From positions 1 to 62,982 of the forward strand of contig NZ_JAOTIF010000034.1 in the NCBI RefSeq assembly GCF_025628885.1: a stretch of DNA of 62,982 nucleotides, read 5' to 3'. Below the pieces are notes generated by a model. That model ran no database searches, had not been told where the DNA came from, and saw nothing but the letters and a program-made list of their open reading frames with translations. How positions within the stretch are numbered: position 1 is the first letter of the stretch; each line of letters starts with the position of its first letter. This DNA is from Paraflavisolibacter caeni. GTDB lineage: Bacteria; Bacteroidota; Bacteroidia; Chitinophagales; Chitinophagaceae. This document shows positions 1 through 62,982 of this stretch, piece after piece. A program made the position numbers and the translations under genes.

Positions 1-211
1 CCTAAACAGGCTGGCATACAGCCGCCTAAAACACAAAATTAAAGTAAAAATCTCTTGACTTTTAACACAGAATCTCTATAAGCTGTGGAGGAAATCAAGT
101 ATAGAATGAATGAAAAGAAATATTTGGCAACATATATTATTAATGGCAATAATCCAAAAATTGTGCTTTTAACATGTCATTTCACTTTCGTGTACCTTGC
201 AGCTTTTTTAT

Positions 212-1048
212 ATGGCATCGCATATTCTTTTAATCAATTGTCCGGACCAAAGAGGGTTGGTATTCAAAATCACCGGTGTTCTTTACCAGCATAATCTTAA
301 TATTATTAGCAATGGTGAGTTTGTGGAACGCAACTGGAACCACTTTTTTATGCGCACAGAGTTTTCAGGGGCATTTGACAAGGAAAAACTGCTGCTTGAC
401 CTAACCCAGGCACTACCGGAGGGGGTTGATATCAGGCTGACAGATAAGAAAAAGAAGGATATTGTCCTTTTGGCAACAAAGGAGCATCATTGCATTAGCG
501 ACCTCCTGGTGAGATTTGCATTCAATGAGCTCCAGGCTAATATCCGCGCAGTGATCAGCAATTATGATGTATTGCAGGACCTAACCAGAAAATTCAATGT
601 TCCATTTCATTTTATATCGCATGAAGAAAAAAGCCGGGAGGCTCATGAAGCGGAATTATTGCATACAATACAAATCTATCAGCCTGAATTTATTGTCCTG
701 GCAAAATACATGCGTATTTTATCACCAGGCTTTGTCTCCAATTTCAGTGATTGTATCATCAATATCCACCATTCGTTCTTGCCGGCATTTATTGGAGCAA
801 ATCCATATGCACAGGCTTATGACAGGGGTGTAAAGATCATTGGAGCTACGGCTCACTTTGTCAATAATAACCTAGATGAAGGTCCCATTATTGCACAAAA
901 TGTAATTCCTGTAAATCATACGCATAGTGCACGAGAAATGGCACAAGCAGGACGGGACGTAGAAAAGATCGTATTAGCAAATGCTCTCAGGATGGTGTTT
1001 AACGAGCAAGTATTTGTATACCGCAATAAGACGATCATTTTTGATTAA
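212..1048 (+). CDS. purU: Formyltetrahydrofolate deformylase
   Basis: Hydrolyses 10-formyl-tetrahydrofolate to formate and tetrahydrofolate, balancing one-carbon pools and supplying formate for purine synthesis; cytoplasmic. The 278-residue protein has an N-terminal ACT domain (about residues 1-75, with HILLINCPDQRGLV) and a C-terminal formyl-transferase fold (about 85-265) carrying INIHHSFLP and LDEGPII, which hold the expected Asn, His and Asp catalytic residues. Length is normal for the family. The start is the ATG at 212; the frame is open 15 nt further to a TTG, but the ACT domain begins right at the ATG. It stands alone, with no same-strand neighbour inside the window. Family assignment is secure. 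Confidence 0.95.
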   Translation: MASHILLINCPDQRGLVFKITGVLYQHNLNIISNGEFVERNWNHFFMRTEFSGAFDKEKLLLDLTQALPEGVDIRLTDKKKKDIVLLATKEHHCISDLLVRFAFNELQANIRAVISNYDVLQDLTRKFNVPFHFISHEEKSREAHEAELLHTIQIYQPEFIVLAKYMRILSPGFVSNFSDCIINIHHSFLPAFIGANPYAQAYDRGVKIIGATAHFVNNNLDEGPIIAQNVIPVNHTHSAREMAQAGRDVEKIVLANALRMVFNEQVFVYRNKTIIFD

Positions 1049-1085
1049 TCTTCATGAGAAAAATTAATCAATCGTAGTATGATAA

Positions 1086-1143
1086 TGGGTTAGGAGTTAC
1101 GGGACTTAAACAATTGAATTCAAGTCTCCTAAATCCTAACCCA
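1086..1143. repeat. Imperfect 22-bp inverted repeat after purU
   Basis: Arms at 1086-1107 and 1122-1143 pair over 22 positions with about three mismatches around a 14-nt spacer. It lies in the purU-META convergent interval and could fold as a transcription terminator, although no clean T-run follows either arm. The rest of the 1049-1326 interval shows no gene. Confidence 0.6.
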
Positions 1144-1326
1144 TAATTATTCACCAACTTTCTTAACTTCTGCGTTCTGTATCAGAACCGGAGTTTCTAT
1201 TAGCGTCATGGTCGGCCTGCTTTTTCTATGGCTCAGAACGTTGAGCGCCTGTTTGTTTCCCATGATTTGCTTTTTGTTGGGAGCCTGTTTCTCTAAGGAA
1301 AATATGGAGGGCAAGGTTTGGTAGCT

Positions 1327-1821
1327 TCAATTTTTCTTTGCATGAAAAACGATATTACCGGTGACATCACGCAGCAAAAGTGAATCATTAGTAACTGAAT
1401 AATTACTAATTGTCTGCTGAATCAACTTTAGAAAAGCAGTTTCCTGATCCATATTGTTACAGGCCATTTTGGTTGATGTCAAATTTCCGAACCTGATTCC
1501 GGTACCTTTCAATGTAAACTTACCTGAAATGGTGTTGCAGCCAGTACTGCCTGAAAAAGTGGAATCACCATTGATGGTCAGGGAGGCATTGGTAAGCGAT
1601 TCAGCCTCTACCCGTGGTTGTCGCCTCATGGAGGTGAAATTCCAAGTTCCTTTCAAGAGATTGAGGTAGGATTTCTGGTTAGTAGTCACTTCAACTTCAT
1701 AGTATTCAACTTCATCCTTAGTTTCGACGACTCTAGGCCTTACAATAGTACCAGCTTTTACCTGGGCATAAGATGTAGAAGCAAAAAAGACTGAGCAGAG
1801 GAGAAAACAAAGCGGTTTCAT
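1327..1821 (-). CDS. Secreted META-domain (HslJ-like) protein
   Basis: The 164-residue protein starts with a signal peptide (MKPLCFLLCSVFFASTSYAQ). It then carries a META domain, family PF03724, from about residue 55: LLKGTWNFTSM, then STFSGSTGCNTISGKFTL, then a second conserved stretch TSTKMACNNMDQETAFLKL. META domains are small beta-rich folds found in HslJ-type stress proteins and in many periplasmic proteins of Bacteroidota; their molecular function is unclear. It lies downstream of nothing obvious on its strand and is separated from lon by an inverted repeat. The domain call is good; the function is unknown. Confidence 0.8.
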   Translation of the reverse strand: MKPLCFLLCSVFFASTSYAQVKAGTIVRPRVVETKDEVEYYEVEVTTNQKSYLNLLKGTWNFTSMRRQPRVEAESLTNASLTINGDSTFSGSTGCNTISGKFTLKGTGIRFGNLTSTKMACNNMDQETAFLKLIQQTISNYSVTNDSLLLRDVTGNIVFHAKKN

Positions 1822-1836
1822 AATGGTCGTTTTAAA

Positions 1837-1949
1837 GTTTGTAGTTTGAAGTTTTTTATAGGGGAAGGGATCTATTACCTGGTTAGGGAGTTACCAAGTG
1901 GAAGACAACGCTCGTGTCAAGATAAATAAAAAAACTTCAAACTACAAAC
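1837..1949. repeat. 21-bp perfect inverted repeat around a 71-nt core
   Basis: The arm gtttgtagtttgaagttttt (with one further T) at 1837-1857 is the exact reverse complement of 1929-1949. The two arms enclose 71 nt between the lon stop codon and the start of the META gene. The arms are A/T-homopolymer rich. This is more than an ordinary terminator hairpin and may be a small dispersed palindromic element. Confidence 0.7.
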
Positions 1950-1957
1950 CGTACTAT

Positions 1958-4354
1958 TTAGTCTTGTAAGGCTAAATCTAAAACCTGGCTCATGTTCTTC
2001 ACATAATGAAAACTTAAGCCTTTGATGTATTCAGGGTTAATGTCCTGTACATCTTTTTCATTTTGCCAGCACAAGATCAATTCTTTCAGGCCAGCTCTTT
2101 TGGCAGCCAGTACTTTTTCTTTAATACCTCCAACTGGCAATACCAAACCACGAAGGGTGATTTCGCCAGTCATGCCTAAATAAGGACGAACTTTCCTACC
2201 GGTAACAGCAGAAGCCAGTGATGTAAGCATGGTAATACCTGCACTGGGGCCATCTTTAGGCACAGCACCTTCCGGAACGTGAATATGGACTGTTTTCCTT
2301 TCAAACAGCTTGGAATCAATACCATACTTTTTAGCATTGGCACTTAAATAAGATAACGCTGTGGTAGCACTTTCCTTCATGACATTTCCCAAATTACCTG
2401 TCAAACGCAATTCGGACTTACCATCACTCATAGTAGCTTCAATAAACAATATATCACCACCTACATAGGTGTAAGCCAAACCTACAGCAATTCCCGGCAT
2501 ATTAGCAGCCTTGTACATTTCGTTGTTATACCTGGCCCGGCCCAATATGGCTTCTATATCAGGAACCGTCAGCGTTGATTTTATATTGCCATCCAGGGCT
2601 AAAGTTTTTGCCTGGTTGCGCATAATGGCAGCCAACTGACGGTCCAATTCACGGACGCCACTTTCCCTGGTATAATCCTGTATAATTTTTTCCAGGACCT
2701 TGTTATTGATGGTAAACCTTGTATGATTCAAACCATGCGCTTCCTTTTGCTTTGGGATTAAGTGACGTTTCGCTATTTCAATTTTTTCTTCCACCGCATA
2801 ACCGCTTAATTCAATAATTTCAAGACGGTCACGAAGGGCTGGTTGAATATTCTGGAGGTTATTGGCAGTTGCAATAAACAATACTTTACTTAAGTCGTAT
2901 TCCAACTCCAGGTAATTGTCGTAGAAGGTATTATTCTGTTCAGGATCCAAAACTTCAAGCAAGGCGCTGCTGGGGTCGCCACGATGATCAGAGCCAACTT
3001 TGTCGATTTCATCCAGGATCATGACAGGATTGGAAGATTTCACCTTGCGGATGGATTGTACGATCCTTCCTGGCATGGCACCAATATACGTCTTGCGGTG
3101 ACCACGGATCTCACTTTCATCGTGGATACCTCCAAGACTAAGGCGAACGTATTTTCTGCCTATGGCGTTGGCGATACTGCGGCCCAACGAAGTTTTACCA
3201 ATTCCAGGAGGGCCATAAAAGCAAAGTATAGGACTTTTCATGTCACCCTTCAACTTTAAAACAGCTAAATACTCCAGGATCCTTTCCTTTATTTTGTCCA
3301 TACCATAGTGGTCATGGTCTAAAATCTCTTTTGCCTTTTTCAGGTCATATACATCATGAGTATATTCCTGCCATGGAAGGTCGAGCATCAGGTCAAGGTG
3401 ATTATATACAACGGAATAATCCGGTGTACTGGGATGCATGCGCTCCAGTTTCTCCGCCCCCTTTTTAAACATCTCCCTAGCAGCCTCTGTCCATTTCTTG
3501 GACTCAGCCTTTTTCATCATCTCTTTCACTTCCCGTTCATTGACATCACCACCCAGTTCCTCTTTGATGCTTTTCAGCTGTTGTTGGAGGAAATACTCTC
3601 GCTGCTGTTTATCGATCTCAACTTTCGTTTTGTTGGTTACCTTATTTTTCAATTCAGCAAACTGCAGCTCTTTTTGCAGGAATTGCATCAGCAGATTAGC
3701 TCTTTCCCTGATATTATCCAATTCGAGCAGGTTTTGTTTCTCTCTTACATCAGTATTCAGGTTAGAGGAAACAAAATGAATCAGAAAGGAAGGATTCTCA
3801 ATATTTCTTAATATTATAGAAGCTTCAGACGGGATGTTTGGCGAAAGTTGGATGATGTCTGCCGCCAGGTCTTTAATATTGGAAACATAAGCTTCAAAGT
3901 CCGGATCGGTTGGCGCTTCGTCCTCGCCCAAAACCTTGATTGTTGCTTTAAAATATGGTTCTTCAGCTGTAAGCTCCTGTACTGAAAAACGGGAACGCCC
4001 CTGGATAATGATCGTAGTGCCGCCGTCGGGCATTTTTATCTGTTTTACGATGCGGGCAACAGTACCAATAGCTTCCAGATCTTTGAAATCCGGATCCTCG
4101 ATATTGCTGTCTTTTTGGGCGATTACACCGATCAATTTATTGCCTTTATAGGCATCGCCAACGGCTTTAATGCTTTTATCACGACCTACGGTAATTGGCA
4201 AAACAACACCTGGAAATAAAACAGTATTGCGTAATGGAAGTAATGCTAATTCAGAGGGTATTTCAGTAGTATCAGAGAAATCAGAATCATTTTCATTGAT
4301 TGGGATGATGGGCATAAAGTCCATTTCATCCTCGGGTTTTAAAAAAAACTTCAC
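1958..4354 (-). CDS. lon: ATP-dependent protease Lon
   Basis: Cytoplasmic AAA+ serine protease that degrades misfolded and regulatory proteins. The 798 residues show the N-terminal substrate-binding domain (LALLPLRNTVLFPGVVLP), a helical linker, a Walker A motif GPPGIGKTSL near residue 375, Walker B MILDEIDKVG, and a C-terminal protease domain with catalytic Ser in KDGPSAGITML and catalytic Lys in GGIKEKVLAAKRAG. The frame opens with a GTG at 4354. Two in-frame ATGs at residues 11 and 14 are alternative starts, because the first conserved Lon residues begin only near residue 36. A run of eight A/T bases sits just inside the proposed start. Monocistronic as far as can be seen. Confidence 0.97.
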   Translation of the reverse strand: MKFFLKPEDEMDFMPIIPINENDSDFSDTTEIPSELALLPLRNTVLFPGVVLPITVGRDKSIKAVGDAYKGNKLIGVIAQKDSNIEDPDFKDLEAIGTVARIVKQIKMPDGGTTIIIQGRSRFSVQELTAEEPYFKATIKVLGEDEAPTDPDFEAYVSNIKDLAADIIQLSPNIPSEASIILRNIENPSFLIHFVSSNLNTDVREKQNLLELDNIRERANLLMQFLQKELQFAELKNKVTNKTKVEIDKQQREYFLQQQLKSIKEELGGDVNEREVKEMMKKAESKKWTEAAREMFKKGAEKLERMHPSTPDYSVVYNHLDLMLDLPWQEYTHDVYDLKKAKEILDHDHYGMDKIKERILEYLAVLKLKGDMKSPILCFYGPPGIGKTSLGRSIANAIGRKYVRLSLGGIHDESEIRGHRKTYIGAMPGRIVQSIRKVKSSNPVMILDEIDKVGSDHRGDPSSALLEVLDPEQNNTFYDNYLELEYDLSKVLFIATANNLQNIQPALRDRLEIIELSGYAVEEKIEIAKRHLIPKQKEAHGLNHTRFTINNKVLEKIIQDYTRESGVRELDRQLAAIMRNQAKTLALDGNIKSTLTVPDIEAILGRARYNNEMYKAANMPGIAVGLAYTYVGGDILFIEATMSDGKSELRLTGNLGNVMKESATTALSYLSANAKKYGIDSKLFERKTVHIHVPEGAVPKDGPSAGITMLTSLASAVTGRKVRPYLGMTGEITLRGLVLPVGGIKEKVLAAKRAGLKELILCWQNEKDVQDINPEYIKGLSFHYVKNMSQVLDLALQD

Positions 4355-4482
4355 TCACAATAATTTTAAGTGCGACAATATAACTTTTGTACTGAATCGT
4401 TACAAATGTAAATCAGGTTTTGTTAGTGGTCAATATTAATGCCATACCAAAGTAACCGGTAAAACTGTCAGAAATAAAAAAA

Positions 4483-4512
4483 GAGACCGTCTCCAACTTT
4501 TGAAACGGTCTC
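4483..4512 (-). terminator. Intrinsic terminator of the OmpW-like gene
   Basis: Arms 4483-4493 and 4502-4512 pair over 11 positions with one mismatch (core gagaccgt/acggtctc). On the minus strand the hairpin is followed by a T-rich tract (4482 downward). It lies 25 nt past the stop codon of the minus-strand gene that ends at 4537, so it ends that transcript ahead of lon. Confidence 0.8.
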
Positions 4513-4536
4513 CTAATAAATCCTACACAAAGTATC

Positions 4537-5121
4537 TTAGAGGGCTAAACCAACTGACAATTGCCAGCCCTGGTTTTTCCATTTGGACTGATCTCCAACC
4601 TGATCTATATCCTTAATATCATTCAAGCCCACAAAATAGCGTCCTGATAGACGAAACTTACTGATCTTTAATTGAGCGCCACCCAAGACTGAAAAGTCGC
4701 CATTTGAAATTGCATCCTCCCCATTTTTGACAAGCGATTTATCCTTATCAATCAAAACTCCGAATTGCGGACCAGCAATTAAAGAAAGCGAGCTTCCTAA
4801 TTTATAACTCAATAGTAGCGGGATGGAAAGATAGTTCAATTTAGCTTTTTGGCTAAATGGATGACTATAAACATCTCCAAAACTCGTGTCTACTCTAGTT
4901 TGATATTGGTTAAATAACACTTCAGGCTGGATACCCAATTTTCCTCCGAGGCCTATTTCCGCAAAACCACCCAAGTGGTAACCTGTTTCAAATTCATCCT
5001 TAAAGGATTTACCGTCTATTTTTGTCAAGTTAGCGCCTGCTTTAACCCCTAAAGTAAACTGAGCCATTGCAATATTTGCTAATAGAACTGCGCCGAGAAG
5101 TACACACAATTTTTTGTTCAT
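4537..5121 (-). CDS. Small outer-membrane beta-barrel protein
   Basis: A 194-residue secreted protein with signal peptide MNKKLCVLLGAVLLANIAMAQ followed by FTLGVKAGANLTKIDG, the opening strand typical of the porin-like Bacteroidota family PF13568 (OMP_b-brl_2). Alternating hydrophobic strands follow (LGGFAEIGLGGKLGIQPEVLF, LNYLSIPLLLSYKLG) and the chain ends GWQLSVGLAL. The open frame reaches 12 codons further upstream, but the signal peptide fixes the start at the ATG at 5121. These barrels are abundant in the phylum and their individual functions are mostly unknown. Confidence 0.85.
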   Translation of the reverse strand: MNKKLCVLLGAVLLANIAMAQFTLGVKAGANLTKIDGKSFKDEFETGYHLGGFAEIGLGGKLGIQPEVLFNQYQTRVDTSFGDVYSHPFSQKAKLNYLSIPLLLSYKLGSSLSLIAGPQFGVLIDKDKSLVKNGEDAISNGDFSVLGGAQLKISKFRLSGRYFVGLNDIKDIDQVGDQSKWKNQGWQLSVGLAL

Positions 5122-5279
5122 AAAGGTAGATTTATCTGTAAAAAAAATTCTCAACATTTAAAATCAACTGCCTGATCTATAAATAAAAAGGCCACTATAC
5201 TATCAGCCATCCCTGTGCCAAAGTTCTTTTTTGGAAGGAGAAAGAAAGATGAAGTTTAACGAGCTAAAAGTTAATGAAT

Positions 5280-6281
5280 TCAAAATAAAAACCCAGAGCT
5301 GATCATGAAGGAGGTCGTAAACTTCTGAGCTGCTTTAGGCAAATAGTAATCAAACATTAATTGAGGTTGGAAGAAGAACTTATCCTTTGAAAATTCAGAT
5401 TTTAAAAAAGCGGTTAATGATAAAGGTTGAAACTTTGTAGTTTGGTCCAGCGAATAGTTTTGTGGACCAAAAAAACGATTTCCATTCATTAACTTCTTAT
5501 TGTTGTTCGTAGTAATACTTTGGTTGAATCCATAATTCTGGGTTCCTGCAGTAACTGATAACTGAGGTGTAAACCTGACAAAGTCATCTGAAACCAGAAC
5601 ATCTAACCAGTAAAAGTCGTGACGAAGTGAAAAGTTCAGGTTGAAATCCCTAATACTTTCCACCCTGCTTATTTGATCAACATTTCTAAGCCTTTTTAAT
5701 AATTTTATTTGATCCTCCCTCTTCTCAACTTCGGTTCGCGATCCCCATCCATAAGAGGCCGATATCGAGGGTTTCAACCATGTATAACGATAGGAGAAAT
5801 AAGTATATACTTCATTTTGCAAAGGCGAAGTATAAAAGTTCAAAGAATCCTTTGTAAAAAAGCGTGTATATGATAACCCTGTCAAAAAACCAGGATTCTT
5901 TAAATAATCATAAGATGCTGTTGCTGACCACTGGTAGGCGTTCAACCCCTTATTTTCTTTTACAATAGCTGCAGCGGCATTGATGCCCAGCCCACTTTTG
6001 CTGAAATATCCCAAGGATGGTGATAAGGCTAAATTTTTGTCAGGAGTCAAATAAGCACTAGAAGCGGACTTATAATTAAATACCCTATTTCCTATTCCAA
6101 TACTAACAATAGTAAAATTGCGGGGTTTTGTTAATGAGTCTAAAAAGCCGTCTAATTCATTAAACAATTCATCGTAATCTATATCTGAATTCAGGTTATT
6201 CTTTTGAGTGGTATCTTTTTGTGCCTTCAGATTCTGAGGACTAAAAATTACTATTACTATCAATAGCAGATAATGTTTCAT
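5280..6281 (-). CDS. Predicted outer-membrane beta-barrel, unknown function
   Basis: I do not recognise a named family. The 333-residue protein has a signal peptide (about residues 1-20, ending LKAQ), a short acidic Asp/Asn-rich segment, then a long run of alternating aromatic and hydrophobic strands (for example GFLTGLSYTRFF, YTYFSYRYTWLKPSISASYG, FNLNFSLRHDFYWLDVLV). It ends in a C-terminal phenylalanine (SSGFLF), the usual outer-membrane barrel signature. It is in the same orientation as its neighbours but separated from them by more than 100 nt. The barrel assignment is inferred from sequence pattern only. Confidence 0.7.
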   Translation of the reverse strand: MKHYLLLIVIVIFSPQNLKAQKDTTQKNNLNSDIDYDELFNELDGFLDSLTKPRNFTIVSIGIGNRVFNYKSASSAYLTPDKNLALSPSLGYFSKSGLGINAAAAIVKENKGLNAYQWSATASYDYLKNPGFLTGLSYTRFFTKDSLNFYTSPLQNEVYTYFSYRYTWLKPSISASYGWGSRTEVEKREDQIKLLKRLRNVDQISRVESIRDFNLNFSLRHDFYWLDVLVSDDFVRFTPQLSVTAGTQNYGFNQSITTNNNKKLMNGNRFFGPQNYSLDQTTKFQPLSLTAFLKSEFSKDKFFFQPQLMFDYYLPKAAQKFTTSFMISSGFLF

Positions 6282-6385
6282 TCTATTAATTCGTGTATCT
6301 ATTGTTGGTATTTTTCAGGAAGCGGTATCCTGATGATTATAATAATCTGATCGTAAAAATATTGACAAAAGAAATATGCCAGGTA

Positions 6386-7636
6386 TTAACTTAATTCTAT
6401 CAAAGTAATTTCAGGCAAAATGCCCACCCTACCAGGATAACCTAAAAATCCAAAACCTCTATTTACATATAATTTCTGTCTGCCCTCTTCATATAAACCT
6501 GCCCATTGCCGATATACATATTGCACAGGGCTCCAACGGAACCAGGGTAATTCTACGCCAAACTGCATCCCATGTGTATGTCCGGCCAACATCAAATCGA
6601 TATCCGGATATTTAGTCCTTACTTCAGCATCCCAATGCGATGGGTCATGACTCATTAAAAGTTTAAATGGAATTTCTTCTGCACCAGAATACGCATGCTC
6701 CAACCTTCCATATTTCGGGAAATTGGCCTTTGCGCTCCAGTTTTCAACTCCGATCAACGCCATGCGTTCACTATTTTTTTCTAAAACTACATGCTCATTC
6801 AGTAAAAGCCTCCACCCCATTTCTGAATGAATGGCTTTTACATGCTCCAGGTTCTGCACCTTCTGTTCTTTGCTACTCCAGGTCTCATAATCGCCATAAT
6901 CGTGATTGCCGAGAATGGAATAAACGCCCAGAGGAGCTTTTAGCAGGCTAAAGATATCTTTATAATTAGCCATTTCCTCGGCCCTGCCATTTACCAGGTC
7001 GCCAGTAAATAATATTAAATCAGGTTGAAGCTTTAGTATTTTTTCTATGCCCCTTTGGACTGCGGACTTATTATGAAAACTACCACTATGAACATCTGAG
7101 ATCTGGACGATTTTCAAACCCCTGAAAGCCTGGGGCAAATTAGAAAAGCTAATGGGCACTTTTCTAACCCGATAATCGTATTTGTTGGAAAAGCCATAGA
7201 CTAGTGATCCCAACAGCCCCCCTCCTGTCACCAGGCCAAGCCAGCTCAAAAAGACAGATCGGTTAATAGTCTGTCCTTCCTGCATCTGTTCTCCTTCCGT
7301 ATTGTAAAAAAACAACTTACCTGCAACCCATTGGAATCCCCGCCGCACATCATCAATCATTAAAAACAGAGAGACTAGGATTTTAGCAAAAAAGACAGAG
7401 GCTATCATTACAAAAATCACAGTCCTCAATCCTTTAGAAATACTATCCAGGTTTAAATAGGGCAAGGCTATAAATAGCAAAAGGGCAGAAACGGACAATA
7501 CCCAGTAAATTATATTAGAAATTGTGCGCACTTTTTCACTAGCTGCTTGATTAACGACTTTTATCGCCTGGAAAACGTAAAAATCCAAAACAAGCATCAA
7601 TCCGATGATCACAAACCAAAAGGGTGTATTTCTCAT
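6386..7636 (-). CDS. Membrane-anchored calcineurin-like metallophosphoesterase
   Basis: The 416-residue protein has about four N-terminal membrane helices (residues 1-150) and then a metallophosphoesterase domain of the YkuE-like group. All five metal-binding blocks are present: ISDVHSG (DxH), LFTGDLVNG (GDxxN), LGNHDYG (GNHD), LLMSHDP and LAGHTHGMQFG. The family hydrolyses phosphate mono- or diesters, and membrane-bound members often act on lipid-linked phosphates; the substrate here is not known. Divergent from the UPF0173 gene. Confidence 0.9.
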   Translation of the reverse strand: MRNTPFWFVIIGLMLVLDFYVFQAIKVVNQAASEKVRTISNIIYWVLSVSALLLFIALPYLNLDSISKGLRTVIFVMIASVFFAKILVSLFLMIDDVRRGFQWVAGKLFFYNTEGEQMQEGQTINRSVFLSWLGLVTGGGLLGSLVYGFSNKYDYRVRKVPISFSNLPQAFRGLKIVQISDVHSGSFHNKSAVQRGIEKILKLQPDLILFTGDLVNGRAEEMANYKDIFSLLKAPLGVYSILGNHDYGDYETWSSKEQKVQNLEHVKAIHSEMGWRLLLNEHVVLEKNSERMALIGVENWSAKANFPKYGRLEHAYSGAEEIPFKLLMSHDPSHWDAEVRTKYPDIDLMLAGHTHGMQFGVELPWFRWSPVQYVYRQWAGLYEEGRQKLYVNRGFGFLGYPGRVGILPEITLIELS

Positions 7637-7898
7637 AATTATATCCTTAAAAGGTCATGCGAAGAAAAGAAATATTGAAAAGATCGGGTGCCAGTGTCAT
7701 AAATTAACAAAACATAAAAACCAAACATATTGTGTGCCGCATGAATGAGACTTCAACCTATGTTTAATTATACAAGGATATCAGCAATATATACATATAA
7801 ATTATTAATAAATATTTATTTGTGCTTATTTTTTGCTACATTGGCATCTTCCTGTTCAGCTTATATATCCACATCCCTCTTTTTGCCAAATGATACCT

Positions 7899-7906
7899 TA
7901 TTTTTG
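7899..7906 (+). promoter_or_regulatory. Bacteroidota -7 promoter element for UPF0173-parAB
   Basis: TATTTTTG matches the Bacteroidota -7 consensus TAnnTTTG and lies 27 nt before the ATG at 7934. A TTTG at 7882-7885 is 13 nt upstream, shorter than the usual spacing to a -33 element. It probably drives the whole plus-strand run to dapB. The rest of the 7637-7933 interval is AT-rich without a visible gene. Confidence 0.5.
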
Positions 7907-7933
7907 CAAATACCTATATAATTAATTGGTTTT

Positions 7934-8614
7934 ATGCGATTTACTTATTTTGGACATTCATCTTTTGCAATGGAGTTACAGGGTAAGCAGGTAGTTTTTG
8001 ATCCTTTTATCACGCCAAACCCACTGGCCAAGAAAATTGACATTCATAGCATTCCTGCCGATTATATTCTACTTTCACATGGTCATGGTGACCATGTAGC
8101 AGACTGTGCAGCCATTGCAAAACGAACCAATGCCACTGTAGTAAGTAATTTTGAGGTAGTAGATTGGGCGACAAGACAAGGAATTGAGAAAACGCATCCT
8201 ATGAATCAGGGCGGGAAAAAAGAATTTGAATTCGGGATGCTAAAATGTGTGAACGCCATTCATTCATCCGGCCTGCCGGACGGCACAAATGGGGGCAATC
8301 CTATGGGTTTTGTCATTACAACCAGTGAGAAAAATTTTTATTATACTGGAGATACAGCTTTAACCATGGATATGCAACTGATTCCCCGTTGGGCTACCCT
8401 GGATTTTGCGATTATGTGCATTGGCGACAACTTTACGATGGGCTATGAGGATGCCGTTGAGGCGGCAAAGATGGTACAGACCAATGTTGTTATAGGGGTT
8501 CATTACGATACATTCCCTTACATACAAATCAATCATGCTTTGGTAAATCAAGCTTTTGCAAGTGCAGGTATCACATTGCACTTGCCTACGATTGGCGAAA
8601 CCATAGAACTTTAA
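7934..8614 (+). CDS. UPF0173 metal-dependent hydrolase (UlaG-like)
   Basis: A 226-residue metallo-beta-lactamase-fold hydrolase. The start MRFTYFGHSSFAMELQGKQV, the metal motif LSHGHGDHVAD (HxHxDH), a later His region (NAIHSSGLPDG) and YTGDTALTMDM are the signatures of the UPF0173/UlaG-like group. Family members are cytoplasmic and their substrates are mostly undefined. It is 18 nt ahead of parA on the same strand and is likely cotranscribed with it, but no functional link to chromosome partitioning is known to me. Confidence 0.9.
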   Translation: MRFTYFGHSSFAMELQGKQVVFDPFITPNPLAKKIDIHSIPADYILLSHGHGDHVADCAAIAKRTNATVVSNFEVVDWATRQGIEKTHPMNQGGKKEFEFGMLKCVNAIHSSGLPDGTNGGNPMGFVITTSEKNFYYTGDTALTMDMQLIPRWATLDFAIMCIGDNFTMGYEDAVEAAKMVQTNVVIGVHYDTFPYIQINHALVNQAFASAGITLHLPTIGETIEL

Positions 8615-8632
8615 AAATATTTAGCTGATATA

Positions 8633-9436
8633 ATGGGCAGAATAATTGGAGTAGCAAATCAAAAAGGCGGCGTTGGGAAAACGACCACTGCAATCAATCT
8701 TGCAGCCTCCTTTGCCGTTCTTGAATATAAAACCTTGCTAGTAGACGCCGATCCACAGGCAAACAGTACTACAGGGGTAGGTTTCGACCTACAAAACGTT
8801 ACACAGAGTCTGTACGATTGTATGATCGACCAGGCCACGGCAAAGGATGTTGTGCTCAAATCAGATATCCCCAACCTCGACCTCCTTCCTTCTCATATAG
8901 ACCTGGTTGGTGCGGAAATAGAAATGATCAATTATCCTAACCGGGAAATGGTATTAAAACAGATCGTCCAGTCGCTGCGTGATGATTATGATTTTATTAT
9001 TATTGATTGTTCGCCATCCTTAGGGCTGATCACTGTAAATGCGTTGACGGCTTCGGATTCTGTAATTGTCCCTGTTCAATGCGAGTTTTTTGCTCTTGAA
9101 GGATTAGGAAAATTGTTGAATACCATAAAAATTGTTCAAAGTCGCCTTAACACCTCTTTGGTAATTGAAGGTATATTGATGACAATGTACGATGGCCGTT
9201 TGCGTCTTTGCAACCAGGTAGTCAATGAAGTACGACGTCACTTTGAATCTGTAGTGTTCAATACGATTGTGCATCGTAATGCCCGGTTGAGCGAAGCTCC
9301 AAGTGTAGGTAAACCAGTTATTTTGTATGATGCCAGCAGTAAAGGTTCAATAAACTACCTGAACCTTGCTAAGGAAATTCTCCAAAAAAATAATTTAACA
9401 AAGATTCCCCAGGAAGAAAGGACAATTGAATTATAA
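8633..9436 (+). CDS. parA: Chromosome-partitioning ATPase ParA (Soj)
   Basis: Deviant Walker-type ATPase that binds DNA and drives segregation of origin regions together with ParB. The 267 residues show IIGVANQKGGVGKTTTAINL (Walker A with signature lysine), LLVDADPQAN (Walker A' region) and FIIIDCSPSLGLITVNAL (Walker B region). The length and the absence of an N-terminal helix-turn-helix domain fit chromosomal rather than plasmid ParA. It precedes parB. No palindrome resembling the widespread parS site was spotted in the window. Confidence 0.96.
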   Translation: MGRIIGVANQKGGVGKTTTAINLAASFAVLEYKTLLVDADPQANSTTGVGFDLQNVTQSLYDCMIDQATAKDVVLKSDIPNLDLLPSHIDLVGAEIEMINYPNREMVLKQIVQSLRDDYDFIIIDCSPSLGLITVNALTASDSVIVPVQCEFFALEGLGKLLNTIKIVQSRLNTSLVIEGILMTMYDGRLRLCNQVVNEVRRHFESVVFNTIVHRNARLSEAPSVGKPVILYDASSKGSINYLNLAKEILQKNNLTKIPQEERTIEL

Positions 9437-9531
9437 GTTTAAGTTTTGTGTTCATGGTTTTAAGTTTTATTTGATTATAGAAAACAGAACTTTGCTCGAA
9501 ATTTAAAAACCAGAACTTACCTTAAACTTAT
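9433..9531. repeat. Long imperfect inverted repeat between parA and parB
   Basis: The outer arms ataagtttaag (9433-9443) and cttaaacttat (9521-9531) are exact reverse complements. Inner segments around 9450-9462 (gttcatggtttt) and 9503-9514 (taaaaaccagaac region) pair with one bulge. Almost the entire 109-nt gap is therefore one folded palindrome beginning at the parA stop codon. It could tune the ParA:ParB ratio or be a dispersed palindromic element. Confidence 0.55.
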
Positions 9532-9545
9532 TACCAAACAATAAC

Positions 9546-10463
9546 ATGAGCACACCTAAACAAAATAAAGAAGCCCTTGGAAAAGGCATCCGATCGCTTT
9601 TACAAGGCATTAACTCAGATTTTATTAACCCTTCCGGACAGTTAAAAGAATCTGTAGTGGAAGCTACGACCGGTGTTATGCGTATTCCGGTTGATAAGAT
9701 AGAATCAAATCCGAAACAGCCCAGACGGGATTTTGATGAGCAGTCGATGGAGGAATTGGCGCAGTCTATAAAGATCCATGACATCATCCAACCCATCACT
9801 GTATCTAATCTGCCTGGGAACAAATACCGCTTAATTGCTGGTGAACGCCGTTGGCGAGCTGCTAAAATGGCGGGTTTAAAGGATATTCCGGCATATGTGA
9901 GACATGCCAATGACCAGGATTTACTGGAACTTGCACTGCTGGAAAACCTGCAACGCGAAGACCTGAACGCTATGGAAATTGCCTTGAGCTACAAACGGAT
10001 GATGGAAGAATTAAGTCATACGCAGGAGCAAGTGGCTGAACGGATGGGCAAGGATCGTAGCACTGTAACCAACTATATCCGTTTACTTAAACTTCCGCCA
10101 GACATTCAGATCGCTGTACGTAATGGGGAGTTGAGCATGGGACACGCGCGTGCCTTAATTAATGTTGATACTGTAGACAAGCAGCTTTTCATTTTTAATG
10201 AAATCAAAACCAAGGGATTGTCCGTGCGCCAAACAGAGATTCTTGTAAGGAACATGTACAAAGATGCAGAAGAGCAGAAGAAGCCGGCGACACCAGTTCT
10301 TCCACCCACCTTTCAAAAAATAGAGGATAAAATTGCGTCCCACTTTAGTACTAAAGTGAAAGTAAGGCACAGTAAAAACGGTAGTGGGCAAATAACATTC
10401 GATTACTATTCGCTTCAGGACCTGAACAAATTATTAGATCTGATGCAAATAACCATTGATTAA
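9546..10463 (+). CDS. parB: Chromosome-partitioning protein ParB
   Basis: CTP-dependent DNA clamp that loads at parS sites and stimulates ParA. The 305-residue chain starts with the conserved basic opening EALGKGIRSLL. The N-terminal nucleotide-binding domain contains SNPKQPRRDFD, YRLIAGERRWRAAKMAGL and LLENLQREDLNAMEIA. A helix-turn-helix region follows (TQEQVAERMGKDRSTVTNYI), and the C-terminal dimerisation segment includes ITFDYYSLQDLNKLL. It is followed by DUF5683 and dapB, the common order in this phylum. Confidence 0.96.
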   Translation: MSTPKQNKEALGKGIRSLLQGINSDFINPSGQLKESVVEATTGVMRIPVDKIESNPKQPRRDFDEQSMEELAQSIKIHDIIQPITVSNLPGNKYRLIAGERRWRAAKMAGLKDIPAYVRHANDQDLLELALLENLQREDLNAMEIALSYKRMMEELSHTQEQVAERMGKDRSTVTNYIRLLKLPPDIQIAVRNGELSMGHARALINVDTVDKQLFIFNEIKTKGLSVRQTEILVRNMYKDAEEQKKPATPVLPPTFQKIEDKIASHFSTKVKVRHSKNGSGQITFDYYSLQDLNKLLDLMQITID

Positions 10464-10510
10464 AGGCATCACAAAAAATATAAATCTTATATAACTGTAA
10501 TTTAGTTTTT

Positions 10511-11146
10511 TTGAACATCACACTCTATGATATAAGGCGGCTGGGTTTGAGCGCGGCCCTTCTTTTTTTCTTTTTCACAGTATTCGCACAGAAGGATACC
10601 TTAGGCCGGCCCATTGTTACAGATTCTCTATCTAAAGTTGCAAAGCCGGTAAAAGACAGAAAAGAAGATTCAATAGCAAAGGTGCCTCCTCCGCGTAAAG
10701 CGATTATCCGATCAGCTATTATTCCCGGATGGGGGCAGATCTACAATAAAAAGTATTGGAAAGCGCCCATTGTATGGGGGGCTTTAGGAATTTCCGGTAG
10801 TATATTCTATACCAATCTTCAATATTACCGTGATACCCGGGATGCCTATAAAGTAAAGTACAATATCCGAGTAAATAACGATTCGACAGGATATAATGAA
10901 ATCCCTGATGAATTGAAGCAGTACAGTGAAGAATCATTGAGGTACAACCGGGACCAATACCGACGTTATGTAGATTATTCTGCACTCGTTTTTATTTTGC
11001 TATGGGGGCTTAATGTAGTTGACGCGGCTGTTGATGCGCATTTGAAATCATTCGATGTCAGCCCGGATCTGAGCATGCAAATCAAGCCCGGTTACAGCAA
11101 TATGGCAGGCACCAAGGGAGTAAGCCTTGTATTCAATTTCAAATAA
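10511..11146 (+). CDS. DUF5683 family membrane protein
   Basis: A 211-residue protein with an N-terminal hydrophobic signal or anchor (LSAALLFFFFTVFAQ), a short basic linker, and the DUF5683 core: SAIIPGWGQIYNKKYWKAPI, two hydrophobic stretches (GALGISGSIFY; VDYSALVFILLWGLNVVDA) and a C-terminal VSLVFNFK. The only good start is a TTG at 10511, since no in-frame ATG precedes the hydrophobic segment. This family is a recurring neighbour of parAB and dapB in Bacteroidota. Its role is not known to me. Confidence 0.85.
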   Translation: MNITLYDIRRLGLSAALLFFFFTVFAQKDTLGRPIVTDSLSKVAKPVKDRKEDSIAKVPPPRKAIIRSAIIPGWGQIYNKKYWKAPIVWGALGISGSIFYTNLQYYRDTRDAYKVKYNIRVNNDSTGYNEIPDELKQYSEESLRYNRDQYRRYVDYSALVFILLWGLNVVDAAVDAHLKSFDVSPDLSMQIKPGYSNMAGTKGVSLVFNFK

Positions 11147-11163
11147 CAAATAAAACCATAAAC

Positions 11164-11880
11164 ATGCGAATTGCACTTATCGGCTACGGGAAAATGGGTA
11201 AAATGATAGAAGAAATTGCGTTGGAAAGAGGACATGAAATAGTTTTAAAAATTCATATTGACAATACAGAAGAATTTACCCAGGAAGCTGTATCAAAGGC
11301 AGATGTAGCTATTGAATTTACCGGTCCGGACAGTGCTTTTGAGAACGTAAAAAAATGCCTTGACTCGGGCGTACCAACAGTAAGCGGATCAACCGGGTGG
11401 AATACAAAGCTTGCCGATATAAAAGCATATTGCATTCAAAAAAATGGTTCATTCCTGCATACGTCCAACTTCAGCATTGGCGTTAATATTTTTTTCGAGC
11501 TTAATAAGCTTTTAGCCAAATTAATGAATGCACATCCTGATTATGAAGTAACCCTGAAAGAAATTCATCATACAGCAAAACTAGATGCACCCAGTGGTAC
11601 CGCAGTAACGTTAGGTGAACAAATATTATCCAACCTTACCCGTAAGAAGACGTGGGTGAACAGGGATGCTGAGAAATCAGATGAACTAGCAATCATTAGC
11701 GAACGCATTGATCCAGCACCAGGAACTCACTATGTAAAATACTTATCAGAAATTGATGATATTGAGATCATCCATACAGCGCACAGCCGAAAAGGTTTTG
11801 CTTTAGGTGCTGTATTGGCTGCAGAATATATTGCAGATAAAAAAGGCGTATTTACCATGCAGGAAGTGTTAGGATTGTAA
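11164..11880 (+). CDS. dapB: 4-hydroxy-tetrahydrodipicolinate reductase
   Basis: NAD(P)H-dependent reductase of the diaminopimelate/lysine pathway, cytoplasmic. The 238 residues begin with the Rossmann motif IALIGYGKMGKMIE, contain VSGSTGWNTKL (nucleotide region) and the active-site block EIHHTAKLDAPSGTAVTLGE with the catalytic His and Lys. Slightly short compared with proteobacterial enzymes but usual for this phylum. It closes the parAB run, 17 nt after DUF5683, and is followed by a strong terminator. Confidence 0.95.
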   Translation: MRIALIGYGKMGKMIEEIALERGHEIVLKIHIDNTEEFTQEAVSKADVAIEFTGPDSAFENVKKCLDSGVPTVSGSTGWNTKLADIKAYCIQKNGSFLHTSNFSIGVNIFFELNKLLAKLMNAHPDYEVTLKEIHHTAKLDAPSGTAVTLGEQILSNLTRKKTWVNRDAEKSDELAIISERIDPAPGTHYVKYLSEIDDIEIIHTAHSRKGFALGAVLAAEYIADKKGVFTMQEVLGL

Positions 11881-11904
11881 CCCCCTGCTGATCAAACCTT
11901 AACA

Positions 11905-11948
11905 TACTAAAAAGGCAGCTTCAACAAATTGAAGCTGCCTTTTTAGTA
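11905..11948 (+). terminator. Strong intrinsic terminator after dapB
   Basis: Perfect 20-bp stem, arms 11905-11924 and 11929-11948, loop caaa. The stem includes an A-run on the left and a T-run on the right, so it should stop transcription in both directions. It begins 24 nt after the dapB stop codon. Confidence 0.92.
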
Positions 11949-12047
11949 TTTAGAAAATGCAGGAAATTATCTAAGGTTTTGATAATTAAAAAAAGTATTA
12001 TTTTGATTTAGTAATACTTGTATGTAACTAGCAATAAATTTGAAACT

Positions 12048-12311
12048 ATGGCAGCATGTAACTTTAGTATCCCATTCGCAGGGACAGCACAGGAAATTTT
12101 AAATAAGGCAAGAAATACAGTACAAAGCCAAGGAGGCTCCTTTGATGGAGATACAAATGCAGGTAGTTTCCATGTGAGTGTATTCGGGAACACAATTACA
12201 GGTTCATATTCAGTTTCGGGCCAAGTAATGGAAATAGTAATTGATTCTAAACCCTTTTTATTGCCCTGCAGTGCTATTGAAGGATTTTTGAAAAGTCAAA
12301 TAGGTTCATAA
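12048..12311 (+). CDS. Small conserved-looking protein, unknown function
   Basis: An 87-residue cytoplasmic protein with no signal or membrane segment: MAACNFSIPFAGTAQEILNK, then RNTVQSQGGSFDGDTNAGSF, a beta-rich middle (VFGNTITGSYSVSG) and an end with AIEGFLKSQIG. I do not recognise the family. The ATG at 12048 is preferred over an upstream TTG in the same frame because the protein pattern begins there. It is 12 nt ahead of the DinB-like gene and probably cotranscribed with it. Confidence 0.6.
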   Translation: MAACNFSIPFAGTAQEILNKARNTVQSQGGSFDGDTNAGSFHVSVFGNTITGSYSVSGQVMEIVIDSKPFLLPCSAIEGFLKSQIGS

Positions 12312-12323
12312 AACATAGGAATT

Positions 12324-12848
12324 ATGTCCACCACAAATCTGCCAGAAGTGTGGCTACGTGGCCCATTGTCCAATATTCCATCTTTGCTTCAACCGGTGGC
12401 ACATACGTTTTTGCAAGCCAAAGAGGAAATCATCGAAATGATGAAAGATTTTCCTGAAGAACATTTATGGGACAGACCAGCGAATGTAGCTTCACCAGCT
12501 TTTCACCTGCAACATATAACGGGTGTTATCGATCGACTTTTCACTTATGCCATGGGGCAATCACTTACAGAAGGCCAACTTGCAGCGCTACGATCTGAAG
12601 GACAAGCTCAGTCGCAAACTGTTGCACAATTAGTAAAGGCATTATGTGATAAAATCGATTGGGCCCTTGAACAATTGAGTAGCGTAAATGAGCAAACACT
12701 AAGGGAAGCCAGAGGTGTTGGACGTGCACAACTACCTTCTACAGTTCAAGGACTTTTGTTTCATTCTGCAGAACATACTATGAGGCATGTTGGACAGTTG
12801 CTTGTTACTACAAAAGTCATCAAGGGAATTTCATTGGCCCAGAAATAA
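12324..12848 (+). CDS. DinB-like four-helix protein
   Basis: A 174-residue helical protein of the DinB/YfiT superfamily: putative metal ligands lie in SPAFHLQHITGVIDRL and in LLFHSAEHTMRHVGQLL, with the characteristic FPEEHLWDRPA motif ahead of them. Members are metal-binding four-helix bundles; some are thiol transferases, others are damage-inducible proteins of unknown role. It follows the 87-residue gene above closely. Confidence 0.8.
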   Translation: MSTTNLPEVWLRGPLSNIPSLLQPVAHTFLQAKEEIIEMMKDFPEEHLWDRPANVASPAFHLQHITGVIDRLFTYAMGQSLTEGQLAALRSEGQAQSQTVAQLVKALCDKIDWALEQLSSVNEQTLREARGVGRAQLPSTVQGLLFHSAEHTMRHVGQLLVTTKVIKGISLAQK

Positions 12849-13086
12849 TTCTGCTTAAAAGTTTTAGTCGCGATCTTCTAAGAAAAATAATCCCATAAAT
12901 AGTATAAAGACGACAAAAACTATTATATTACAAATTGTAAGAAACCTGGTAAGCACCAAAAAACGTTTAAAAACGGATCATTCTAGAGAAGAGCATAAGT
13001 TTTACGGGCTTTAATTACCAGCCCTCAATCAATATGCAGATAGATGTTTTTTTGTTTACTCTTAATTGAAACTGAAAGAAATCACC

Positions 13087-13338
13087 ATGACCAACGTATT
13101 CAATATAGAATTCCAATATAAAGGCTTGATCTATCCTGCACTAATAAGCCTACGCTCTACTAAGGAAGAATATACAGTGTATGCACAGATATTAAATGAT
13201 GGCTTACTGAATATACTGCCAGAAGGAGAAATTCATTTCCGTATTTCTAACAACTTAAGAAAGGCATCTGAACCTGTTCAAAGTACAAAAATGGAATTGA
13301 TAAGGGCGATTCGTGAATCGGTACTTAAGCACCTGTAA
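13087..13338 (+). CDS. Small hypothetical protein
   Basis: An 83-residue soluble protein (MTNVFNIEFQYKGLIYPALI start, amphipathic C-terminal helix ELIRAIRESVLKHL). I do not recognise the family. The frame is open 7 codons upstream to a TTG; the ATG is taken by default. It is isolated, about 240 nt after the DinB-like gene, with two hairpins after it. The protein-like composition and ordered secondary-structure pattern favour a real gene, but the evidence is modest. Confidence 0.55.
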   Translation: MTNVFNIEFQYKGLIYPALISLRSTKEEYTVYAQILNDGLLNILPEGEIHFRISNNLRKASEPVQSTKMELIRAIRESVLKHL

Positions 13339-13367
13339 AAGTCTGCGGCGGCCACTTCAAATTAAAA

Positions 13368-13428
13368 CCCAGGAAAGAAATACCTGGGATATATTAAGAT
13401 AGATACTTTGAAAATCAATTCAAAGTAT
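13368..13428 (+). terminator. Two consecutive small hairpins after the 83-residue gene
   Basis: Hairpin 1 pairs cccagg (13368-13373) with cctggg (13383-13388). Hairpin 2 pairs atactttgaa (13403-13412) with ttcaaagtat (13419-13428) and is followed by a T-rich stretch. Together they may end the small gene's transcript. The remaining part of the 13339-13706 interval is AT-rich with no gene I can support. Confidence 0.45.
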
Positions 13429-13706
13429 TATTTGCTTGTTTATTTATTTACCTTGTCGTGTTCCTGTTGTTTTACTAAATTATTGTAAATACTCAAAAGT
13501 AAAAAAGGAGCAGGCCACAGTCCATTCAACAAGCTCATCTTTTTCCCATCTAGCATTTAGAGTGTCAAAGAAACAGACACTACCTTCAACTGTTATACAA
13601 GTGATTTGACCGTTTCTTTAGAGATCACATACAAAACCAGATACCGGTTACTTCTGTGGCTAATTTTTTGTATGTATCAAGAGTTCACCAGATAAAATAT
13701 ACTTGT

Positions 13707-14075
13707 ATGAAAAACAAAGGAATTGTGCTTATATGCGACAATGAAGATGAGCATTTAAATGAGGTAAGGAATGCTTTGGAAAATGAGGGTTATTCCATTG
13801 AAATTATTACTGATGCATCAGATTTAATTCCCAGGGCCATTAGGGTACGACCAGGCGTGTTGATTGTAAATCCAGACCTAAAAGCGTTCAATGCATATGA
13901 TGTGTGCAAGCATATTTTGAAGGACATGGATGTTCCTGCAATTATGATAGTAGAGAAAAATGCAACAGCCCGAGCACAAATTGATGAATGTGAAATTGAA
14001 GATGTCCTAACTAAACCTGTTAATATAAGGAATTTATTAAACCTTATTTCAAAGCATCTCACTGTTGCACATTAA
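13707..14075 (+). CDS. Degenerate response-regulator receiver domain
   Basis: A 122-residue single-domain protein with the receiver fold pattern: acidic pair in LICDNEDEHLNEV, strand 3 VLIVNPDLKAFNAYDVC, strand 4 VPAIMIVEKNA and the conserved lysine in DVLTKPVNIRNLL. Alignment to canonical receivers through the YDVCKHI/FEVCRRL helix puts Asn where the phospho-accepting Asp should be, and Val at the Thr/Ser switch position. It is therefore probably not phosphorylated in the normal way. No kinase or output domain is adjacent. The ATG start at 13707 is chosen over an upstream GTG because the domain begins there. Confidence 0.75.
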   Translation: MKNKGIVLICDNEDEHLNEVRNALENEGYSIEIITDASDLIPRAIRVRPGVLIVNPDLKAFNAYDVCKHILKDMDVPAIMIVEKNATARAQIDECEIEDVLTKPVNIRNLLNLISKHLTVAH

Positions 14076-14142
14076 CAGAATAAGTTCGAAGTTGGCTAGC
14101 ATCCTTATTAAATGAGCACAGCCAACCTTGATCAAGAGCTCA

Positions 14143-15357
14143 TTATAATTTCATCATTCTACCCTGGCAATTACTGCGATTTTTTGGGCATTGCGAATCC
14201 CGGTATGAATTATTATAGTAAGGCCTGTAAATCTGAGGTTCAGTTTTTGCAGGCTTTTTCACCGGTTTAAATAAATTGAAGGCAACACCCAAGTTGACAA
14301 CATAATCTGCAAATGCGGCATCTCCTTTATAATATGATTTTGTCAACTCTGATCTAACCTTATCCGGAACACTTTGGATGCGATTGCGCTCAAAGGCTAT
14401 AGGCACTGTCAAGAATGTACTCATTTTCTTCGTCCGGAATGTCAGGCTGGGCTCTGCAGAAATAATGTATCCAGGCCTCCTAAAACCATTACTACCTCCC
14501 ACGAGATCCTTAGCCGGAATACCGTCAATGCGCGCTCCTCCGGAGAAAACAAATTTCTTTAAAAATGTCACGTTAGCCCCTAAACGGGCCATATATTGAT
14601 CTGGTACACTCATCACATCACTGCCATAAATTATGGAAGCTGGAGAAGGAGTTCTGCCACGTGCTGTAGAAACGCCATTAGTCTCCCTGGGATTAACCAG
14701 ATAAAGTAAGTTTGAATAGAAACTTAACCGCTTATTAAAACTGTAGAAGTTGTTTAATTCGGTAATTATCCCCACTCCCCCATCGCCTGGCTGAATGGAC
14801 TGATCGACAGGTCCAAGCACTTTAACACCGCTTACCCCTGTATAAAAATAGTCGTCGTATTTATAGTTTCCTGTAGGCAATTTGACACCTAAACCGGCCT
14901 GAATATTTCCTTTTTTAAACTTTTTTGGATTTAATAACCAACTATAGGCAGTTAAGCGGACATCACCCATACCATACGATTCAGTACTATGCCTGTCTAC
15001 ATTTCCATGTTCATAGAGTGACGACCGGGTGTTTGCAATTAATGGCACATTCATGCTGATTGCCCAACGTCTGTTCAGGTACCTTACAGCGTTCAGATCC
15101 AGTGTATAGCTTTTGTTGATTACTTCCGTGCCATTTTCCAACCTTTGTTTTTGCTCTACATCTCCTACAAAATGACGGAATGATTTAAAATAACGGTTTG
15201 TAGCAGAAAATGTCCATTGTGGGCTTTGAGCCTTTTTACTGGACGAAGGACGCTCAATTACACTGCTGCCGGTGCTGCGCACAGGTACACATCCCTGAGA
15301 ATATGCCTGTATTGTAAATAAAGAACTAAGCAGCCCGAAAAAGTAAAACTTCTTCAT
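14143..15357 (-). CDS. Outer-membrane protein resembling the phenol-degradation MetA family
   Basis: A 404-residue protein with signal peptide (about residues 1-20, ending YSQG) and predicted beta-barrel strands. The block YGMGDVRLTAYSWLL plus IQAGLGVKLPTGNYKYDD resembles the PF13557 group (MetA-pathway outer-membrane proteins, FadL-like transport barrels). The C-terminus leaves the barrel with a Pro/Lys-rich, Tyr-rich tail (KPVKKPAKTEPQIYRPYY) and two Cys residues. The transported substrate cannot be inferred. No operon partner on this strand. Confidence 0.65.
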   Translation of the reverse strand: MKKFYFFGLLSSLFTIQAYSQGCVPVRSTGSSVIERPSSSKKAQSPQWTFSATNRYFKSFRHFVGDVEQKQRLENGTEVINKSYTLDLNAVRYLNRRWAISMNVPLIANTRSSLYEHGNVDRHSTESYGMGDVRLTAYSWLLNPKKFKKGNIQAGLGVKLPTGNYKYDDYFYTGVSGVKVLGPVDQSIQPGDGGVGIITELNNFYSFNKRLSFYSNLLYLVNPRETNGVSTARGRTPSPASIIYGSDVMSVPDQYMARLGANVTFLKKFVFSGGARIDGIPAKDLVGGSNGFRRPGYIISAEPSLTFRTKKMSTFLTVPIAFERNRIQSVPDKVRSELTKSYYKGDAAFADYVVNLGVAFNLFKPVKKPAKTEPQIYRPYYNNSYRDSQCPKNRSNCQGRMMKL

Positions 15358-15577
15358 AAGCTAAGAGGAATTTAAGTACAATAAATTTATTATATTTTGC
15401 AACTGTAGAAAAATAAAATACATGAGTGGATTTTGAAGAAATCCAATAGCAGAGGCTATTTCCGGAGGTGATCACTCGTAAAAGTTATTTTACAACCTAC
15501 TAGCTTTGAGTCATAAGGATAAGCCATTTAAATTCATCAGTTAAAACCCTTCGGACCATTCATCCCAGAATCAAATA

Positions 15578-15609
15578 TTTGACATTATTCAACTGTTAGA
15601 TTATATTTG
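15578..15609 (+). promoter_or_regulatory. Bacteroidota-type promoter, both elements
   Basis: A -33 TTTG at 15578-15581 and a -7 TATATTTG at 15602-15609 are separated by 20 nt, the spacing typical of the phylum. Predicted transcription start is near 15616, about 100 nt before the ATG at 15718. The rest of the 15358-15717 interval shows no gene. Confidence 0.7.
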
Positions 15610-15717
15610 AAAGCAGCAAATTCACTCCTATTTAACCAACCAAGGGAACACAATTTCTGGTACCCTTATTATCCATTTCAAGTGCAGTTTACAATTACAT
15701 TAATAAATCGCCTAGCA

Positions 15718-16521
15718 ATGAAACCATTAAAAACTTTTGCTCTTTGTACAATTGCTACATTTTGCTTGTCTGCAGCTCAAGGGCAGGGCATTTTAAAAAA
15801 GATCAAAAATGCCGCAAACAACGCTGCCAACAATGCTGCAAATTCGGTCATTAACCCACAGGGTAACAACAATCAACAGCCTCCACAAGGCAATAATGCC
15901 GGGACGTCCGGACAAAACAACACTAGCGGCAAAAACAACCCATCAAACAAGGGAGGCCAAGGATTAGTAACAACACCTCCTAACGTCAATGAAAATTTAA
16001 GTTCTGCAGAAACAGCTTTCAAAAATGCCAGCTATTCAGAAGCCAGATACGCTGTTCAACAAGCTATGTTGGGTGTAGAAATGGAAATTGGCCAAAAGAT
16101 CCTTAAATCTTTACCTGAGAGTGTTGCAGGGCTTAAGAAAGACGAAAAAGCAGATCAGGTAACCAGTACAGGATGGGGCTGGGTAGGATTAACCATTCAT
16201 CGGGAATATGAAGAAGGTGACAAACAATTTAGAGTAACAATTGCGAACAATAATGCTTGGATGCAAGCAATTAACCTGTACTTTAATTCGAGTTATGCAC
16301 AAACCACAGGAGGCGAACAGAAATGGAAGCAAACGAAAGTTAAAGGTTATCGGGCAATCATTGAATTTGATGAAAGCTCAGGTTATAAATTGAGTGTGCC
16401 ATTGGGACAAACCTCATTGATTGTATATGAAGGTGTAAACTTTGCTACGGAACAAGAAATGATGAATGCGGCCAATGTCATTGATATTGATGGCATCAAA
16501 AACCAGCTTGGTGAAAAATAA
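15718..16521 (+). CDS. Secreted protein with Asn/Gln-rich linker, paralogue of next gene
   Basis: A 267-residue protein: signal peptide (MKPLKTFALCTIATFCLSAA), an Ala/Asn repeat (NNAANNAANNAANS), a low-complexity Asn/Gln/Gly/Ser linker to about residue 85, then a globular domain. That domain shares order and motifs with the next protein: A..Y..AR(Y/F)A.QQML..E..G..IL..LP, then a TIHREYE/TITHRDYG motif, then KVKGYRA/KVSGYKA. The family is not known to me. The ATG at 15718 is chosen because the signal peptide starts there. Confidence 0.7.
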   Translation: MKPLKTFALCTIATFCLSAAQGQGILKKIKNAANNAANNAANSVINPQGNNNQQPPQGNNAGTSGQNNTSGKNNPSNKGGQGLVTTPPNVNENLSSAETAFKNASYSEARYAVQQAMLGVEMEIGQKILKSLPESVAGLKKDEKADQVTSTGWGWVGLTIHREYEEGDKQFRVTIANNNAWMQAINLYFNSSYAQTTGGEQKWKQTKVKGYRAIIEFDESSGYKLSVPLGQTSLIVYEGVNFATEQEMMNAANVIDIDGIKNQLGEK

Positions 16522-16546
16522 TCTTTAAAACTTAATCAATTCATTT

Positions 16547-17134
16547 ATGAAAAAATATTTTGTCCTCTTCATCATTTGCTTCCTTAGCACCCTATTGTAT
16601 GCTCAGGAGTTCAATAAACAATTAACAGCGGCCCGGACCGCATATACAGCTGGGAAACTAGATGATTCACGATTTGCCATGCAGCAAATGCTTCAAGAAC
16701 TGGACATGATCATGGGAAAGGAAATATTAAAATTGTTACCAGCAAAAATGCAGGACCAAAACGTTAATACAAAAAACGATAATGTCACAGTGGCAACTGG
16801 CTTTGTAGGAACCATTACACATCGTGATTATGGAGTAGAAAATAAAATGGTCAACCTGGATATTATCAGTAACTCACCACTAATAACAAGTATAAATGCT
16901 ATACTTGCTTTACCACTCATTGGTAACTCTGGTGACCATAAAATTATTAAAGTAAGTGGTTATAAAGCATTGGTTCAAAAGGTTAGTGGGGAAAACGACA
17001 GGACAGATTATGAAATACAATTGCCACTAAATAATGCACTCGTCACCTTAAAAGCCCCGGGTTATACACAAGACCAACTAATTGCCATGGCTAATTCTAT
17101 GCCTATAGACCAAATCGCTAAAATGGTACAATAA
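16547..17134 (+). CDS. Secreted protein, short paralogue of the preceding gene
   Basis: A 195-residue protein with signal peptide (MKKYFVLFIICFLSTLLYAQ) directly followed by the same globular domain as the gene before it, but without the Asn/Gln linker. Shared landmarks are SRFAMQQMLQELDMIMGKEI, GFVGTITHRDYG, IIKVSGYKALV and a C-terminal helix after the motif ALVTLKAPGY. It lies 25 nt downstream of its paralogue and ahead of a clear terminator, so the two form an operon that arose by tandem duplication. Function unknown. Confidence 0.7.
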   Translation: MKKYFVLFIICFLSTLLYAQEFNKQLTAARTAYTAGKLDDSRFAMQQMLQELDMIMGKEILKLLPAKMQDQNVNTKNDNVTVATGFVGTITHRDYGVENKMVNLDIISNSPLITSINAILALPLIGNSGDHKIIKVSGYKALVQKVSGENDRTDYEIQLPLNNALVTLKAPGYTQDQLIAMANSMPIDQIAKMVQ

Positions 17135-17145
17135 ATTTGATCATA

Positions 17146-17191
17146 AAAACTAAAAAGCCTTAGCAAAAGTTTGTTAAGGCTTTTTAGTTTT
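17146..17191 (+). terminator. Intrinsic terminator after the paralogue pair
   Basis: Arms 17146-17165 and 17172-17191 form a 20-bp stem with a single G:T-type mismatch. Because the stem itself has an A-run on the left and a T-run on the right, it could work in both directions. It starts 11 nt after the stop codon. Confidence 0.9.
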
Positions 17192-17235
17192 TATAAAGGC
17201 AAGTACAGTTTCCTGCAATTATTCGTTAATAAGCT

Positions 17236-18000
17236 ATGGAATATTTTGTAGACAAGCAATCAATTGTACGTCAAATCTGGGGGAAAAGCGATACCATCTT
17301 ATTTATTTTTGGAGGTGCCGCCGCCGAGTTTGCCCTTAATAAAGCTGTTGACTGGTTATACTTTACAGGTAAGTTACCTGCGGACCCGATAGGCAGGTTG
17401 TTTTCAACAGTTTCTTATGCAAGAGCAATTGTTTTTTCTGAAAAAGAAGCGGCAAATGCTGCTATTGATAAAATTAGCTCTATCCATACTGCAATTGAAA
17501 AAGCAAGGAAATTTCCCATCCCGGATTGGGCTTATCGTGATGTTCTGTTTATGTTGATTCATTATTCGATTGCTTCTTTCGAACTGCTGGAAAGGCCTCT
17601 TACTGAAATTGAAAAGGAAGAAGTGTATGATGTATTTTACCGTGTGGGCACCCGAATGAAACTTATTGATTTACCAACAAATTATAAAACCTGGTTAAAG
17701 AGACGAGAGGAACATCTTCAACAGGATCTTGTCAAAAGCGAGTACTCAATCAATCTTTATCAGCAATATAAAAAACATTTAGGTCCTTTCCGGTATCATC
17801 TTTTACTGCAGGCACAATCGCTGGTTGTACCGAATCGAGTAATATGTCTTTTAGGAATAAGAAATACTTCTTTATTACCACCATTCCTCTTTTTATACAA
17901 AATAAGCCGTAAACTCAAGTTGGATAATTTCATTAAGTTTTTACTCTTGCCTACTGATTATAAAGCACAAATCAAAGCATTGGATGTATCAGAGGTCTAA
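17236..18000 (+). CDS. MpaB/DUF2236-family oxygenase-like protein
   Basis: A 254-residue protein with the hallmark N-terminus of the DUF2236/MpaB oxygenase family (relatives include latex-clearing and mycophenolate-pathway proteins): GKSDTILFIFGGAAAEFALN, LFSTVSYARAIVFSEKE, then two conserved His-containing helices (SSIHTAIEKAR and VLFMLIHYSIASFELLERPL). These His residues are haem-binding candidates in the family. It ends overlapping by 4 nt the end of the convergent broken gene on the other strand. Substrate unknown. Confidence 0.75.
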   Translation: MEYFVDKQSIVRQIWGKSDTILFIFGGAAAEFALNKAVDWLYFTGKLPADPIGRLFSTVSYARAIVFSEKEAANAAIDKISSIHTAIEKARKFPIPDWAYRDVLFMLIHYSIASFELLERPLTEIEKEEVYDVFYRVGTRMKLIDLPTNYKTWLKRREEHLQQDLVKSEYSINLYQQYKKHLGPFRYHLLLQAQSLVVPNRVICLLGIRNTSLLPPFLFLYKISRKLKLDNFIKFLLLPTDYKAQIKALDVSEV

Positions 18001-19433
18001 TCCAGTTTTATCTTCATCAATCCAACTTCTTTATTATTCATATATGGCATGATTAAATTTCCATCTGCAGCTTGCTGTATTTGTGAGGGGATGTAATGGT
18101 AATGATTATAAATATTTAAATCTTTGATCTCTATTTTTTTGTCATCATTCCCGGTAATTAAAAGCAGGCCGTTGCTCTTATCAGGCAATTGTTGTTCCAT
18201 TACCAAATAGCTTTTATTCCCAACTCTAATCTTTCCAAAGCTTGTCGTGTAACTTGTGAAACCTTTTTGATTGATCTCTAATGCACTATCACTCACAACT
18301 TTAAAATGCTCATTTACTATTGAAAACCAGATTCTACTTGACCTGTGACTGTTATACTCATAATGATAAAGATGGTCCTGGGATCGTTGCGCTCCATAAT
18401 AGTTAACCGGAATGTACTCACCGGCGTTAAACTTGTAAGGCCTTATATTTTTTTACAGTTCCCTGAGCGATAAATCCTAACCGGTAATCTAGTAAGTATA
18501 TCCAGTTTAATTTTAAATTTCGGACTAAGATAAAAGAACAAAGGCCCCGTGATTTCAATAAAGTTGCAGGCACCATAGGCTCTAGTGAATAATTCAGCTT
18601 ACACATGAAAAGAGAGCGCTGAACTTTTGAAGACAACAATGGCTCTCTGACCGTTGAATAAATAAAAATGGATGAATCAGCAGCATTGAAATGCATTGAA
18701 GGCTGAGCAAACAAATTATGACTGATGCTAAATTGCGTTCCTTCCATTTTACCATACTGCATATCGCACTTCATCAATTCAAGTATGTTTTCTGAATTTT
18801 CATTTTTACTTCTTTTTAGCAATAATAAATGTTGCTCATCGGCAGGTATCATTTGGATTAAACTTTCGTATTCAGGATTAAATTCAAAAACAAATCGTTT
18901 TGAAGATATAAAATGAAGCATACTGTCAGCTTTAATCCTTTCAATTTGAAATCTCCCCAAAGATTCGTAATATACCTGTGTCATTAAAAAAACATGCTTA
19001 TTATCGGTATTCATTTGTACCACAGCATTTGTATCTTTAAAATTGACTTTCAATCCAATGAACAGAGGTAACATATTTGTTGCATTACCACTGGCATCAA
19101 CTTTCCAAAATTGATACTTGCCAGATTTAGGTACGTGGGTAAATAAAAAGTAATAATCCTTTAATTGTAGAATTTGTATATCACAGTTCTGAGGAATTAC
19201 TCCTGCTATCTCCTTAGAAAGCTGCAACTTTAGTGATTGATCATAAACATGCAATACAGGCTTTTTATTTGGCCGGAAAACCAGGAAATGATTTGTGTTG
19301 GAAACATTGGCGATTAATTGCAATTGATCATCATATCGAAGGCGAACCGCTTGGTGGCTATATGCGCTTTTTGTGAATTGAGCGTTAATATCAGGACGGT
19401 AATTACATACAGTTTACAATAAGTCATAATCAT
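17997..19433 (-). pseudogene. Frameshifted gene for a large secreted protein
   Basis: Three segments read as one protein of about 470 residues if two single-base indels are allowed. (1) ATG at 19433 (or 19427) gives a signal peptide (YCKLYVITVLILTLNS), then the frame stops soon after. (2) From about 19370 a second frame reads KSAYSHQAVRLRYDD and runs to a stop at 18427. (3) From about 18450 a third frame reads IRPYKFNAGEYIPVNYYG and runs to the stop at 17997. The joins fall at a five-base T run (19368-19372) and a seven-base T run (18448-18454). The protein is beta-strand rich, propeller-like in feel, and not in any family I know. True pseudogene or homopolymer sequencing error cannot be separated here. 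Confidence 0.75.
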
Positions 19434-19480
19434 ATGGAAGCAATATTTTTGCTCTCAACATTCAACCTATTGTAAATATT

Positions 19481-20245
19481 ATGTTCTTTATATTCTCGAA
19501 AATTCTGTTCTATTTTGTAATGCCACTGACATGGATTCTTGTTTTTTTATTTTATGCAATTTTTACCAAAGTAGAAAAACGAAGAAAAAGGTCCTTAGTC
19601 ATTGCAACAGGATTACTCATATTTTTTACAAATCCATTTGTTGTCAATGAAGCATGGCTCATATGGGAAGTTCCTCCTACCCCATTTTCGAAAGTTCAGC
19701 ATTATGATGCAGCCATCATCCTGACAGGTATATCAAGCAATGACAAATCCCCGAAAGACAGAATATATACCAACAAAGGTGCAGACAGAGTTTTACATCC
19801 TCTTCGCTTATATAAAGAAGGTTATGTAAAGAAGATCATTATCTCCGGAGGTTCAGGCTCTTTAACCAATACAAAAAGTTCAGAATCTGCGGATCTAAAA
19901 ACTATCCTGGTTTGTTCAGGTGTTCCAGACAATGATATATTACTGGAAGAAAAAAGCAGAAACACACATGAAAATGCATTATTCACCAAAACCATTTTGC
20001 AACAACATCCTGAATATAAAAAATTACTTCTAGTCACTTCTGCATTTCATATTAGAAGGGCTTCCGCATGTTTTAAAAATGAAGGTATCAAAGCTGATAC
20101 TTTTAGCGTGGATTTTTATACGAGCGACCGTACATACTTCCCTGTGGATCTGATTGTACCTCAGGAATACAGCCTTTCTCTATGGCAGAAGTTGTTTCAT
20201 GAGATTTTGGGATACATCATTTATGATATAGCAGGTTATTGCTAA
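19481..20245 (+). CDS. YdcF/ElyC-like DUF218 membrane protein
   Basis: A 254-residue protein with two N-terminal membrane helices (residues about 3-30 and 38-55) and a periplasmic DUF218 domain: YDAAIILTGISSND, GADRVLHPLRLYKEG, KIIISGGSGSL, EEKSRNTHENALFTK and LLLVTSAFHIRRASACF. E. coli ElyC/SanA relatives affect envelope and peptidoglycan precursor handling. It is divergent from the frameshifted gene, with 47 nt between the starts, and appears monocistronic. Confidence 0.88.
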   Translation: MFFIFSKILFYFVMPLTWILVFLFYAIFTKVEKRRKRSLVIATGLLIFFTNPFVVNEAWLIWEVPPTPFSKVQHYDAAIILTGISSNDKSPKDRIYTNKGADRVLHPLRLYKEGYVKKIIISGGSGSLTNTKSSESADLKTILVCSGVPDNDILLEEKSRNTHENALFTKTILQQHPEYKKLLLVTSAFHIRRASACFKNEGIKADTFSVDFYTSDRTYFPVDLIVPQEYSLSLWQKLFHEILGYIIYDIAGYC

Positions 20246-20295
20246 ACTCTAACATTCATATTTAATGAGATAGTATTTAAATAGATGTCAGTATG

Positions 20296-21222
20296 CTAAA
20301 ACTTATAGCTTACATAAAGTCCATGAGACTGTCCTGTGTAGGGGACAATAGTCAGGTCACCTTTCTTTAATAATTTGTTTTTATGGAAGTGAGGCACTAA
20401 AATACCAGTTAAAGTGCCCTGAACAGTGCCCAGCAAGATATCAGAGGGAAAGTGTCTTCCACCTTTATGTCTCAGGTAAGCAGTTGTTCCTGTTGCAGCA
20501 GCAGCTGTACCATAAAATAACCATTTAAGATTAGATTCCGGATGGTAATCAGAATAAACCTTTGCCATAAAAAAGGTTGAGGTTGCAACCAGAGCGACAT
20601 GCCCGGCATAAAATGAATTTCTAGCATTACCCTCTAACTTATCACTCATTGGTACATTAGGATTATAAGCATAAGGTCTGTAACGATCTACAAAATAAGT
20701 AGCGCCAGTATAAAGCATACCTGTCAAAGACATTGTTTCAAAATAAAGAAAGCTGATCTTGCCAAAATCTTTTCTGATCTTATTATCTGCAAGGAAAAGG
20801 AGTGGTAGTGGCATTGCTCCATAAAAAAAATAGTCGCTAATGTCTGCTGCCTTTTCAGAATACACATCAGCAGCCCATCGATCGAAGCCGTTAATATCAC
20901 TTACCTGCAAGCTTTGAATGTCTTCTATAGAGGAATTTTCCTTACTATAAATCTTGGTAAATGCATATAATGACCATCCAGCTGTGGCTAGAGAAAGAGG
21001 CACATCCACTACGGGCTTCAATTTATAAATCGGCTGTTTATCTCCATTAAAAGCCAGGGATTGAGTTGATCCCGATAACTGATGAGGCAAAGTATCAACA
21101 GCCAATGTATCATCGCGCACTTCCCTTACATTAGAAAGTGTATCCTCCTGGCTATAACTTTTCAGGAATAAAAAAGAACTCACAAAACATGCTAATGCAA
21201 TTTTAATCATCAAACGTTCCAT
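20296..21222 (-). CDS. PAP2-family phosphatase
   Basis: A 308-residue membrane protein with an N-terminal signal or anchor and several hydrophobic helices. PAP2 blocks are present: VDRYRPYAYN (motif 1 RP), NSFYAGHVALVA (motif 2, with Ala in place of the usual Ser of SGH), and LRHKGGRHFPSDILLG (motif 3, RxxxxxHxxxD). The family dephosphorylates lipid phosphates such as undecaprenyl pyrophosphate or phosphatidate in the periplasm; the exact substrate is unknown. Two close ATGs make the start uncertain by four codons. Confidence 0.88.
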   Translation of the reverse strand: MERLMIKIALACFVSSFLFLKSYSQEDTLSNVREVRDDTLAVDTLPHQLSGSTQSLAFNGDKQPIYKLKPVVDVPLSLATAGWSLYAFTKIYSKENSSIEDIQSLQVSDINGFDRWAADVYSEKAADISDYFFYGAMPLPLLFLADNKIRKDFGKISFLYFETMSLTGMLYTGATYFVDRYRPYAYNPNVPMSDKLEGNARNSFYAGHVALVATSTFFMAKVYSDYHPESNLKWLFYGTAAAATGTTAYLRHKGGRHFPSDILLGTVQGTLTGILVPHFHKNKLLKKGDLTIVPYTGQSHGLYVSYKF

Positions 21223-21519
21223 ACATTTAATCTATTGAGGGTGTATTTCAATATTAGCAACTCCAGAGTATTTACATAAATAGTTATCCCCCTGTCTAAC
21301 AGTGCGGATCAGACAGATAATCAACTATTTACAAATAGACTTACCCTAACTTTACAATGTTCGTGCCACCTAATTATCGGTCATAGTTTTTGCCCTTTAC
21401 TCTATCAAATTTTACTGCTCACCGTCATTGATATTGCTGCCTGTTATCATTGATTTAGAAGATCATACTAAATACCTTGATGAGGTAAAACAATTCGTTC
21501 ACTCTATAAATCATGTGTT

Positions 21520-22098
21520 ATGAAAAAGTATCTTCTTCTTTTAATGACACTTTCCGTAAATATTTGCATAGCACAATCCTGGACAAAAAACTATGAATAT
21601 GTGGATGACTGGAAATGTGGCCTTGCTAAGGTGGAAAAAGCAAATAAAGTAGGCTTTGTAGATCAAAAAGGCAAAATAGTTATTCCACTTATTTATGATG
21701 ATGCCTATGCATTTTCCGAAGGCTTTGCTGCAGTAAAGTCAGATGGCAAATGGGGATTTGCCGATTCTACAGGCAAGGAGGCATTAAAGCCTCAATACTC
21801 AGATGTATGTTCCTTCAGCGATGGGCTTGCTAAAGTAGAAAAGAATGGCTCTTGTGGTTATATAGATAAGACTGGAAATATTGCAATTGGACTGAAATAT
21901 ACATTTGCAGGCAACTTTGCGGATGGACTTGCTCCTGTTTGCAATGAAAAAGGATTGTGGGGCTATATTGATAAAACAGGAAAAGAAGCCATAAGTTTTA
22001 AATATAAGTTTGCTGATTCTTTCAGTGAAGGCGTTGCGCGTGTAATGAAAGATGGTAAATGGGTAGAAATTGATAAATACGGTAAGGAACTAAAGTAA
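21520..22098 (+). CDS. Secreted WG-repeat protein
   Basis: A 192-residue protein with a signal peptide (MKKYLLLLMTLSVNICIAQ) and five tandem WG-type repeats of about 33 residues, each with a G-[FY]-x-D-x-x-G-K core: VGFVDQKGKIVIP, WGFADSTGKEALK, CGYIDKTGNIAIG, WGYIDKTGKEAIS and WVEIDKYGKELK. WG repeats (PF14903 type) are common beta-rich repeats in this phylum with unknown role. A hairpin follows 84 nt after the stop. Confidence 0.88.
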   Translation: MKKYLLLLMTLSVNICIAQSWTKNYEYVDDWKCGLAKVEKANKVGFVDQKGKIVIPLIYDDAYAFSEGFAAVKSDGKWGFADSTGKEALKPQYSDVCSFSDGLAKVEKNGSCGYIDKTGNIAIGLKYTFAGNFADGLAPVCNEKGLWGYIDKTGKEAISFKYKFADSFSEGVARVMKDGKWVEIDKYGKELK

Positions 22099-22182
22099 TA
22101 TATATTTTCATCGAGGTAAAAAGTATTGGATCAACATCTATTAATACAGTAATATAACTGTTTAATATACATGCATCCTATT

Positions 22183-22229
22183 ACAACAAAACACATTGAT
22201 TTAATTAAATGATCAATGTGTTTTGTTGT
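22183..22229 (+). terminator. Long hairpin after the WG-repeat gene
   Basis: Perfect 18-bp stem, arms 22183-22200 and 22212-22229, with an 11-nt AT loop. The right arm contains a TTTT run. It probably terminates the WG-repeat transcript. The rest of the 22099-22480 interval is strongly AT-rich and I see nothing else in it. Confidence 0.75.
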
Positions 22230-22480
22230 GGTTAAGAGGACTTCCAATTCCTGAATCAACTGCTCACACATTTATCAAGAAATCAGTAATACAATAAACG
22301 TATATGTATATGCGTTCTTAAGCATACTGAGTAAATAATTATTTAAAGAATAGCGCATAAAAATAAAAATGGTGTGATTATTGCTAGGATGGCATGAAAA
22401 TATTTATTACCTTAACTCATTGAATGTTGTGTTTGAAAAAGGCAGGTAGGACTCAATGAGCAATAAATACTTTAGCATTT

Positions 22481-23029
22481 ATGCACAACTACATGTTACC
22501 AAAACTATGCACATCACGAATGTCTTTGTCCAAGGCAGCTCTTTCCTCATCTTGTTATGTGCATTACAATGATTTCTCGCCTCCAGCAATAAGTGTTACT
22601 TCAAAAGCTAAATTTGCATTTCCTATGAAGTACTTTAATGAAAACATTTTGAATTGTTATGCCATATGTAAAAACTATGTTAAAGAATCTATTCTTTTTA
22701 AACTGGTAAATCACTCGCCTTATCTATATAATTCAACTATTGAACTAAAAAGAGACTTAAAAGACTCAAATGGATCGTACCTTGCGCCAAAGGGCCATTA
22801 TCTTACTAATAGCACTATACAGAATATACAAACGAATGCCAGCGGCCCATTTTATATAAATAGTGCTTTCAGGCATTCGAATTTTGCTATCCAAAAACAG
22901 TTTCATCTGGAAAATATTACACTTTTTTCTAATTGTGTAGCAGAAAAAACAGGACGGCTTGACATTAGGATATCTAGAAAGGATCAAAGCAAAAAATCAA
23001 ATCCCAGAAAACAAGACAGGATTATCTGA
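22481..23029 (+). CDS. Possible hypothetical protein
   Basis: An ATG-started frame of 182 codons with no recognisable domain, signal peptide or membrane segment. It is Asn/Ser/Lys-rich with a basic tail (DQSKKSNPRKQD). The 549-nt open length in AT-rich DNA argues mildly for a gene, but the opposite strand also has a 73-codon frame and no conserved motif supports this one. It may be a diverged or orphan gene. Treat as tentative. Confidence 0.4.
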   Translation: MHNYMLPKLCTSRMSLSKAALSSSCYVHYNDFSPPAISVTSKAKFAFPMKYFNENILNCYAICKNYVKESILFKLVNHSPYLYNSTIELKRDLKDSNGSYLAPKGHYLTNSTIQNIQTNASGPFYINSAFRHSNFAIQKQFHLENITLFSNCVAEKTGRLDIRISRKDQSKKSNPRKQDRII

Positions 23030-23161
23030 AGGAAAAGTGCTGAGCACCAAGTCACTTTAGGAATCCAATATTTTAACCCTGAAGGAAGGAAAGACCAACA
23101 GTTTTAAACTGTGATCAACATTAAAACTGGCTTTATTTCTTTCACCATAAAATGTTTCGGT

Positions 23162-23599
23162 ATGAAATTATTGCTCCAATTTTTTATTGCTATCACTCTA
23201 ATTTTAGCTTCCTCGGGTGCTGCTAAGGCCCAACCGGTAAGTGAAATTGTTAGCGATATTAAATCTTATTTTGGCACAGCAAGCTTTTATGCAGATAAAT
23301 TTGCAGGCCGTAAAACTGCCAATGGCGACAACTATGACCCTGCAAAATATACTGCAGCTTGCAATGTACTTCCACTTGGAACATGGATCAAGGTAACTAA
23401 TCTCAGAAATAATAAAAGCATCATTGTGCGTATTAACGACAGATTGCATGCGAATATGAATAGATTAGTAGATCTTAGTAAAGTGGCCGCTAATCAGCTA
23501 GGTTATGTACAGAGAGGCTTAGCAAAGGTCAAAGTTGAAGTGTTGGGATTAAGGAGACCAATCAGTAGCGCCATTGTAGGTAAAGATGAACTAGATTAA
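23162..23599 (+). CDS. RlpA-like double-psi beta-barrel protein
   Basis: A 145-residue secreted protein: signal peptide MKLLLQFFIAITLILASSGA, then an RlpA-like barrel with GTASFYADKFAGRKTANGD, LPLGTWIKVTNLRNNKS and IVRINDRLHANMNRLVDLSK. RlpA proteins bind or cleave denuded peptidoglycan strands at division septa. This copy has only the barrel and no SPOR domain. The open frame extends 17 codons upstream to a GTG, but the signal peptide fixes the ATG at 23162. Confidence 0.88.
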   Translation: MKLLLQFFIAITLILASSGAAKAQPVSEIVSDIKSYFGTASFYADKFAGRKTANGDNYDPAKYTAACNVLPLGTWIKVTNLRNNKSIIVRINDRLHANMNRLVDLSKVAANQLGYVQRGLAKVKVEVLGLRRPISSAIVGKDELD

Positions 23600-23626
23600 T
23601 TCTTTTAACAAATTATTAAAAAACTA

Positions 23627-24259
23627 TTAGGGCAGCGTTAAATAATGCTGCCCTTTTTCATAGGTCTTCTCCAAAGCATCTACAACTGCCTTAAAGTGCT
23701 TTTCATTTCCCAGGAAGTCGGCATTAGACGCATCTATGATCAAAGTTTTTATATTATACTGTTTTATGTAGTGTGTATAAGTTTCCTGAATACTAAAAAG
23801 GTATTGATCTTCAATATTTTGCTCATAATAGCGATTTCTCTTCTTAATATTTTCCTGAAGCCTACTGATCGGTGAATGGAGGTAAATCAACAAATCGGGT
23901 TGAACTAGTTGCTGATTAATAATATCAAATAACCTTTGGTATAAACGGAATTCATCCTCTGGCAATGTTATTTTGGCAAACAAAAGAGATTTGGTAAACA
24001 AGTAATCAGAAATGGTAAGACTCTGAAATAAGTCTTTCTGTTGAATTAAATCCTTCATTTGTTTGTATCGTTCCGCCATAAAAAATAATTCTAATGGAAA
24101 GGCAAACTGACGGGGATTTTTATAAAATTTTGGCAGAAACGGATTTTCTGCAAATTCTTCAAGAACGAGTCTCGAGTTATAATATTTAGATAGTAAAGTG
24201 GCCAGCGTGGTTTTGCCCGCTCCTATATTTCCTTCAATGGTTAGAAAGTTGTAATTCAT
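23627..24259 (-). CDS. Deoxynucleoside kinase
   Basis: Phosphorylates deoxynucleosides in nucleotide salvage; cytoplasmic. The 210 residues show the P-loop FLTIEGNIGAGKTTLATLLS, the substrate-region ERYKQMKDLIQ and SDYLFTKSLLFAKITL (an ERS/DYxxxK-like segment), and a lid region with RLQENIKKRNRYYEQNI. Which deoxynucleoside it prefers cannot be read from sequence. It lies 36 nt downstream of folK on the same strand, an arrangement I recall as common in the phylum. Confidence 0.9.
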   Translation of the reverse strand: MNYNFLTIEGNIGAGKTTLATLLSKYYNSRLVLEEFAENPFLPKFYKNPRQFAFPLELFFMAERYKQMKDLIQQKDLFQSLTISDYLFTKSLLFAKITLPEDEFRLYQRLFDIINQQLVQPDLLIYLHSPISRLQENIKKRNRYYEQNIEDQYLFSIQETYTHYIKQYNIKTLIIDASNADFLGNEKHFKAVVDALEKTYEKGQHYLTLP

Positions 24260-24295
24260 CTTTAAACGGCTACTACAAAAGTTTCTTTTATATTC

Positions 24296-24778
24296 TTATT
24301 GGAGTTTTACTACACTCAATTGATCCGGACATTCATTTAATAATTGTGCAACAGACTTATGGAACTCCGGGTGGACTTTAAGTGATGCAATTTCATTTAA
24401 TGGCAATAATACAAAGCGCCTGTAATGCATCTGAGGGTGAGGAACACTCAATTCATTGCTCCTAATTATATCATCATTAAAAAAGATAATATCAATATCA
24501 ATAATTCTTGGCCCATATTTTATATCACGCTTACGCCCTAATGTTGCTTCAATTTGTAACAAATGGTCAAGGAGTTCCTTTGCCTCTAATTTCGTATGAA
24601 GCAAAAGAGCCTGGTTATAAAACGGTTGTTGATCTTCAAGCCCCCAAGCTTCAGTTTCATAAATAGCGGACTCTTTTATAATATCTCCGCATTCCTTTTT
24701 AATGGCTTCTTTTGCACTTGATAGATAGTGCAATCTGTCGCCCAAATTTCCGCCTGTCAATAAATAAGCAACGTTCAT
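24296..24778 (-). CDS. folK: 2-amino-4-hydroxy-6-hydroxymethyldihydropteridine diphosphokinase
   Basis: Transfers pyrophosphate to hydroxymethyl-dihydropterin in folate synthesis; cytoplasmic. The 160-residue chain has the N-terminal TGGNLGDRLHYL, the family signature KYGPRIIDIDIIFFND with the two metal-binding Asp residues, and VPHPQMHYRRFVLLPLNEI. The open frame extends ten codons upstream, but the ATG at 24778 begins the conserved N-terminus. Divergent from sppA. Confidence 0.94.
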   Translation of the reverse strand: MNVAYLLTGGNLGDRLHYLSSAKEAIKKECGDIIKESAIYETEAWGLEDQQPFYNQALLLHTKLEAKELLDHLLQIEATLGRKRDIKYGPRIIDIDIIFFNDDIIRSNELSVPHPQMHYRRFVLLPLNEIASLKVHPEFHKSVAQLLNECPDQLSVVKLQ

Positions 24779-24809
24779 AATTCTATTATCAAAGGCATCA
24801 AATATCATT

Positions 24810-24817
24810 TATTTTTG
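24810..24817 (+). promoter_or_regulatory. -7 promoter element for sppA
   Basis: TATTTTTG fits TAnnTTTG and ends 20 nt before the sppA ATG, in the folK-sppA divergent gap. No convincing -33 element was seen. Confidence 0.5.
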
Positions 24818-24837
24818 AGGACTTTAATAAATATGAA

Positions 24838-26589
24838 ATGAGAAGTTTTTTCAAAATATTTTTAGCATCATTTCTTGCTATTGTTGTAGCTGTATTGATT
24901 CTTGTTTTCCTAATAGTTGGAGCTATTGGGGGTATTACTTCGAGTAATAAACCCAGGGTGGAAGAAAAAACAGTTCTTGTATTAGATCTAAGCAAAGAAT
25001 TTAAAGAACAATCTGAAAATGAAATTATTAATCCTTTCGGGGAAGAAGAGGGTAAGAAACCGGGGATATATGACGTAATACGTCTTTTGTACCACGCGAA
25101 ATCAGATAACAAAATATCCGGCATTTTCATTATTGCCAATGGGAACTCTAACGGATTTGCAGCTAGCAATGAATTGCGCAATGCCATATTAGATTTCAAG
25201 TCGTCCAAAAAATTTGTCATCGCTCATGGTGACTTAATGACCCAAAAGGCCTATTTCATTGCTTCTGCGGCAGACCGGATTTATGCTAATCCTGCCGGCA
25301 ACTTAGACTGGACAGGATTTAATGTTGATCTTGCGTTCTTAAAAGGCACGCTGAACAAACTGGACATTCAACCACAAGTATTTTATGCCGGTAAATTTAA
25401 AAGTGCCACCGAACCTTTCCGTACAGATAAAATGACACCGGAAAACAGGTTACAAACAAGCGAGTGGCTAAATGACCTCTACAATTATTTTCTTGTCAAA
25501 GTTTCTGCATCAAGGAAAATAGATACGGCCACATTACATCAATTAGCCAATATTGCCGCCATCCAAACACCCCAGGATGCTTATTCACATAAATTAGTTG
25601 ATGGATTGAAATATGACGATGAGGTAAAGGAGGAAATAAAGAGAAGACTCAACATTGGCAAATGGGATAAACTTCATTTTCTTTCTATTAATGACTACTA
25701 TGAGGCCGCCCATTATAAATCGACAGGGAAGGACCGCATTGCAGTTATTTACGCAGAAGGTGAGATTGTTGATGGAGAAGGTACGCAAAACAATATAGGC
25801 GGAGACAAGTTTCGTCGAATCATTCGTAAGGCCAGACTTGACAGAACTGTCAAGGCGATTGTGCTCCGTGTGAATTCCGGTGGAGGCAGTGCGCTTGCCA
25901 GTGAAAACATCTGGAGAGAATTAGCAATGGCCAGACAAGATAAACCTGTGGTAGTAAGCTTTGGAGATGTAGCTGCATCAGGCGGATATTATATTGCCTG
26001 CGGAGCTGACAGCATTTTCGCCAGCCCCAATACTATTACAGGTTCAATTGGCGTTTTCACCCTAATACCTAACATGAAAGACTTTTTTAATAACAAATTA
26101 GGTATCACTTTCGATGGTGTAAAAACAGCTGAGTATGCAGATGCCGGAGCTGTTTACCGGCCATTGAACGAAAGGGAGCAAAAGCTGATGCAAAACAGCG
26201 TGGACAGGATTTATCTTCAATTCAAGCAGCGTGTAGCTAAAGGTCGAAAAAAAGATATGGCATATGTTGACAGTATTGCACAAGGCCGGGTTTGGAGCGG
26301 TGATGATGCTATAAAATTAGGCCTGGTTGATAAAATAGGTGGTCTGCAATCTGCAATTGACTGTGCGGCCCGCATGGTCAAAACTAATAATTACCGCCTG
26401 CGTGAATATCCAGAAAAGACAAACTGGCTGGAAAGAATTTTAAATCCATCAAAGTCATCTGATGAGGCTAATTTTATAAAACAACAAGTGGGAGAAGAAA
26501 ACTTCAAAGTATACCAGCAACTATTACGCATTCGCCAACTTTGCGGTACAGCGCAAGCACGTATACCCTTTGAGTTCTATTTACACTAA
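24838..26589 (+). CDS. sppA: Signal peptide peptidase SppA, 67-kDa type
   Basis: Membrane-anchored serine protease that clears cleaved signal peptides. The 583-residue protein has one N-terminal membrane helix (residues about 8-33) and two ClpP-like halves, the full 67K layout. The catalytic Lys lies in the first half (GDLMTQKAYFIASAA) and the catalytic Ser in the second (GDVAASGGYYIACGADSIFA). GGGSALASENIWREL and ITGSIGVF are also conserved. The likely ABC permease downstream starts about 55 nt after its stop codon, or overlaps it if an upstream start is used. Confidence 0.94.
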   Translation: MRSFFKIFLASFLAIVVAVLILVFLIVGAIGGITSSNKPRVEEKTVLVLDLSKEFKEQSENEIINPFGEEEGKKPGIYDVIRLLYHAKSDNKISGIFIIANGNSNGFAASNELRNAILDFKSSKKFVIAHGDLMTQKAYFIASAADRIYANPAGNLDWTGFNVDLAFLKGTLNKLDIQPQVFYAGKFKSATEPFRTDKMTPENRLQTSEWLNDLYNYFLVKVSASRKIDTATLHQLANIAAIQTPQDAYSHKLVDGLKYDDEVKEEIKRRLNIGKWDKLHFLSINDYYEAAHYKSTGKDRIAVIYAEGEIVDGEGTQNNIGGDKFRRIIRKARLDRTVKAIVLRVNSGGGSALASENIWRELAMARQDKPVVVSFGDVAASGGYYIACGADSIFASPNTITGSIGVFTLIPNMKDFFNNKLGITFDGVKTAEYADAGAVYRPLNEREQKLMQNSVDRIYLQFKQRVAKGRKKDMAYVDSIAQGRVWSGDDAIKLGLVDKIGGLQSAIDCAARMVKTNNYRLREYPEKTNWLERILNPSKSSDEANFIKQQVGEENFKVYQQLLRIRQLCGTAQARIPFEFYLH

Positions 26590-26644
26590 CAAAGGAACCT
26601 GGAAGTCAGTCTTAAAACATACTTTTGCCGCGCAAATAAAACGA

Positions 26645-27751
26645 ATGTCACAACGGTTCAATCAGGTATCCGCAATGCTCGCTATTACAAAAGCCAGCTT
26701 AAGAGCCTTACTTCGCAGTCCAACAACAGTCGTGTTCAGTATTTTTTTTCCATTGGTTTTTATACTGGTTTTTGGCTTTATTGGAAGCAAGGGAGGTACT
26801 TCCTATCGAATTGTTTTAGATAAAAATAGCGACACTGCCAATTCATTTGTTGATTCATTAAAAAGTTTAAAGAACGTAAAGTTTTTAGACAACAGGAACA
26901 TTGATGAAATTCATTCAGATTTGACCAAAGGAAGGATCACAGGCATTTTGAAGGTTCAAAAAGCCACCAGGTCAGACAGTAACTTTGAATATTCAATAAT
27001 TTTCAAATCAACTTCTGCGAGTGCAGATAAGTATATGACTTTTCTGCCGCTCCTGGAAAATATCATCAATAAGATTGACAAAGTCAGATACAAAGACCAG
27101 CACACTTTTGCACATATTGTTCCTGAGATAAAAAATGTGCGAGAATACCGCACAATTGATTTCATATTACCTGGTCAACTGGGATTTTCTCTTTTAAGTG
27201 CCAGCATTTTTGGTGTTGCCTTTCTATTTTTCAGCCTCCGCCAGCAATTGGTACTAAAGCGTTTTTATGCTACCCCTATCAAAAGAGGATATATTTTATT
27301 GGGCGAAGGCATCAGCCGCGTATTTTTTCAACTGATAACAGCAATCGTTATCATTGCAATAGGCTACTTTGCTTTTCATTTTACATTAGTAAATGGATGG
27401 ATCACATTTGTAGAAATCATGATCTTATGTTTACTTGCTCTTTTGGTGTTTATGGGTTTTGGCTTTATTATCTCAGGTGTTGCCAAAACGGAAAGTCTGA
27501 TTCCATTATTAGCCAATATTGTCACCCTGCCACAGTTTCTGCTTGCCGGAACATTCTTTCCTATTGATGTTTTTCCTGGTTGGCTGCAACCTATAAGCCG
27601 GTCCATGCCACTCACCTATTTTAATGATGCCATGCGCCTAATAGCATTTGAAGGAGCCCATTTAACGGATTGCTGGCTTCAGATATTTGTATTATTGGGC
27701 TGGGGGATCCTGGTTTATAGTGTTGCTATCAAAACATTTAAATGGGAATAA
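26645..27751 (+). CDS. ABC-2 type transporter permease
   Basis: A 368-residue inner-membrane permease. One N-terminal helix (TTVVFSIFFPLVFILVFGFI), a periplasmic loop of about 130 residues, then five hydrophobic helices with the ABC-2 signature region LANIVTLPQFLLAGTFFPID. Fits the DrrB/YhgE-like permeases of exporters. The ATG at 26645 is taken; the frame is open further upstream into sppA, and 26675 is another possible start. No ATP-binding subunit is encoded in the window, so its partner must be elsewhere. It runs 3 nt ahead of the next gene. Confidence 0.88.
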   Translation: MSQRFNQVSAMLAITKASLRALLRSPTTVVFSIFFPLVFILVFGFIGSKGGTSYRIVLDKNSDTANSFVDSLKSLKNVKFLDNRNIDEIHSDLTKGRITGILKVQKATRSDSNFEYSIIFKSTSASADKYMTFLPLLENIINKIDKVRYKDQHTFAHIVPEIKNVREYRTIDFILPGQLGFSLLSASIFGVAFLFFSLRQQLVLKRFYATPIKRGYILLGEGISRVFFQLITAIVIIAIGYFAFHFTLVNGWITFVEIMILCLLALLVFMGFGFIISGVAKTESLIPLLANIVTLPQFLLAGTFFPIDVFPGWLQPISRSMPLTYFNDAMRLIAFEGAHLTDCWLQIFVLLGWGILVYSVAIKTFKWE

Positions 27752-27754
27752 ATC

Positions 27755-28246
27755 ATGCGTTTAATAAAACTGGCTATAATCAGCTTCTTTTTTTTGTTTG
27801 GAGTCATAACTCTGATCTCCTTATTAATCCCATCACAGGTAAGAATTTCTAAAGCTATCGATCTTACTTCTGATGGAGACAACGTTTTGGCACTAGTTGG
27901 CGATAAGGAAAAATGGCCACTCTGGCATCCGGCTTATGAACCAACCAATGACTCTATATATAATTCATGGATTCAACACACTTCCTGGAAAAAGATCACA
28001 CAAAATGATTCGGTTGTTATTGTTGAACTGCAACCTGAAGGCAAGAGTCCTATAATCAATGGCTGGAAGCTTTATCGCCATAACCATTCCACATCGACTA
28101 CACCTGAGACGTTACAGTGGTATATGGATTTTAAATTATCCTGGTACCCATGGCAAAAATTCAGTTCCTTATTCTATGAAGGCACGTATGGAAAAATGAT
28201 GGAAAAAGGATTGAATAACCTGAAAGAACATGCACAAATGAAATAA
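27755..28246 (+). CDS. SRPBCC-like protein with N-terminal membrane helix
   Basis: A 163-residue protein with one N-terminal membrane segment (about residues 6-26) and a domain resembling the SRPBCC/polyketide-cyclase fold: QVRISKAIDLTSDGD, EKWPLWHPAYEP, LQWYMDFKLSWYPWQKF, and a C-terminal amphipathic helix YGKMMEKGLNNLKEHA. Substrate unknown. It is 3 nt after the ABC permease and almost certainly cotranscribed with it. Confidence 0.7.
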   Translation: MRLIKLAIISFFFLFGVITLISLLIPSQVRISKAIDLTSDGDNVLALVGDKEKWPLWHPAYEPTNDSIYNSWIQHTSWKKITQNDSVVIVELQPEGKSPIINGWKLYRHNHSTSTTPETLQWYMDFKLSWYPWQKFSSLFYEGTYGKMMEKGLNNLKEHAQMK

Positions 28247-28354
28247 TAATGAAGCTTTGATATGCGCAATCAGAAAAACCAATCTAAAAATTTTAATGGT
28301 TGCTGCAACGCTTTTAAAACATTCTTTGTCAATGAAGCGATGATTTAGTATAAA

Positions 28355-28915
28355 ATGGATTATCTCCGGCTGGTAAAAGATTGTCTAAAAGAAAAGTCTG
28401 TTGCCCAACGACAGCTATACGATCATTTTGCGCCTACTATGTTAGGTGTATGTTATCGCTATACAAAATCGCTTGTGGATGCTGAAGATGTGTTGCAGGA
28501 AGGTTTTATTAAAGTATTCAAAGGCCTACACCAATACAAATTTGAAGGTGAATTGGGAGGTTGGATTCGCCGGATAATGGTAACAACTGCGATTAATTAT
28601 CTGAAAAAGAATATACGCTATCAAAGCGAATTGTTATTTTCCGAAGAAAGCCTGCACCCGGTAAGCTATGACAATCCTGAAATAAGAATAAACTCAAAAG
28701 AGCTGGCACAATTGATAAGACAATTACCAACGGGCTATCAAACCATATTTAATATGCATGCAGTGGAAGGCTATACCCATGTTGAAATAGGTCAAATTCT
28801 TGGCATACATGAAGGAACCTCGCGTTCTCAATATGCCCGGGCCCGTGCATTACTGATCTCCTGGATAGAAAAAGAAAACCCTAAATCTGATGCGTATGCA
28901 AGAACAAAATTTTGA
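28355..28915 (+). CDS. ECF-type RNA polymerase sigma factor
   Basis: A 186-residue sigma-70 family factor with region 2 (YTKSLVDAEDVLQEGFIKVF), region 2.4 (YKFEGELGGWIRRIMVTTA) and region 4 helix-turn-helix (GYTHVEIGQILGIHEGTSRS). Directs transcription of a specific regulon, commonly envelope-related. Its last 26 nt overlap the next gene, which carries a membrane helix and may act as its regulator. Confidence 0.93.
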   Translation: MDYLRLVKDCLKEKSVAQRQLYDHFAPTMLGVCYRYTKSLVDAEDVLQEGFIKVFKGLHQYKFEGELGGWIRRIMVTTAINYLKKNIRYQSELLFSEESLHPVSYDNPEIRINSKELAQLIRQLPTGYQTIFNMHAVEGYTHVEIGQILGIHEGTSRSQYARARALLISWIEKENPKSDAYARTKF

Positions 28916-30239
28916 AAAGCAGGTTCGAGAAAAGATGGATGACCTTTCTTTTGTTCCTTCCGCACCGGTATGGGAAAAAGTAGAAGAACAAATAAAAAAG
29001 AAGAAAGAGAAAAGGCGTCTTATTTTCTGGTTGCTCCCACTTATGATAGCGACAGGGTTGGGTTGGTGGCTGATTGCTGAAAATGGGTTATCTCGTTGGA
29101 ATGAACCCCTACAAGCTACTAAGCTGAAAGAAGTAAATCAACAACCCTTATCAAATCCAGGAATCGCAATACAAGTTCCGGCTAGACCTGCCAACATCAA
29201 TAATAACTCGAACAGAGGAGAACAAACTGAACATTTTACAGAAAGTAAAATTGGCAATTTGCAAAATACAAAGACCAGCAGAGAAAGTAAAAAACCACTT
29301 ATCCATCAAAAGGCTAAAGCGCCAGATATTATCGATCTTTCTTTGCCAAATGAAATTACTAATAATGGATCCGGGTTGGATGAAAGAGATGCACGCCCCG
29401 TTATTTATCCAGTTAATTTTGAATTCAATGCTGATAGTATTGCCAATGCAAGGTCTCTTAACGAAAGAGCAATACACGTTCAGGTGAAAGATAAAAGTAA
29501 AGAAGCCAAAACGCTCAATCAAAGTAAATGGCAGTTTTTATATTCTGCACAAGTTGGTATTTCTGGCATCAGTGAAGGCTTTGGAAATATTGGATCAGCA
29601 GAAATTTATTTTGATGCTTCACCCAGTATGTCCGCAGGAGGCAACACCGGGAATACACCCATTCTACCGCCTTCAACACTTAAAGCAGGTGTTGGTTTTT
29701 CCACAGGATTTGATGTAAAAAGAAAGATTAACAACCGATTGGCAGTAGTAAGCGGTCTGCATTATGCATATTATAGCAATACCATCGAGGTAGGCAGTTT
29801 AATATACAGAGACACTACTATTAGCCGTACAAATGCCAGTGTATTACAAACTTTAGCTTTTTATCGTAATGATGAAAACAAACAGGATTATACAAATCAA
29901 TACCATTTTATCCAACTTCCGATAAGTGCAGAATATAAGGTGGTGAAATCCCTGCCGCTTTATATACAGGCAGGCATAAAACTAGAGCAATTGCTTTCAA
30001 GTAATGCTTTGTTTTACAATAAATATGCAGGTGTTTATGTTGAAGACAAAGAAATGCTGGCCAAAACAGGAGTGCATTTGTTCACTGGCTTTAGCTATCT
30101 ATTCAGAAGCCAAAAGGCTTTTTCATTTGCCGTTGGACCACAATTCCAATATGGAATAACCAATTTATCAAAGAATAAAAACAATAATCAGCACCTTTAT
30201 TTTGCAGGTATTTCCACACAGTTCTTTTTAAAAAAATAA
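28890..30239 (+). CDS. Sigma-linked membrane protein with C-terminal barrel-like domain
   Basis: A 449-residue protein. Residues 1-45 are charged and cytoplasmic-like, followed by one membrane helix (RLIFWLLPLMIATGLGWWLI), a long Asn/Gln/Lys-rich linker (about 65-210), and a beta-strand-rich C-terminal domain (about 215-449) with barrel-like strands (GVGFSTGFDVKRKINNRLAVVSGLHYAYYS split across two motifs) ending in STQFFLKK. The first ATG at 28890 lies inside the sigma gene; a second ATG at 28896 is possible. The position and overlap suggest an anti-sigma or signal-transducing role; this is inferred. Confidence 0.7.
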   Translation: MRMQEQNFEKQVREKMDDLSFVPSAPVWEKVEEQIKKKKEKRRLIFWLLPLMIATGLGWWLIAENGLSRWNEPLQATKLKEVNQQPLSNPGIAIQVPARPANINNNSNRGEQTEHFTESKIGNLQNTKTSRESKKPLIHQKAKAPDIIDLSLPNEITNNGSGLDERDARPVIYPVNFEFNADSIANARSLNERAIHVQVKDKSKEAKTLNQSKWQFLYSAQVGISGISEGFGNIGSAEIYFDASPSMSAGGNTGNTPILPPSTLKAGVGFSTGFDVKRKINNRLAVVSGLHYAYYSNTIEVGSLIYRDTTISRTNASVLQTLAFYRNDENKQDYTNQYHFIQLPISAEYKVVKSLPLYIQAGIKLEQLLSSNALFYNKYAGVYVEDKEMLAKTGVHLFTGFSYLFRSQKAFSFAVGPQFQYGITNLSKNKNNNQHLYFAGISTQFFLKK

Positions 30240-30294
30240 ACGGAAGGAGCAACGCTTTTCATTAACCATTTGTCAATTGGTTAAAATAACAACC

Positions 30295-31554
30295 ATGAGA
30301 AAGCGTTTTTCTTTCGCAGTTTATTTCTCATTTTCATTTTTGACCTTATTGATCTTTTCCGGATGCTTAAAAGATCAATGTAGCAACACATATACCATAT
30401 ATTCGCCTGTTTATAAAACACTTACTCAAGTGCGGGCCGATATGAAAAGCGGTCAGCCTCAGGCGATAGAGCGTCCGGGTAAAATTTACATTCGTGGCAA
30501 TTTTATTTTCTGGAATGAGCTCAACAAAGGCATTCATATTATTGATAACAGCAATCCTGCTTCACCAAAGAACATCAGTTTTATTAAAGTACCTGGTAAT
30601 GTGGACATTGCAGTAAAAGGAAGCTATCTCTATGCAGACAATTATTCTGACCTTGTTGTATTCGACATCAGCAAGCCGACAAATGTTTTTCCTGTGAAAT
30701 TTCTGAATAAGGTATTTACAGACAGGGGAGGTTATTATTGGAGCACATCGACTAATCCAGATTCCATAATGGTGATTGTGGATTATAAACAAAAGGACAC
30801 TGTAGTAGATTGCAGCACAGCAAGTAATTGGTATGGCCGGGCTGCCATCGACGCCTTTAACACTGCTTCCGGCGCCCAGTTTTATGTAAAAAATCCTACT
30901 GGTGTTGGCGGATCCATGGCTCGTTTTGCTATTGCCAGTGATCACTTGTATAGTGTATCCTACTCACAACTTTCAGCATTTAACATCAATATACCATATG
31001 ATCCCCAATTAGCCAATATCAAACAAATTGGTTGGAATATTGAAACTATATTTCCTTTCCAGGACAAGTTGTTTATTGGCTCAAGCAACGGTATGTTTAT
31101 TTACAACATCAACGATGCAGCCAATCCGGCTTTAGTAAGTCAATTTAGCCATGTACGCAGTTGTGATCCTGTAATTGCCGATGAAAATTATGCTTATGTG
31201 ACACTGCGTTCTGGTACAGCCTGCCAGGGCTTTACTAACCAACTGGAAGTTTTGGACATTTCACAGATCACTCAGCCTTCTTTGCTGAAAACTTATGCCA
31301 TGACTAATCCTCACGGCCTGGCAAAGGATGATCAGCTTCTCTTTATTTGTGATGGGAAAGATGGGCTTAAAGTGTATGATGCGTCTGATGTAAATAATTT
31401 AAAAATAATAAAGACCATTAGTGGGTTGGAAACCTATGATGTAATTGCTTTAAACAATTTAGCAATCGTAGTTGCAAACGATGGTTTGTACCAGTTTGAT
31501 TATTCTGATCGCAATAATATCAAACAGATCAGCAGAATTACTATTCAACATTAA
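30295..31554 (+). CDS. LVIVD-repeat lipoprotein
   Basis: A 419-residue lipoprotein with signal peptide and lipobox (LLIFSGC; Cys at about residue 24). It contains beta-propeller-like LVIVD repeats (PF08309 type), for example GIHIIDNSNPASPKNISFIK, DLVVFDISKPTNVFPVKFLN, LEVLDISQITQPSLLKTYA and GLKVYDASDVNNLKIIKTIS. LVIVD proteins are surface or periplasmic propellers of unknown ligand. ATG at 30295 chosen for the signal peptide; a TTG at 30277 is in frame upstream. Follows the sigma-linked gene closely. Confidence 0.85.
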   Translation: MRKRFSFAVYFSFSFLTLLIFSGCLKDQCSNTYTIYSPVYKTLTQVRADMKSGQPQAIERPGKIYIRGNFIFWNELNKGIHIIDNSNPASPKNISFIKVPGNVDIAVKGSYLYADNYSDLVVFDISKPTNVFPVKFLNKVFTDRGGYYWSTSTNPDSIMVIVDYKQKDTVVDCSTASNWYGRAAIDAFNTASGAQFYVKNPTGVGGSMARFAIASDHLYSVSYSQLSAFNINIPYDPQLANIKQIGWNIETIFPFQDKLFIGSSNGMFIYNINDAANPALVSQFSHVRSCDPVIADENYAYVTLRSGTACQGFTNQLEVLDISQITQPSLLKTYAMTNPHGLAKDDQLLFICDGKDGLKVYDASDVNNLKIIKTISGLETYDVIALNNLAIVVANDGLYQFDYSDRNNIKQISRITIQH

Positions 31555-31564
31555 ACAATTGTTT

Positions 31565-32119
31565 ATGAGAAAGATTTTCCTAATCTCAAGCATCCTGCTA
31601 TATATTTCTGCTGCGGCACAATATTCTTTCCATTCGATAAACCAGCTCGGTATCGTTGAAGGAGAAAAAGGTACGTCTTTTCAATTGCAAACGATCAATG
31701 GATTTACCAGGAATTATTGGTTTGCAGGTGTAGGTGCGGGCTTGGATTATTATCATCAGAGAACTGTACCGGTTTTTATTGATATCCGAAGAAAAATTCT
31801 AAAGAACGAAAAATCTCCTTTCGTATATGCAGATGCAGGATTCAGCTTCCCCTGGGAGAAGCAAGATGGTGAGAGTGTATGGTATAAGGAAGAATACAAA
31901 AAAGGTAGTTATTTTGATCTTGGACTTGGTTATCAATTACCTGTTCATAAATTAGGCTCTTTTGTTTTTAGCCTTGGTTATTCAGAGAAAAGGTTACGAG
32001 AAGAAAGGTATAATGACTTTTATTTAATTTATTCCGGCGTTTACGACGGTGGAAACAATAAAAATATTATGGACTATCGCTTCCGCCGTATCTCAATAAA
32101 GGCTGGATGGCAATTCTAA
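31565..32119 (+). CDS. Small outer-membrane barrel-like protein
   Basis: A 184-residue protein with signal peptide (MRKIFLISSILLYISAAAQ) and alternating beta strands (FAGVGAGLDYYHQRTVPVFI, FDLGLGYQLPV, FVFSLGYSEKR), ending FRRISIKAGWQF with a C-terminal Phe. Family not recognised by name; barrel assignment is from pattern. The open frame extends 31 codons upstream into the previous gene, but the ATG at 31565 starts the signal peptide. Its stop overlaps the end of convergent queG by 4 nt. Last gene of the sigma-linked run. Confidence 0.7.
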   Translation: MRKIFLISSILLYISAAAQYSFHSINQLGIVEGEKGTSFQLQTINGFTRNYWFAGVGAGLDYYHQRTVPVFIDIRRKILKNEKSPFVYADAGFSFPWEKQDGESVWYKEEYKKGSYFDLGLGYQLPVHKLGSFVFSLGYSEKRLREERYNDFYLIYSGVYDGGNNKNIMDYRFRRISIKAGWQF

Positions 32120-33072
32120 GAGCTTTGAATAAACTTTAAGTTTCTCTGTACGCCCTTCAATTTAGCACGACTTATAGGGCTTCGCTTAAATATTTTCTTA
32201 AAGGCTTCTTCACTGAGTGCCTCCCAATCTTTTGTCGTAAAGTTCAGTATTTCGGGTATGGGAGAAAATTCCGGCTCCTGGTGCGGTTTACTGAAACGGT
32301 TCCAGGGACAAACATCCTGACAGATATCACAACCAAACATCCAGTTCTGAAATTTTCCTTTCATTTCTACTGGTATGACTTCATCTTTCAGTTCTATGGT
32401 AAAATAAGAAATGCACTTGCTGCCATTGATTACTTTGCCCGGAAGGATTGCATTGGTAGGACAAGCCTCAATACATTTCTGGCAACTACCACAAAAATCT
32501 TTCGCAAAAGGATCATCGTAAGCTAAATCAATATCAACTATCAAGGTGGCAATAAAAAAGAAAGAGCCACTTTGTTTTGTAATTAAGTTGCCATTGCGGC
32601 CAATCCAACCTAAACCACTACGTTGAGCCCAGGTCCGCTCCAACACAGGAGCAGAATCAACAAAACCACGACCATTGAATTCGCCAATTTTTTCCTGTAG
32701 CGCACAAATCATTTCTTTCAACTTAGCCCTGATGATTTCATGGTAATCTTTTCCCAAAGCATATTTAGAAATTTTGATCTCCTTTGAACCAGAGGCTCCA
32801 GTATCAGGAGTTAGGGTATTTTCACCAGGAAAGTAATTCTTCATCAATGTAATCACCGACCTGGCTCCGGGAACAAGCTTTGTCGGGTCGACACGGAGAT
32901 CAAAATAGTTTTCCATATACTTCATACTCCCATGCATTCCCTGTTTCAGCCAGTTTTCAAGACGTCGCGCATCTTCGTCCAATGGCTGTGCTTTGGCAAT
33001 GCCACAGAAGTCAAAGCCATGTGCGCCTGCCAATTGCTTGATCATCATACTATAGGTTGTGGCCTGATTCAT
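32116..33072 (-). CDS. queG: Epoxyqueuosine reductase
   Basis: Cobalamin- and iron-sulfur-dependent enzyme for the last step of queuosine tRNA modification. The 318-residue protein has the N-terminal DUF1730 region (KQLAGAHGFDFCGIAKAQPL) and two [4Fe-4S] motifs: FCGSCQKCIEACPTNAI and FGCDICQDVCPWNRF. DSAPVLERTWAQRSGLGWIG is the family active-site block. Length is usual for the short QueG form that lacks C-terminal HEAT repeats. Confidence 0.95.
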   Translation of the reverse strand: MNQATTYSMMIKQLAGAHGFDFCGIAKAQPLDEDARRLENWLKQGMHGSMKYMENYFDLRVDPTKLVPGARSVITLMKNYFPGENTLTPDTGASGSKEIKISKYALGKDYHEIIRAKLKEMICALQEKIGEFNGRGFVDSAPVLERTWAQRSGLGWIGRNGNLITKQSGSFFFIATLIVDIDLAYDDPFAKDFCGSCQKCIEACPTNAILPGKVINGSKCISYFTIELKDEVIPVEMKGKFQNWMFGCDICQDVCPWNRFSKPHQEPEFSPIPEILNFTTKDWEALSEEAFKKIFKRSPISRAKLKGVQRNLKFIQSS

Positions 33073-33243
33073 CCCAGTTGCAAAGTTGATATGAATAGAT
33101 CGTTTTAAACGTTAATATTTGGTAACATTCAAAACGAAAAATGTAGATTTTCCCTACGACAGAACACATGGCAATAGCATTTATAAAAATTTTTTTTAGC
33201 TATTGGCAAAATTTAAGACTTTTGCGACATCAAAACCGACTCT

Positions 33244-35247
33244 ATGAGAATAATCCTGACTTCCCTCCTGCTATGCCTATCTATTTTCTCTTTTTCCCAA
33301 AAAGATCCTGTTTTTAAATTTGGTAAAATCAATGTTGAAGACCTTCAAAAGACAGCTTACGCTATTGATAGCAGTGCCAATGCTGTTGTGATTGCAGATA
33401 TTGGCAAGTCGTCAATTGAAGGCAATAATAAAGGATGGTTTTCTCTCATTTATACCCGGCAGCGTCGTGTACATATACTTAAGAAAGGGGCCTATTCGTA
33501 TGCAGATATAGAAATTCCTCTATATAAAAGTGGAGGTGGAGAAGAAGAGTTAAGCTCCATTAAGGCTGTTACCTATAACCTGGAAAATGGAAAAATTGTT
33601 GAATCAAAGCTGGAAAAGTCGAGCATTTTTACAGACAAACTGGATAAGAACTATACTCTTAAAAAATTTACTTTTCCAAATGTTAAGGAAGGCTCTATAA
33701 TAGAATATGAGTATACTATAAAATCCGACTTTCTTACTTTTCTGCGCTCGTGGGAATTCCAGGGCAAACTTCCAAGATTGTGGAGCGAATACAACCTGGC
33801 CTTACCCAATTTCCTTGGATACGTTTTTTTAAAGAAAGGTTACCTCCCCTATTATATTGAAACAGCTAAAGAAAGGAACTCAATGTTTCATATTGTAGAT
33901 GATGGAGGCGCCCATGCAAGTGAGCGCTACACTTTCTCTTCCGGAGTTGTTGATCACAGATGGGTCATAAAAGATGTAGCAGAATTGAAAGAAGAAAGCT
34001 ATACTTCTACAATTGATAACCATATAGCATCTATTGAATTTCAACTTTCAGAATTCAGGCAGCCACTTACTCCCAAACAGATCATGAAGACCTGGCCAGA
34101 TGTCATTAAAGAACTAATGACAGACGAGGATTTTGGCAAATCCCTAACGGCTGCAAACAACTGGCTTGCTGATGAAATGAAAGCAATCATTAGTGGAGCA
34201 ACGACAGAACTGGAAAAAGCAAGAAAAATTTATAATTACCTGAAAGAGAACATTATTTGTACAGACCACAGTGCATTATATACAAAACAAACTTTAAAAA
34301 ATGTTTTTAAGAATAAAAAGGGGTCTGTTTCAGAAATTAATCTCCTACTTACGGCTATGCTACGCTACGCTGGTATTCAAGCAAATCCGATAATGCTTAG
34401 TACAAGAGAAAATGGCTATGCATATGCCATGTATCCACTTATTAGGCAATACAATTATGTAGTTTGCGAGGCTGAGATCGAAGGAAAAAAGGTAAACCTG
34501 GATGCAAGCTATTCAAGGTTGGGCTTTGGCAAATTACCAATCGATTGTTATAACGGAACCGGAAGACTGGTCAATGAATTGACTCCTTATGCTATTGAAT
34601 TTTCCGCGGATTCCCTGAAAGAATCCAAACTCACCTCAATTATTCTGACAAATGATGAAAAAGGAAACTGGGTGGGAGGAATGAATCAGACATTAGGATA
34701 TTATGAGTCCTATAATATACGCGAAAAAATAAAGTCAAAAGGCATTGAAGAACTGGTTAAGGATATGCGAAAATCATATAGCCAGGACATCGTCATGGAA
34801 ACACCTGTTTTTGACTCGTTAGAAAAATATGAGAATCCTATAGGCATACGCTATTCCTTTAAAGTAAATAGCAATGATGAAGATATTATTTACTTCAATC
34901 CCATGTTTGCGGAAGCAACCAGGGAAAATCCATTCAAGTCTGCAGACCGTATTTATCCTGTAGAAATGCCTTATACTTTCGACGAAGTCATTGTTGTTAC
35001 CATAGAAACGCCCAAAGGTTATTTAATTGATGAATTGCCCAAACCTGTAAGGGTTAAGCTGAATGAGGCAGGAGAAGGTATGTTTGAATACCTGCTTTCC
35101 GAATCTCAAGGGACGGTCTCTTTACGATCAAGAATTAAAATAAGTCGCGCCAACTTCAATCCCGAAGAGTATGATTTGCTCCGCGAGTTTTTTAACCTTA
35201 TTGTAAGCAAGCAAAGCGAGCAAATAGTATTCAAAAAAAAGAAATAA
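33244..35247 (+). CDS. DUF3857/transglutaminase-like protein, catalytically dead
   Basis: A 667-residue secreted protein: signal peptide (about residues 1-18), DUF3857 domain (to about 290), a transglutaminase-like domain (about 310-430) and a C-terminal beta domain. In the transglutaminase core the Cys-containing motif is replaced by KKGSVSEINLLL, and the His position reads QYNYVVCEAEI (Tyr). The family usually has Cys, His and Asp. The fold is kept but the triad is lost, so it probably binds rather than cleaves. It precedes an intact-looking paralogue by 32 nt. Confidence 0.85.
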   Translation: MRIILTSLLLCLSIFSFSQKDPVFKFGKINVEDLQKTAYAIDSSANAVVIADIGKSSIEGNNKGWFSLIYTRQRRVHILKKGAYSYADIEIPLYKSGGGEEELSSIKAVTYNLENGKIVESKLEKSSIFTDKLDKNYTLKKFTFPNVKEGSIIEYEYTIKSDFLTFLRSWEFQGKLPRLWSEYNLALPNFLGYVFLKKGYLPYYIETAKERNSMFHIVDDGGAHASERYTFSSGVVDHRWVIKDVAELKEESYTSTIDNHIASIEFQLSEFRQPLTPKQIMKTWPDVIKELMTDEDFGKSLTAANNWLADEMKAIISGATTELEKARKIYNYLKENIICTDHSALYTKQTLKNVFKNKKGSVSEINLLLTAMLRYAGIQANPIMLSTRENGYAYAMYPLIRQYNYVVCEAEIEGKKVNLDASYSRLGFGKLPIDCYNGTGRLVNELTPYAIEFSADSLKESKLTSIILTNDEKGNWVGGMNQTLGYYESYNIREKIKSKGIEELVKDMRKSYSQDIVMETPVFDSLEKYENPIGIRYSFKVNSNDEDIIYFNPMFAEATRENPFKSADRIYPVEMPYTFDEVIVVTIETPKGYLIDELPKPVRVKLNEAGEGMFEYLLSESQGTVSLRSRIKISRANFNPEEYDLLREFFNLIVSKQSEQIVFKKKK

Positions 35248-35279
35248 AAGGCTGCTTTAGTTTAAATATTTAAGAAATC

Positions 35280-37205
35280 ATGAGATTGTTTTTCATCTTT
35301 GCAACTACCCTTTGCTTGAACTTAATTGCTCAAGCAGGAGAAAGTCCATATGCAGTAAAATTCATTCCAGAGCACTTACTGAAAAATGCTAATATTGTTA
35401 AGAGAGCAGAAGATATCCAAATTGAAGTGGTCAACTCTGGGGAGTCCCTTTTACATTATAAATATGTTTTGACCATATTAAATGAGAATGGAGACAGGCA
35501 TGCAACACTGACCGAATGGTATGACAAGCTCCATGAGGTTCGTTCCATAGAAGGTAATTTATACGATGCTTCAGGCCAACTTCTGAAAAAAGTAAAGAAT
35601 AAGGATGTCATGGATTTGAGTGGCGTAGATAACAGCAGCCTGATGGATGACAACAGGGTTAAAGTACATAGTTTTTACTACAAAGCATATCCCTATACAA
35701 TAGAATATGAAGTAACTACAAGATTTAACCACACCTTTTATTTCCCCAAATGGATACCGCAGGAATACGAACAACTTTCAGTAGAGAACAGCAGCTTTAC
35801 TGTTATAACGCCAGCAGACTATAAAATACGATACAAGTCTTTCAATTATAAAGAGGAGCCAGTGGTCGTCACTGAAAAGAATAAGAAAAAAACAACATGG
35901 CAGGTTAAGGGAATTCCAGCAATAAAAAGCCCTTTTGCTGCACCAATGTGGAATGAAATCACACCTGCTATCTATTTGGCACCTACAGATTTTGAAGTGG
36001 AAGGGTACAAGGGCAATATGAACAGTTGGTTGGAATTTGGTAAATTCATTTATTCCTTGAAAAAAGACAGGGACCAGCTGCCTGACGAAGTGAACCAAAA
36101 AGTGCAACAAATTACAGCAGGCATTTCCAGTAATAAAGAAAAAGTAAAAGCCTTGTACCAATTTATGCAGCAGAGTACCCGTTATATCAGTATTCAGCTA
36201 GGCATTGGTGGATGGCAGCCTTTTGATGCATCATTTGTTGGCAAGAAAGGCTATGGTGATTGTAAAGCTTTATCTAACTATATGTATAGCCTTTTAAAAG
36301 CAGCTGGTATACCCTCGTACTATACATTAATCAATGCCGGTGATGATAGTGATGATAAATACCTAATGGATGCATTTCCTTCTAACCAGTTTAACCACGT
36401 TATTCTTTGTGTACCTCTTCAAAAAGATACAATGTGGCTGGAATGTACCAGCCAGTCAAAATCAGCAGGATATATGGGTGGGTTTACAGGCAACCGAAAA
36501 GCCTTATTAATTGACGAAAAAGGAGGTATACTGGTTGAAACTCCAAGGTATGGCATTAAAGAAAATACTCAAATACGTGCTATTAAAGGTATAATTGATG
36601 CAGAAGGAAATTTTACGACTAAAATAAACACATCATTCAAAGCACAACAGCAGGACGATCTGCACGAAATGCTGGCTTATCTTTCAAAAGATAAAGTAAA
36701 AAAGGTACTGAATGAGGAGTTGAACCTTTCAACTTATGATATTGTAGATTTCAAATACCAGGAAAAGAAAGACGAATTACCACAGATAGACGAGCAACTT
36801 GATTTGTTTGTCAGCAAGTTTGCTACTATTAGTGGGAAACGATTATTCATTTCTCCCAACTTGCTCAATAAAAGCACCACAAGGCTAAATACAGAGGAAG
36901 AAAGGACCTTGGATTTTGTTTTTGGTTATGAGTACAAGGATGTCGATACGATAGAAATAGAAGTTCCTCAAGGCTATGAATTGGAAGCAGCACCTCAGCC
37001 TGTTGCATTAAAAACAAAGTTTGGATCTTACAGCAGTAGTATCAAATTGAATGGAAACAAGCTTTATTACATACGTACCCGGGAACAATATTCGGGGAGA
37101 TTTCCATCAAAAGATGCAGCAGAATTAGCCAATTACTATGAAGCAATCTATAAGGCCGATAGAAGTAAGGTAGTGTTAGTGAAGAATAGCACCTCCACCC
37201 CCTAA
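35280..37205 (+). CDS. DUF3857/transglutaminase-like protein, intact triad
   Basis: A 641-residue secreted protein with signal peptide (MRLFFIFATTLCLNLIAQAG), DUF3857 domain and transglutaminase core. The core has the Cys motif KKGYGDCKALSNYM, a His in SNQFNHVILC, and an acidic residue in MWLECTSQS, the expected catalytic triad order. A C-terminal DUF3858-like beta segment follows. It is a tandem paralogue of the preceding gene; together they could form a catalytic/non-catalytic pair in the periplasm. Substrate unknown. Confidence 0.85.
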   Translation: MRLFFIFATTLCLNLIAQAGESPYAVKFIPEHLLKNANIVKRAEDIQIEVVNSGESLLHYKYVLTILNENGDRHATLTEWYDKLHEVRSIEGNLYDASGQLLKKVKNKDVMDLSGVDNSSLMDDNRVKVHSFYYKAYPYTIEYEVTTRFNHTFYFPKWIPQEYEQLSVENSSFTVITPADYKIRYKSFNYKEEPVVVTEKNKKKTTWQVKGIPAIKSPFAAPMWNEITPAIYLAPTDFEVEGYKGNMNSWLEFGKFIYSLKKDRDQLPDEVNQKVQQITAGISSNKEKVKALYQFMQQSTRYISIQLGIGGWQPFDASFVGKKGYGDCKALSNYMYSLLKAAGIPSYYTLINAGDDSDDKYLMDAFPSNQFNHVILCVPLQKDTMWLECTSQSKSAGYMGGFTGNRKALLIDEKGGILVETPRYGIKENTQIRAIKGIIDAEGNFTTKINTSFKAQQQDDLHEMLAYLSKDKVKKVLNEELNLSTYDIVDFKYQEKKDELPQIDEQLDLFVSKFATISGKRLFISPNLLNKSTTRLNTEEERTLDFVFGYEYKDVDTIEIEVPQGYELEAAPQPVALKTKFGSYSSSIKLNGNKLYYIRTREQYSGRFPSKDAAELANYYEAIYKADRSKVVLVKNSTSTP

Positions 37206-37236
37206 ACGGGTTGGAGGTTTGCTATCCCCATAGTAT

Positions 37237-38292
37237 TTATTTACACTTGCTGTTAAACTTTCCATCCAGCACTCCCTTTATTTCCAATCCAGTGATCGCG
37301 CGCTCTTCTTCTATTAACTCCTTCTGCATGTAAATAAATGCATAACCCCGACAAAAATCAATCAGGGGGAATGTTCCCCCCAAGCTTGGAGCAGCTAAAA
37401 CAGAAGCTTCGGAAGCGCTATTTTCCTCAACAGCCCAAGAACCCAAAGCATATTCATAACCTTTCACCATATCCGGAGCCTGTTTGATCAATTCTGAAGA
37501 TGCATTGATCCTCCTCAATTCCTTTACAGATTCCTCACTCAATATTCTTTGACCCTTATAAACACCATTATTCAGCAGCATCGTCATAAATCTGATCATA
37601 TCATTTGCTGATGAACGAGCCCCTTCAGAAGGATCAACAGTTGAACCGTCCATGGTTGAAAATGTGGTCTGGCGCATGCCCAAAGGGCGAAAAAGTTTTT
37701 GCTGGGCTGTCATATCAAAGTTCTTCTTATACACGATCTCTATAATCCTTGCGGCTATGCATGCCCCCATATTATTATAACGGAAAACTTCCCCAGGGTT
37801 GTTCTGGATATGCTTTTTAGCATATTCACCCACTTCTTCTTCCAGAGATGCAAATTTCTTTTTTTCGAAGAGCTTTAAGGCCTTAGGTTGCTCAGCCTGA
37901 ATACCGGAAAGATGTGCTAGACATTGCCTGATGGTGAGATAACTTTTCATATAAGAACCAAAAACCGGAATATACATTGTCACTTTATCGTCCAGCCTAA
38001 TTTTACCTTCATCTACGGCTTTTAAAACCACTGCTGCCGTTAGCCACTGGCTGCTATAACCGATAGGTGCCTGCCCTCTTGTAGCGCTAAACATCTTGGA
38101 ATCTTTATGGTATATTATTGTATCCTTATTAGCCACCAGCAAAACAACGTCCTGCTTGAGTTGTTTTTGTTTCTGTTCAACAATTTCGCCCAGCTCATTG
38201 AATCCGGATTGAGCAAAGCAAACCTGAAAAAATAACAGAAAAAATGCTAGAGCACTGAATTTCAGGCAGTTGAAATAGTTTTTTTGTGACAT
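37237..38292 (-). CDS. Beta-lactamase-family serine hydrolase homologue without catalytic SxxK
   Basis: A 351-residue secreted protein of the beta-lactamase/penicillin-binding-protein class C superfamily: signal peptide ending CFAQ, APIGYSSQWLTAAVVLKAV at the SxxK position, DEGKIRLDDKVTMYIPVF, the SHLSG-equivalent LAHLSG and the YxN motif RYNNMGACIAARII. At the first motif the usual S-x-x-K reads Y-S-S-Q, so both the nucleophile and the general base are absent. It is likely a pseudoenzyme. The ATG at 38292 begins the signal peptide. Divergent from clpB. Confidence 0.8.
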   Translation of the reverse strand: MSQKNYFNCLKFSALAFFLLFFQVCFAQSGFNELGEIVEQKQKQLKQDVVLLVANKDTIIYHKDSKMFSATRGQAPIGYSSQWLTAAVVLKAVDEGKIRLDDKVTMYIPVFGSYMKSYLTIRQCLAHLSGIQAEQPKALKLFEKKKFASLEEEVGEYAKKHIQNNPGEVFRYNNMGACIAARIIEIVYKKNFDMTAQQKLFRPLGMRQTTFSTMDGSTVDPSEGARSSANDMIRFMTMLLNNGVYKGQRILSEESVKELRRINASSELIKQAPDMVKGYEYALGSWAVEENSASEASVLAAPSLGGTFPLIDFCRGYAFIYMQKELIEEERAITGLEIKGVLDGKFNSKCK

Positions 38293-38300
38293 ACTTGCGG

Positions 38301-38308
38301 TAATTTTG
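38301..38308 (+). promoter_or_regulatory. -7 promoter element for clpB
   Basis: TAATTTTG fits TAnnTTTG, 52 nt before the clpB ATG. A TTTG at 38283-38286 sits 14 nt upstream. No CIRCE-like inverted repeat was seen in the interval. Confidence 0.5.
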
Positions 38309-38360
38309 AAGTGGATTGTGGTTTGATAATTGATCAACGCACTTAAAATAAATCAATTGT

Positions 38361-40985
38361 ATGAACTTATCCAATTTTACCATAAAAGCTGCTGAAGTTA
38401 TTCAGGGGGCGCAACAAATTGCCTACAATCACCAGAACAGTAATATCGAAACTGAGCACCTGCTTAAGGCATTGTTGGAACAACAGGATTCTCCTGTTGA
38501 ATATTTATTGAAGAAAAACGCTGTAAATATTAATCAATTGGAAAACCAATTGAACCAACAAATGGATCGATTGCCAAAAATTCAGGGAGGTGAACCTGCG
38601 CAAAGTGTAGGCCGAGATACCAATAACGTCATTTTACGGGCAGGAGCCTCTTTGAAGGCCTTTAATGATGAATTCATTACTCCTGAACACATACTGTTAG
38701 CAATTGTACAAGGTAATGACAACACAGCTAAATTGTTGAAAGATTTTGGTCTGACAGAGAAAGGGCTGACAGCTGCAATTAAAGAATTGCGCAAAGGCTC
38801 AACAGTAACATCGCAAACCCAAGAAACACAATTCAACTCTTTGAATAAATACGCGAAGAACTTGAATGAAATGGCCCGTCAGGGTAAACTAGACCCCGTG
38901 ATTGGCCGTGATGAAGAAATTCGCAGAACCTTACATATTCTTTCACGCCGGTCTAAAAATAACCCTATCCTGGTAGGTGAACCGGGTGTTGGTAAAACAG
39001 CAATAGCAGAAGGCCTGGCACACCGAATTGTAAATGGTGATGTGCCTGAAAACCTGAAATCAAAAACAATATTCGCTCTTGATATGGGACAGTTAATAGC
39101 TGGTGCCAAATACAAAGGCGAGTTTGAAGAACGATTGAAAGGTGTGATTAAAGAAGTGTCTACTAGCGAAGGAGAGATTATCCTATTTATAGATGAGATT
39201 CATACATTAGTTGGCGCTGGTGGTGGTGAAGGTGCTATGGATGCAGCTAATATCCTTAAGCCTGCTTTGGCACGTGGCGAACTGCGAGCAATAGGTGCGA
39301 CCACTTTGAATGAATACCAGAAATACTTTGAAAAAGACAAAGCTCTTGAACGTCGCTTCCAAAAAGTAATGGTGGAAGAGCCAAGCGTGGAAGATGCTAT
39401 TTCGATCTTACGAGGCTTGAAAGACCGTTATGAAACGCATCACCACGTACGCATTAAAGATGAAGCCATTATTGCTGCTGTCGAATTATCACATCGCTAT
39501 ATTACGGAGCGCTTCCTGCCCGATAAGGCTATTGACTTAATTGATGAAAGTGCTGCCAAGCTTCGCTTAGAGATGAACTCCATGCCAGAGGAACTGGATG
39601 AACTGGAAAGAAGGATTCGGCAGTTAGAAATCGAACGTGAAGCTATCAAGCGGGAAAACGATGAAGAAAAATTAAAAGATCTTAATACTACCCTAGCCAA
39701 CCTGGCTGTTGAACGCGATACATTGAAAGCTAAATGGAAGGAAGAGAAAGACCTTGTAGAACAAATACAGAACGCAAAAGCAGAAATAGAGAACCTGAAA
39801 CAACAGGCAGAACAAGCAGAACGTGAAGGAAATTATGGGAAGGTAGCTGAGATAAGGTATGGCAGGATAAAAGAACAGGAAGAGAAGATCAACGATCTGC
39901 AAGATCAGTTAAATGATTTAAGCAAGAATAGCCGTCGCTTGATGAAGGAAGAAGTGGATGCAGAAGACATTGCAGAAAGTGTAGCTAAATCTACTGGTAT
40001 ACCTGTAAGTAAGATGCTGCAGAGCGAAAGGGATAAGTTGTTGCACCTTGAAGATGAATTACATAATCGAGTGGTAGGCCAGGATGAGGCTATTCAAGCC
40101 ATCTCTGATGCTATTCGCAGAAGCCGTGCCGGGCTAAATGACCCGAAACGTCCTATTGGATCTTTTATCTTCCTGGGTACGACGGGTGTTGGTAAAACGG
40201 AACTGGCAAAAGCACTGGCAGAATACCTATTTGATGATGAAAGTATGATGACCAGGATTGATATGAGTGAATACCAGGAAAAGCATACTGTGAGCCGCTT
40301 AGTAGGTGCACCTCCCGGATATATTGGTTATGAAGAAGGTGGACAGCTTTCTGAAGCTGTACGCCGAAAACCTTATCAGGTGGTATTGCTAGATGAAATA
40401 GAAAAAGCGCATCCGGATGTCTGGAATGTACTACTCCAGGTTTTGGATGATGGCCGTCTGACTGACAATAAAGGACGGGTGGTGAACTTTAAAAATACCA
40501 TCATCATTATGACAAGCAATATGGGCAGTGATATTATACAGGCAAACTTTGAAGATGTGACTGAACGTAACAAGGAAGAAGTTGTAGAGAAAACAAAGGC
40601 TGAAGTCATGAATGTGTTACGCCAAAACATCAGACCTGAATTTTTGAACCGTGTTGATGAGATCATTCTGTTCCAACCATTGATGAAGAACGAGATCAAA
40701 GGCATTATACGTATCCAGTTGAACAACCTGAAAAAGCTGGTTACAGAAAACAGTGGTATCGAATTAAGATTTTCTGATTATTTGCTTGATTATCTGGCTG
40801 AGAATGGATTTGACCCGCAATATGGAGCAAGACCACTAAAACGAATGATCCAGAAAGAAATTGTCAATGCTCTAAGTAAGAAGATATTAAGTGGCGAAAT
40901 TGATAAATCACATCCTGTACTGGTAGATGTGTTTGGAAATGTTGTAGTGTTCAGAAATGATGTGGAAGAACCTCATACGGTGTAA
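38361..40985 (+). CDS. clpB: Disaggregase chaperone ClpB
   Basis: Hexameric AAA+ chaperone that rescues aggregated proteins together with DnaK. The 874-residue chain has the N-domain (two Clp repeats, residues 1-145), NBD1 with Walker [15 protein letters not shown] and Walker [15 protein letters not shown], a coiled-coil middle domain (about 410-530, with [20 protein letters not shown]), NBD2 with [14 protein letters not shown] and [16 protein letters not shown], and the C-terminal ring domain ([19 protein letters not shown]). The M-domain distinguishes it from ClpA/ClpC. Monocistronic with its own terminator. Confidence 0.98.
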
Positions 40986-41010
40986 ATGAAATAACAGGTG
41001 ATAGGAGAAA

Positions 41011-41036
41011 GCCTGGCAGGTTTGCCAGGCTTTTTT
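41011..41036 (+). terminator. Intrinsic terminator after clpB
   Basis: Stem gcctggca/tgccaggc (41011-41018 with 41023-41030), loop ggtt, then six T. It starts 26 nt after the clpB stop codon. Confidence 0.95.
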
Positions 41037-41095
41037 ATTTTGAAGCTTATTGCAGGATACCAGATGAAACAATATAAAAGTATGGTTATCTTAAC

Positions 41096-41392
41096 TTAAG
41101 AAAACTTCTTAGTCTTCTCGCTTCCGGTAATATCTCCTTCACTCCGTATTTGTATCTGCAGGTTGCTGATCCATTCTGCACAGCCCTTTCGGTATAAATG
41201 TTCATTTACATCTCCAATGACTCTCATCACTTCATCATATCTTCCTTCCAATACAGTTGAAAATGGGCCTACTTCATATATAATTCCAGATTGCTGAATA
41301 ATAGCAATAGCCTCATCCACCCATTCATAAGGATGCCTGTCCTGAACAATAGGAACAATTTGTATAGATGCATTGATGATGAAATCGTGCAT
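41096..41392 (-). CDS. Thiamine-binding (DUF77/MTH1187-type) small protein
   Basis: A 98-residue protein of the MTH1187/YkoF-like family (PF01910): ASIQIVPIVQDRHPYEWVDE, GIIYEVGPFSTVLEGRYDEV and IQIRSEGDI, the ferredoxin-like fold that binds thiamine or related ligands. It lies 30 nt downstream of aroC and is the last gene of the aromatic operon. A metabolic link to aromatic synthesis is not established. Confidence 0.85.
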   Translation of the reverse strand: MHDFIINASIQIVPIVQDRHPYEWVDEAIAIIQQSGIIYEVGPFSTVLEGRYDEVMRVIGDVNEHLYRKGCAEWISNLQIQIRSEGDITGSEKTKKFS

Positions 41393-41422
41393 AATTTATA
41401 GAGTATTTAAAGTCAGAAAATA

Positions 41423-42418
41423 TCAACCAGCTACTCGTGAAATTTTATTCTCCAAAAGCATAAGATCTGCTAATACCATTGCAGTAACGGCCTCGAGTAC
41501 TGGTGGAACCCGCAATGCTATGCAAAGATCATGTCTGCCCTTAATAGAAAACTTTTCAACTTCACCGGTTTCCCAGTTCAATGACTCCTGCTCTTTAGGC
41601 GTGGAGGAAGTAGGCTTGATGGCAACACGAAAAACCAGGTCATTGCCATTTGAGATTCCACCTACAACGCCGCCGGCATTGTTTGTTGCAGTTCTTCCGT
41701 TAGCATCAATGATCGCATCATTGTGATCAACGCCAAACATCTTAGCTGCCTGAAAACCAGCACCAAATTCAATTCCTTTTACAGCAGGAATTGAAAAAGC
41801 TGCGTGACTTATCAATGATTCAACCGAATCAAAAAATGGTTCTCCCAATCCAATAGGTAAACCGGTAACTGTACACTCCACAATTCCACCCACAGAATCC
41901 TTGGCATCAATTGCTTTTTGTAATCCCTTTTCCAGGTCTTGCTCACCTCCTATTTCAAGGATTTTAGCAGTCACAGAAATGTTCTTCAAAACCTTTTTTG
42001 CTACCACACCGGCAGCAACAATGCAAACAGTTAGGCGCCCACTGAAGTGACCTCCGCCACGAAAGTCTTCATTGCTACCAAACTTTTTGCTAGCTACAAA
42101 GTCCGCATGGCCAGGACGTGGAAAGGATCTTTGTTTCTCGTAATCTGAAGAACGGGTATTTTTATTTTCAAACATAATTGTCAGCGGTGCGCCGGTAGTT
42201 TTGTCGCGGAAAATTCCTGTTTGAAAAATAGGTGCATCAGTTTCCTGACGGGGTGTGGTACCCTTTTGCGTACCACCCTTGCGGCGTTCAATATCTGTTG
42301 TAAAATCATCTGCTGTCAGTGCAACACCAGAAGGACAACCGTCTATTACAATACCTACTGCCGGGCCATGCGATTCACCAAATATGCTTACTCGAAAAAT
42401 GCGTCCAAAAGAGTTCAT
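41423..42418 (-). CDS. aroC: Chorismate synthase
   Basis: FMN-dependent last step of the shikimate pathway, EPSP to chorismate. The 331 residues begin with FGRIFRVSIFGESHGPAVGI (signature 1), include FPRPGHADFVASKKFG and the conserved GGGHFSGR and ITNGNDLVF-type regions (GGISNGNDLVFRVAIKPTSS). Slightly shorter than the usual 350-390 residues, as the ORF ends soon after ALRVPPVLEAVTAMVLADLM. The start codon follows the aroA stop after a single base, so the two are translationally coupled. Confidence 0.97.
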   Translation of the reverse strand: MNSFGRIFRVSIFGESHGPAVGIVIDGCPSGVALTADDFTTDIERRKGGTQKGTTPRQETDAPIFQTGIFRDKTTGAPLTIMFENKNTRSSDYEKQRSFPRPGHADFVASKKFGSNEDFRGGGHFSGRLTVCIVAAGVVAKKVLKNISVTAKILEIGGEQDLEKGLQKAIDAKDSVGGIVECTVTGLPIGLGEPFFDSVESLISHAAFSIPAVKGIEFGAGFQAAKMFGVDHNDAIIDANGRTATNNAGGVVGGISNGNDLVFRVAIKPTSSTPKEQESLNWETGEVEKFSIKGRHDLCIALRVPPVLEAVTAMVLADLMLLENKISRVAG

Positions 42419-42419
42419 G

Positions 42420-43694
42420 TTAATCGATTATAGAAAGTTGAGCGCCTAATTGTTTAATATTGCTCCAGAACTGGGGATAAGATTTATTTACCGCCTCAGC
42501 CCCGGTGATTACCATTTCGCCTTCGGATTTCAAACCGGCAACGGCTGTTGCCATGGCTATACGGTGATCATTATGCGAAGAAACTTCTGCTGCCTTTAAA
42601 GTCTTGCCTTCAATAATCATTTCATCATCTTCAAATGAAACAGGAATATTCAACTTGGTAAACTCTTCCTGCAAGGTGGCTGCACGGTTGCTCTCTTTAT
42701 GAGTTAACCGGTGTACGCCTTTGATCCTGGAAATTCCTTTACTGTGTGACGCAAGCGCTACCAGGGGAGGAAACAAGTCTGGACAGTCAGTTGCATCAAA
42801 TTCAAATGCTTTAAGTTCAGACTGTTTAACAGAAATAACTCCGTTCTCAGATTTCATATGTGCATTTGCTTTCAGCAACACATCAAAAATAGCTTTATCA
42901 CCCTGTACAGAATTCATATCCATACCCTTCAACTGTATATCTCCGGCAATAGCAGCACCGGTTAATAAGAACGCAGCATTGCTCCAGTCGCCTTCAACAG
43001 CATAGGTGATAGATGGTTGATCATTAGTTACTATGGCTTCATCAAAATAAAACTCCTCGTAATTATTATTCTGAGGCACTTTCAAGCCAAATGACTTCAA
43101 TACCTGTAATGTTAAGTCGACATAAGGACGACTGTTCAGGTTGGTAACTTTTATACTTACCCCTTTTGCGTCAGCTGCAGCATAAGCAAACAATAAACCC
43201 GTTAAATATTGTGAAGACAACGAGCCATCCACAGTTATATCTTTTGGCTGTAAGGGCCCCTGGATTTCAATAGGCAAATAACCGCCCTTGCTGTTACAAC
43301 TAACACCTAGTTGCGGAAGCACATCATCGAAAAAGTTCATTGGTCTTTTTGACAAGCTACCGGAGCCTTTAACAGTAATTACCTGATCGCTCAATGCAGC
43401 TATGGAAGTAAACATTCTTATAGACAAACCACTTTCATGGCAATCAATGACATTATAAACAGGCTGTACTCCATTGCTTCTGATGATTACTTTATCATCC
43501 TGAACAGTAACCTTTGCACCCAGCTGTTGAATGATATTCAAAGCAGCTTTATCGTCGTTAGAAATTCCGGGATTGAGTAAAACCGTTTCACCTTTACGAA
43601 TCAACGCTGCAGCACACGCTCGCTGCATCGCGCTTTTGGATGCTGGGGCTGTAATACTACCTTTTAGTTGTGAGGGAACCAGAACCGCTTTCAT
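42420..43694 (-). CDS. aroA: 3-phosphoshikimate 1-carboxyvinyltransferase (EPSP synthase)
   Basis: Adds the enolpyruvyl group of PEP to shikimate-3-phosphate. The 424-residue protein has SKSAMQRACAAALIRKGET (substrate-binding Lys region), LSSQYLTGLLFAYAAAD and the C-terminal SHNDHRIAMATAVAGLKSEG. The usual opening signature of the family (GSKSxxNR) reads ASKSAMQRA. Glyphosate-sensitive or -insensitive class cannot be stated with confidence. Coupled to aroC downstream, and separated from aroB by a hairpin. Confidence 0.95.
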   Translation of the reverse strand: MKAVLVPSQLKGSITAPASKSAMQRACAAALIRKGETVLLNPGISNDDKAALNIIQQLGAKVTVQDDKVIIRSNGVQPVYNVIDCHESGLSIRMFTSIAALSDQVITVKGSGSLSKRPMNFFDDVLPQLGVSCNSKGGYLPIEIQGPLQPKDITVDGSLSSQYLTGLLFAYAAADAKGVSIKVTNLNSRPYVDLTLQVLKSFGLKVPQNNNYEEFYFDEAIVTNDQPSITYAVEGDWSNAAFLLTGAAIAGDIQLKGMDMNSVQGDKAIFDVLLKANAHMKSENGVISVKQSELKAFEFDATDCPDLFPPLVALASHSKGISRIKGVHRLTHKESNRAATLQEEFTKLNIPVSFEDDEMIIEGKTLKAAEVSSHNDHRIAMATAVAGLKSEGEMVITGAEAVNKSYPQFWSNIKQLGAQLSIID

Positions 43695-43711
43695 GTAAGA
43701 AGATTAAAATG

Positions 43712-43749
43712 GTGAATAGTGAATGGTGAATTGACCATTCACTATTCAC
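43712..43749. repeat. Perfect 16-bp hairpin in the aroB-aroA gap
   Basis: Arms gtgaatagtgaatggt (43712-43727) and its exact reverse complement (43734-43749) enclose a 6-nt loop and take up most of the 54-nt gap between aroB and aroA, reaching the aroB stop codon. No T-run follows on the minus strand, so it is more likely a processing or stability element, or a dispersed palindrome, than a terminator. Confidence 0.8.
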
Positions 43750-44759
43750 TATAGGTAATTAAACAAAGTATTTAAAGGAATTTTCTGAATGATGGCTTTT
43801 CCAATCTTTTCAAGTAAAATAAAGTTCATGAAATCCGCCTCTTTCTTCTTATCACTACGTAGCACATCAAAAACTTTCTGTCTGTCAAAGCTCAATTCAG
43901 TTGGTAAAGAGTACTGCTCTATTACCTTCGTCAAACGATTGTGATGCCTAAAACCCAACAACTCCTCAGAAAGACCGGAAGCGAACACCATTCCAATTGC
44001 AACAGCTTCGCCATGAGTAAGGCCATATTGAGTTTCTATGGCATGTGCCAGGGTATGACCAAAATTCAACAGCCTCCTTTCATTCTTCTCAAATTCATCA
44101 TTAAGAACCACTTTAGTCTTGATCAGGGCATTACGCTTGATCAAAGCCTGTACATCTGGTTTGTTTTTCTGGAAGCGTTTCAAAGAGGCACTTTCCAATT
44201 GTTTGAACATGGCAGCATCTTTAATTGCTGCATGTTTTATGATTTCAGCAAAGCCGTTGCGCCACTCTGTTTCAGGTAAAGATTTCAGCAGGCCTGCATC
44301 ATAAAGTAAGAAACGCGGCTGATTAATGGTGCCCACCATATTTTTATATACACCAACATCAATTCCGTTTTTACCACCAATGGATGCATCAACCATTGCA
44401 AGCAAACTGGTAGGAACAAATCCAAAGGCAACGCCTCTTAAAAATATGGAACCTATATATCCTGTCAAATCGGTGATAACACCCCCGCCTACACCAACAA
44501 GCATGGTTTGCCTGTCTGCACCAAGGTTTATTAATTGTTCAATTACCGAATCGACAGTAGCCTGAGTCTTAAATTGTTCACCTGGCTTTAAAACAATTGT
44601 CTTCCAACCTTTGAACTTTTTTGCATGAGCAGCAAACAGATGTTCATCAGTAATGACAATTGTCTTAGCCTGTGGCGCAATGCTTTTGAGATCGCTAAAG
44701 GACGCATCAAAATAATACTGTACACTTTGGCGGCTGAAATCAAACTTTTTTGTCTGCAT
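43749..44759 (-). CDS. aroB: 3-dehydroquinate synthase
   Basis: NAD- and metal-dependent cyclisation of DAHP to 3-dehydroquinate. The 336 residues contain LKPGEQFKT, VGVGGGVITDLTGYIGSIFL, VPTSLLAMVDASIGGKNGID (NAD/metal region) and the metal ligand GHTLAHAIE with a further His in LTHGEAVAIGM. Starts 2 nt after the DAHP synthase stop codon, indicating translational coupling. Confidence 0.96.
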   Translation of the reverse strand: MQTKKFDFSRQSVQYYFDASFSDLKSIAPQAKTIVITDEHLFAAHAKKFKGWKTIVLKPGEQFKTQATVDSVIEQLINLGADRQTMLVGVGGGVITDLTGYIGSIFLRGVAFGFVPTSLLAMVDASIGGKNGIDVGVYKNMVGTINQPRFLLYDAGLLKSLPETEWRNGFAEIIKHAAIKDAAMFKQLESASLKRFQKNKPDVQALIKRNALIKTKVVLNDEFEKNERRLLNFGHTLAHAIETQYGLTHGEAVAIGMVFASGLSEELLGFRHHNRLTKVIEQYSLPTELSFDRQKVFDVLRSDKKKEADFMNFILLEKIGKAIIQKIPLNTLFNYL

Positions 44760-44761
44760 CC

Positions 44762-45850
44762 TTAAGAATTAAACACTTTGGTTTGGTGATTAATACTTTC
44801 CAGGTGCACTGCATCAAAATATTTCGTAATAAACTCTTTGCTCAAACCCATCTTCTCTCCTTTCTTGAAGGCTCTGTCTAAGATCTCATTCCAACGGGCT
44901 GTTTGCAAGATGGTAATGTTGTTGTCTTTTTTATATTGACCAATTTTCTCGGCCACTTTCATCCTTTGTCCCAGGATTTGCATTAATTCATCATCGAGGT
45001 GATTGATCTGAGCACGCAATTTATCCAAAGCTGCATGATATTCTTCAGAAGGAATATCTTCTCTTCTCCAAATAATGCTGTTAAGCATTTCACCTAAACG
45101 CTCTGGAGTGATTTGTTGCTTGGCATCGCTCCATGCATTATCAGGGTCAATATGACTTTCAATGATCAATCCATCAAAATCAAGGTCAATCGCTTTTTGG
45201 GCTACTTCCTGTAAAATATCCCTGCGGCCACAAATGTGAGAAGGATCATTGATCATCAGCAATTCAGGATTGCGACGCTTCATTTCAATCGCCAAATGCC
45301 ACATTGGAGCGTTGCGGTATTCAGTATTTCCATAGGAAGAAAAACCACGGTGAATTAAACCAATGTCATTTATACCAGCTTTAGCAATACGCTCTACAGC
45401 GCCAATCCATAATTCCAGGTCTGGGTTGATAGGGTTTTTGATCAATACCGGAACCTTAACACCACGTAATGCATCAGCAATTTCCTGAACACTGAACGGG
45501 TTTACTGTAGTGCGGGCACCTACCCAAAGAATGTCTACATCGAAATGCAGGGCATCTTCTACTTGTTTAGCAGTTGCTACTTCTACGGCAGTTAACAGGC
45601 CGGTAACTTTTCTTGCATGTTGCAACCATGGTAAGCCTTTGGTCCCAATACCTTCAAAGCTGCCAGGACGAGTACGTGGTTTCCAGATACCGGAGCGTAA
45701 TACGTCTACTTTACCTGTTTGAGCCAGGCGTTGGGCGGTTTCTACAACCTGTTCCTCTGTTTCGGCACTGCATGGGCCTGAAATAATCAGCGGTCTTTTA
45801 TTCCATGCCGCCTGTACTTTGTTTTCCATAGTTGTTGTTTCTGCTTGCAT
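44762..45850 (-). CDS. Bifunctional DAHP synthase / chorismate mutase
   Basis: Catalyses the first step of aromatic synthesis (PEP plus erythrose-4-phosphate to DAHP) and, by its C-terminal domain, chorismate to prephenate. The N-terminal type I-beta DAHP synthase spans about residues 15-260 (LIISGPCSAETEEQVVETA, RSGIWKPRTRPGSFEGIG, PSHICGRRDILQEVAQKA, GLIIESHIDPDNAWSD). An AroQ chorismate mutase domain follows (KLRAQINHLDDELMQILGQR, MKVAEKIGQYKK, YFDAVHLESINHQ). The fusion lets the mutase domain regulate the synthase in related enzymes. The ATG at 45850 is preferred over a start 16 codons upstream. Confidence 0.94.
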   Translation of the reverse strand: MQAETTTMENKVQAAWNKRPLIISGPCSAETEEQVVETAQRLAQTGKVDVLRSGIWKPRTRPGSFEGIGTKGLPWLQHARKVTGLLTAVEVATAKQVEDALHFDVDILWVGARTTVNPFSVQEIADALRGVKVPVLIKNPINPDLELWIGAVERIAKAGINDIGLIHRGFSSYGNTEYRNAPMWHLAIEMKRRNPELLMINDPSHICGRRDILQEVAQKAIDLDFDGLIIESHIDPDNAWSDAKQQITPERLGEMLNSIIWRREDIPSEEYHAALDKLRAQINHLDDELMQILGQRMKVAEKIGQYKKDNNITILQTARWNEILDRAFKKGEKMGLSKEFITKYFDAVHLESINHQTKVFNS

Positions 45851-45946
45851 TGTTTTGCTTTTATTTCGGTGGTTAAATCGTGAATGACGAATGGTCAATT
45901 GTGATTAGCATCTTCTCTTTGCATTCTACATTCAACATTTTAAATA

Positions 45947-46834
45947 TTATATTTTAGACTTTTCTTCTACCCTCTTCTGTTTTGCCAGATCTGGATTCAG
46001 AACTTTTTTGATCTTATTGGCATTCACCATGAGCTCCTCTAAATACTCATAGTTCTCTTTCTCAAGACACGACTTGAACTTTCTCAATTGGCTGATATGT
46101 TCATTCAATACATCCAGTACATTCTCCCTGTTTTGCATAAATATAGACGCCCAGGTTGCCGGATTACTTTTCGCCAAACGTACAGTGCTCTCAAAACCTC
46201 CGCTTGCCAGTTCAAAGATCGTATCTTCTTCTTTTTCCTTTTCCAACACGGTATTTGCTAAGGCGAAAGAAGTTATGTGCGAAATATGGCTCACATAAGC
46301 AACATGAACATCATGTGCCTGTCCATTCATATAAACCAGGTGCATACCCAGTTCCTTATAAATGCTTTCAACCAACTTCAGCGCATCTGCGTCACTATCT
46401 TCCTGATTGCAAATAACTGTTGCTTTTTGAACGAAAGCATTTTTTACGGCTGCTTCTGGTCCGCTGTATTCCGTTCCCCACATTGGATGTGTTGCAACAA
46501 AGCGTCCTCTTTTGAGATGATCTTTGATCACCTCCAGGATACCTTCCTTAGTAGAACCAACATCAATAACAACCTGTTGATCTACCTGGTCCAGGACTTC
46601 AGGTAATAATCGCTTTACAGCATTAACTGGTGTAGCCAAAACAATCAAATCTGACCTCTTTATGGCATCGCAAAGGTCTGCTATCTCATCTACTAAATTC
46701 AACTCCAGGGCTTTTTGCTGGTGATCAGGATTTTGATCAACTCCAATGATGGTTTGAGCCAGGTTCTTTTCTTTTAATGCTAAAGCCAAGGAACCTCCGA
46801 TCAAACCGACACCAACGATTGCAACAGTTTTCAT
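45947..46834 (-). CDS. tyrA: Prephenate dehydrogenase
   Basis: NAD(P)-dependent oxidative decarboxylation of prephenate to 4-hydroxyphenylpyruvate, the tyrosine branch. The 295 residues show the Rossmann start VAIVGVGLIGGSLALALKEK, and the family motif FVATHPMWGTEYSGPEA with its His, and a C-terminal helical dimer domain with HVAYVSHISHITSFALAN (His-containing). No ACT or mutase domain is fused. Lies 20 nt downstream of the aminotransferase. Confidence 0.93.
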   Translation of the reverse strand: MKTVAIVGVGLIGGSLALALKEKNLAQTIIGVDQNPDHQQKALELNLVDEIADLCDAIKRSDLIVLATPVNAVKRLLPEVLDQVDQQVVIDVGSTKEGILEVIKDHLKRGRFVATHPMWGTEYSGPEAAVKNAFVQKATVICNQEDSDADALKLVESIYKELGMHLVYMNGQAHDVHVAYVSHISHITSFALANTVLEKEKEEDTIFELASGGFESTVRLAKSNPATWASIFMQNRENVLDVLNEHISQLRKFKSCLEKENYEYLEELMVNANKIKKVLNPDLAKQKRVEEKSKI

Positions 46835-46854
46835 TTTGCGATGAGTTTTTAAGT

Positions 46855-48015
46855 TTAATCTCTTACTTCTATGATTCGTTGAATCGATTGTTCAATTTTT
46901 TCTATAGGGCTGCATAGACTTACACGTATGAAACCATCACCTGCTGAGCCAAATATTCCTCCAGGGGTAATGAATACTTTTGCTTTGTACAACACTTCAT
47001 CACTCAACTCAAACCCACTTTTGTAACCTTCCGGTATTCTTGCCCAAATAAACATACCAGCCTGGTCTTTAGAATAAGTACATTTCAATAAATCAAGCAG
47101 TTCATAAGCCTTTGTCCTCCTGCTTTTGTATACTTCATTTACACTATCATACCAGCTTTTATCTAGATTTAATGCTTTTGCCGCTGCCAATTGAAGAGGA
47201 AGGAACATACCACTGTCCATATTACTTTTAAAACGCAATACCTCATCAATCCGTTCTTTTGCACCACATAATACACCAACTCTCCAACCAGCCATATTTT
47301 GTGATTTGCTTAATGAGTTTAACTCCAGCACCACGTCTTTGGCACCTTCAATACTGAGCAAACTCATTGGATGATCATTCAGAATGAAGCTGTAAGGATT
47401 ATCATGACAAATTAAAATATTGTGCTTTTTGCCGAAGGCCACCAGGTTTTGGAACATTTCTCGAGTAGGAAGTTGACCTGTAGGCATTTGTGGATAGTTC
47501 ACCCACATCAGTTTCACTTTACTTAAATCCTGTTTTTCAAGCTGATCAAAGTCGATAAGCCAGTTTTGCTCCTCTTTCAATTCATAGGCAACACATTTAC
47601 CGCCTGCCAATTGAACAGCACTCCTGTAAGTAGGATAACCAGGATTAGGAATCAAGACCTCATCTCCTTCATTCAAATATGTCATGCATATATGCATGAT
47701 ACCTTCTTTAGATCCGATCAAGGGTAGAATTTCTGTTGCAGGGTTCAGGTCTACTCCATACCATTCTTTATACCATGTACTGAATGCTTTTCTTAAGGCT
47801 TCAGCTCCCTTATAACTCTGATAACCATGTACATTTTGCTTTGCAGATTCTGATTGCAGCACCTGGATCACTTCAGGATGAGGTGGCAAGTCAGGGCTGC
47901 CAATACCTAAATTAATAACAGCTGCACCTTGCTTATTGAGCTCTTCTATTTCTTTCAGCTTTTGAGAAAAATAATATTCACCAATACCATCCAGTCTTTT
48001 TGAAGTAGAAATCAT
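46855..48015 (-). CDS. PLP-dependent class I/II aminotransferase, likely aromatic
   Basis: A 386-residue fold-type I aminotransferase: GIGSPDLPPHPEVI, the PLP-binding Lys in LNSLSKSQNMAGWRVGVLCG, and the Asn/Tyr positions CHDNPYSF. Sequence resembles the LL-diaminopimelate/aspartate aminotransferase group. Its place between pheA and tyrA in the operon suggests that it transaminates phenylpyruvate and 4-hydroxyphenylpyruvate (the last step to Phe and Tyr), but substrate specificity is inferred from context only. Confidence 0.85.
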   Translation of the reverse strand: MISTSKRLDGIGEYYFSQKLKEIEELNKQGAAVINLGIGSPDLPPHPEVIQVLQSESAKQNVHGYQSYKGAEALRKAFSTWYKEWYGVDLNPATEILPLIGSKEGIMHICMTYLNEGDEVLIPNPGYPTYRSAVQLAGGKCVAYELKEEQNWLIDFDQLEKQDLSKVKLMWVNYPQMPTGQLPTREMFQNLVAFGKKHNILICHDNPYSFILNDHPMSLLSIEGAKDVVLELNSLSKSQNMAGWRVGVLCGAKERIDEVLRFKSNMDSGMFLPLQLAAAKALNLDKSWYDSVNEVYKSRRTKAYELLDLLKCTYSKDQAGMFIWARIPEGYKSGFELSDEVLYKAKVFITPGGIFGSAGDGFIRVSLCSPIEKIEQSIQRIIEVRD

Positions 48016-48070
48016 AAATTAAGTAATGAGTGATGAGTAATTAATCTGTTATCTTCTTCTGAATCCGTGG

Positions 48071-48901
48071 TTAAACAGTCTTTCCTTTTTTATAGACACC
48101 GTAAACCTTTAATTCCTCTGTTAACGGTTTTATTTTATCCATTGCTCTCTCAAATTGACTGAGGGAATCAAATTCCATATCTGCATGAAAACTATATTTC
48201 CAGTCGCTACCTGGAATTGGAAAGCTTTGCAACTTGCTTAGATTAATACCACTTTCTGCAATCTTCGTTAACACCTTTGCCAAACTTCCACGTGAATGAT
48301 CTGTATGAAAATTCACAGACGCCTTGTTGGGTTCATCAATTTCCTGAATAGCGTCTTCTCTTTGCAATATCAAAAAGCGGGTGTAATTGTTCTTCATAGT
48401 ATGAATATTGGGAGCAATTACATCCAGGTCAAATAATTCAGCGGCCAGCTTGCTTGCCACAGCAGCGATATGTGTGCTTCTTTTTTGATGGATATGTTTG
48501 GCGCTAAGGGCTGTATCTTCAGTTTCAACCAGCTTCCAGTTGTATTTATCCAGGTAATCAAGGCACTGCTGCAATGCCATAGGGTGGGAATGAACTTCTT
48601 TAATATCCTCAAGTTTTACGCCTCTGTTAACCAGTAAATTCTGCTTGATTTGAAGATAAATCTCTCCAGTAACTTTTAAATTACTTTTTTGCAGCAGGTT
48701 GTAATTAGGTAAAATACTCCCTGCAATCGAATTCTCGATGGCCATGACACCGCCATCACTTTCTTTTTTGTTACCGGCAATTTTTACCACTTCACGAAAA
48801 GTCGCACATGTAATGACTTCAACACCTTTACCAAAAAATTGACGGGCTGCTACCTGGTGGAAACTTCCTTCAAAACCTTGAATTGAAACCCTGACAGCCA
48901 T
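48071..48901 (-). CDS. pheA: Prephenate dehydratase
   Basis: Converts prephenate to phenylpyruvate for phenylalanine. The 276 residues have the periplasmic-binding-like catalytic region (IQGFEGSFHQVAARQFFG, MAIENSIAGSI), the catalytic Thr-Arg motif NNYTRFLILQ and a C-terminal ACT domain (ASVNFHTDHSRGSLAKVLTK). In the ACT domain the usual ESRP of Phe-feedback enzymes reads QSFP (LSKLQSFPIPGSDWKY). There is no fused chorismate mutase; that activity is in the DAHP synthase fusion. First structural gene of the operon, behind a leader. Confidence 0.94.
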   Translation of the reverse strand: MAVRVSIQGFEGSFHQVAARQFFGKGVEVITCATFREVVKIAGNKKESDGGVMAIENSIAGSILPNYNLLQKSNLKVTGEIYLQIKQNLLVNRGVKLEDIKEVHSHPMALQQCLDYLDKYNWKLVETEDTALSAKHIHQKRSTHIAAVASKLAAELFDLDVIAPNIHTMKNNYTRFLILQREDAIQEIDEPNKASVNFHTDHSRGSLAKVLTKIAESGINLSKLQSFPIPGSDWKYSFHADMEFDSLSQFERAMDKIKPLTEELKVYGVYKKGKTV

Positions 48902-48947
48902 ACGTATATATTTTCTTTTTAATTATGGTACTAAAATCCTAATGCCT

Positions 48948-48978
48948 AAAAACAACAAATCCCGGCTTTTGGCCGGGA
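48948..48978 (-). terminator. Attenuator terminator before pheA
   Basis: On the minus strand, tcccggc (48978-48972) pairs with gccggga (48966-48960) around a 5-nt loop (caaaa), followed by tttgttgttttt (48959-48948). It lies 70 nt downstream of the helicase-side promoter region and 47 nt before the pheA ATG. Confidence 0.85.
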
Positions 48979-49033
48979 CTCTTTATGTTGACTTCATTCA
49001 TTTTATGTTCAGTTTCAACAAAAGCATCCCGGC
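48960..49033 (-). promoter_or_regulatory. Antiterminator/terminator switch upstream of pheA
   Basis: The segment aagccgggat occurs twice on the minus strand: at 49035-49026 inside the leader-peptide coding region, and at 48968-48959 as the 3' arm of the terminator. The 5' arm tcccggc (48978-48972) can therefore pair with gccggga at 49033-49027 (antiterminator) or 48966-48960 (terminator). These are mutually exclusive folds of the trp/phe attenuation type. The pairing is read directly; the regulation is inferred. Confidence 0.75.
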
Positions 49034-49086
49034 TTCTCGCTAAAGAAGTAAAAATAAAAGTAATAATATGCTCTTGTTGTTTTCAT
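49015..49086 (-). CDS. Aromatic-rich leader peptide of the pheA operon
   Basis: A 23-codon frame, ATG at 49086 and TGA at 49017-49015. Residues 7-15 are nine consecutive aromatic codons, Y Y Y F Y F Y F F (five Tyr and four Phe), at 49068-49042. The peptide starts MKTTRA and ends SEKPGCFC. Such a run is the sensor design of ribosome-mediated attenuators: scarce Tyr- or Phe-tRNA would stall a ribosome here and leave the downstream arm 49033-49027 free. Nothing else would be expected to produce this composition next to pheA. Too short for most gene finders. Confidence 0.85.
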   Translation of the reverse strand: MKTTRAYYYFYFYFFSEKPGCFC

Positions 49087-49093
49087 CGTGGCG

Positions 49094-49101
49094 CAAAAAT
49101 A
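49094..49101 (-). promoter_or_regulatory. -7 promoter element for the leader and pheA operon
   Basis: TATTTTTG (minus strand, 49101 to 49094) fits TAnnTTTG and ends 7 nt before the leader-peptide ATG, so the predicted transcript begins at or next to that ATG. TTTG elements 11 and 2 nt upstream exist but at non-standard spacing. Confidence 0.55.
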
Positions 49102-49124
49102 GCCAAATGATTCAAATAAAAAAA

Positions 49125-50798
49125 TTAATCATTAGTTTTTTTACGAACAAACGAATCCGCCTCGTTCATCCTGATCCGCCGGCCTTTATACTTTTTACCA
49201 TCAATAGCCCGGATCATTTGATTGGCTGAATTTTTATCAACTTCAATCCAGCTATTCATTTCTTTCATATCGATGCGTCCTAAAACATCCTTTCTAAGGT
49301 CACTCAGGTCAAGGATAAATTGCAGGAAACTGGCTTTGTAAAAACCGTCTTTTGTTCCAAGATTTACAAACAATCTTGTATAATTACCATTTCCGCCAAA
49401 CTCTTTTTTGCCTTCTCTTTTCCTGCCCGCATGAGACTCCTGCCTTTCAACACCTCTTTCCCGGCCTCGCTCACGAACATTCAAATCTTCTGAGTTTTCA
49501 TAATACTTCAGGAAACGATCAAACTCCATGGCAGCTACCCTTTTCATGATCTCTTCTTTGCTCATGTCATTGAACTTTTCCTGGAGCATCGGCATATAGG
49601 TCTCATAATCGCCGTGGCTAATGTCAGCTTGCAGCAGTTTATCAATAAAGTAGTAAAACTGCTTTCTGCAAACATCTTTTCCGGAAGGAATCTCCAGTTT
49701 ATGAAATGGTGCCTGGACCATTCTTTCTATCTGCCTGATTCTACCTACCTCGCGGGCGTGTACAATAGACATGCAAACCCCAGTCTTGCCGGCACGTCCG
49801 GTACGACCGCTCCGGTGCGTGTATACTTCAATGTCATCGGGAAGTTCATAATTGATAACATGCGTAATTCCTTGCACGTCAATACCACGGGCAGCCACAT
49901 CAGTAGCAATGAGTAATTGCAAGGTTTTATCACGAAAACCACTCATCACTTTATTACGTTGTGCCTGGGTAAGATCTCCATGCAAAGCTTCAATATCATA
50001 GCCTTCCCTGGTCAGTTTTTCTGAAATCTCCTGGGCATCCGCTTTAGTGCGTGTAAAAATAATTCCATACATGCCAGGATTAAAGTCAATCAAACGCTTA
50101 AGTGCTTCATAACGATGGAAGGCAGTTGTCGTAAAGTATTGATGATCAATATTAACATTGGCAGTATTCATCTTACCCACTGTAATTTCCTTGGGTTGTT
50201 GCATGTAGCGCTTGCTTACATTCCTGATTTCTGCAGGCATGGTAGCGCTAAAAAGCCATGTGCTATCACGCTTGGGCGTGTTTTTCAATATAAATTCGAT
50301 GTCTTCCTGGAAGCCCATGTTCAACATTTCGTCGGCTTCATCCAGCACAACATATTTAATTTGGTCCAGGTTAATTGCCTTACGCTCAATCAAATCAATC
50401 AAACGGCCAGGGGTAGCTACCACAATCTGTACGCCTCTTTTAATATCTTTTATCTGCATTATAATAGAAGCACCGCCATAAACAGCAGTTACATGTATGC
50501 CATGAGAAAACTTCTTAAAGAGAGTGATTTCATTTACGATCTGCATGCACAGTTCGCGGGTTGGACAAACGATTAAAGCTTGGGGGTGTTTCTGCTTCTC
50601 ATCAACTAATTGAAGCAAAGGCAGCCCATAAGCAGCTGTTTTTCCTGTACCTGTCTGGGCAAGCCCAATCAGGTCTTTTGTTCCGGATAATAAGACCGGA
50701 ATAGCTTGAAGTTGTATTGGTGTTGGTTGTATGAATCCCAGTTCATCTACTGCTTTAAGCAGTTGTTCATTTAATCCAAGCTCACTAAAAGTGTTCAT
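49125..50798 (-). CDS. DEAD-box RNA helicase with DbpA-type RNA-binding domain
   Basis: ATP-dependent RNA helicase, probably in ribosome assembly or mRNA turnover. The 557 residues show the Q motif FIQPTPIQLQAIP, motif I GLAQTGTGKTAAY, PTRELCMQI, motif II LDEADEML, SATMP, ATDVAARGIDVQG and motif VI HRSGRTGRAGKTG. A charged linker (ERGRERGVERQ, then GRKREGKKE) precedes a DbpA-like RNA-binding domain (TRLFVNLGTKDGFYKASFLQ through KKYKGRRIRMNE). Length and architecture fit the CsdA/DeaD group. Its stop lies just before the pheA-operon promoter. Confidence 0.95.
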   Translation of the reverse strand: MNTFSELGLNEQLLKAVDELGFIQPTPIQLQAIPVLLSGTKDLIGLAQTGTGKTAAYGLPLLQLVDEKQKHPQALIVCPTRELCMQIVNEITLFKKFSHGIHVTAVYGGASIIMQIKDIKRGVQIVVATPGRLIDLIERKAINLDQIKYVVLDEADEMLNMGFQEDIEFILKNTPKRDSTWLFSATMPAEIRNVSKRYMQQPKEITVGKMNTANVNIDHQYFTTTAFHRYEALKRLIDFNPGMYGIIFTRTKADAQEISEKLTREGYDIEALHGDLTQAQRNKVMSGFRDKTLQLLIATDVAARGIDVQGITHVINYELPDDIEVYTHRSGRTGRAGKTGVCMSIVHAREVGRIRQIERMVQAPFHKLEIPSGKDVCRKQFYYFIDKLLQADISHGDYETYMPMLQEKFNDMSKEEIMKRVAAMEFDRFLKYYENSEDLNVRERGRERGVERQESHAGRKREGKKEFGGNGNYTRLFVNLGTKDGFYKASFLQFILDLSDLRKDVLGRIDMKEMNSWIEVDKNSANQMIRAIDGKKYKGRRIRMNEADSFVRKKTND

Positions 50799-50933
50799 AT
50801 AAATATTTGTGCAAAAGTAGTATGTATAATGGAAATGATATACAAGAAGGAAGGATACTATTTAAATGAGAGGTGTTTATGTATAGAAAACTCTATTCAG
50901 AATTTGTACTATAAAAAACAATTCAATTTAAGA

Positions 50934-50976
50934 TTGTATTATGTATCAGCATTTTCAATACTGATACATAATACAA
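50934..50976. repeat. 16-bp hairpin upstream of the helicase gene
   Basis: Perfect inverted repeat, arms 50934-50949 and 50961-50976, loop 11 nt. It is between the lipoprotein's terminator and the helicase start, about 135 nt before the helicase ATG. No T-run follows on the minus strand. Could be part of a structured helicase 5' leader. Otherwise the 50799-51104 gap shows only this hairpin and the terminator beside it. Confidence 0.6.
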
Positions 50977-51008
50977 GAAAAAGGGAGTAGCAAGCAAATG
51001 AAACACTG

Positions 51009-51034
51009 AAAAAAAACCCCCTTTTTGGAGGGGG
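51009..51034 (-). terminator. Intrinsic terminator of the Thr-rich lipoprotein
   Basis: G/C-only stem ggggg/ccccc (51030-51034 with 51017-51021), loop 8 nt, followed on the minus strand by eight T (from the A-run at 51009-51016). It lies 71 nt past the lipoprotein stop codon. Confidence 0.85.
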
Positions 51035-51104
51035 CTACTAACGAATGCTTGCCATATGTAAAAAATTCAAAATCTTAACAATATAGCGCTTGCACTTTCA
51101 ACTC

Positions 51105-51305
51105 TTATTTTTTCAGAGTATCAGTTTTGATAGTTGTATCAACTTTTACTGTAGTATCAGTAACAACCTGAGCTGTATCTGTAGTTACTACTGTAGTTGT
51201 ATCTGAAGTAGATACTGTAGTATCATTAGTTTCAGTTGATTCAGAAGAGTTGTTACAAGCTACTAAAGCACCAGTGATAGCGAAAATTGCAAATAACTTT
51301 TTCAT
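51105..51305 (-). CDS. Small Thr/Asp-rich lipoprotein
   Basis: A 66-residue lipoprotein: signal peptide MKKLFAIFAITGALVAC with a lipobox (ALVAC; the Cys is lipidated after cleavage), then a low-complexity Ser/Thr/Asp/Val tail (TTVVTTDTAQVVTDTTVKVD and relatives) ending TDTLKK. The Thr-rich repeats suggest an extended surface spacer, but no function is known to me. Own terminator downstream. Confidence 0.8.
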   Translation of the reverse strand: MKKLFAIFAITGALVACNNSSESTETNDTTVSTSDTTTVVTTDTAQVVTDTTVKVDTTIKTDTLKK

Positions 51306-51528
51306 TTTGTTTTGTTTAAGTGTGATTGTTTGATTTTATAAAGAACTTATTGTTCAGTTTTTTAATTGTAACTACTTTCACTTAATTGATGAAACTCTAC
51401 AATTATTTCCTGCGCAGTTACAAGGGTTAATACGCAGGTTGAAAAAAGGTAACCCACTTTTTGTAATATTTTTTTTTTAACAATCAGCCGGGTTACTATT
51501 TTTAGTTTTCCGTATTAAATAATAGATA

Positions 51529-52095
51529 GTGACAATAGAAAAAGAGACATTATTATTACAGGGTTTAGGTAGGAACGACAGAAAGGCTGTTGAAGCCATT
51601 TATAAAGACAACTTTAATATGGTACAAGCCCTGGTTATTAAAAATAATGGCACTTCTGAAGATGCAAAGGATATTTTCCAGGAAGCAATGATTGTACTTT
51701 ATGAAAAAGCAAAATCAGATTCCTTTATTCTTAACTGTTCTTTAAGCACCTTTTTATATTCTGTAAGCAGACGTCTGTGGCTGAAGCGCTTAATGCAACA
51801 GAACAGGTTTTTAATCGTAGAAGAATCAGATAATGAACTGGTAAAAGTAGATGATGATATAGAAGACCACGAACGGATTAATACAGAATTCAATATGATG
51901 GAAAGGTCTATTAACAGTTTAGGCGAACCCTGTAAGAGCCTTTTAGATGCATTTTATATCCAAAAACGTTCAATGCAGGAAATATCTGCAAGCTTTGGTT
52001 ATACAAATGCTGATAATGCGAAAACCCAGAAATACAAGTGCCTTATGCGTTTAAAAAAGCTATTCTTTAGTCAATATAAAAATTACGAACCGTGA
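51529..52095 (+). CDS. ECF-type sigma factor, partner of anti-sigma/protease
   Basis: A 188-residue sigma-70 family factor: region 2 NGTSEDAKDIFQEAMIVLYE, region 2.4 area STFLYSVSRRLWLKRLMQ, and region 4 ending in QEISASFGYTNADNAKTQKY. The start codon is a GTG at 51529. It overlaps the next gene by 4 nt (GTGA), the classic arrangement of an ECF factor with its cognate regulator, and the regulator is unusual (see next entry). Confidence 0.9.
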   Translation: MTIEKETLLLQGLGRNDRKAVEAIYKDNFNMVQALVIKNNGTSEDAKDIFQEAMIVLYEKAKSDSFILNCSLSTFLYSVSRRLWLKRLMQQNRFLIVEESDNELVKVDDDIEDHERINTEFNMMERSINSLGEPCKSLLDAFYIQKRSMQEISASFGYTNADNAKTQKYKCLMRLKKLFFSQYKNYEP

Positions 52096-53198
52096 TAGAT
52101 GACTTTAAATTACTGGAAGATGTTGAACGGTATATCAACGGGCAAATGACCCCTGATGAACGCGTTCAATTTGAAGGATTACGTAAAAGTAATCCGGAAA
52201 TCGACCAGTTAGTGGTGGAGCACACCTTCTTTTTACACCAGATGAACCGCTTTGATGACATGAAAAAGTTCAAAAGTGGTTTAAATGACATTCATATTGA
52301 CCTTGCAGAAAAAGGAGCGATCAAATCCACGCGCCTGAAGGGCAGGGCCAAAGTCATATACCTCGTAAACAGGTATAAAAGGGTGGCTGCAATTGCTGCT
52401 TCCATCGCAGGCGTAACCGCGCTTACAATCAGTGCACTGGTTTGGTCTATTTCCCCTACTACCCCACGCAAAGAAATTGCACAACTTAATAGGAAATTTA
52501 ATGAGTTGAACCAAAAGAATGCAATGCTGGGCAAGCAAATTAATGAGGTGAAAGACCAGATCGGAACGGCCCCTGCAGTGACTTATAAAACAGGGGGAAC
52601 CGGCTTTTTGATTGACGCCAAAGGCTTACTCGTCACCAATGCCCATGTAATTGCCAATGCAAAATATATTGCAGTTCAGAATAGCGATGGCAAGGATTTA
52701 AAAGTGAAAATTGTATATGTTGACGTTGACCGCGACCTTGCTATCTTAAAAATCGAGGATTCTGCCTATAGAGCACCAAAATCAATCCCTTACAGCATTA
52801 AACGCTCAAATGCAGATTTAGCTGAACCTGTTTATACTTTAGGCTTCCCCAGGAATGATATTGTGTATGGTGAAGGCTACTTATCAGCCAAAACTGGCTT
52901 TAACGGTGACACCCTTACTTGCCAGATTGCCATTGCGGCCAATCCGGGTAACAGTGGAGGCCCAATCCTGAATCATAATGGGGAAGTAATTGGTATCTTA
53001 AGTACAAAGCAAACCAGTGCTGAAGGTGTCGTATTTGCAACACAATCAAAATTCATCTATTCAGCCCTGAACCAGTTGCAGAAAGACACAGCTTACCAAA
53101 AGGTAAAAATGCCGTCAACTTCTTCTATCAAAAATCTTGACCGCATGCAACAGGTTAAGAAGATTTCTGACTATGTCTATATGGTGAAAGTAAATTAA
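52092..53198 (+). CDS. Anti-sigma-like / trypsin-like protease fusion
   Basis: A 368-residue protein with four parts. Residues 1-90: charged, helical cytoplasmic segment of the anti-sigma type (LLEDVERYINGQMTPDERVQ, then EIDQLVVEHTFFLHQMNR). Residues about 97-120: one membrane helix (AAIAASIAGVTALTISALVW). Residues about 128-160: coiled coil (QLNRKFNELNQKNAMLGKQI). Residues about 165-335: an S1-type serine protease with TNAHVIANA (His), DRDLAILKI (Asp) and ANPGNSGGPILN (Ser). GTG start overlapping the sigma stop. Likely an inner-membrane regulator with its protease in the periplasm. Confidence 0.85.
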   Translation: MIDDFKLLEDVERYINGQMTPDERVQFEGLRKSNPEIDQLVVEHTFFLHQMNRFDDMKKFKSGLNDIHIDLAEKGAIKSTRLKGRAKVIYLVNRYKRVAAIAASIAGVTALTISALVWSISPTTPRKEIAQLNRKFNELNQKNAMLGKQINEVKDQIGTAPAVTYKTGGTGFLIDAKGLLVTNAHVIANAKYIAVQNSDGKDLKVKIVYVDVDRDLAILKIEDSAYRAPKSIPYSIKRSNADLAEPVYTLGFPRNDIVYGEGYLSAKTGFNGDTLTCQIAIAANPGNSGGPILNHNGEVIGILSTKQTSAEGVVFATQSKFIYSALNQLQKDTAYQKVKMPSTSSIKNLDRMQQVKKISDYVYMVKVN

Positions 53199-53239
53199 AG
53201 AAAAATCCCTCTCAAAAGCTGAGAGGGATTTTTCTTTAA
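53195..53239. terminator. Bidirectional terminator between convergent genes
   Basis: A perfect 20-bp stem (53195-53214 with 53220-53239), loop 5 nt, with A-run and T-run flanks inside the stem. It lies in the 44-nt gap between the protease fusion (ends 53198) and the nucleotidyltransferase (ends 53243) and can serve both. Confidence 0.92.
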
Positions 53240-53242
53240 ATT

Positions 53243-54142
53243 CTACCACAACTTCTGAGGATACACACCTTCGGTAACCAACTGATTAAGGTTTTCTTTC
53301 ACTACAGGAGCATCTTCTTTATAGGTTACACCAAACCACTTGGCTGCTGTAGGAATTACTTTGATCACACCACCTTCCTTTTTCACAAAGTCACTTGCAG
53401 AAAGTGGGATCAGGAATTCAGCTTTGATATTGCTGATATTTTTATCAAGGAATGCTTTAAATTCTTTTTCCAGAAATGGGAAGATCGATGGGGCAAAACA
53501 CCAAAAGTTCATTGAAGCTTTGGAACGGTCAGAAATAGGATGCTTAATGCCATCACTTTCTTCAAATACAATAGCACCGTTGTCCCTATACACTTTCAGT
53601 CGTTCGTTGATCTGAACAAGATTATCATTATCATCAACCTCGCATACGCCACGACTAACAGAACCGTTTTCTGATAGTGTGTTGGATAACTCGTAACCAA
53701 CCAAAGCAAATGTTTTGTTATCGCATCCGTTCACTAAGAAGTTATGAGCTTTTTGGAAAGCGTCCCTGCCGTAAAAGTCATCAGCATTAATCACCGCAAA
53801 TGGTTCATTCACGATTCCCTGGGCGCATAAAATGGCATGTGATGTCCCCCAAGGTTTGGTTCTCTCAGCGGGTGCAGTATGACCATCCAGGTAGGCTGTC
53901 ATTTCCTGGTAAACGTAATCTGTCTCAATTTTGCCTTTCAACTTTGGTTCAAAGATGCTTTTAAAATCTTCAGCAAAATCTTTACGAATGATGAACACAA
54001 CTTTTCCAAAGCCCGCTTTGATTGCATCATAAATTGAATAATCCATGATGGTTTCACCACCAGGGCCAAATTGCTGTATTTGCTTCATGCTGCCGTAACG
54101 GGAAGCCATGCCGGCAGCCATAATCACTAATGTAGGTTTCAT
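53243..54142 (-). CDS. Sugar-phosphate nucleotidyltransferase
   Basis: A 299-residue enzyme of the NTP-transferase family: VIMAAGMASRYGSMKQI (the GxGxR-type phosphate loop), FGPGGETIMDYSIYDAIKAG, a central FAVINADDFYGRDAF with the metal-binding Asp, and PERTKPWGTSHAILCAQ. It activates a sugar phosphate to an NDP-sugar for cell-wall or polysaccharide synthesis; the sugar cannot be told. Monocistronic and convergent with the protease fusion. Confidence 0.88.
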   Translation of the reverse strand: MKPTLVIMAAGMASRYGSMKQIQQFGPGGETIMDYSIYDAIKAGFGKVVFIIRKDFAEDFKSIFEPKLKGKIETDYVYQEMTAYLDGHTAPAERTKPWGTSHAILCAQGIVNEPFAVINADDFYGRDAFQKAHNFLVNGCDNKTFALVGYELSNTLSENGSVSRGVCEVDDNDNLVQINERLKVYRDNGAIVFEESDGIKHPISDRSKASMNFWCFAPSIFPFLEKEFKAFLDKNISNIKAEFLIPLSASDFVKKEGGVIKVIPTAAKWFGVTYKEDAPVVKENLNQLVTEGVYPQKLW

Positions 54143-54201
54143 TATGTACTTTTAAAAGTTGGAAGCGAAAATAAATAAATTAACAACTTACTTTTTGATA
54201 C

Positions 54202-55089
54202 ATGCAGTTTCCTGGAAAAGTTCAGCCAGAAATACATATAATAAATTTACCTGGTTCATTAAAAGCCAGTGTCTTGAGGTTGGACATGGTGCACCCTGTT
54301 GTGTCTGGAAACAAGTGGTATAAACTAAAAGAATACCTGAAGGAAGCCAAGGAGCAGCGTAAATCAACCATTGTGACTTTCGGCGGCGCTTTTTCTAACC
54401 ATATTGTGGCGACAGCAGCAGCCTGTAAAAGCTTTGGCATTGAAAGTATTGGTATCATCAGGGGGGAGCGCCCCAAAAACCTGTCGAATACACTCCAGGA
54501 TGCTCTTGCTTTTGGCATGCACCTGATTTTTCTATCAAGAGAGGAATATAAAAAGAAATCAATTCCTCAGGAGCTCTATACCAAACATGAATATGAAAAA
54601 TTATATTTTGTCAATGAAGGAGGCTATGGTTATTTAGGAATGTTGGGAGCAGCAAGTATTATTGAAGATGCAGATATAAAATCATATACCCATTTATTGA
54701 CAGCTGTTGGTACCGGCACTACACTGGCAGGCTTATTAAAAGCCTCACAACCTTATCAGGAATTAATAGGAATCAGCGTTATGAAGAACAATTTCAGCCT
54801 CAATAATTCAGTAGAACAACTTATTCCAGACAAATCCAACTTTAAAATTCTGCATGATTTTCATTTTGGTGGATATGCAAAAAGTCCTTCCGAATTGTTA
54901 AACTTTATGAATCAATGGTACCTGCAAACCGGAATTCCTTCGGACTTTGTGTATACAGGAAAGCTGTTTTATGCTTTCGAACAATTAGTTGCCCGGAACT
55001 TTTTCCCCTCTAATTCCAATATTTTACTGATCCACAGCGGTGGCCTGCAAGGAAATCGCTCTTTACCAGAAGGGAGTTTGTTATTTTAA
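54202..55089 (+). CDS. ACC deaminase / D-cysteine desulfhydrase-like PLP enzyme
   Basis: A 295-residue fold-type II PLP enzyme: the PLP-Lys motif VSGNKWYKLKEYLKEA, TFGGAFSNHIVATAAACKSF, GIESIGIIRGERP and a Gly-rich phosphate loop TAVGTGTTLAGLLKAS. The family contains 1-aminocyclopropane-1-carboxylate deaminase and D-cysteine desulfhydrase; which reaction this one performs is not clear. It is divergent from the nucleotidyltransferase, and a palindrome follows its stop. Confidence 0.85.
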   Translation: MQFPGKVQPEIHIINLPGSLKASVLRLDMVHPVVSGNKWYKLKEYLKEAKEQRKSTIVTFGGAFSNHIVATAAACKSFGIESIGIIRGERPKNLSNTLQDALAFGMHLIFLSREEYKKKSIPQELYTKHEYEKLYFVNEGGYGYLGMLGAASIIEDADIKSYTHLLTAVGTGTTLAGLLKASQPYQELIGISVMKNNFSLNNSVEQLIPDKSNFKILHDFHFGGYAKSPSELLNFMNQWYLQTGIPSDFVYTGKLFYAFEQLVARNFFPSNSNILLIHSGGLQGNRSLPEGSLLF

Positions 55090-55096
55090 ATATTCA

Positions 55097-55129
55097 TTAA
55101 AGATGGCAAACTATCTTTGCCATCTTTAA
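55097..55129 (+). terminator. Terminator hairpin that also contains a -7 promoter element
   Basis: Perfect 14-bp stem, arms 55097-55110 and 55116-55129, loop 5 nt. It ends the upstream gene. The sequence TATCTTTG at 55112-55119, across the loop and right arm, fits the TAnnTTTG promoter element and would start transcription about 20 nt before the next gene at 55146. Confidence 0.7.
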
Positions 55130-55145
55130 ATAGCATTGTACGGGT

Positions 55146-55877
55146 ATGAAGTGTTTGAAGTACTCTTTGGTTATCTTGGTTTTAGTATTGGTCAGGTTTT
55201 CTGTTTCAGCGCAGGATACACTTCCAAAGTTTTCAGTTAAAAATGTAGGCAATAACCGCATTATTGTGGGTTGGGTGAATAAATATGAAATGGTGAAACA
55301 AATCAGTATTCAACGAGCGTATGATTCGCTGGGTATCTATAAAACTATTTTGAGTGTAGCCGACCCCAATGCCATTCAAAATGGATTTGCAGATACAAAA
55401 GCAACGAACGACCATATGTACTACAGGCTATTTATCATGCTGGATAAGGGGATGTTCTTTTTCTCACCCGCCAAAAAACCTGTATTAGATACAGCTCGTG
55501 TTGTAACACAAGTAACTGTTGACCCCAAAACCGGTGAAAAGAAGATTGTTGTCATTAATACGCCCTCCCAAACAGATAGCTCAATTATCACACAGCAAAC
55601 CGTGATTAAGAAGCCGGAGTATATTCCTTCTGTATATGTTTATACCAATGGTGATGGATACTTGTTTATCAACCTGCCAGATGCAGATCAGAAAAAATAC
55701 CGGATCAAATTCTTCGAAGAAGACAACACCTTTTTGTTTGAACTGAAAAATATCAAGGAATCCGCGCTAACATTGGATAAAGCAAACTTTATTCACTCAG
55801 GCTGGTTCCATTTTGAATTGTACAACGATGACAAACTGGTAGAAAAGAATAAGTTTTATTTAGCAAGAGATTTCTAA
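55146..55877 (+). CDS. Secreted protein of unknown function
   Basis: A 243-residue protein with signal peptide (LVILVLVLVRFSVSAQ) followed by a region like a fibronectin type III or Ig-like strand set (FSVKNVGNNRIIVGWVNKYE; YYRLFIMLDKGMFFFSPAKK) and a second beta region near the C-terminus. I do not recognise the family. The stop overlaps the convergent lipB end by 4 nt. The promoter may be the element inside the preceding hairpin. Confidence 0.65.
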   Translation: MKCLKYSLVILVLVLVRFSVSAQDTLPKFSVKNVGNNRIIVGWVNKYEMVKQISIQRAYDSLGIYKTILSVADPNAIQNGFADTKATNDHMYYRLFIMLDKGMFFFSPAKKPVLDTARVVTQVTVDPKTGEKKIVVINTPSQTDSSIITQQTVIKKPEYIPSVYVYTNGDGYLFINLPDADQKKYRIKFFEEDNTFLFELKNIKESALTLDKANFIHSGWFHFELYNDDKLVEKNKFYLARDF

Positions 55878-56587
55878 TTGCCTAAAATTTCAACATTAAA
55901 CACCTTTTCAAAGTTTCTCTTTAGCCTGTCTTTTACATCTTCCATATCTACTCCCCTCCCCAGTTCTTCCTGGATGGAAGCAACTTTTTTATTTTGTATG
56001 CCACATGGAATGATATGGTTGAAATAACTAAGATCGGTATTGACGTTTAAGGCAAAACCATGCATCGTCACCCAACGGCTGCACCTAACGCCCATAGCAC
56101 ATATTTTTCGCTCCTTACCTTTTTCCAAAGCATCGATCCAAACCCCTGTCTCGCCTGCAGAACGCCCGCCAACAATGCCATATTCTGCCAGAGTCAATAT
56201 GATCACCTCCTCCAACTCTCTCAGGTAACGGCCAATATCTGTATAAAACTTTTCGAGATCAAAAATTGGATAGCCTACAATCTGTCCTTTTCCATGGAAA
56301 GTGATATCACCTCCCCGATTGGTATGGAAAAACTGAATGCCTCTTTGTTCGCGCTCCGAATCATTGATCAGGACATTTTCCATTTTTCCACTCTTCCCCA
56401 ACGTATATACAGGAGGATGTTCAACAAAAAGCAAATAATTTGTTGTCTTAGAAAAATCTTCCTGTACCACCCCACTCTCAACCGACTTTAACCTTACATT
56501 TTCCTGCAGCAAACGCTCCTGGTATTCCCAGGCAGCTTTATAATCCATTTGACCTAAATCACGAAACAATACCTTTTGCTTTTCCAT
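55874..56587 (-). CDS. lipB: Lipoyl(octanoyl) transferase
   Basis: Moves the octanoyl group from acyl carrier protein to lipoate-dependent enzymes (pyruvate dehydrogenase and relatives). The 237 residues show the family motif NRGGDITFHGKGQIVGYPI, VRCSRWVTMHGFALNV and the catalytic Cys/Lys block PCGIQNKKVASIQEELG. ATG at 56587 is taken; it follows a -7 element by 5 nt. Confidence 0.95.
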   Translation of the reverse strand: MEKQKVLFRDLGQMDYKAAWEYQERLLQENVRLKSVESGVVQEDFSKTTNYLLFVEHPPVYTLGKSGKMENVLINDSEREQRGIQFFHTNRGGDITFHGKGQIVGYPIFDLEKFYTDIGRYLRELEEVIILTLAEYGIVGGRSAGETGVWIDALEKGKERKICAMGVRCSRWVTMHGFALNVNTDLSYFNHIIPCGIQNKKVASIQEELGRGVDMEDVKDRLKRNFEKVFNVEILGN

Positions 56588-56592
56588 AACTG

Positions 56593-56600
56593 CAAATTTA
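56593..56600 (-). promoter_or_regulatory. -7 promoter element for lipB, 5 nt from the start codon
   Basis: TAAATTTG (minus strand, 56600 to 56593) fits TAnnTTTG and is followed by five bases and then the lipB ATG. A transcript from it would begin at or beside the start codon. Confidence 0.6.
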
Positions 56601-56615
56601 CATCCCAATCCCCTT

Positions 56616-56623
56616 TATTTTTG
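56616..56623 (+). promoter_or_regulatory. -7 promoter element for rluD, 6 nt from the start codon
   Basis: TATTTTTG fits TAnnTTTG and is followed by six bases (tggctt) and then the rluD ATG. It faces the lipB element in the same 42-nt divergent gap. Confidence 0.6.
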
Positions 56624-56629
56624 TGGCTT

Positions 56630-57682
56630 ATGGCTTCTGAAGAACAATTGAACTTGCCGGACGATACGGCAGAAAGCAATGACGAGCTTTACGAACGATT
56701 TCAATTTGTGGCTGATAAAGGCCAGGAACCGTATCGTATAGACAAGTTTTTAATGAACCGGATAGAAGGGGCTACCCGCAATAAATTGCAACAGGCAATC
56801 AATACTGGTATGGTGCTGGTCAACGACAAACAGGTCAAGCAGAATTACAAAATAAAAGCCTTTGACAAGATTGTGGTTTACTCTGACATGTCTCCGGAAA
56901 CTACGGATATCGTTCCCGAAAAGATGGATCTGAACATCGTCTACGAAGATGAGAGTATCATGATTATCAATAAACCTGCAGGTATGGTGGTACATCCGGG
57001 AAGTGGAAACTATTCCGGCACCTTGCTTAATGGCGTTGCTTACTACCTGCAACAAAAAAATCCCGGGATCACAGAAAACACACTGCCACGCTTTGGATTG
57101 GTGCACCGGATTGATAAAAATACCAGTGGTTTACTGGTTTTGGCCAAAACAGATAAAGCGATGAGTGCACTGGCAAAACAGTTCTTTGATCATACAGTGC
57201 AGCGGAAATACATCGCACTCGTTTGGGGTGAAGTGGAAAAAGACTCTGGAACTATTATAGCCCATGTGGGTAGAAATCTGCGTTACCGGAAATTATTTGC
57301 AGCTTATCCGGAAGGAGATCATGGTAAAGAAGCTATTACACACTATAAAGTGCTGGAGCGTCTTAATTATGTAACAATTGTAGAATGTAAACTCGAGACA
57401 GGCCGTACACACCAGATTAGGGTGCACATGAAACACATCGGCCACCCTTTATTCAATGATGATTTTTATGGCGGTGATAAAATTGTCAAGGGCACCGTTT
57501 ATGCCAAATACAAACAATATGTAGATAACTGCTTTGCAATTTGCCCACGCCAGGCATTACATGCAAAGACGTTGGGTTTTATCCACCCGGTTACAGGAAA
57601 GCAAATGTTCTTCGAATCGGAATTGGCAAACGATATGAAAGCAGTTATTGAAAAGTGGAGAAATTATATAAAGAAACCCTAA
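56630..57682 (+). CDS. rluD: Ribosomal large subunit pseudouridine synthase RluD-type
   Basis: Isomerises specific uridines of 23S rRNA to pseudouridine. The 350-residue protein has an N-terminal S4 RNA-binding domain (YRIDKFLMNRIEGATRNKLQ), a catalytic core with LVHRIDKNTSGLLVLAKTDK (active-site Asp), and GRTHQIRVHMKHIGHPLFND. The long acidic N-terminal tail before the S4 domain is seen in many Bacteroidota members. ATG at 56630 chosen; the frame reaches 18 codons upstream. Divergent from lipB. The precise uridine targets are inferred from family. Confidence 0.92.
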   Translation: MASEEQLNLPDDTAESNDELYERFQFVADKGQEPYRIDKFLMNRIEGATRNKLQQAINTGMVLVNDKQVKQNYKIKAFDKIVVYSDMSPETTDIVPEKMDLNIVYEDESIMIINKPAGMVVHPGSGNYSGTLLNGVAYYLQQKNPGITENTLPRFGLVHRIDKNTSGLLVLAKTDKAMSALAKQFFDHTVQRKYIALVWGEVEKDSGTIIAHVGRNLRYRKLFAAYPEGDHGKEAITHYKVLERLNYVTIVECKLETGRTHQIRVHMKHIGHPLFNDDFYGGDKIVKGTVYAKYKQYVDNCFAICPRQALHAKTLGFIHPVTGKQMFFESELANDMKAVIEKWRNYIKKP

Positions 57683-57707
57683 TTCATTAAATCCTCCGGA
57701 TTCCTGT

Positions 57708-58646
57708 TCAAAGCTTAAAATCAAACAAGGTAGCTGTAAATGCCCCTCTTTCTCTTTTCTTGAACGCCACATCCCAATCTCCTTTATAGCGAATCACCTG
57801 GGGAACAAGATAATTGCCAAAGTGGGTCATTTGCACTTCCATACTTACATCAAAATCATAGACGCCAGCGTCATAGCTAAGATCATAATTTCGGGCAATG
57901 ATCTCCAGGGTTTTTGGATGAAACCAGGTGGTAATATTATCAAACACGATTTTATCCTTCTTACTGCTGCTTAAACCTGGTTTGGCTTTGATAGAAAAAA
58001 CATAACAAAGCTGCCCTTTGTACTCATCAAGATCTATATTGAAATCGTATAACTGTGCAGCCCCTTTATCAAAAACATCCAGTTTATCCCCAATAAAAGG
58101 AATGCCGGGGATCTTCTTTCCTGGGTTAAAGAACATCATTTTGAGTTGTTCTTTATGTTTCTCAAGGCCTTTTTTTTCTCTCACCTTTCTTTCTACTCCT
58201 TGTACCACGTTCGACTCGCCACACACTTTTCCATGTGTAAAGAACAGGCTTGCATAGAGTTCTGCAGTGTAATAATTCCAATTTCCATCCTCATCACATA
58301 TATCACCATTCTTTTTTTCTTCTAAAACATCCATGGTACGGCAACTGCCTTGCCTGTTTTGTTTCGTTTTGCTTTGAAGCGAAGCCTTCTGGTTGCCCTT
58401 TTTATCGAGCATCCGGATATCATTGAATGAGGTAAAACTCAGAACCCTAAGGTTACGGAAGGCCTTATAAAAAGAAGTGTCGAATCTGACTTGCTTCAGA
58501 AACTTTGGCACATCCAGATCACTGCGAATTACAACTTCACTCAAGCTGATCATCCGGCTCAAAGCTTCGGCATCAGTAGAATCTTTTTGAGCTATCAAGG
58601 GGCAGGAAAAGATAAATGAAACTGCAATGAATATCAGCCGTCTCAT
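57708..58646 (-). CDS. Secreted protein of unknown function
   Basis: A 312-residue protein with signal peptide (MRRLIFIAVSFIFSCPLIAQ). No domain I can name. It has beta-rich regions (VYDFDVSMEVQMTHFGNYLV; KGQLCYVFSIKAKPG) and several Cys residues (SCRTMDVLEEKKNGDICDED). The stop is followed at 57682 by convergent rluD. The start ATG overlaps the stop of def by 4 nt, so the two are translationally coupled. Confidence 0.7.
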   Translation of the reverse strand: MRRLIFIAVSFIFSCPLIAQKDSTDAEALSRMISLSEVVIRSDLDVPKFLKQVRFDTSFYKAFRNLRVLSFTSFNDIRMLDKKGNQKASLQSKTKQNRQGSCRTMDVLEEKKNGDICDEDGNWNYYTAELYASLFFTHGKVCGESNVVQGVERKVREKKGLEKHKEQLKMMFFNPGKKIPGIPFIGDKLDVFDKGAAQLYDFNIDLDEYKGQLCYVFSIKAKPGLSSSKKDKIVFDNITTWFHPKTLEIIARNYDLSYDAGVYDFDVSMEVQMTHFGNYLVPQVIRYKGDWDVAFKKRERGAFTATLFDFKL

Positions 58647-59230
58647 TTTTTTGCAAAAGACATTTTATAATCAACCTTAATATTTCCTTTCACGATGTCA
58701 TCTAATTTTCTCTTGATCAATTTCCTTTTCAATGGAGAAATATGATCGATAAATAATTTACCATCTATATGATCATATTCATGCAGAATAATACGGGCTG
58801 TGATACCAATAAAAGTCCTCGTGTGCTTTACAAAGTTTTCATCCTGGTATTCCAGGGTAACCTCTTCGGCCCTATAGATATCCTCTCTTATTTTAGGAAT
58901 GCTTAAACAACCTTCATTGTACACCCAATCGTCTCCAAGCTCTTCTACAATATGGGCGTTAATAAACGTTTGTTTGATCCCCGGGTCGTCGGGATAGTTT
59001 TCTTCCTCTTTGTCTTTTTCATCCATATTGGCAAAAATCTGTGCACTATCTACAACAAAAAGGCGGATGTCTTTATTGATTTGTGGCGCAGCCAGGCCAA
59101 CACCATTACTTGCATACATAGTTTCCCACATATCCTCTATCAGCTTTTTGAGGTCAGGATACTGCTCATCAATATCATGAGCCACTTTTCGTAATATAGG
59201 ATTTCCGTAAGCTACAATTGGAAGAATCAT
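58643..59230 (-). CDS. def: Peptide deformylase
   Basis: Metalloenzyme that removes the formyl group from new N-termini. The 195 residues include NGVGLAAPQINKDI (motif 1), YNEGCLSIPKIREDI (metal Cys) and ILHEYDHIDGKLFID (HExxH). Motif 1 and motif 3 are canonical. A short acidic insertion (MDEKDKEEENYPDDP) between motifs 1 and 2 is longer than in E. coli. Coupled to the downstream secreted-protein gene. Confidence 0.96.
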   Translation of the reverse strand: MILPIVAYGNPILRKVAHDIDEQYPDLKKLIEDMWETMYASNGVGLAAPQINKDIRLFVVDSAQIFANMDEKDKEEENYPDDPGIKQTFINAHIVEELGDDWVYNEGCLSIPKIREDIYRAEEVTLEYQDENFVKHTRTFIGITARIILHEYDHIDGKLFIDHISPLKRKLIKRKLDDIVKGNIKVDYKMSFAKK

Positions 59231-59368
59231 TCAAATTAGAATTTACAATTTGCATTGTACGACTAAAAGGGTCGAAAGCAAATCACAATAAATATTAAAA
59301 TCAGGTGCAAAAATAAAGGAACAAGGCCTGCAATCAGTTATCATAAATCATAAATCGTAATCCGTCGA

Positions 59369-59776
59369 TTACCTGTTCAAATATTCCTGGAGCATTATGG
59401 TAGCAGCAATTTCGTCCACCAGGGCTTTGTTTTGCCTTTGCTTTTTCTTTAAACCCATATCCAGCATGGCTTGAGAAGCTAATTTGGAGGTAAACCGCTC
59501 ATCTACTTCCTTGATAGGTATCTGGGGAAAAGTCTTTTGAAGCGCTTTGATAAACTTTTTCACTAAGGGGGTAGCATGTGTATCGGAATCATCCCAGTTC
59601 ACAGGCATTCCAATAATGATGAGTTCAACATCCTCTTTTGCTATATACTCCTTAAGGAAAGCCATCAGCTTGGGCGTTTCAACGGTACGCAGGCCACTGG
59701 CTATGATTTTCAAAGGGTCTGTCACAGCCAAACCGGTCCGCTTACCGCCATAGTCAATTGAGAGTATCCGGGGCAT
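59369..59776 (-). CDS. ruvX: RuvX/YqgF Holliday-junction resolvase-like nuclease
   Basis: A 135-residue RNase H-fold protein: ILSIDYGGKRTGLAVTDPLK (first catalytic Asp), IIIGMPVNWDDSD, KEVDERFTSKLA and a C-terminal helix with ALVDEIAATIMLQEYL (last acidic residue). The family is linked to rRNA maturation (16S 5' end) and DNA recombination. It sits 2 nt downstream of the prenyltransferase gene on the same strand. Confidence 0.93.
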   Translation of the reverse strand: MPRILSIDYGGKRTGLAVTDPLKIIASGLRTVETPKLMAFLKEYIAKEDVELIIIGMPVNWDDSDTHATPLVKKFIKALQKTFPQIPIKEVDERFTSKLASQAMLDMGLKKKQRQNKALVDEIAATIMLQEYLNR

Positions 59777-59778
59777 AA

Positions 59779-60720
59779 TTAAGAAGCTGAGATGAATAAG
59801 TCCATGATGACAAATACGGCAAAGACTACGCTGGCAATGCCATTGGCAGTCATAAAAGCCAGGTTTACCCGGCGCAGGTCATTGGGCTTAACAATTGAGT
59901 GCTGATAGATCAGCATGCCACCAAATATCAAAACGCCTATCCAGTACAAAGGCCCAAAATGTCCTAGCCTACCAGCAGCCACCACGCAAGCCGCACTGAA
60001 TAAGTGAAGTGCCTCAGAAACACGGAGGGCTCTGGCCTTTCCTAACCAGGACGGCATGGAATACAATTTCTGCGACTTGTCAAAATCTTCATCTTGCAGT
60101 GAATAGATAATATCGAAACCACTCACCCAAAAAATAACGGCAAAAGAGAACAAAACGGGCAACCAGTGAAACTGACCGGTTACCGCCAGGTACGCACCGA
60201 TGGGTGCCAAAGAGAGTCCTAATCCTAAAACAAGGTGGCAGAGCGGAGTAAATCGTTTGGTATAACTATACCCCAGCACAACGGCTAAGGCCACAGGAGA
60301 AAGAAAAAAGCAAAGTTTATTGATAAAGAAAGTGCAGGCAATAAAGAAAAGACAATTAGCAATCGTAAATATCAGCGCATTTTGGGGTGTTATGATGCCT
60401 TTGGGGATTTCCCGGATTGCAGTCCTGGGATTGAGTGCGTCAAAATGCCTGTCCAGGTACCGGTTAAAAGCCATAGCCGCACTACGGGCAAACACCATGC
60501 ATAGAATAACCAGCAAGAACTTGATCAGAAAACCATTAAAATCAACGGGTATATTATTGCCGAAAGAAACACCAACCACCCCGTTATAGGATTCGCGGAT
60601 ATTCTGAATAATGCTCCTGATATTAATAACTGCCAGGAAAAATCCAATCAGCGCAAATGGCATAGCGAAGATGGTATGAGAAAACTTGATAAGGCTTAAG
60701 TAGTTCTTTATCTTGATCAT
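59779..60720 (-). CDS. UbiA-family prenyltransferase (menaquinone pathway type)
   Basis: Integral membrane prenyltransferase of 313 residues with about eight or nine helices. The two Asp-rich motifs are present: AFNRYLDRHFDALNPRTAIR (NxxxDxxxD) and FDIIYSLQDEDFDKSQKLY. The closest described group is the UbiA/MqnP-like enzymes that add polyprenyl chains in quinone synthesis; here it most likely serves menaquinone. The ATG at 60720 is preferred over a start eight codons upstream. Confidence 0.9.
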   Translation of the reverse strand: MIKIKNYLSLIKFSHTIFAMPFALIGFFLAVINIRSIIQNIRESYNGVVGVSFGNNIPVDFNGFLIKFLLVILCMVFARSAAMAFNRYLDRHFDALNPRTAIREIPKGIITPQNALIFTIANCLFFIACTFFINKLCFFLSPVALAVVLGYSYTKRFTPLCHLVLGLGLSLAPIGAYLAVTGQFHWLPVLFSFAVIFWVSGFDIIYSLQDEDFDKSQKLYSMPSWLGKARALRVSEALHLFSAACVVAAGRLGHFGPLYWIGVLIFGGMLIYQHSIVKPNDLRRVNLAFMTANGIASVVFAVFVIMDLFISAS

Positions 60721-60843
60721 TTGATAAATAATATGCGTATTCAATACATCTGAATAAGGGATAGGATACTCTATTTTGCGAAATTATTCATTACTTCCCC
60801 AATTTTCTACAAAATCCTCCAAAACAACAGATGAGAAAAATCA

Positions 60844-61383
60844 TTACTCAGAGATCCTTGCCCTGACCAATTCCCAAAGCACGACCCCTGCTGCAACGGA
60901 AACATTCAGGGAATGCTTCATGCCCAATTGAGGTATTTCAATACAGCCGTCCGAGAGCGCTATGGTTGACTGCTCTACGCCAGATACTTCGTTACCCAGG
61001 ATCACTGCTATCTTTTGTTGGGCATTGGCAGTGCCGTTAAATTCGTTTAAGGGGATACTGTTTTTGGCCTGCTCTACCGAATAAATGGTATAGCCGTCGG
61101 CACGCAACTCTTCAATGGCTTCTTCGACCTTTTTATAATGTTTCCAGTGAACTGTATCCTCGGCCCCTAAGGCTGTCTTTTTGATTTCTTTATGTGGCGG
61201 GTAGGCCGTGTAGCCACACATATATATGCCAGAAAGTAAAAAGGCGTCGGCTGTACGGAACACACTGCCCACATTGTATGCACTGCGGATATTTTCCAAT
61301 ACGACTACAATCGGCAGCTTTTCCGACTCTTTAAATTCTTCAACCGACTTGCGGTTCAATTCGTCCATGCTCAATTTTCGCAT
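60844..61383 (-). CDS. SpoU/TrmH-family RNA 2'-O-methyltransferase
   Basis: A 179-residue knotted (SPOUT) methyltransferase: motif 1 IRSAYNVGSVFRTADAFLLS, motif 2 VILGNEVSGVEQ and motif 3 PQLGMKHSLNVSVAAGVVLW. Methylates ribose 2'-OH of tRNA or rRNA; target unknown. It has no N-terminal substrate-binding domain of the RlmB kind. About 120 nt upstream of the prenyltransferase on the same strand. Its start is followed outwards by the compositionally odd right-hand region. Confidence 0.93.
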   Translation of the reverse strand: MRKLSMDELNRKSVEEFKESEKLPIVVVLENIRSAYNVGSVFRTADAFLLSGIYMCGYTAYPPHKEIKKTALGAEDTVHWKHYKKVEEAIEELRADGYTIYSVEQAKNSIPLNEFNGTANAQQKIAVILGNEVSGVEQSTIALSDGCIEIPQLGMKHSLNVSVAAGVVLWELVRARISE

Positions 61384-61644
61384 GGCGCAAAGCTAAACCA
61401 ACAAGATGAATGTTGGGAATGGGGATGACGAATGAGGAATTTGAAATTTTGGAGCCACGCAAAGCGGGAAAGGTTTTGAAAATTTGAAAATGGGATGATT
61501 CGAAGGGGGGAGACTGATAATAGATGATAGTTTATTGAGGTGGGATAGGGATATGGAGGTATTGGATATGGGGGTATGGTTGGGCTGAAGAGTGAGGAGG
61601 AAAGGGGAAGAAAAGATGCTTTTTAGAGGCCCAGGAACGAAGGT

Positions 61645-61710
61645 GGCATACTGTTGTCATACTCTAGGTATACTGATGGTATGCTTCAGGTATACTTGAG
61701 GTACGAAGGA
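61645..61710 (+). repeat. Six tandem 11-bp degenerate repeats
   Basis: Consecutive units, in order: ggcatactgtt, gtcatactcta, ggtatactgat, ggtatgcttca, ggtatacttga, ggtacgaagga. Each is exactly 11 bp, with a near-constant first half (ggtatac) and a variable tail. The period equals about one helical turn, so a protein could bind every copy on the same face of the DNA. Confidence 0.8.
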
Positions 61711-61749
61711 TCCCTACCTGGAACCTGAAGGGGAAGCGGACAAAAGCGG

Positions 61750-61769
61750 CCATTTCCTGCCATTTCCTG
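61750..61769 (+). repeat. 10-bp direct repeat
   Basis: The unit ccatttcctg occurs twice back to back (61750-61759 and 61760-61769), with a partial third unit. It is flanked by two related words, aaaagcggcca (61742-61752) and aaaacggccag (61772-61782). Confidence 0.7.
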
Positions 61770-61837
61770 CCAAAACGGCCAGAGGGGTTGGAGGGGTGAA
61801 TGGGCAGCCCTAGCTTTAGGGGGTAAATGGATGAGCA

Positions 61838-62443
61838 ATGAAACAGGTCTATATCAATAGTAAAGAACGGGTGGTGATCAAGGATGGCAAGCAGGTACCT
61901 AGGCTGTTGTTGGGCATGATCCGGGGTACGATTGGGAAGTGCTTTGTGGTGAAGCACTACAGGGGGAACAAGAAAAAGAAGTGGAAGAAAAGGATTGTGA
62001 TCACCAAGTACCCGGATATGAGCAGAATAGTAGCCTCTGAAAAGCAAAGGGTAAGGAGGGATTTGTTTAAGGAGGCGGTGGTCTATGCCCAGTGGATCCT
62101 CTCGGATCCGGAAAGGAAGGAGGCGTTTCGGAAATCACTGCCGAGGAAGAAGAGGAAGCATGTCTACCAGGCGGCTATACGGTTGTATATGAGGATGCAG
62201 GGGGATAAGCAGTGGCTCCGTAAGCAACTGGCGGTGAGAGGCATGATGAGTAGTGGAAGAAGGGAGATGGCGGATGTGAGGGTGGTGAAGGGGGAATGGT
62301 TCATGGGGGATACGGGTAGGCTGAAGGGTTGGGGGCAGGTGGGAGCCTGGAAGGTGGTATGGCAGAAAGAACAGGCTGTGGGGCTTGAGGTGGTAGGTGT
62401 TTTTGGAAAGGAGCCGGGAGGTTTAGAAGTATTGCAGATTTAG
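61838..62443 (+). CDS. Unrecognised basic protein of purine-rich ORF
   Basis: A 201-residue ORF with ATG start. The N-terminal half is strongly basic (KKKKWKKRIV; KEAFRKSLPRKKRKH) and contains LGMIRGTIGKCFVV and ITKYPDMSRIVASEKQRVRR. The arrangement of a Gly-rich start followed by a Gln/Arg helix vaguely recalls the phage-like DUF6266-type proteins, but I am not certain. Codon use differs sharply from the neighbours: purine-rich, high G (gggggatgaaggg-type). There is no signal or membrane segment. It may be mobile or foreign DNA. Expression is not shown. Confidence 0.5.
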   Translation: MKQVYINSKERVVIKDGKQVPRLLLGMIRGTIGKCFVVKHYRGNKKKKWKKRIVITKYPDMSRIVASEKQRVRRDLFKEAVVYAQWILSDPERKEAFRKSLPRKKRKHVYQAAIRLYMRMQGDKQWLRKQLAVRGMMSSGRREMADVRVVKGEWFMGDTGRLKGWGQVGAWKVVWQKEQAVGLEVVGVFGKEPGGLEVLQI

Positions 62444-62653
62444 CAGAGGTTTGGTATGTAAATAGGAATTGGTTGCGTTTTCCATGTTTTCAGATGAGCA
62501 CTACGGATGGGCTCATGCAGATTGGGCAACATCAAAACGCAATGAAATGGCATTGAATCTGAATATGTTAAACGGATTTTGTTTGAAACTGGCATATGAC
62601 GAGATTTGCGTGTTATGGCACATGTTAAGCCAAGCATGCTATAAACTTCAAAA

Positions 62654-62851
62654 TTGAAAACATTATTAAATACCATAAGGATTATCTTAATACTATTAGC
62701 CGCAGCTGACCTGCTTATGTGGGTCACAGCAATTGCAAGTGGCCATAAGCTGCCTAAGGAAACTCATTTGGCATTTATGGAAACATTAATCTTTTTGGTA
62801 CTGTTGTATGGTTTTACCGTTTGGCTAAATAATCGTCTTATAAGGAAATAA
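62654..62851 (+). CDS. Small two-helix membrane protein
   Basis: A 65-residue frame with TTG start, two predicted membrane helices (TIRIILILLAAADLLMWVTA; MLETLIFLVLLYGFTVWL in register, about residues 42-58) and a basic end (NNRLIRK). The stop is followed by a cggtttaaaccg palindrome (62868-62879). Family not recognised; short membrane frames like this are easily spurious, so moderate confidence only. Confidence 0.45.
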   Translation: MKTLLNTIRIILILLAAADLLMWVTAIASGHKLPKETHLAFMETLIFLVLLYGFTVWLNNRLIRK

Positions 62852-62909
62852 AAGGAAGCATGGAATACGGTTTAAACCGCAGTTGTTTTACAAACTTGCA
62901 CGTGCCATA

Positions 62910-62982
62910 ATCGAGTAGACGGCCCTGCCACTGGTAGGTAGCAGGGAGCGCCTCTCACACCACTGTACGTACGGGTCACGTA
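62910..62982 (-). mobile_element. 3' end of a group II intron (partial, continues past the window)
   Basis: Read on the minus strand from the edge, the sequence contains cgtacgtacagtggtgtgag (like the 3' strand of domain V), then a ccctgc/gcaggg hairpin of the domain VI kind, and ends ctactcgat, a familiar group II intron 3' end finishing in AY. If right, the intron runs leftwards from beyond position 62982, its last base is 62910, and the intron ORF would be outside the window. Domain V is only partly visible, so this is a family resemblance, not proof. Confidence 0.6.

Follow-up and report, generated by a model that had tools for sequence, protein, structure and literature searches.

A short aromatic leader precedes the pheA-aro genes

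The window (the whole 62,982-nucleotide stretch of Paraflavisolibacter caeni DNA analyzed, contig NZ_JAOTIF010000034.1) carries on its minus strand, in order of reading, pheA for prephenate dehydratase (48071..48901, ATG at 48901; Pfam PF00800, E 5.8e-57), a class I/II aminotransferase gene (46855..48015; PF00155), tyrA for prephenate dehydrogenase (45947..46834; NF006307 above cut-off), a gene for DAHP synthase fused to chorismate mutase (44762..45898; PF00793 and PF01817), whose listed TTG start may lie too early, aroB for 3-dehydroquinate synthase (43749..44759; TIGR01357 above cut-off), aroA for EPSP synthase (42420..43694; TIGR01356 above cut-off), and aroC for chorismate synthase (41423..42418; TIGR00033 above cut-off). 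Profile search confirms the gene content that the initial annotation had described, a combined Tyr, Phe, and shikimate set after the leader, and the genes downstream make the amino acids that an attenuator at this position would sense. The order and shared strand of the genes suggest that pheA to aroC form one operon. A gene of the thiamine-binding-protein family (PF01910; 41096-41392, minus strand) directly follows aroC and possibly belongs to the same operon. At the other end, a DEAD-box helicase ORF occupies 49125-50798, with its stop codon just upstream of the leader region.

Direct reading of the minus strand places a Bacteroidota sigma −7 element, TATTTTTG (TAnnTTTG), at 49094..49101 and a leader peptide ORF of 23 amino acids, MKTTRAYYYFYFYFFSEKPGCFC, at 49015..49086, with its ATG at 49086-49084 and its stop codon, TGA, at 49017-49015. 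Nine consecutive Tyr/Phe codons, the putative sensor, occupy 49042..49068. Between the leader and pheA lies a predicted intrinsic terminator (48948..48978, minus strand), in which TCCCGGC (48978-48972; the last part of arm 3) and GCCGGGA (48966-48960; arm 4) enclose the loop CAAAA and are followed by a T-rich tract (48959-48948). The sequence of the hairpin 3′ arm, aagccgggat, recurs inside the leader at 49035-49026. The initial annotation had placed the promoter element, the 23-codon leader, the nine-codon run, the 7-bp GC terminator with its T tract before pheA, and the repeat within the leader, and all of its coordinates are right.

The leader is conserved in the family and beyond it

We scored a leader as present where, upstream of pheA, a short ORF has 7 or more aromatic codons in a stretch of 12. 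By this rule, a leader is found in 98 of the 103 genomes with a PheA match among 147 sampled from the family, the window's own genome included; the same rule finds one in 8/1030 dinucleotide shuffles and on 2/103 opposite strands. With a stricter rule, at least 8 in 12, the counts are 92/103 for family genomes vs. 0/1030 for shuffles and 1/103 for opposite strands. The five family genomes missed comprise two with 6 aromatic codons in 12 (G135 and G054), one in which the leader module precedes an aminotransferase gene and a prephenate dehydrogenase gene (tyrA) and not pheA (G049; genes assigned by Pfam), and G041 and G075. The module precedes aminotransferase-tyrA genes, and not pheA, in G074 as well (genes assigned by eye).

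A second, named set was taken from a PheA scan of contigs as the best 80 of 201 loci, with titles that name Chitinophagaceae, Sphingobacteriales, or Bacteroidetes bacteria or genera such as Niastella and Terrimonas. A run of at least 4 aromatic codons within 500 nt marks a leader in 77/80 of these loci; three are missed: only 45 nt of upstream sequence is available at L018, and a looser rule recovers the leaders of L038 and L056. In a draw across the phylum, PheA was matched in 258/296 genomes, 9 of them in the family and 249 outside it, and we examined 61 of the 249, drawn almost entirely from the best-ranked matches, with three that have long fused frames (G421, G274, and G413) left out and one from lower in the ranking (G319) included. 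A leader is present in 51/61 and absent by rule in 10, a proportion that describes a top-ranked sample and not the phylum as a whole. By family, leaders were found in 29/29 genomes of f5, 7/7 of f3, 5/5 of f2, 3/7 of f8, 2/2 each of f9 and f11, 1/2 of f34, and 1/1 each of f16 and f19, and in 0/1 each of f30, f38, f39, f42, and f50.

A covariance model of the element matches 57/98 family genomes at E <1e-6, in one place each (as counted from the listing), and 84/98 at a loose E of 0.01. Five weak matches (G031, G000:C1, G071:C14, G072:C44, and G037:C44) have no aromatic leader; we set these aside as hairpin-only or chance matches.

Two further observations concern the distribution of the module. 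Upstream of pheA in L174 (G006), L179 (G106), L192 (G306), L193 (G215), and L217 (G180), two aromatic leader and hairpin modules stand in tandem, an arrangement that would make a double gate. The locus L059 (JADCRZ010000042.1), titled as a Williamsia sp. MAG, has a pheA 79% identical to that of the window and the same kind of leader; it is possibly a mislabelled bin.

The terminator and antiterminator helices covary

In the window, arm 2 (49015..49033), which lies within the leader ORF, is the predicted 5′ arm of the antiterminator, and arm 3 (48972..48991) is its 3′ arm, the last part of which is also the 5′ arm of the terminator. We analyzed an alignment of 80 sequences, comprising the window and 79 loci (hairpin ends of L008, L038, and L050 set by eye). 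Because RNAalifold returned only the terminator from the 80-sequence alignment, we counted paired and changed cells for the named helices and compared the counts, uncorrected for relatedness, with those in 500 shuffles.

For the terminator helix (3:4), 96.2% of cells are paired, 8/12 pairs are changed on both sides, and 56 cells are changed on both sides vs. 4.4 in shuffles; 0/500 shuffles are as good on any measure. For the 17-pair antiterminator helix (2:3), 87.1% of cells are paired (reached by 0/500 shuffles), 9/17 pairs are changed on both sides (6/500), and 43 cells are changed on both sides vs. 16.2 in shuffles (0/500). On one of the five measures, further pair types, the antiterminator in this alignment is not above shuffles (84/500).

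To the column counts we added a swap test on 201 distinct modules, drawn from 245 upstream regions (81 of the named set, window included, 103 of the family, and 61 from outside it); the regions beyond the 201 are identical copies or fail the leader or hairpin rule. The mean energy of the native 2:3 duplex is −20.46 kcal/mol, vs. −15.34 kcal/mol with permuted partners, a difference of 5.1 kcal/mol in favor of the native duplex (z −24.6); a reversed-partner control, which captures the effect of shared ancestry and composition alone, gives z −6.0. In several loci, a variant core is matched in both leader and terminator: GCGGGA in L021 and L060, GACCGGG in L016, and CGGGGG in L022. The motif CCGGG is present in arm 2 of 128/201 modules, and falls in leader frames 0, 2, and 1 in 90, 30, and 8 of these, respectively; its occurrence in all three frames indicates that it is the RNA rather than the peptide that is kept in those modules. 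We conclude that the module contains the structure of an intrinsic terminator between leader and pheA and that of an antiterminator built in part from the terminator 5′ arm. The initial annotation had proposed that tcccggc can pair with either copy of the repeat. The alternative stands, with covariation in both helices; its extent does not, since the antiterminator involves about 17 pairs (17 in the consensus; in the window, 49033-49015 with 48991-48972) and reaches beyond the 7-bp core formed by the repeat.

Two groups of loci depart from the common arms. In eight Flavihumibacter-like loci (L042, L046, L047, L048, L053, L067, L069, and L076), arm 2 contains CCGGCG, which leaves one mismatch within the GC core of 2:3; the energies of their whole 2:3 duplexes stay close to the set mean (−19.6 to −22.8 vs. 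−22.55). In L177 (G124) and L180 (G030), whose arms differ from the CCGGGA type, the leader stop codon lies, as judged by eye, in the likely antiterminator arm, with TGAGG facing CCTCA of the hairpin.

These results bear on a simpler explanation of the hairpin, that it serves only to end transcription of the DEAD-box helicase gene upstream, the aromatic ORF being coincidental. The helicase stop codon does lie close by in the window. However, a DEAD-box helicase is present within 3.5 kb in only 18 of the 73 relatives having at least 2.5 kb of upstream sequence, yet the module is present in those relatives; the presence of the leader in 98/103 family genomes and the covariation of arms 2 and 3 also speak against it. 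We regard this explanation as exceedingly improbable.

Ribosome position is predicted to select between the helices

Arm 2 starts 6-10 nt past the last aromatic codon in 174/201 modules. This gap is about the reach of a ribosome ahead of its A site, and the same value of the reach was used in folding tests. Given this reach, arm 2 stays free in 201/201 modules when the ribosome sits on the first aromatic codon, whereas a ribosome at the stop codon leaves the terminator 5′ arm untouched in 201/201 and overlaps half or more of arm 2 in 133/201. In folds of the RNA as it would be before arm 4 is made, arm 3 is held by upstream sequence in 199, 201, and 188 of 201 modules when the ribosome stands on the first, the middle, and the last aromatic codon, respectively, in 4/201 with a ribosome at the stop codon, and in 185/201 with no ribosome. 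Shuffled spacers also hold arm 3, in 571/1005 cases by a loose criterion, and the pre-arm-4 test is therefore supportive rather than strong. When the full RNA is folded to equilibrium, the terminator is preferred at all four ribosome positions in 146/201 modules; in those, the antiterminator must win kinetically. The full leader without a ribosome forms the terminator in 192/201.

For the window, the equilibrium folds at the four ribosome positions are, in order, antiterminator, antiterminator, terminator, and terminator. The initial annotation had suggested that a ribosome stalled late in the run might partly cover the antiterminator arm, and the folds agree: RNA downstream of a ribosome at codon 7 or 11 folds into the antiterminator, and RNA downstream of one at codon 15 into the terminator.

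A third helix is possible within the leader, where arm 1 of the window (49068..49079) is able to pair with 49027-49016 (1:2). Such pairing would complete the classic layout, and it is less well supported than 2:3 and 3:4. One may suppose that only 2:3 and 3:4 matter and that 1:2 has no role, in which case an untranslated leader would give read-through and not termination. Consistent with this supposition, on the fixed columns of the 80-sequence alignment the 10-pair 1:2 helix is little above shuffles (81.7% vs. 80.5% of cells paired; 15/500), and arm 3 is mostly held upstream in the ribosome-free, pre-arm-4 folds described above. Against it, 1:2 pairing falls to 42-52% of cells, from 81.7%, once the partner is displaced by 1-3 columns; native 1:2 duplexes are 3.1 kcal/mol better than permuted ones across the 201 modules (z −15.0, with z −2.8 for the reversed-partner control); the window RNA folded without a ribosome forms 1:2 plus 3:4; and, by eye in the alignment, arm 1 shifts register together with arm 2 in L004, L035, and L051. 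We judge an attenuator of two helices to be possible and rather unlikely; it would leave the core of the attenuator explanation in place.

The predicted transcription start is close to the leader start codon

The promoter element also predicts where the leader RNA begins. In passages of two reports on mapped flavobacterial promoters (PMC6847099; PMC9723704), the G of the element is at −5, which would put +1 of the window near 49089, give a 5′ UTR of about 3 nt, and place the AUG at +4. Among the 201 modules, TAnnTTTG ends 4-10 nt before the start codon in 121 (a raw count, in which the choice of start codon favored a nearby TTTG-like motif), and stands 12-30 nt before it in 20; the other 60 lack an exact match. 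With G at −5, the first 121 modules would have their leader AUG between about +1 and +7. According to the passages available from each source, leaderless transcripts make up 5.5% in F. psychrophilum (PMC9723704), 5′ UTRs shorter than 10 nt account for about 3.7% in B. thetaiotaomicron (PMC7366714), and 87% of 5′ UTRs in F. johnsoniae are longer than 10 nt (PMC6847099); the phylum is described as lacking Shine-Dalgarno sequences (PMC6847099). With only about 3 nt between its start codon and the predicted start of transcription, the leader would be unusual for a phylum in which very short 5′ UTRs are reported to be rare.

A mixed Phe/Tyr run as the putative sensor

All 201 compared leader runs contain both Phe and Tyr codons, so that the mixture of the two in one run, which the initial annotation had noted for the window, is general in this set. 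Residue totals over the 201 runs are 1075 Phe, 714 Tyr, 41 Trp, and 318 other, and both synonymous codons of each residue occur (TTT 761, TTC 314, TAT 364, and TAC 350).

The composition of the runs helps to distinguish stalling for want of charged tRNA from sensing by the nascent peptide, in which, on the model of TnaC, the peptide inside the exit tunnel would detect free Phe or Tyr, thereby arresting the ribosome with no stall from tRNA shortage. The leader peptides are quite alike, with KAY...FYFYF...RPGMLLL in many, a point in favor of such sensing. In contrast, Phe and Tyr interchange along the run, the codons of each are used without restriction to one synonym, and the residues after the run differ according to the frame in which the kept RNA arm is read. 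We consider sensing by the nascent peptide very improbable.

Taken together, the results make it very likely that a ribosome-mediated transcription attenuator controls the predicted pheA-aminotransferase-tyrA-DAHPS/CM-aroB-aroA-aroC operon, a reading drawn from sequence and its comparison. The conserved leader and the covarying alternative helices bear out the view of the initial annotation that the element follows the trp/phe design; in the alignment of related pheA upstream regions that it had called for, leader ORF and alternative pairing are both conserved. According to the attenuation hypothesis, RNA polymerase would begin some 3 nt upstream of the leader ATG, with a ribosome following. 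Scarcity of charged tRNA-Phe or tRNA-Tyr would stall the ribosome in the nine-codon Tyr/Phe run, leaving arm 2, just past the run, free to pair with arm 3 as the antiterminator; with arm 3 taken, arms 3 and 4 could not pair, and transcription would proceed into pheA. Where both tRNAs are charged, the ribosome would reach the stop codon and cover arm 2, the 3:4 terminator would form, and transcription would end in the T tract. Since the run alternates between Phe and Tyr codons, a lack of either one of the two amino acids should suffice to open the operon.

Relation to known attenuators

A scan of the whole window with Rfam (release 15) at the gathering score gave 0 matches, T-box and known riboswitch models included, and a lax threshold gave ten chance-level matches, among them Phe_leader. 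The window element aligns end to end with this model (RF01859, model positions 1-125), with a score of 16.8 bits vs. a gathering score of 55 and an E of 2.3, which by that test places the element of the window outside that family. The module constitutes a conserved, alignable family of probable attenuators that Rfam release 15 does not recognize in the window. A comparative survey of attenuators by Lopatovskaya et al. (2010), cited in PMC4833913, may bear on the pheA leader. The passages available from PMC7366714, PMC9723704, PMC6847099, PMC4833913, PMC1183508, and PMC2659441 contain no description of the window's pheA leader. Within the same phylum, the transcriptome of Flavobacterium psychrophilum gave strong clues of leader-peptide attenuation before amino-acid operons, and the passages available from that report mention neither a pheA leader nor a sequence nor covariation (PMC9723704). 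In the literature found, attenuation in the phylum is suspected from transcriptome data and not dissected.

Other leaders of related design were seen in the course of the analysis. A trp leader, MKKTNNQYWWWHTNS, lies elsewhere in the genome of the window, at G000:C23:180063 (L272:164-297), with its ATG 7 nt after TTTG. It shares with the pheA leader a run of control codons (WWW) and a GC hairpin with T tract, here followed by trpE-, trpG-, and trpD-type genes, and differs in having Trp codons and other arms; similar WWW leaders were seen by eye in several other family genomes. At L287 (G087:C2:1643473), an Ile/Val-rich leader, VTIINIIILMAIVIII, and a hairpin precede class IV aminotransferase and ilvD-type genes, a candidate branched-chain attenuator.

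We give an even chance to the broader proposal that much of this organism's class keeps aromatic amino-acid synthesis, and perhaps trp and branched-chain synthesis, under near-leaderless attenuators on which the ribosome loads once the start codon exits polymerase. If so, the coupling of transcription and translation would be tight from the first codon onward, in a phylum without Shine-Dalgarno sequences, and one mixed run would sense both Phe and Tyr. The pheA leader offers a direct test of transcription-translation coupling in such bacteria and of whether one leader senses two amino acids.

In the enterobacterial layout, antiterminator and terminator arms are alternatives, and E. coli PheL senses Phe alone. 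Passages of PMC1183508 describe enterobacterial ribosome-mediated attenuators for the trp, his, leu, thr, ilv, and pheA operons. The window element shares with these a leader ORF with control codons and the antiterminator/terminator alternatives, and differs from them in its mixed Phe/Tyr codons, in a start codon predicted to lie nearly at the 5′ end, and in belonging to a phylum without Shine-Dalgarno sequences, as stated in the abstract of PMC6847099. We conclude that the proposed mechanism is textbook attenuation, and that the element itself, its mixed Phe/Tyr run, its breadth, and its near-leaderless start are features additional to those described in the literature passages cited here.
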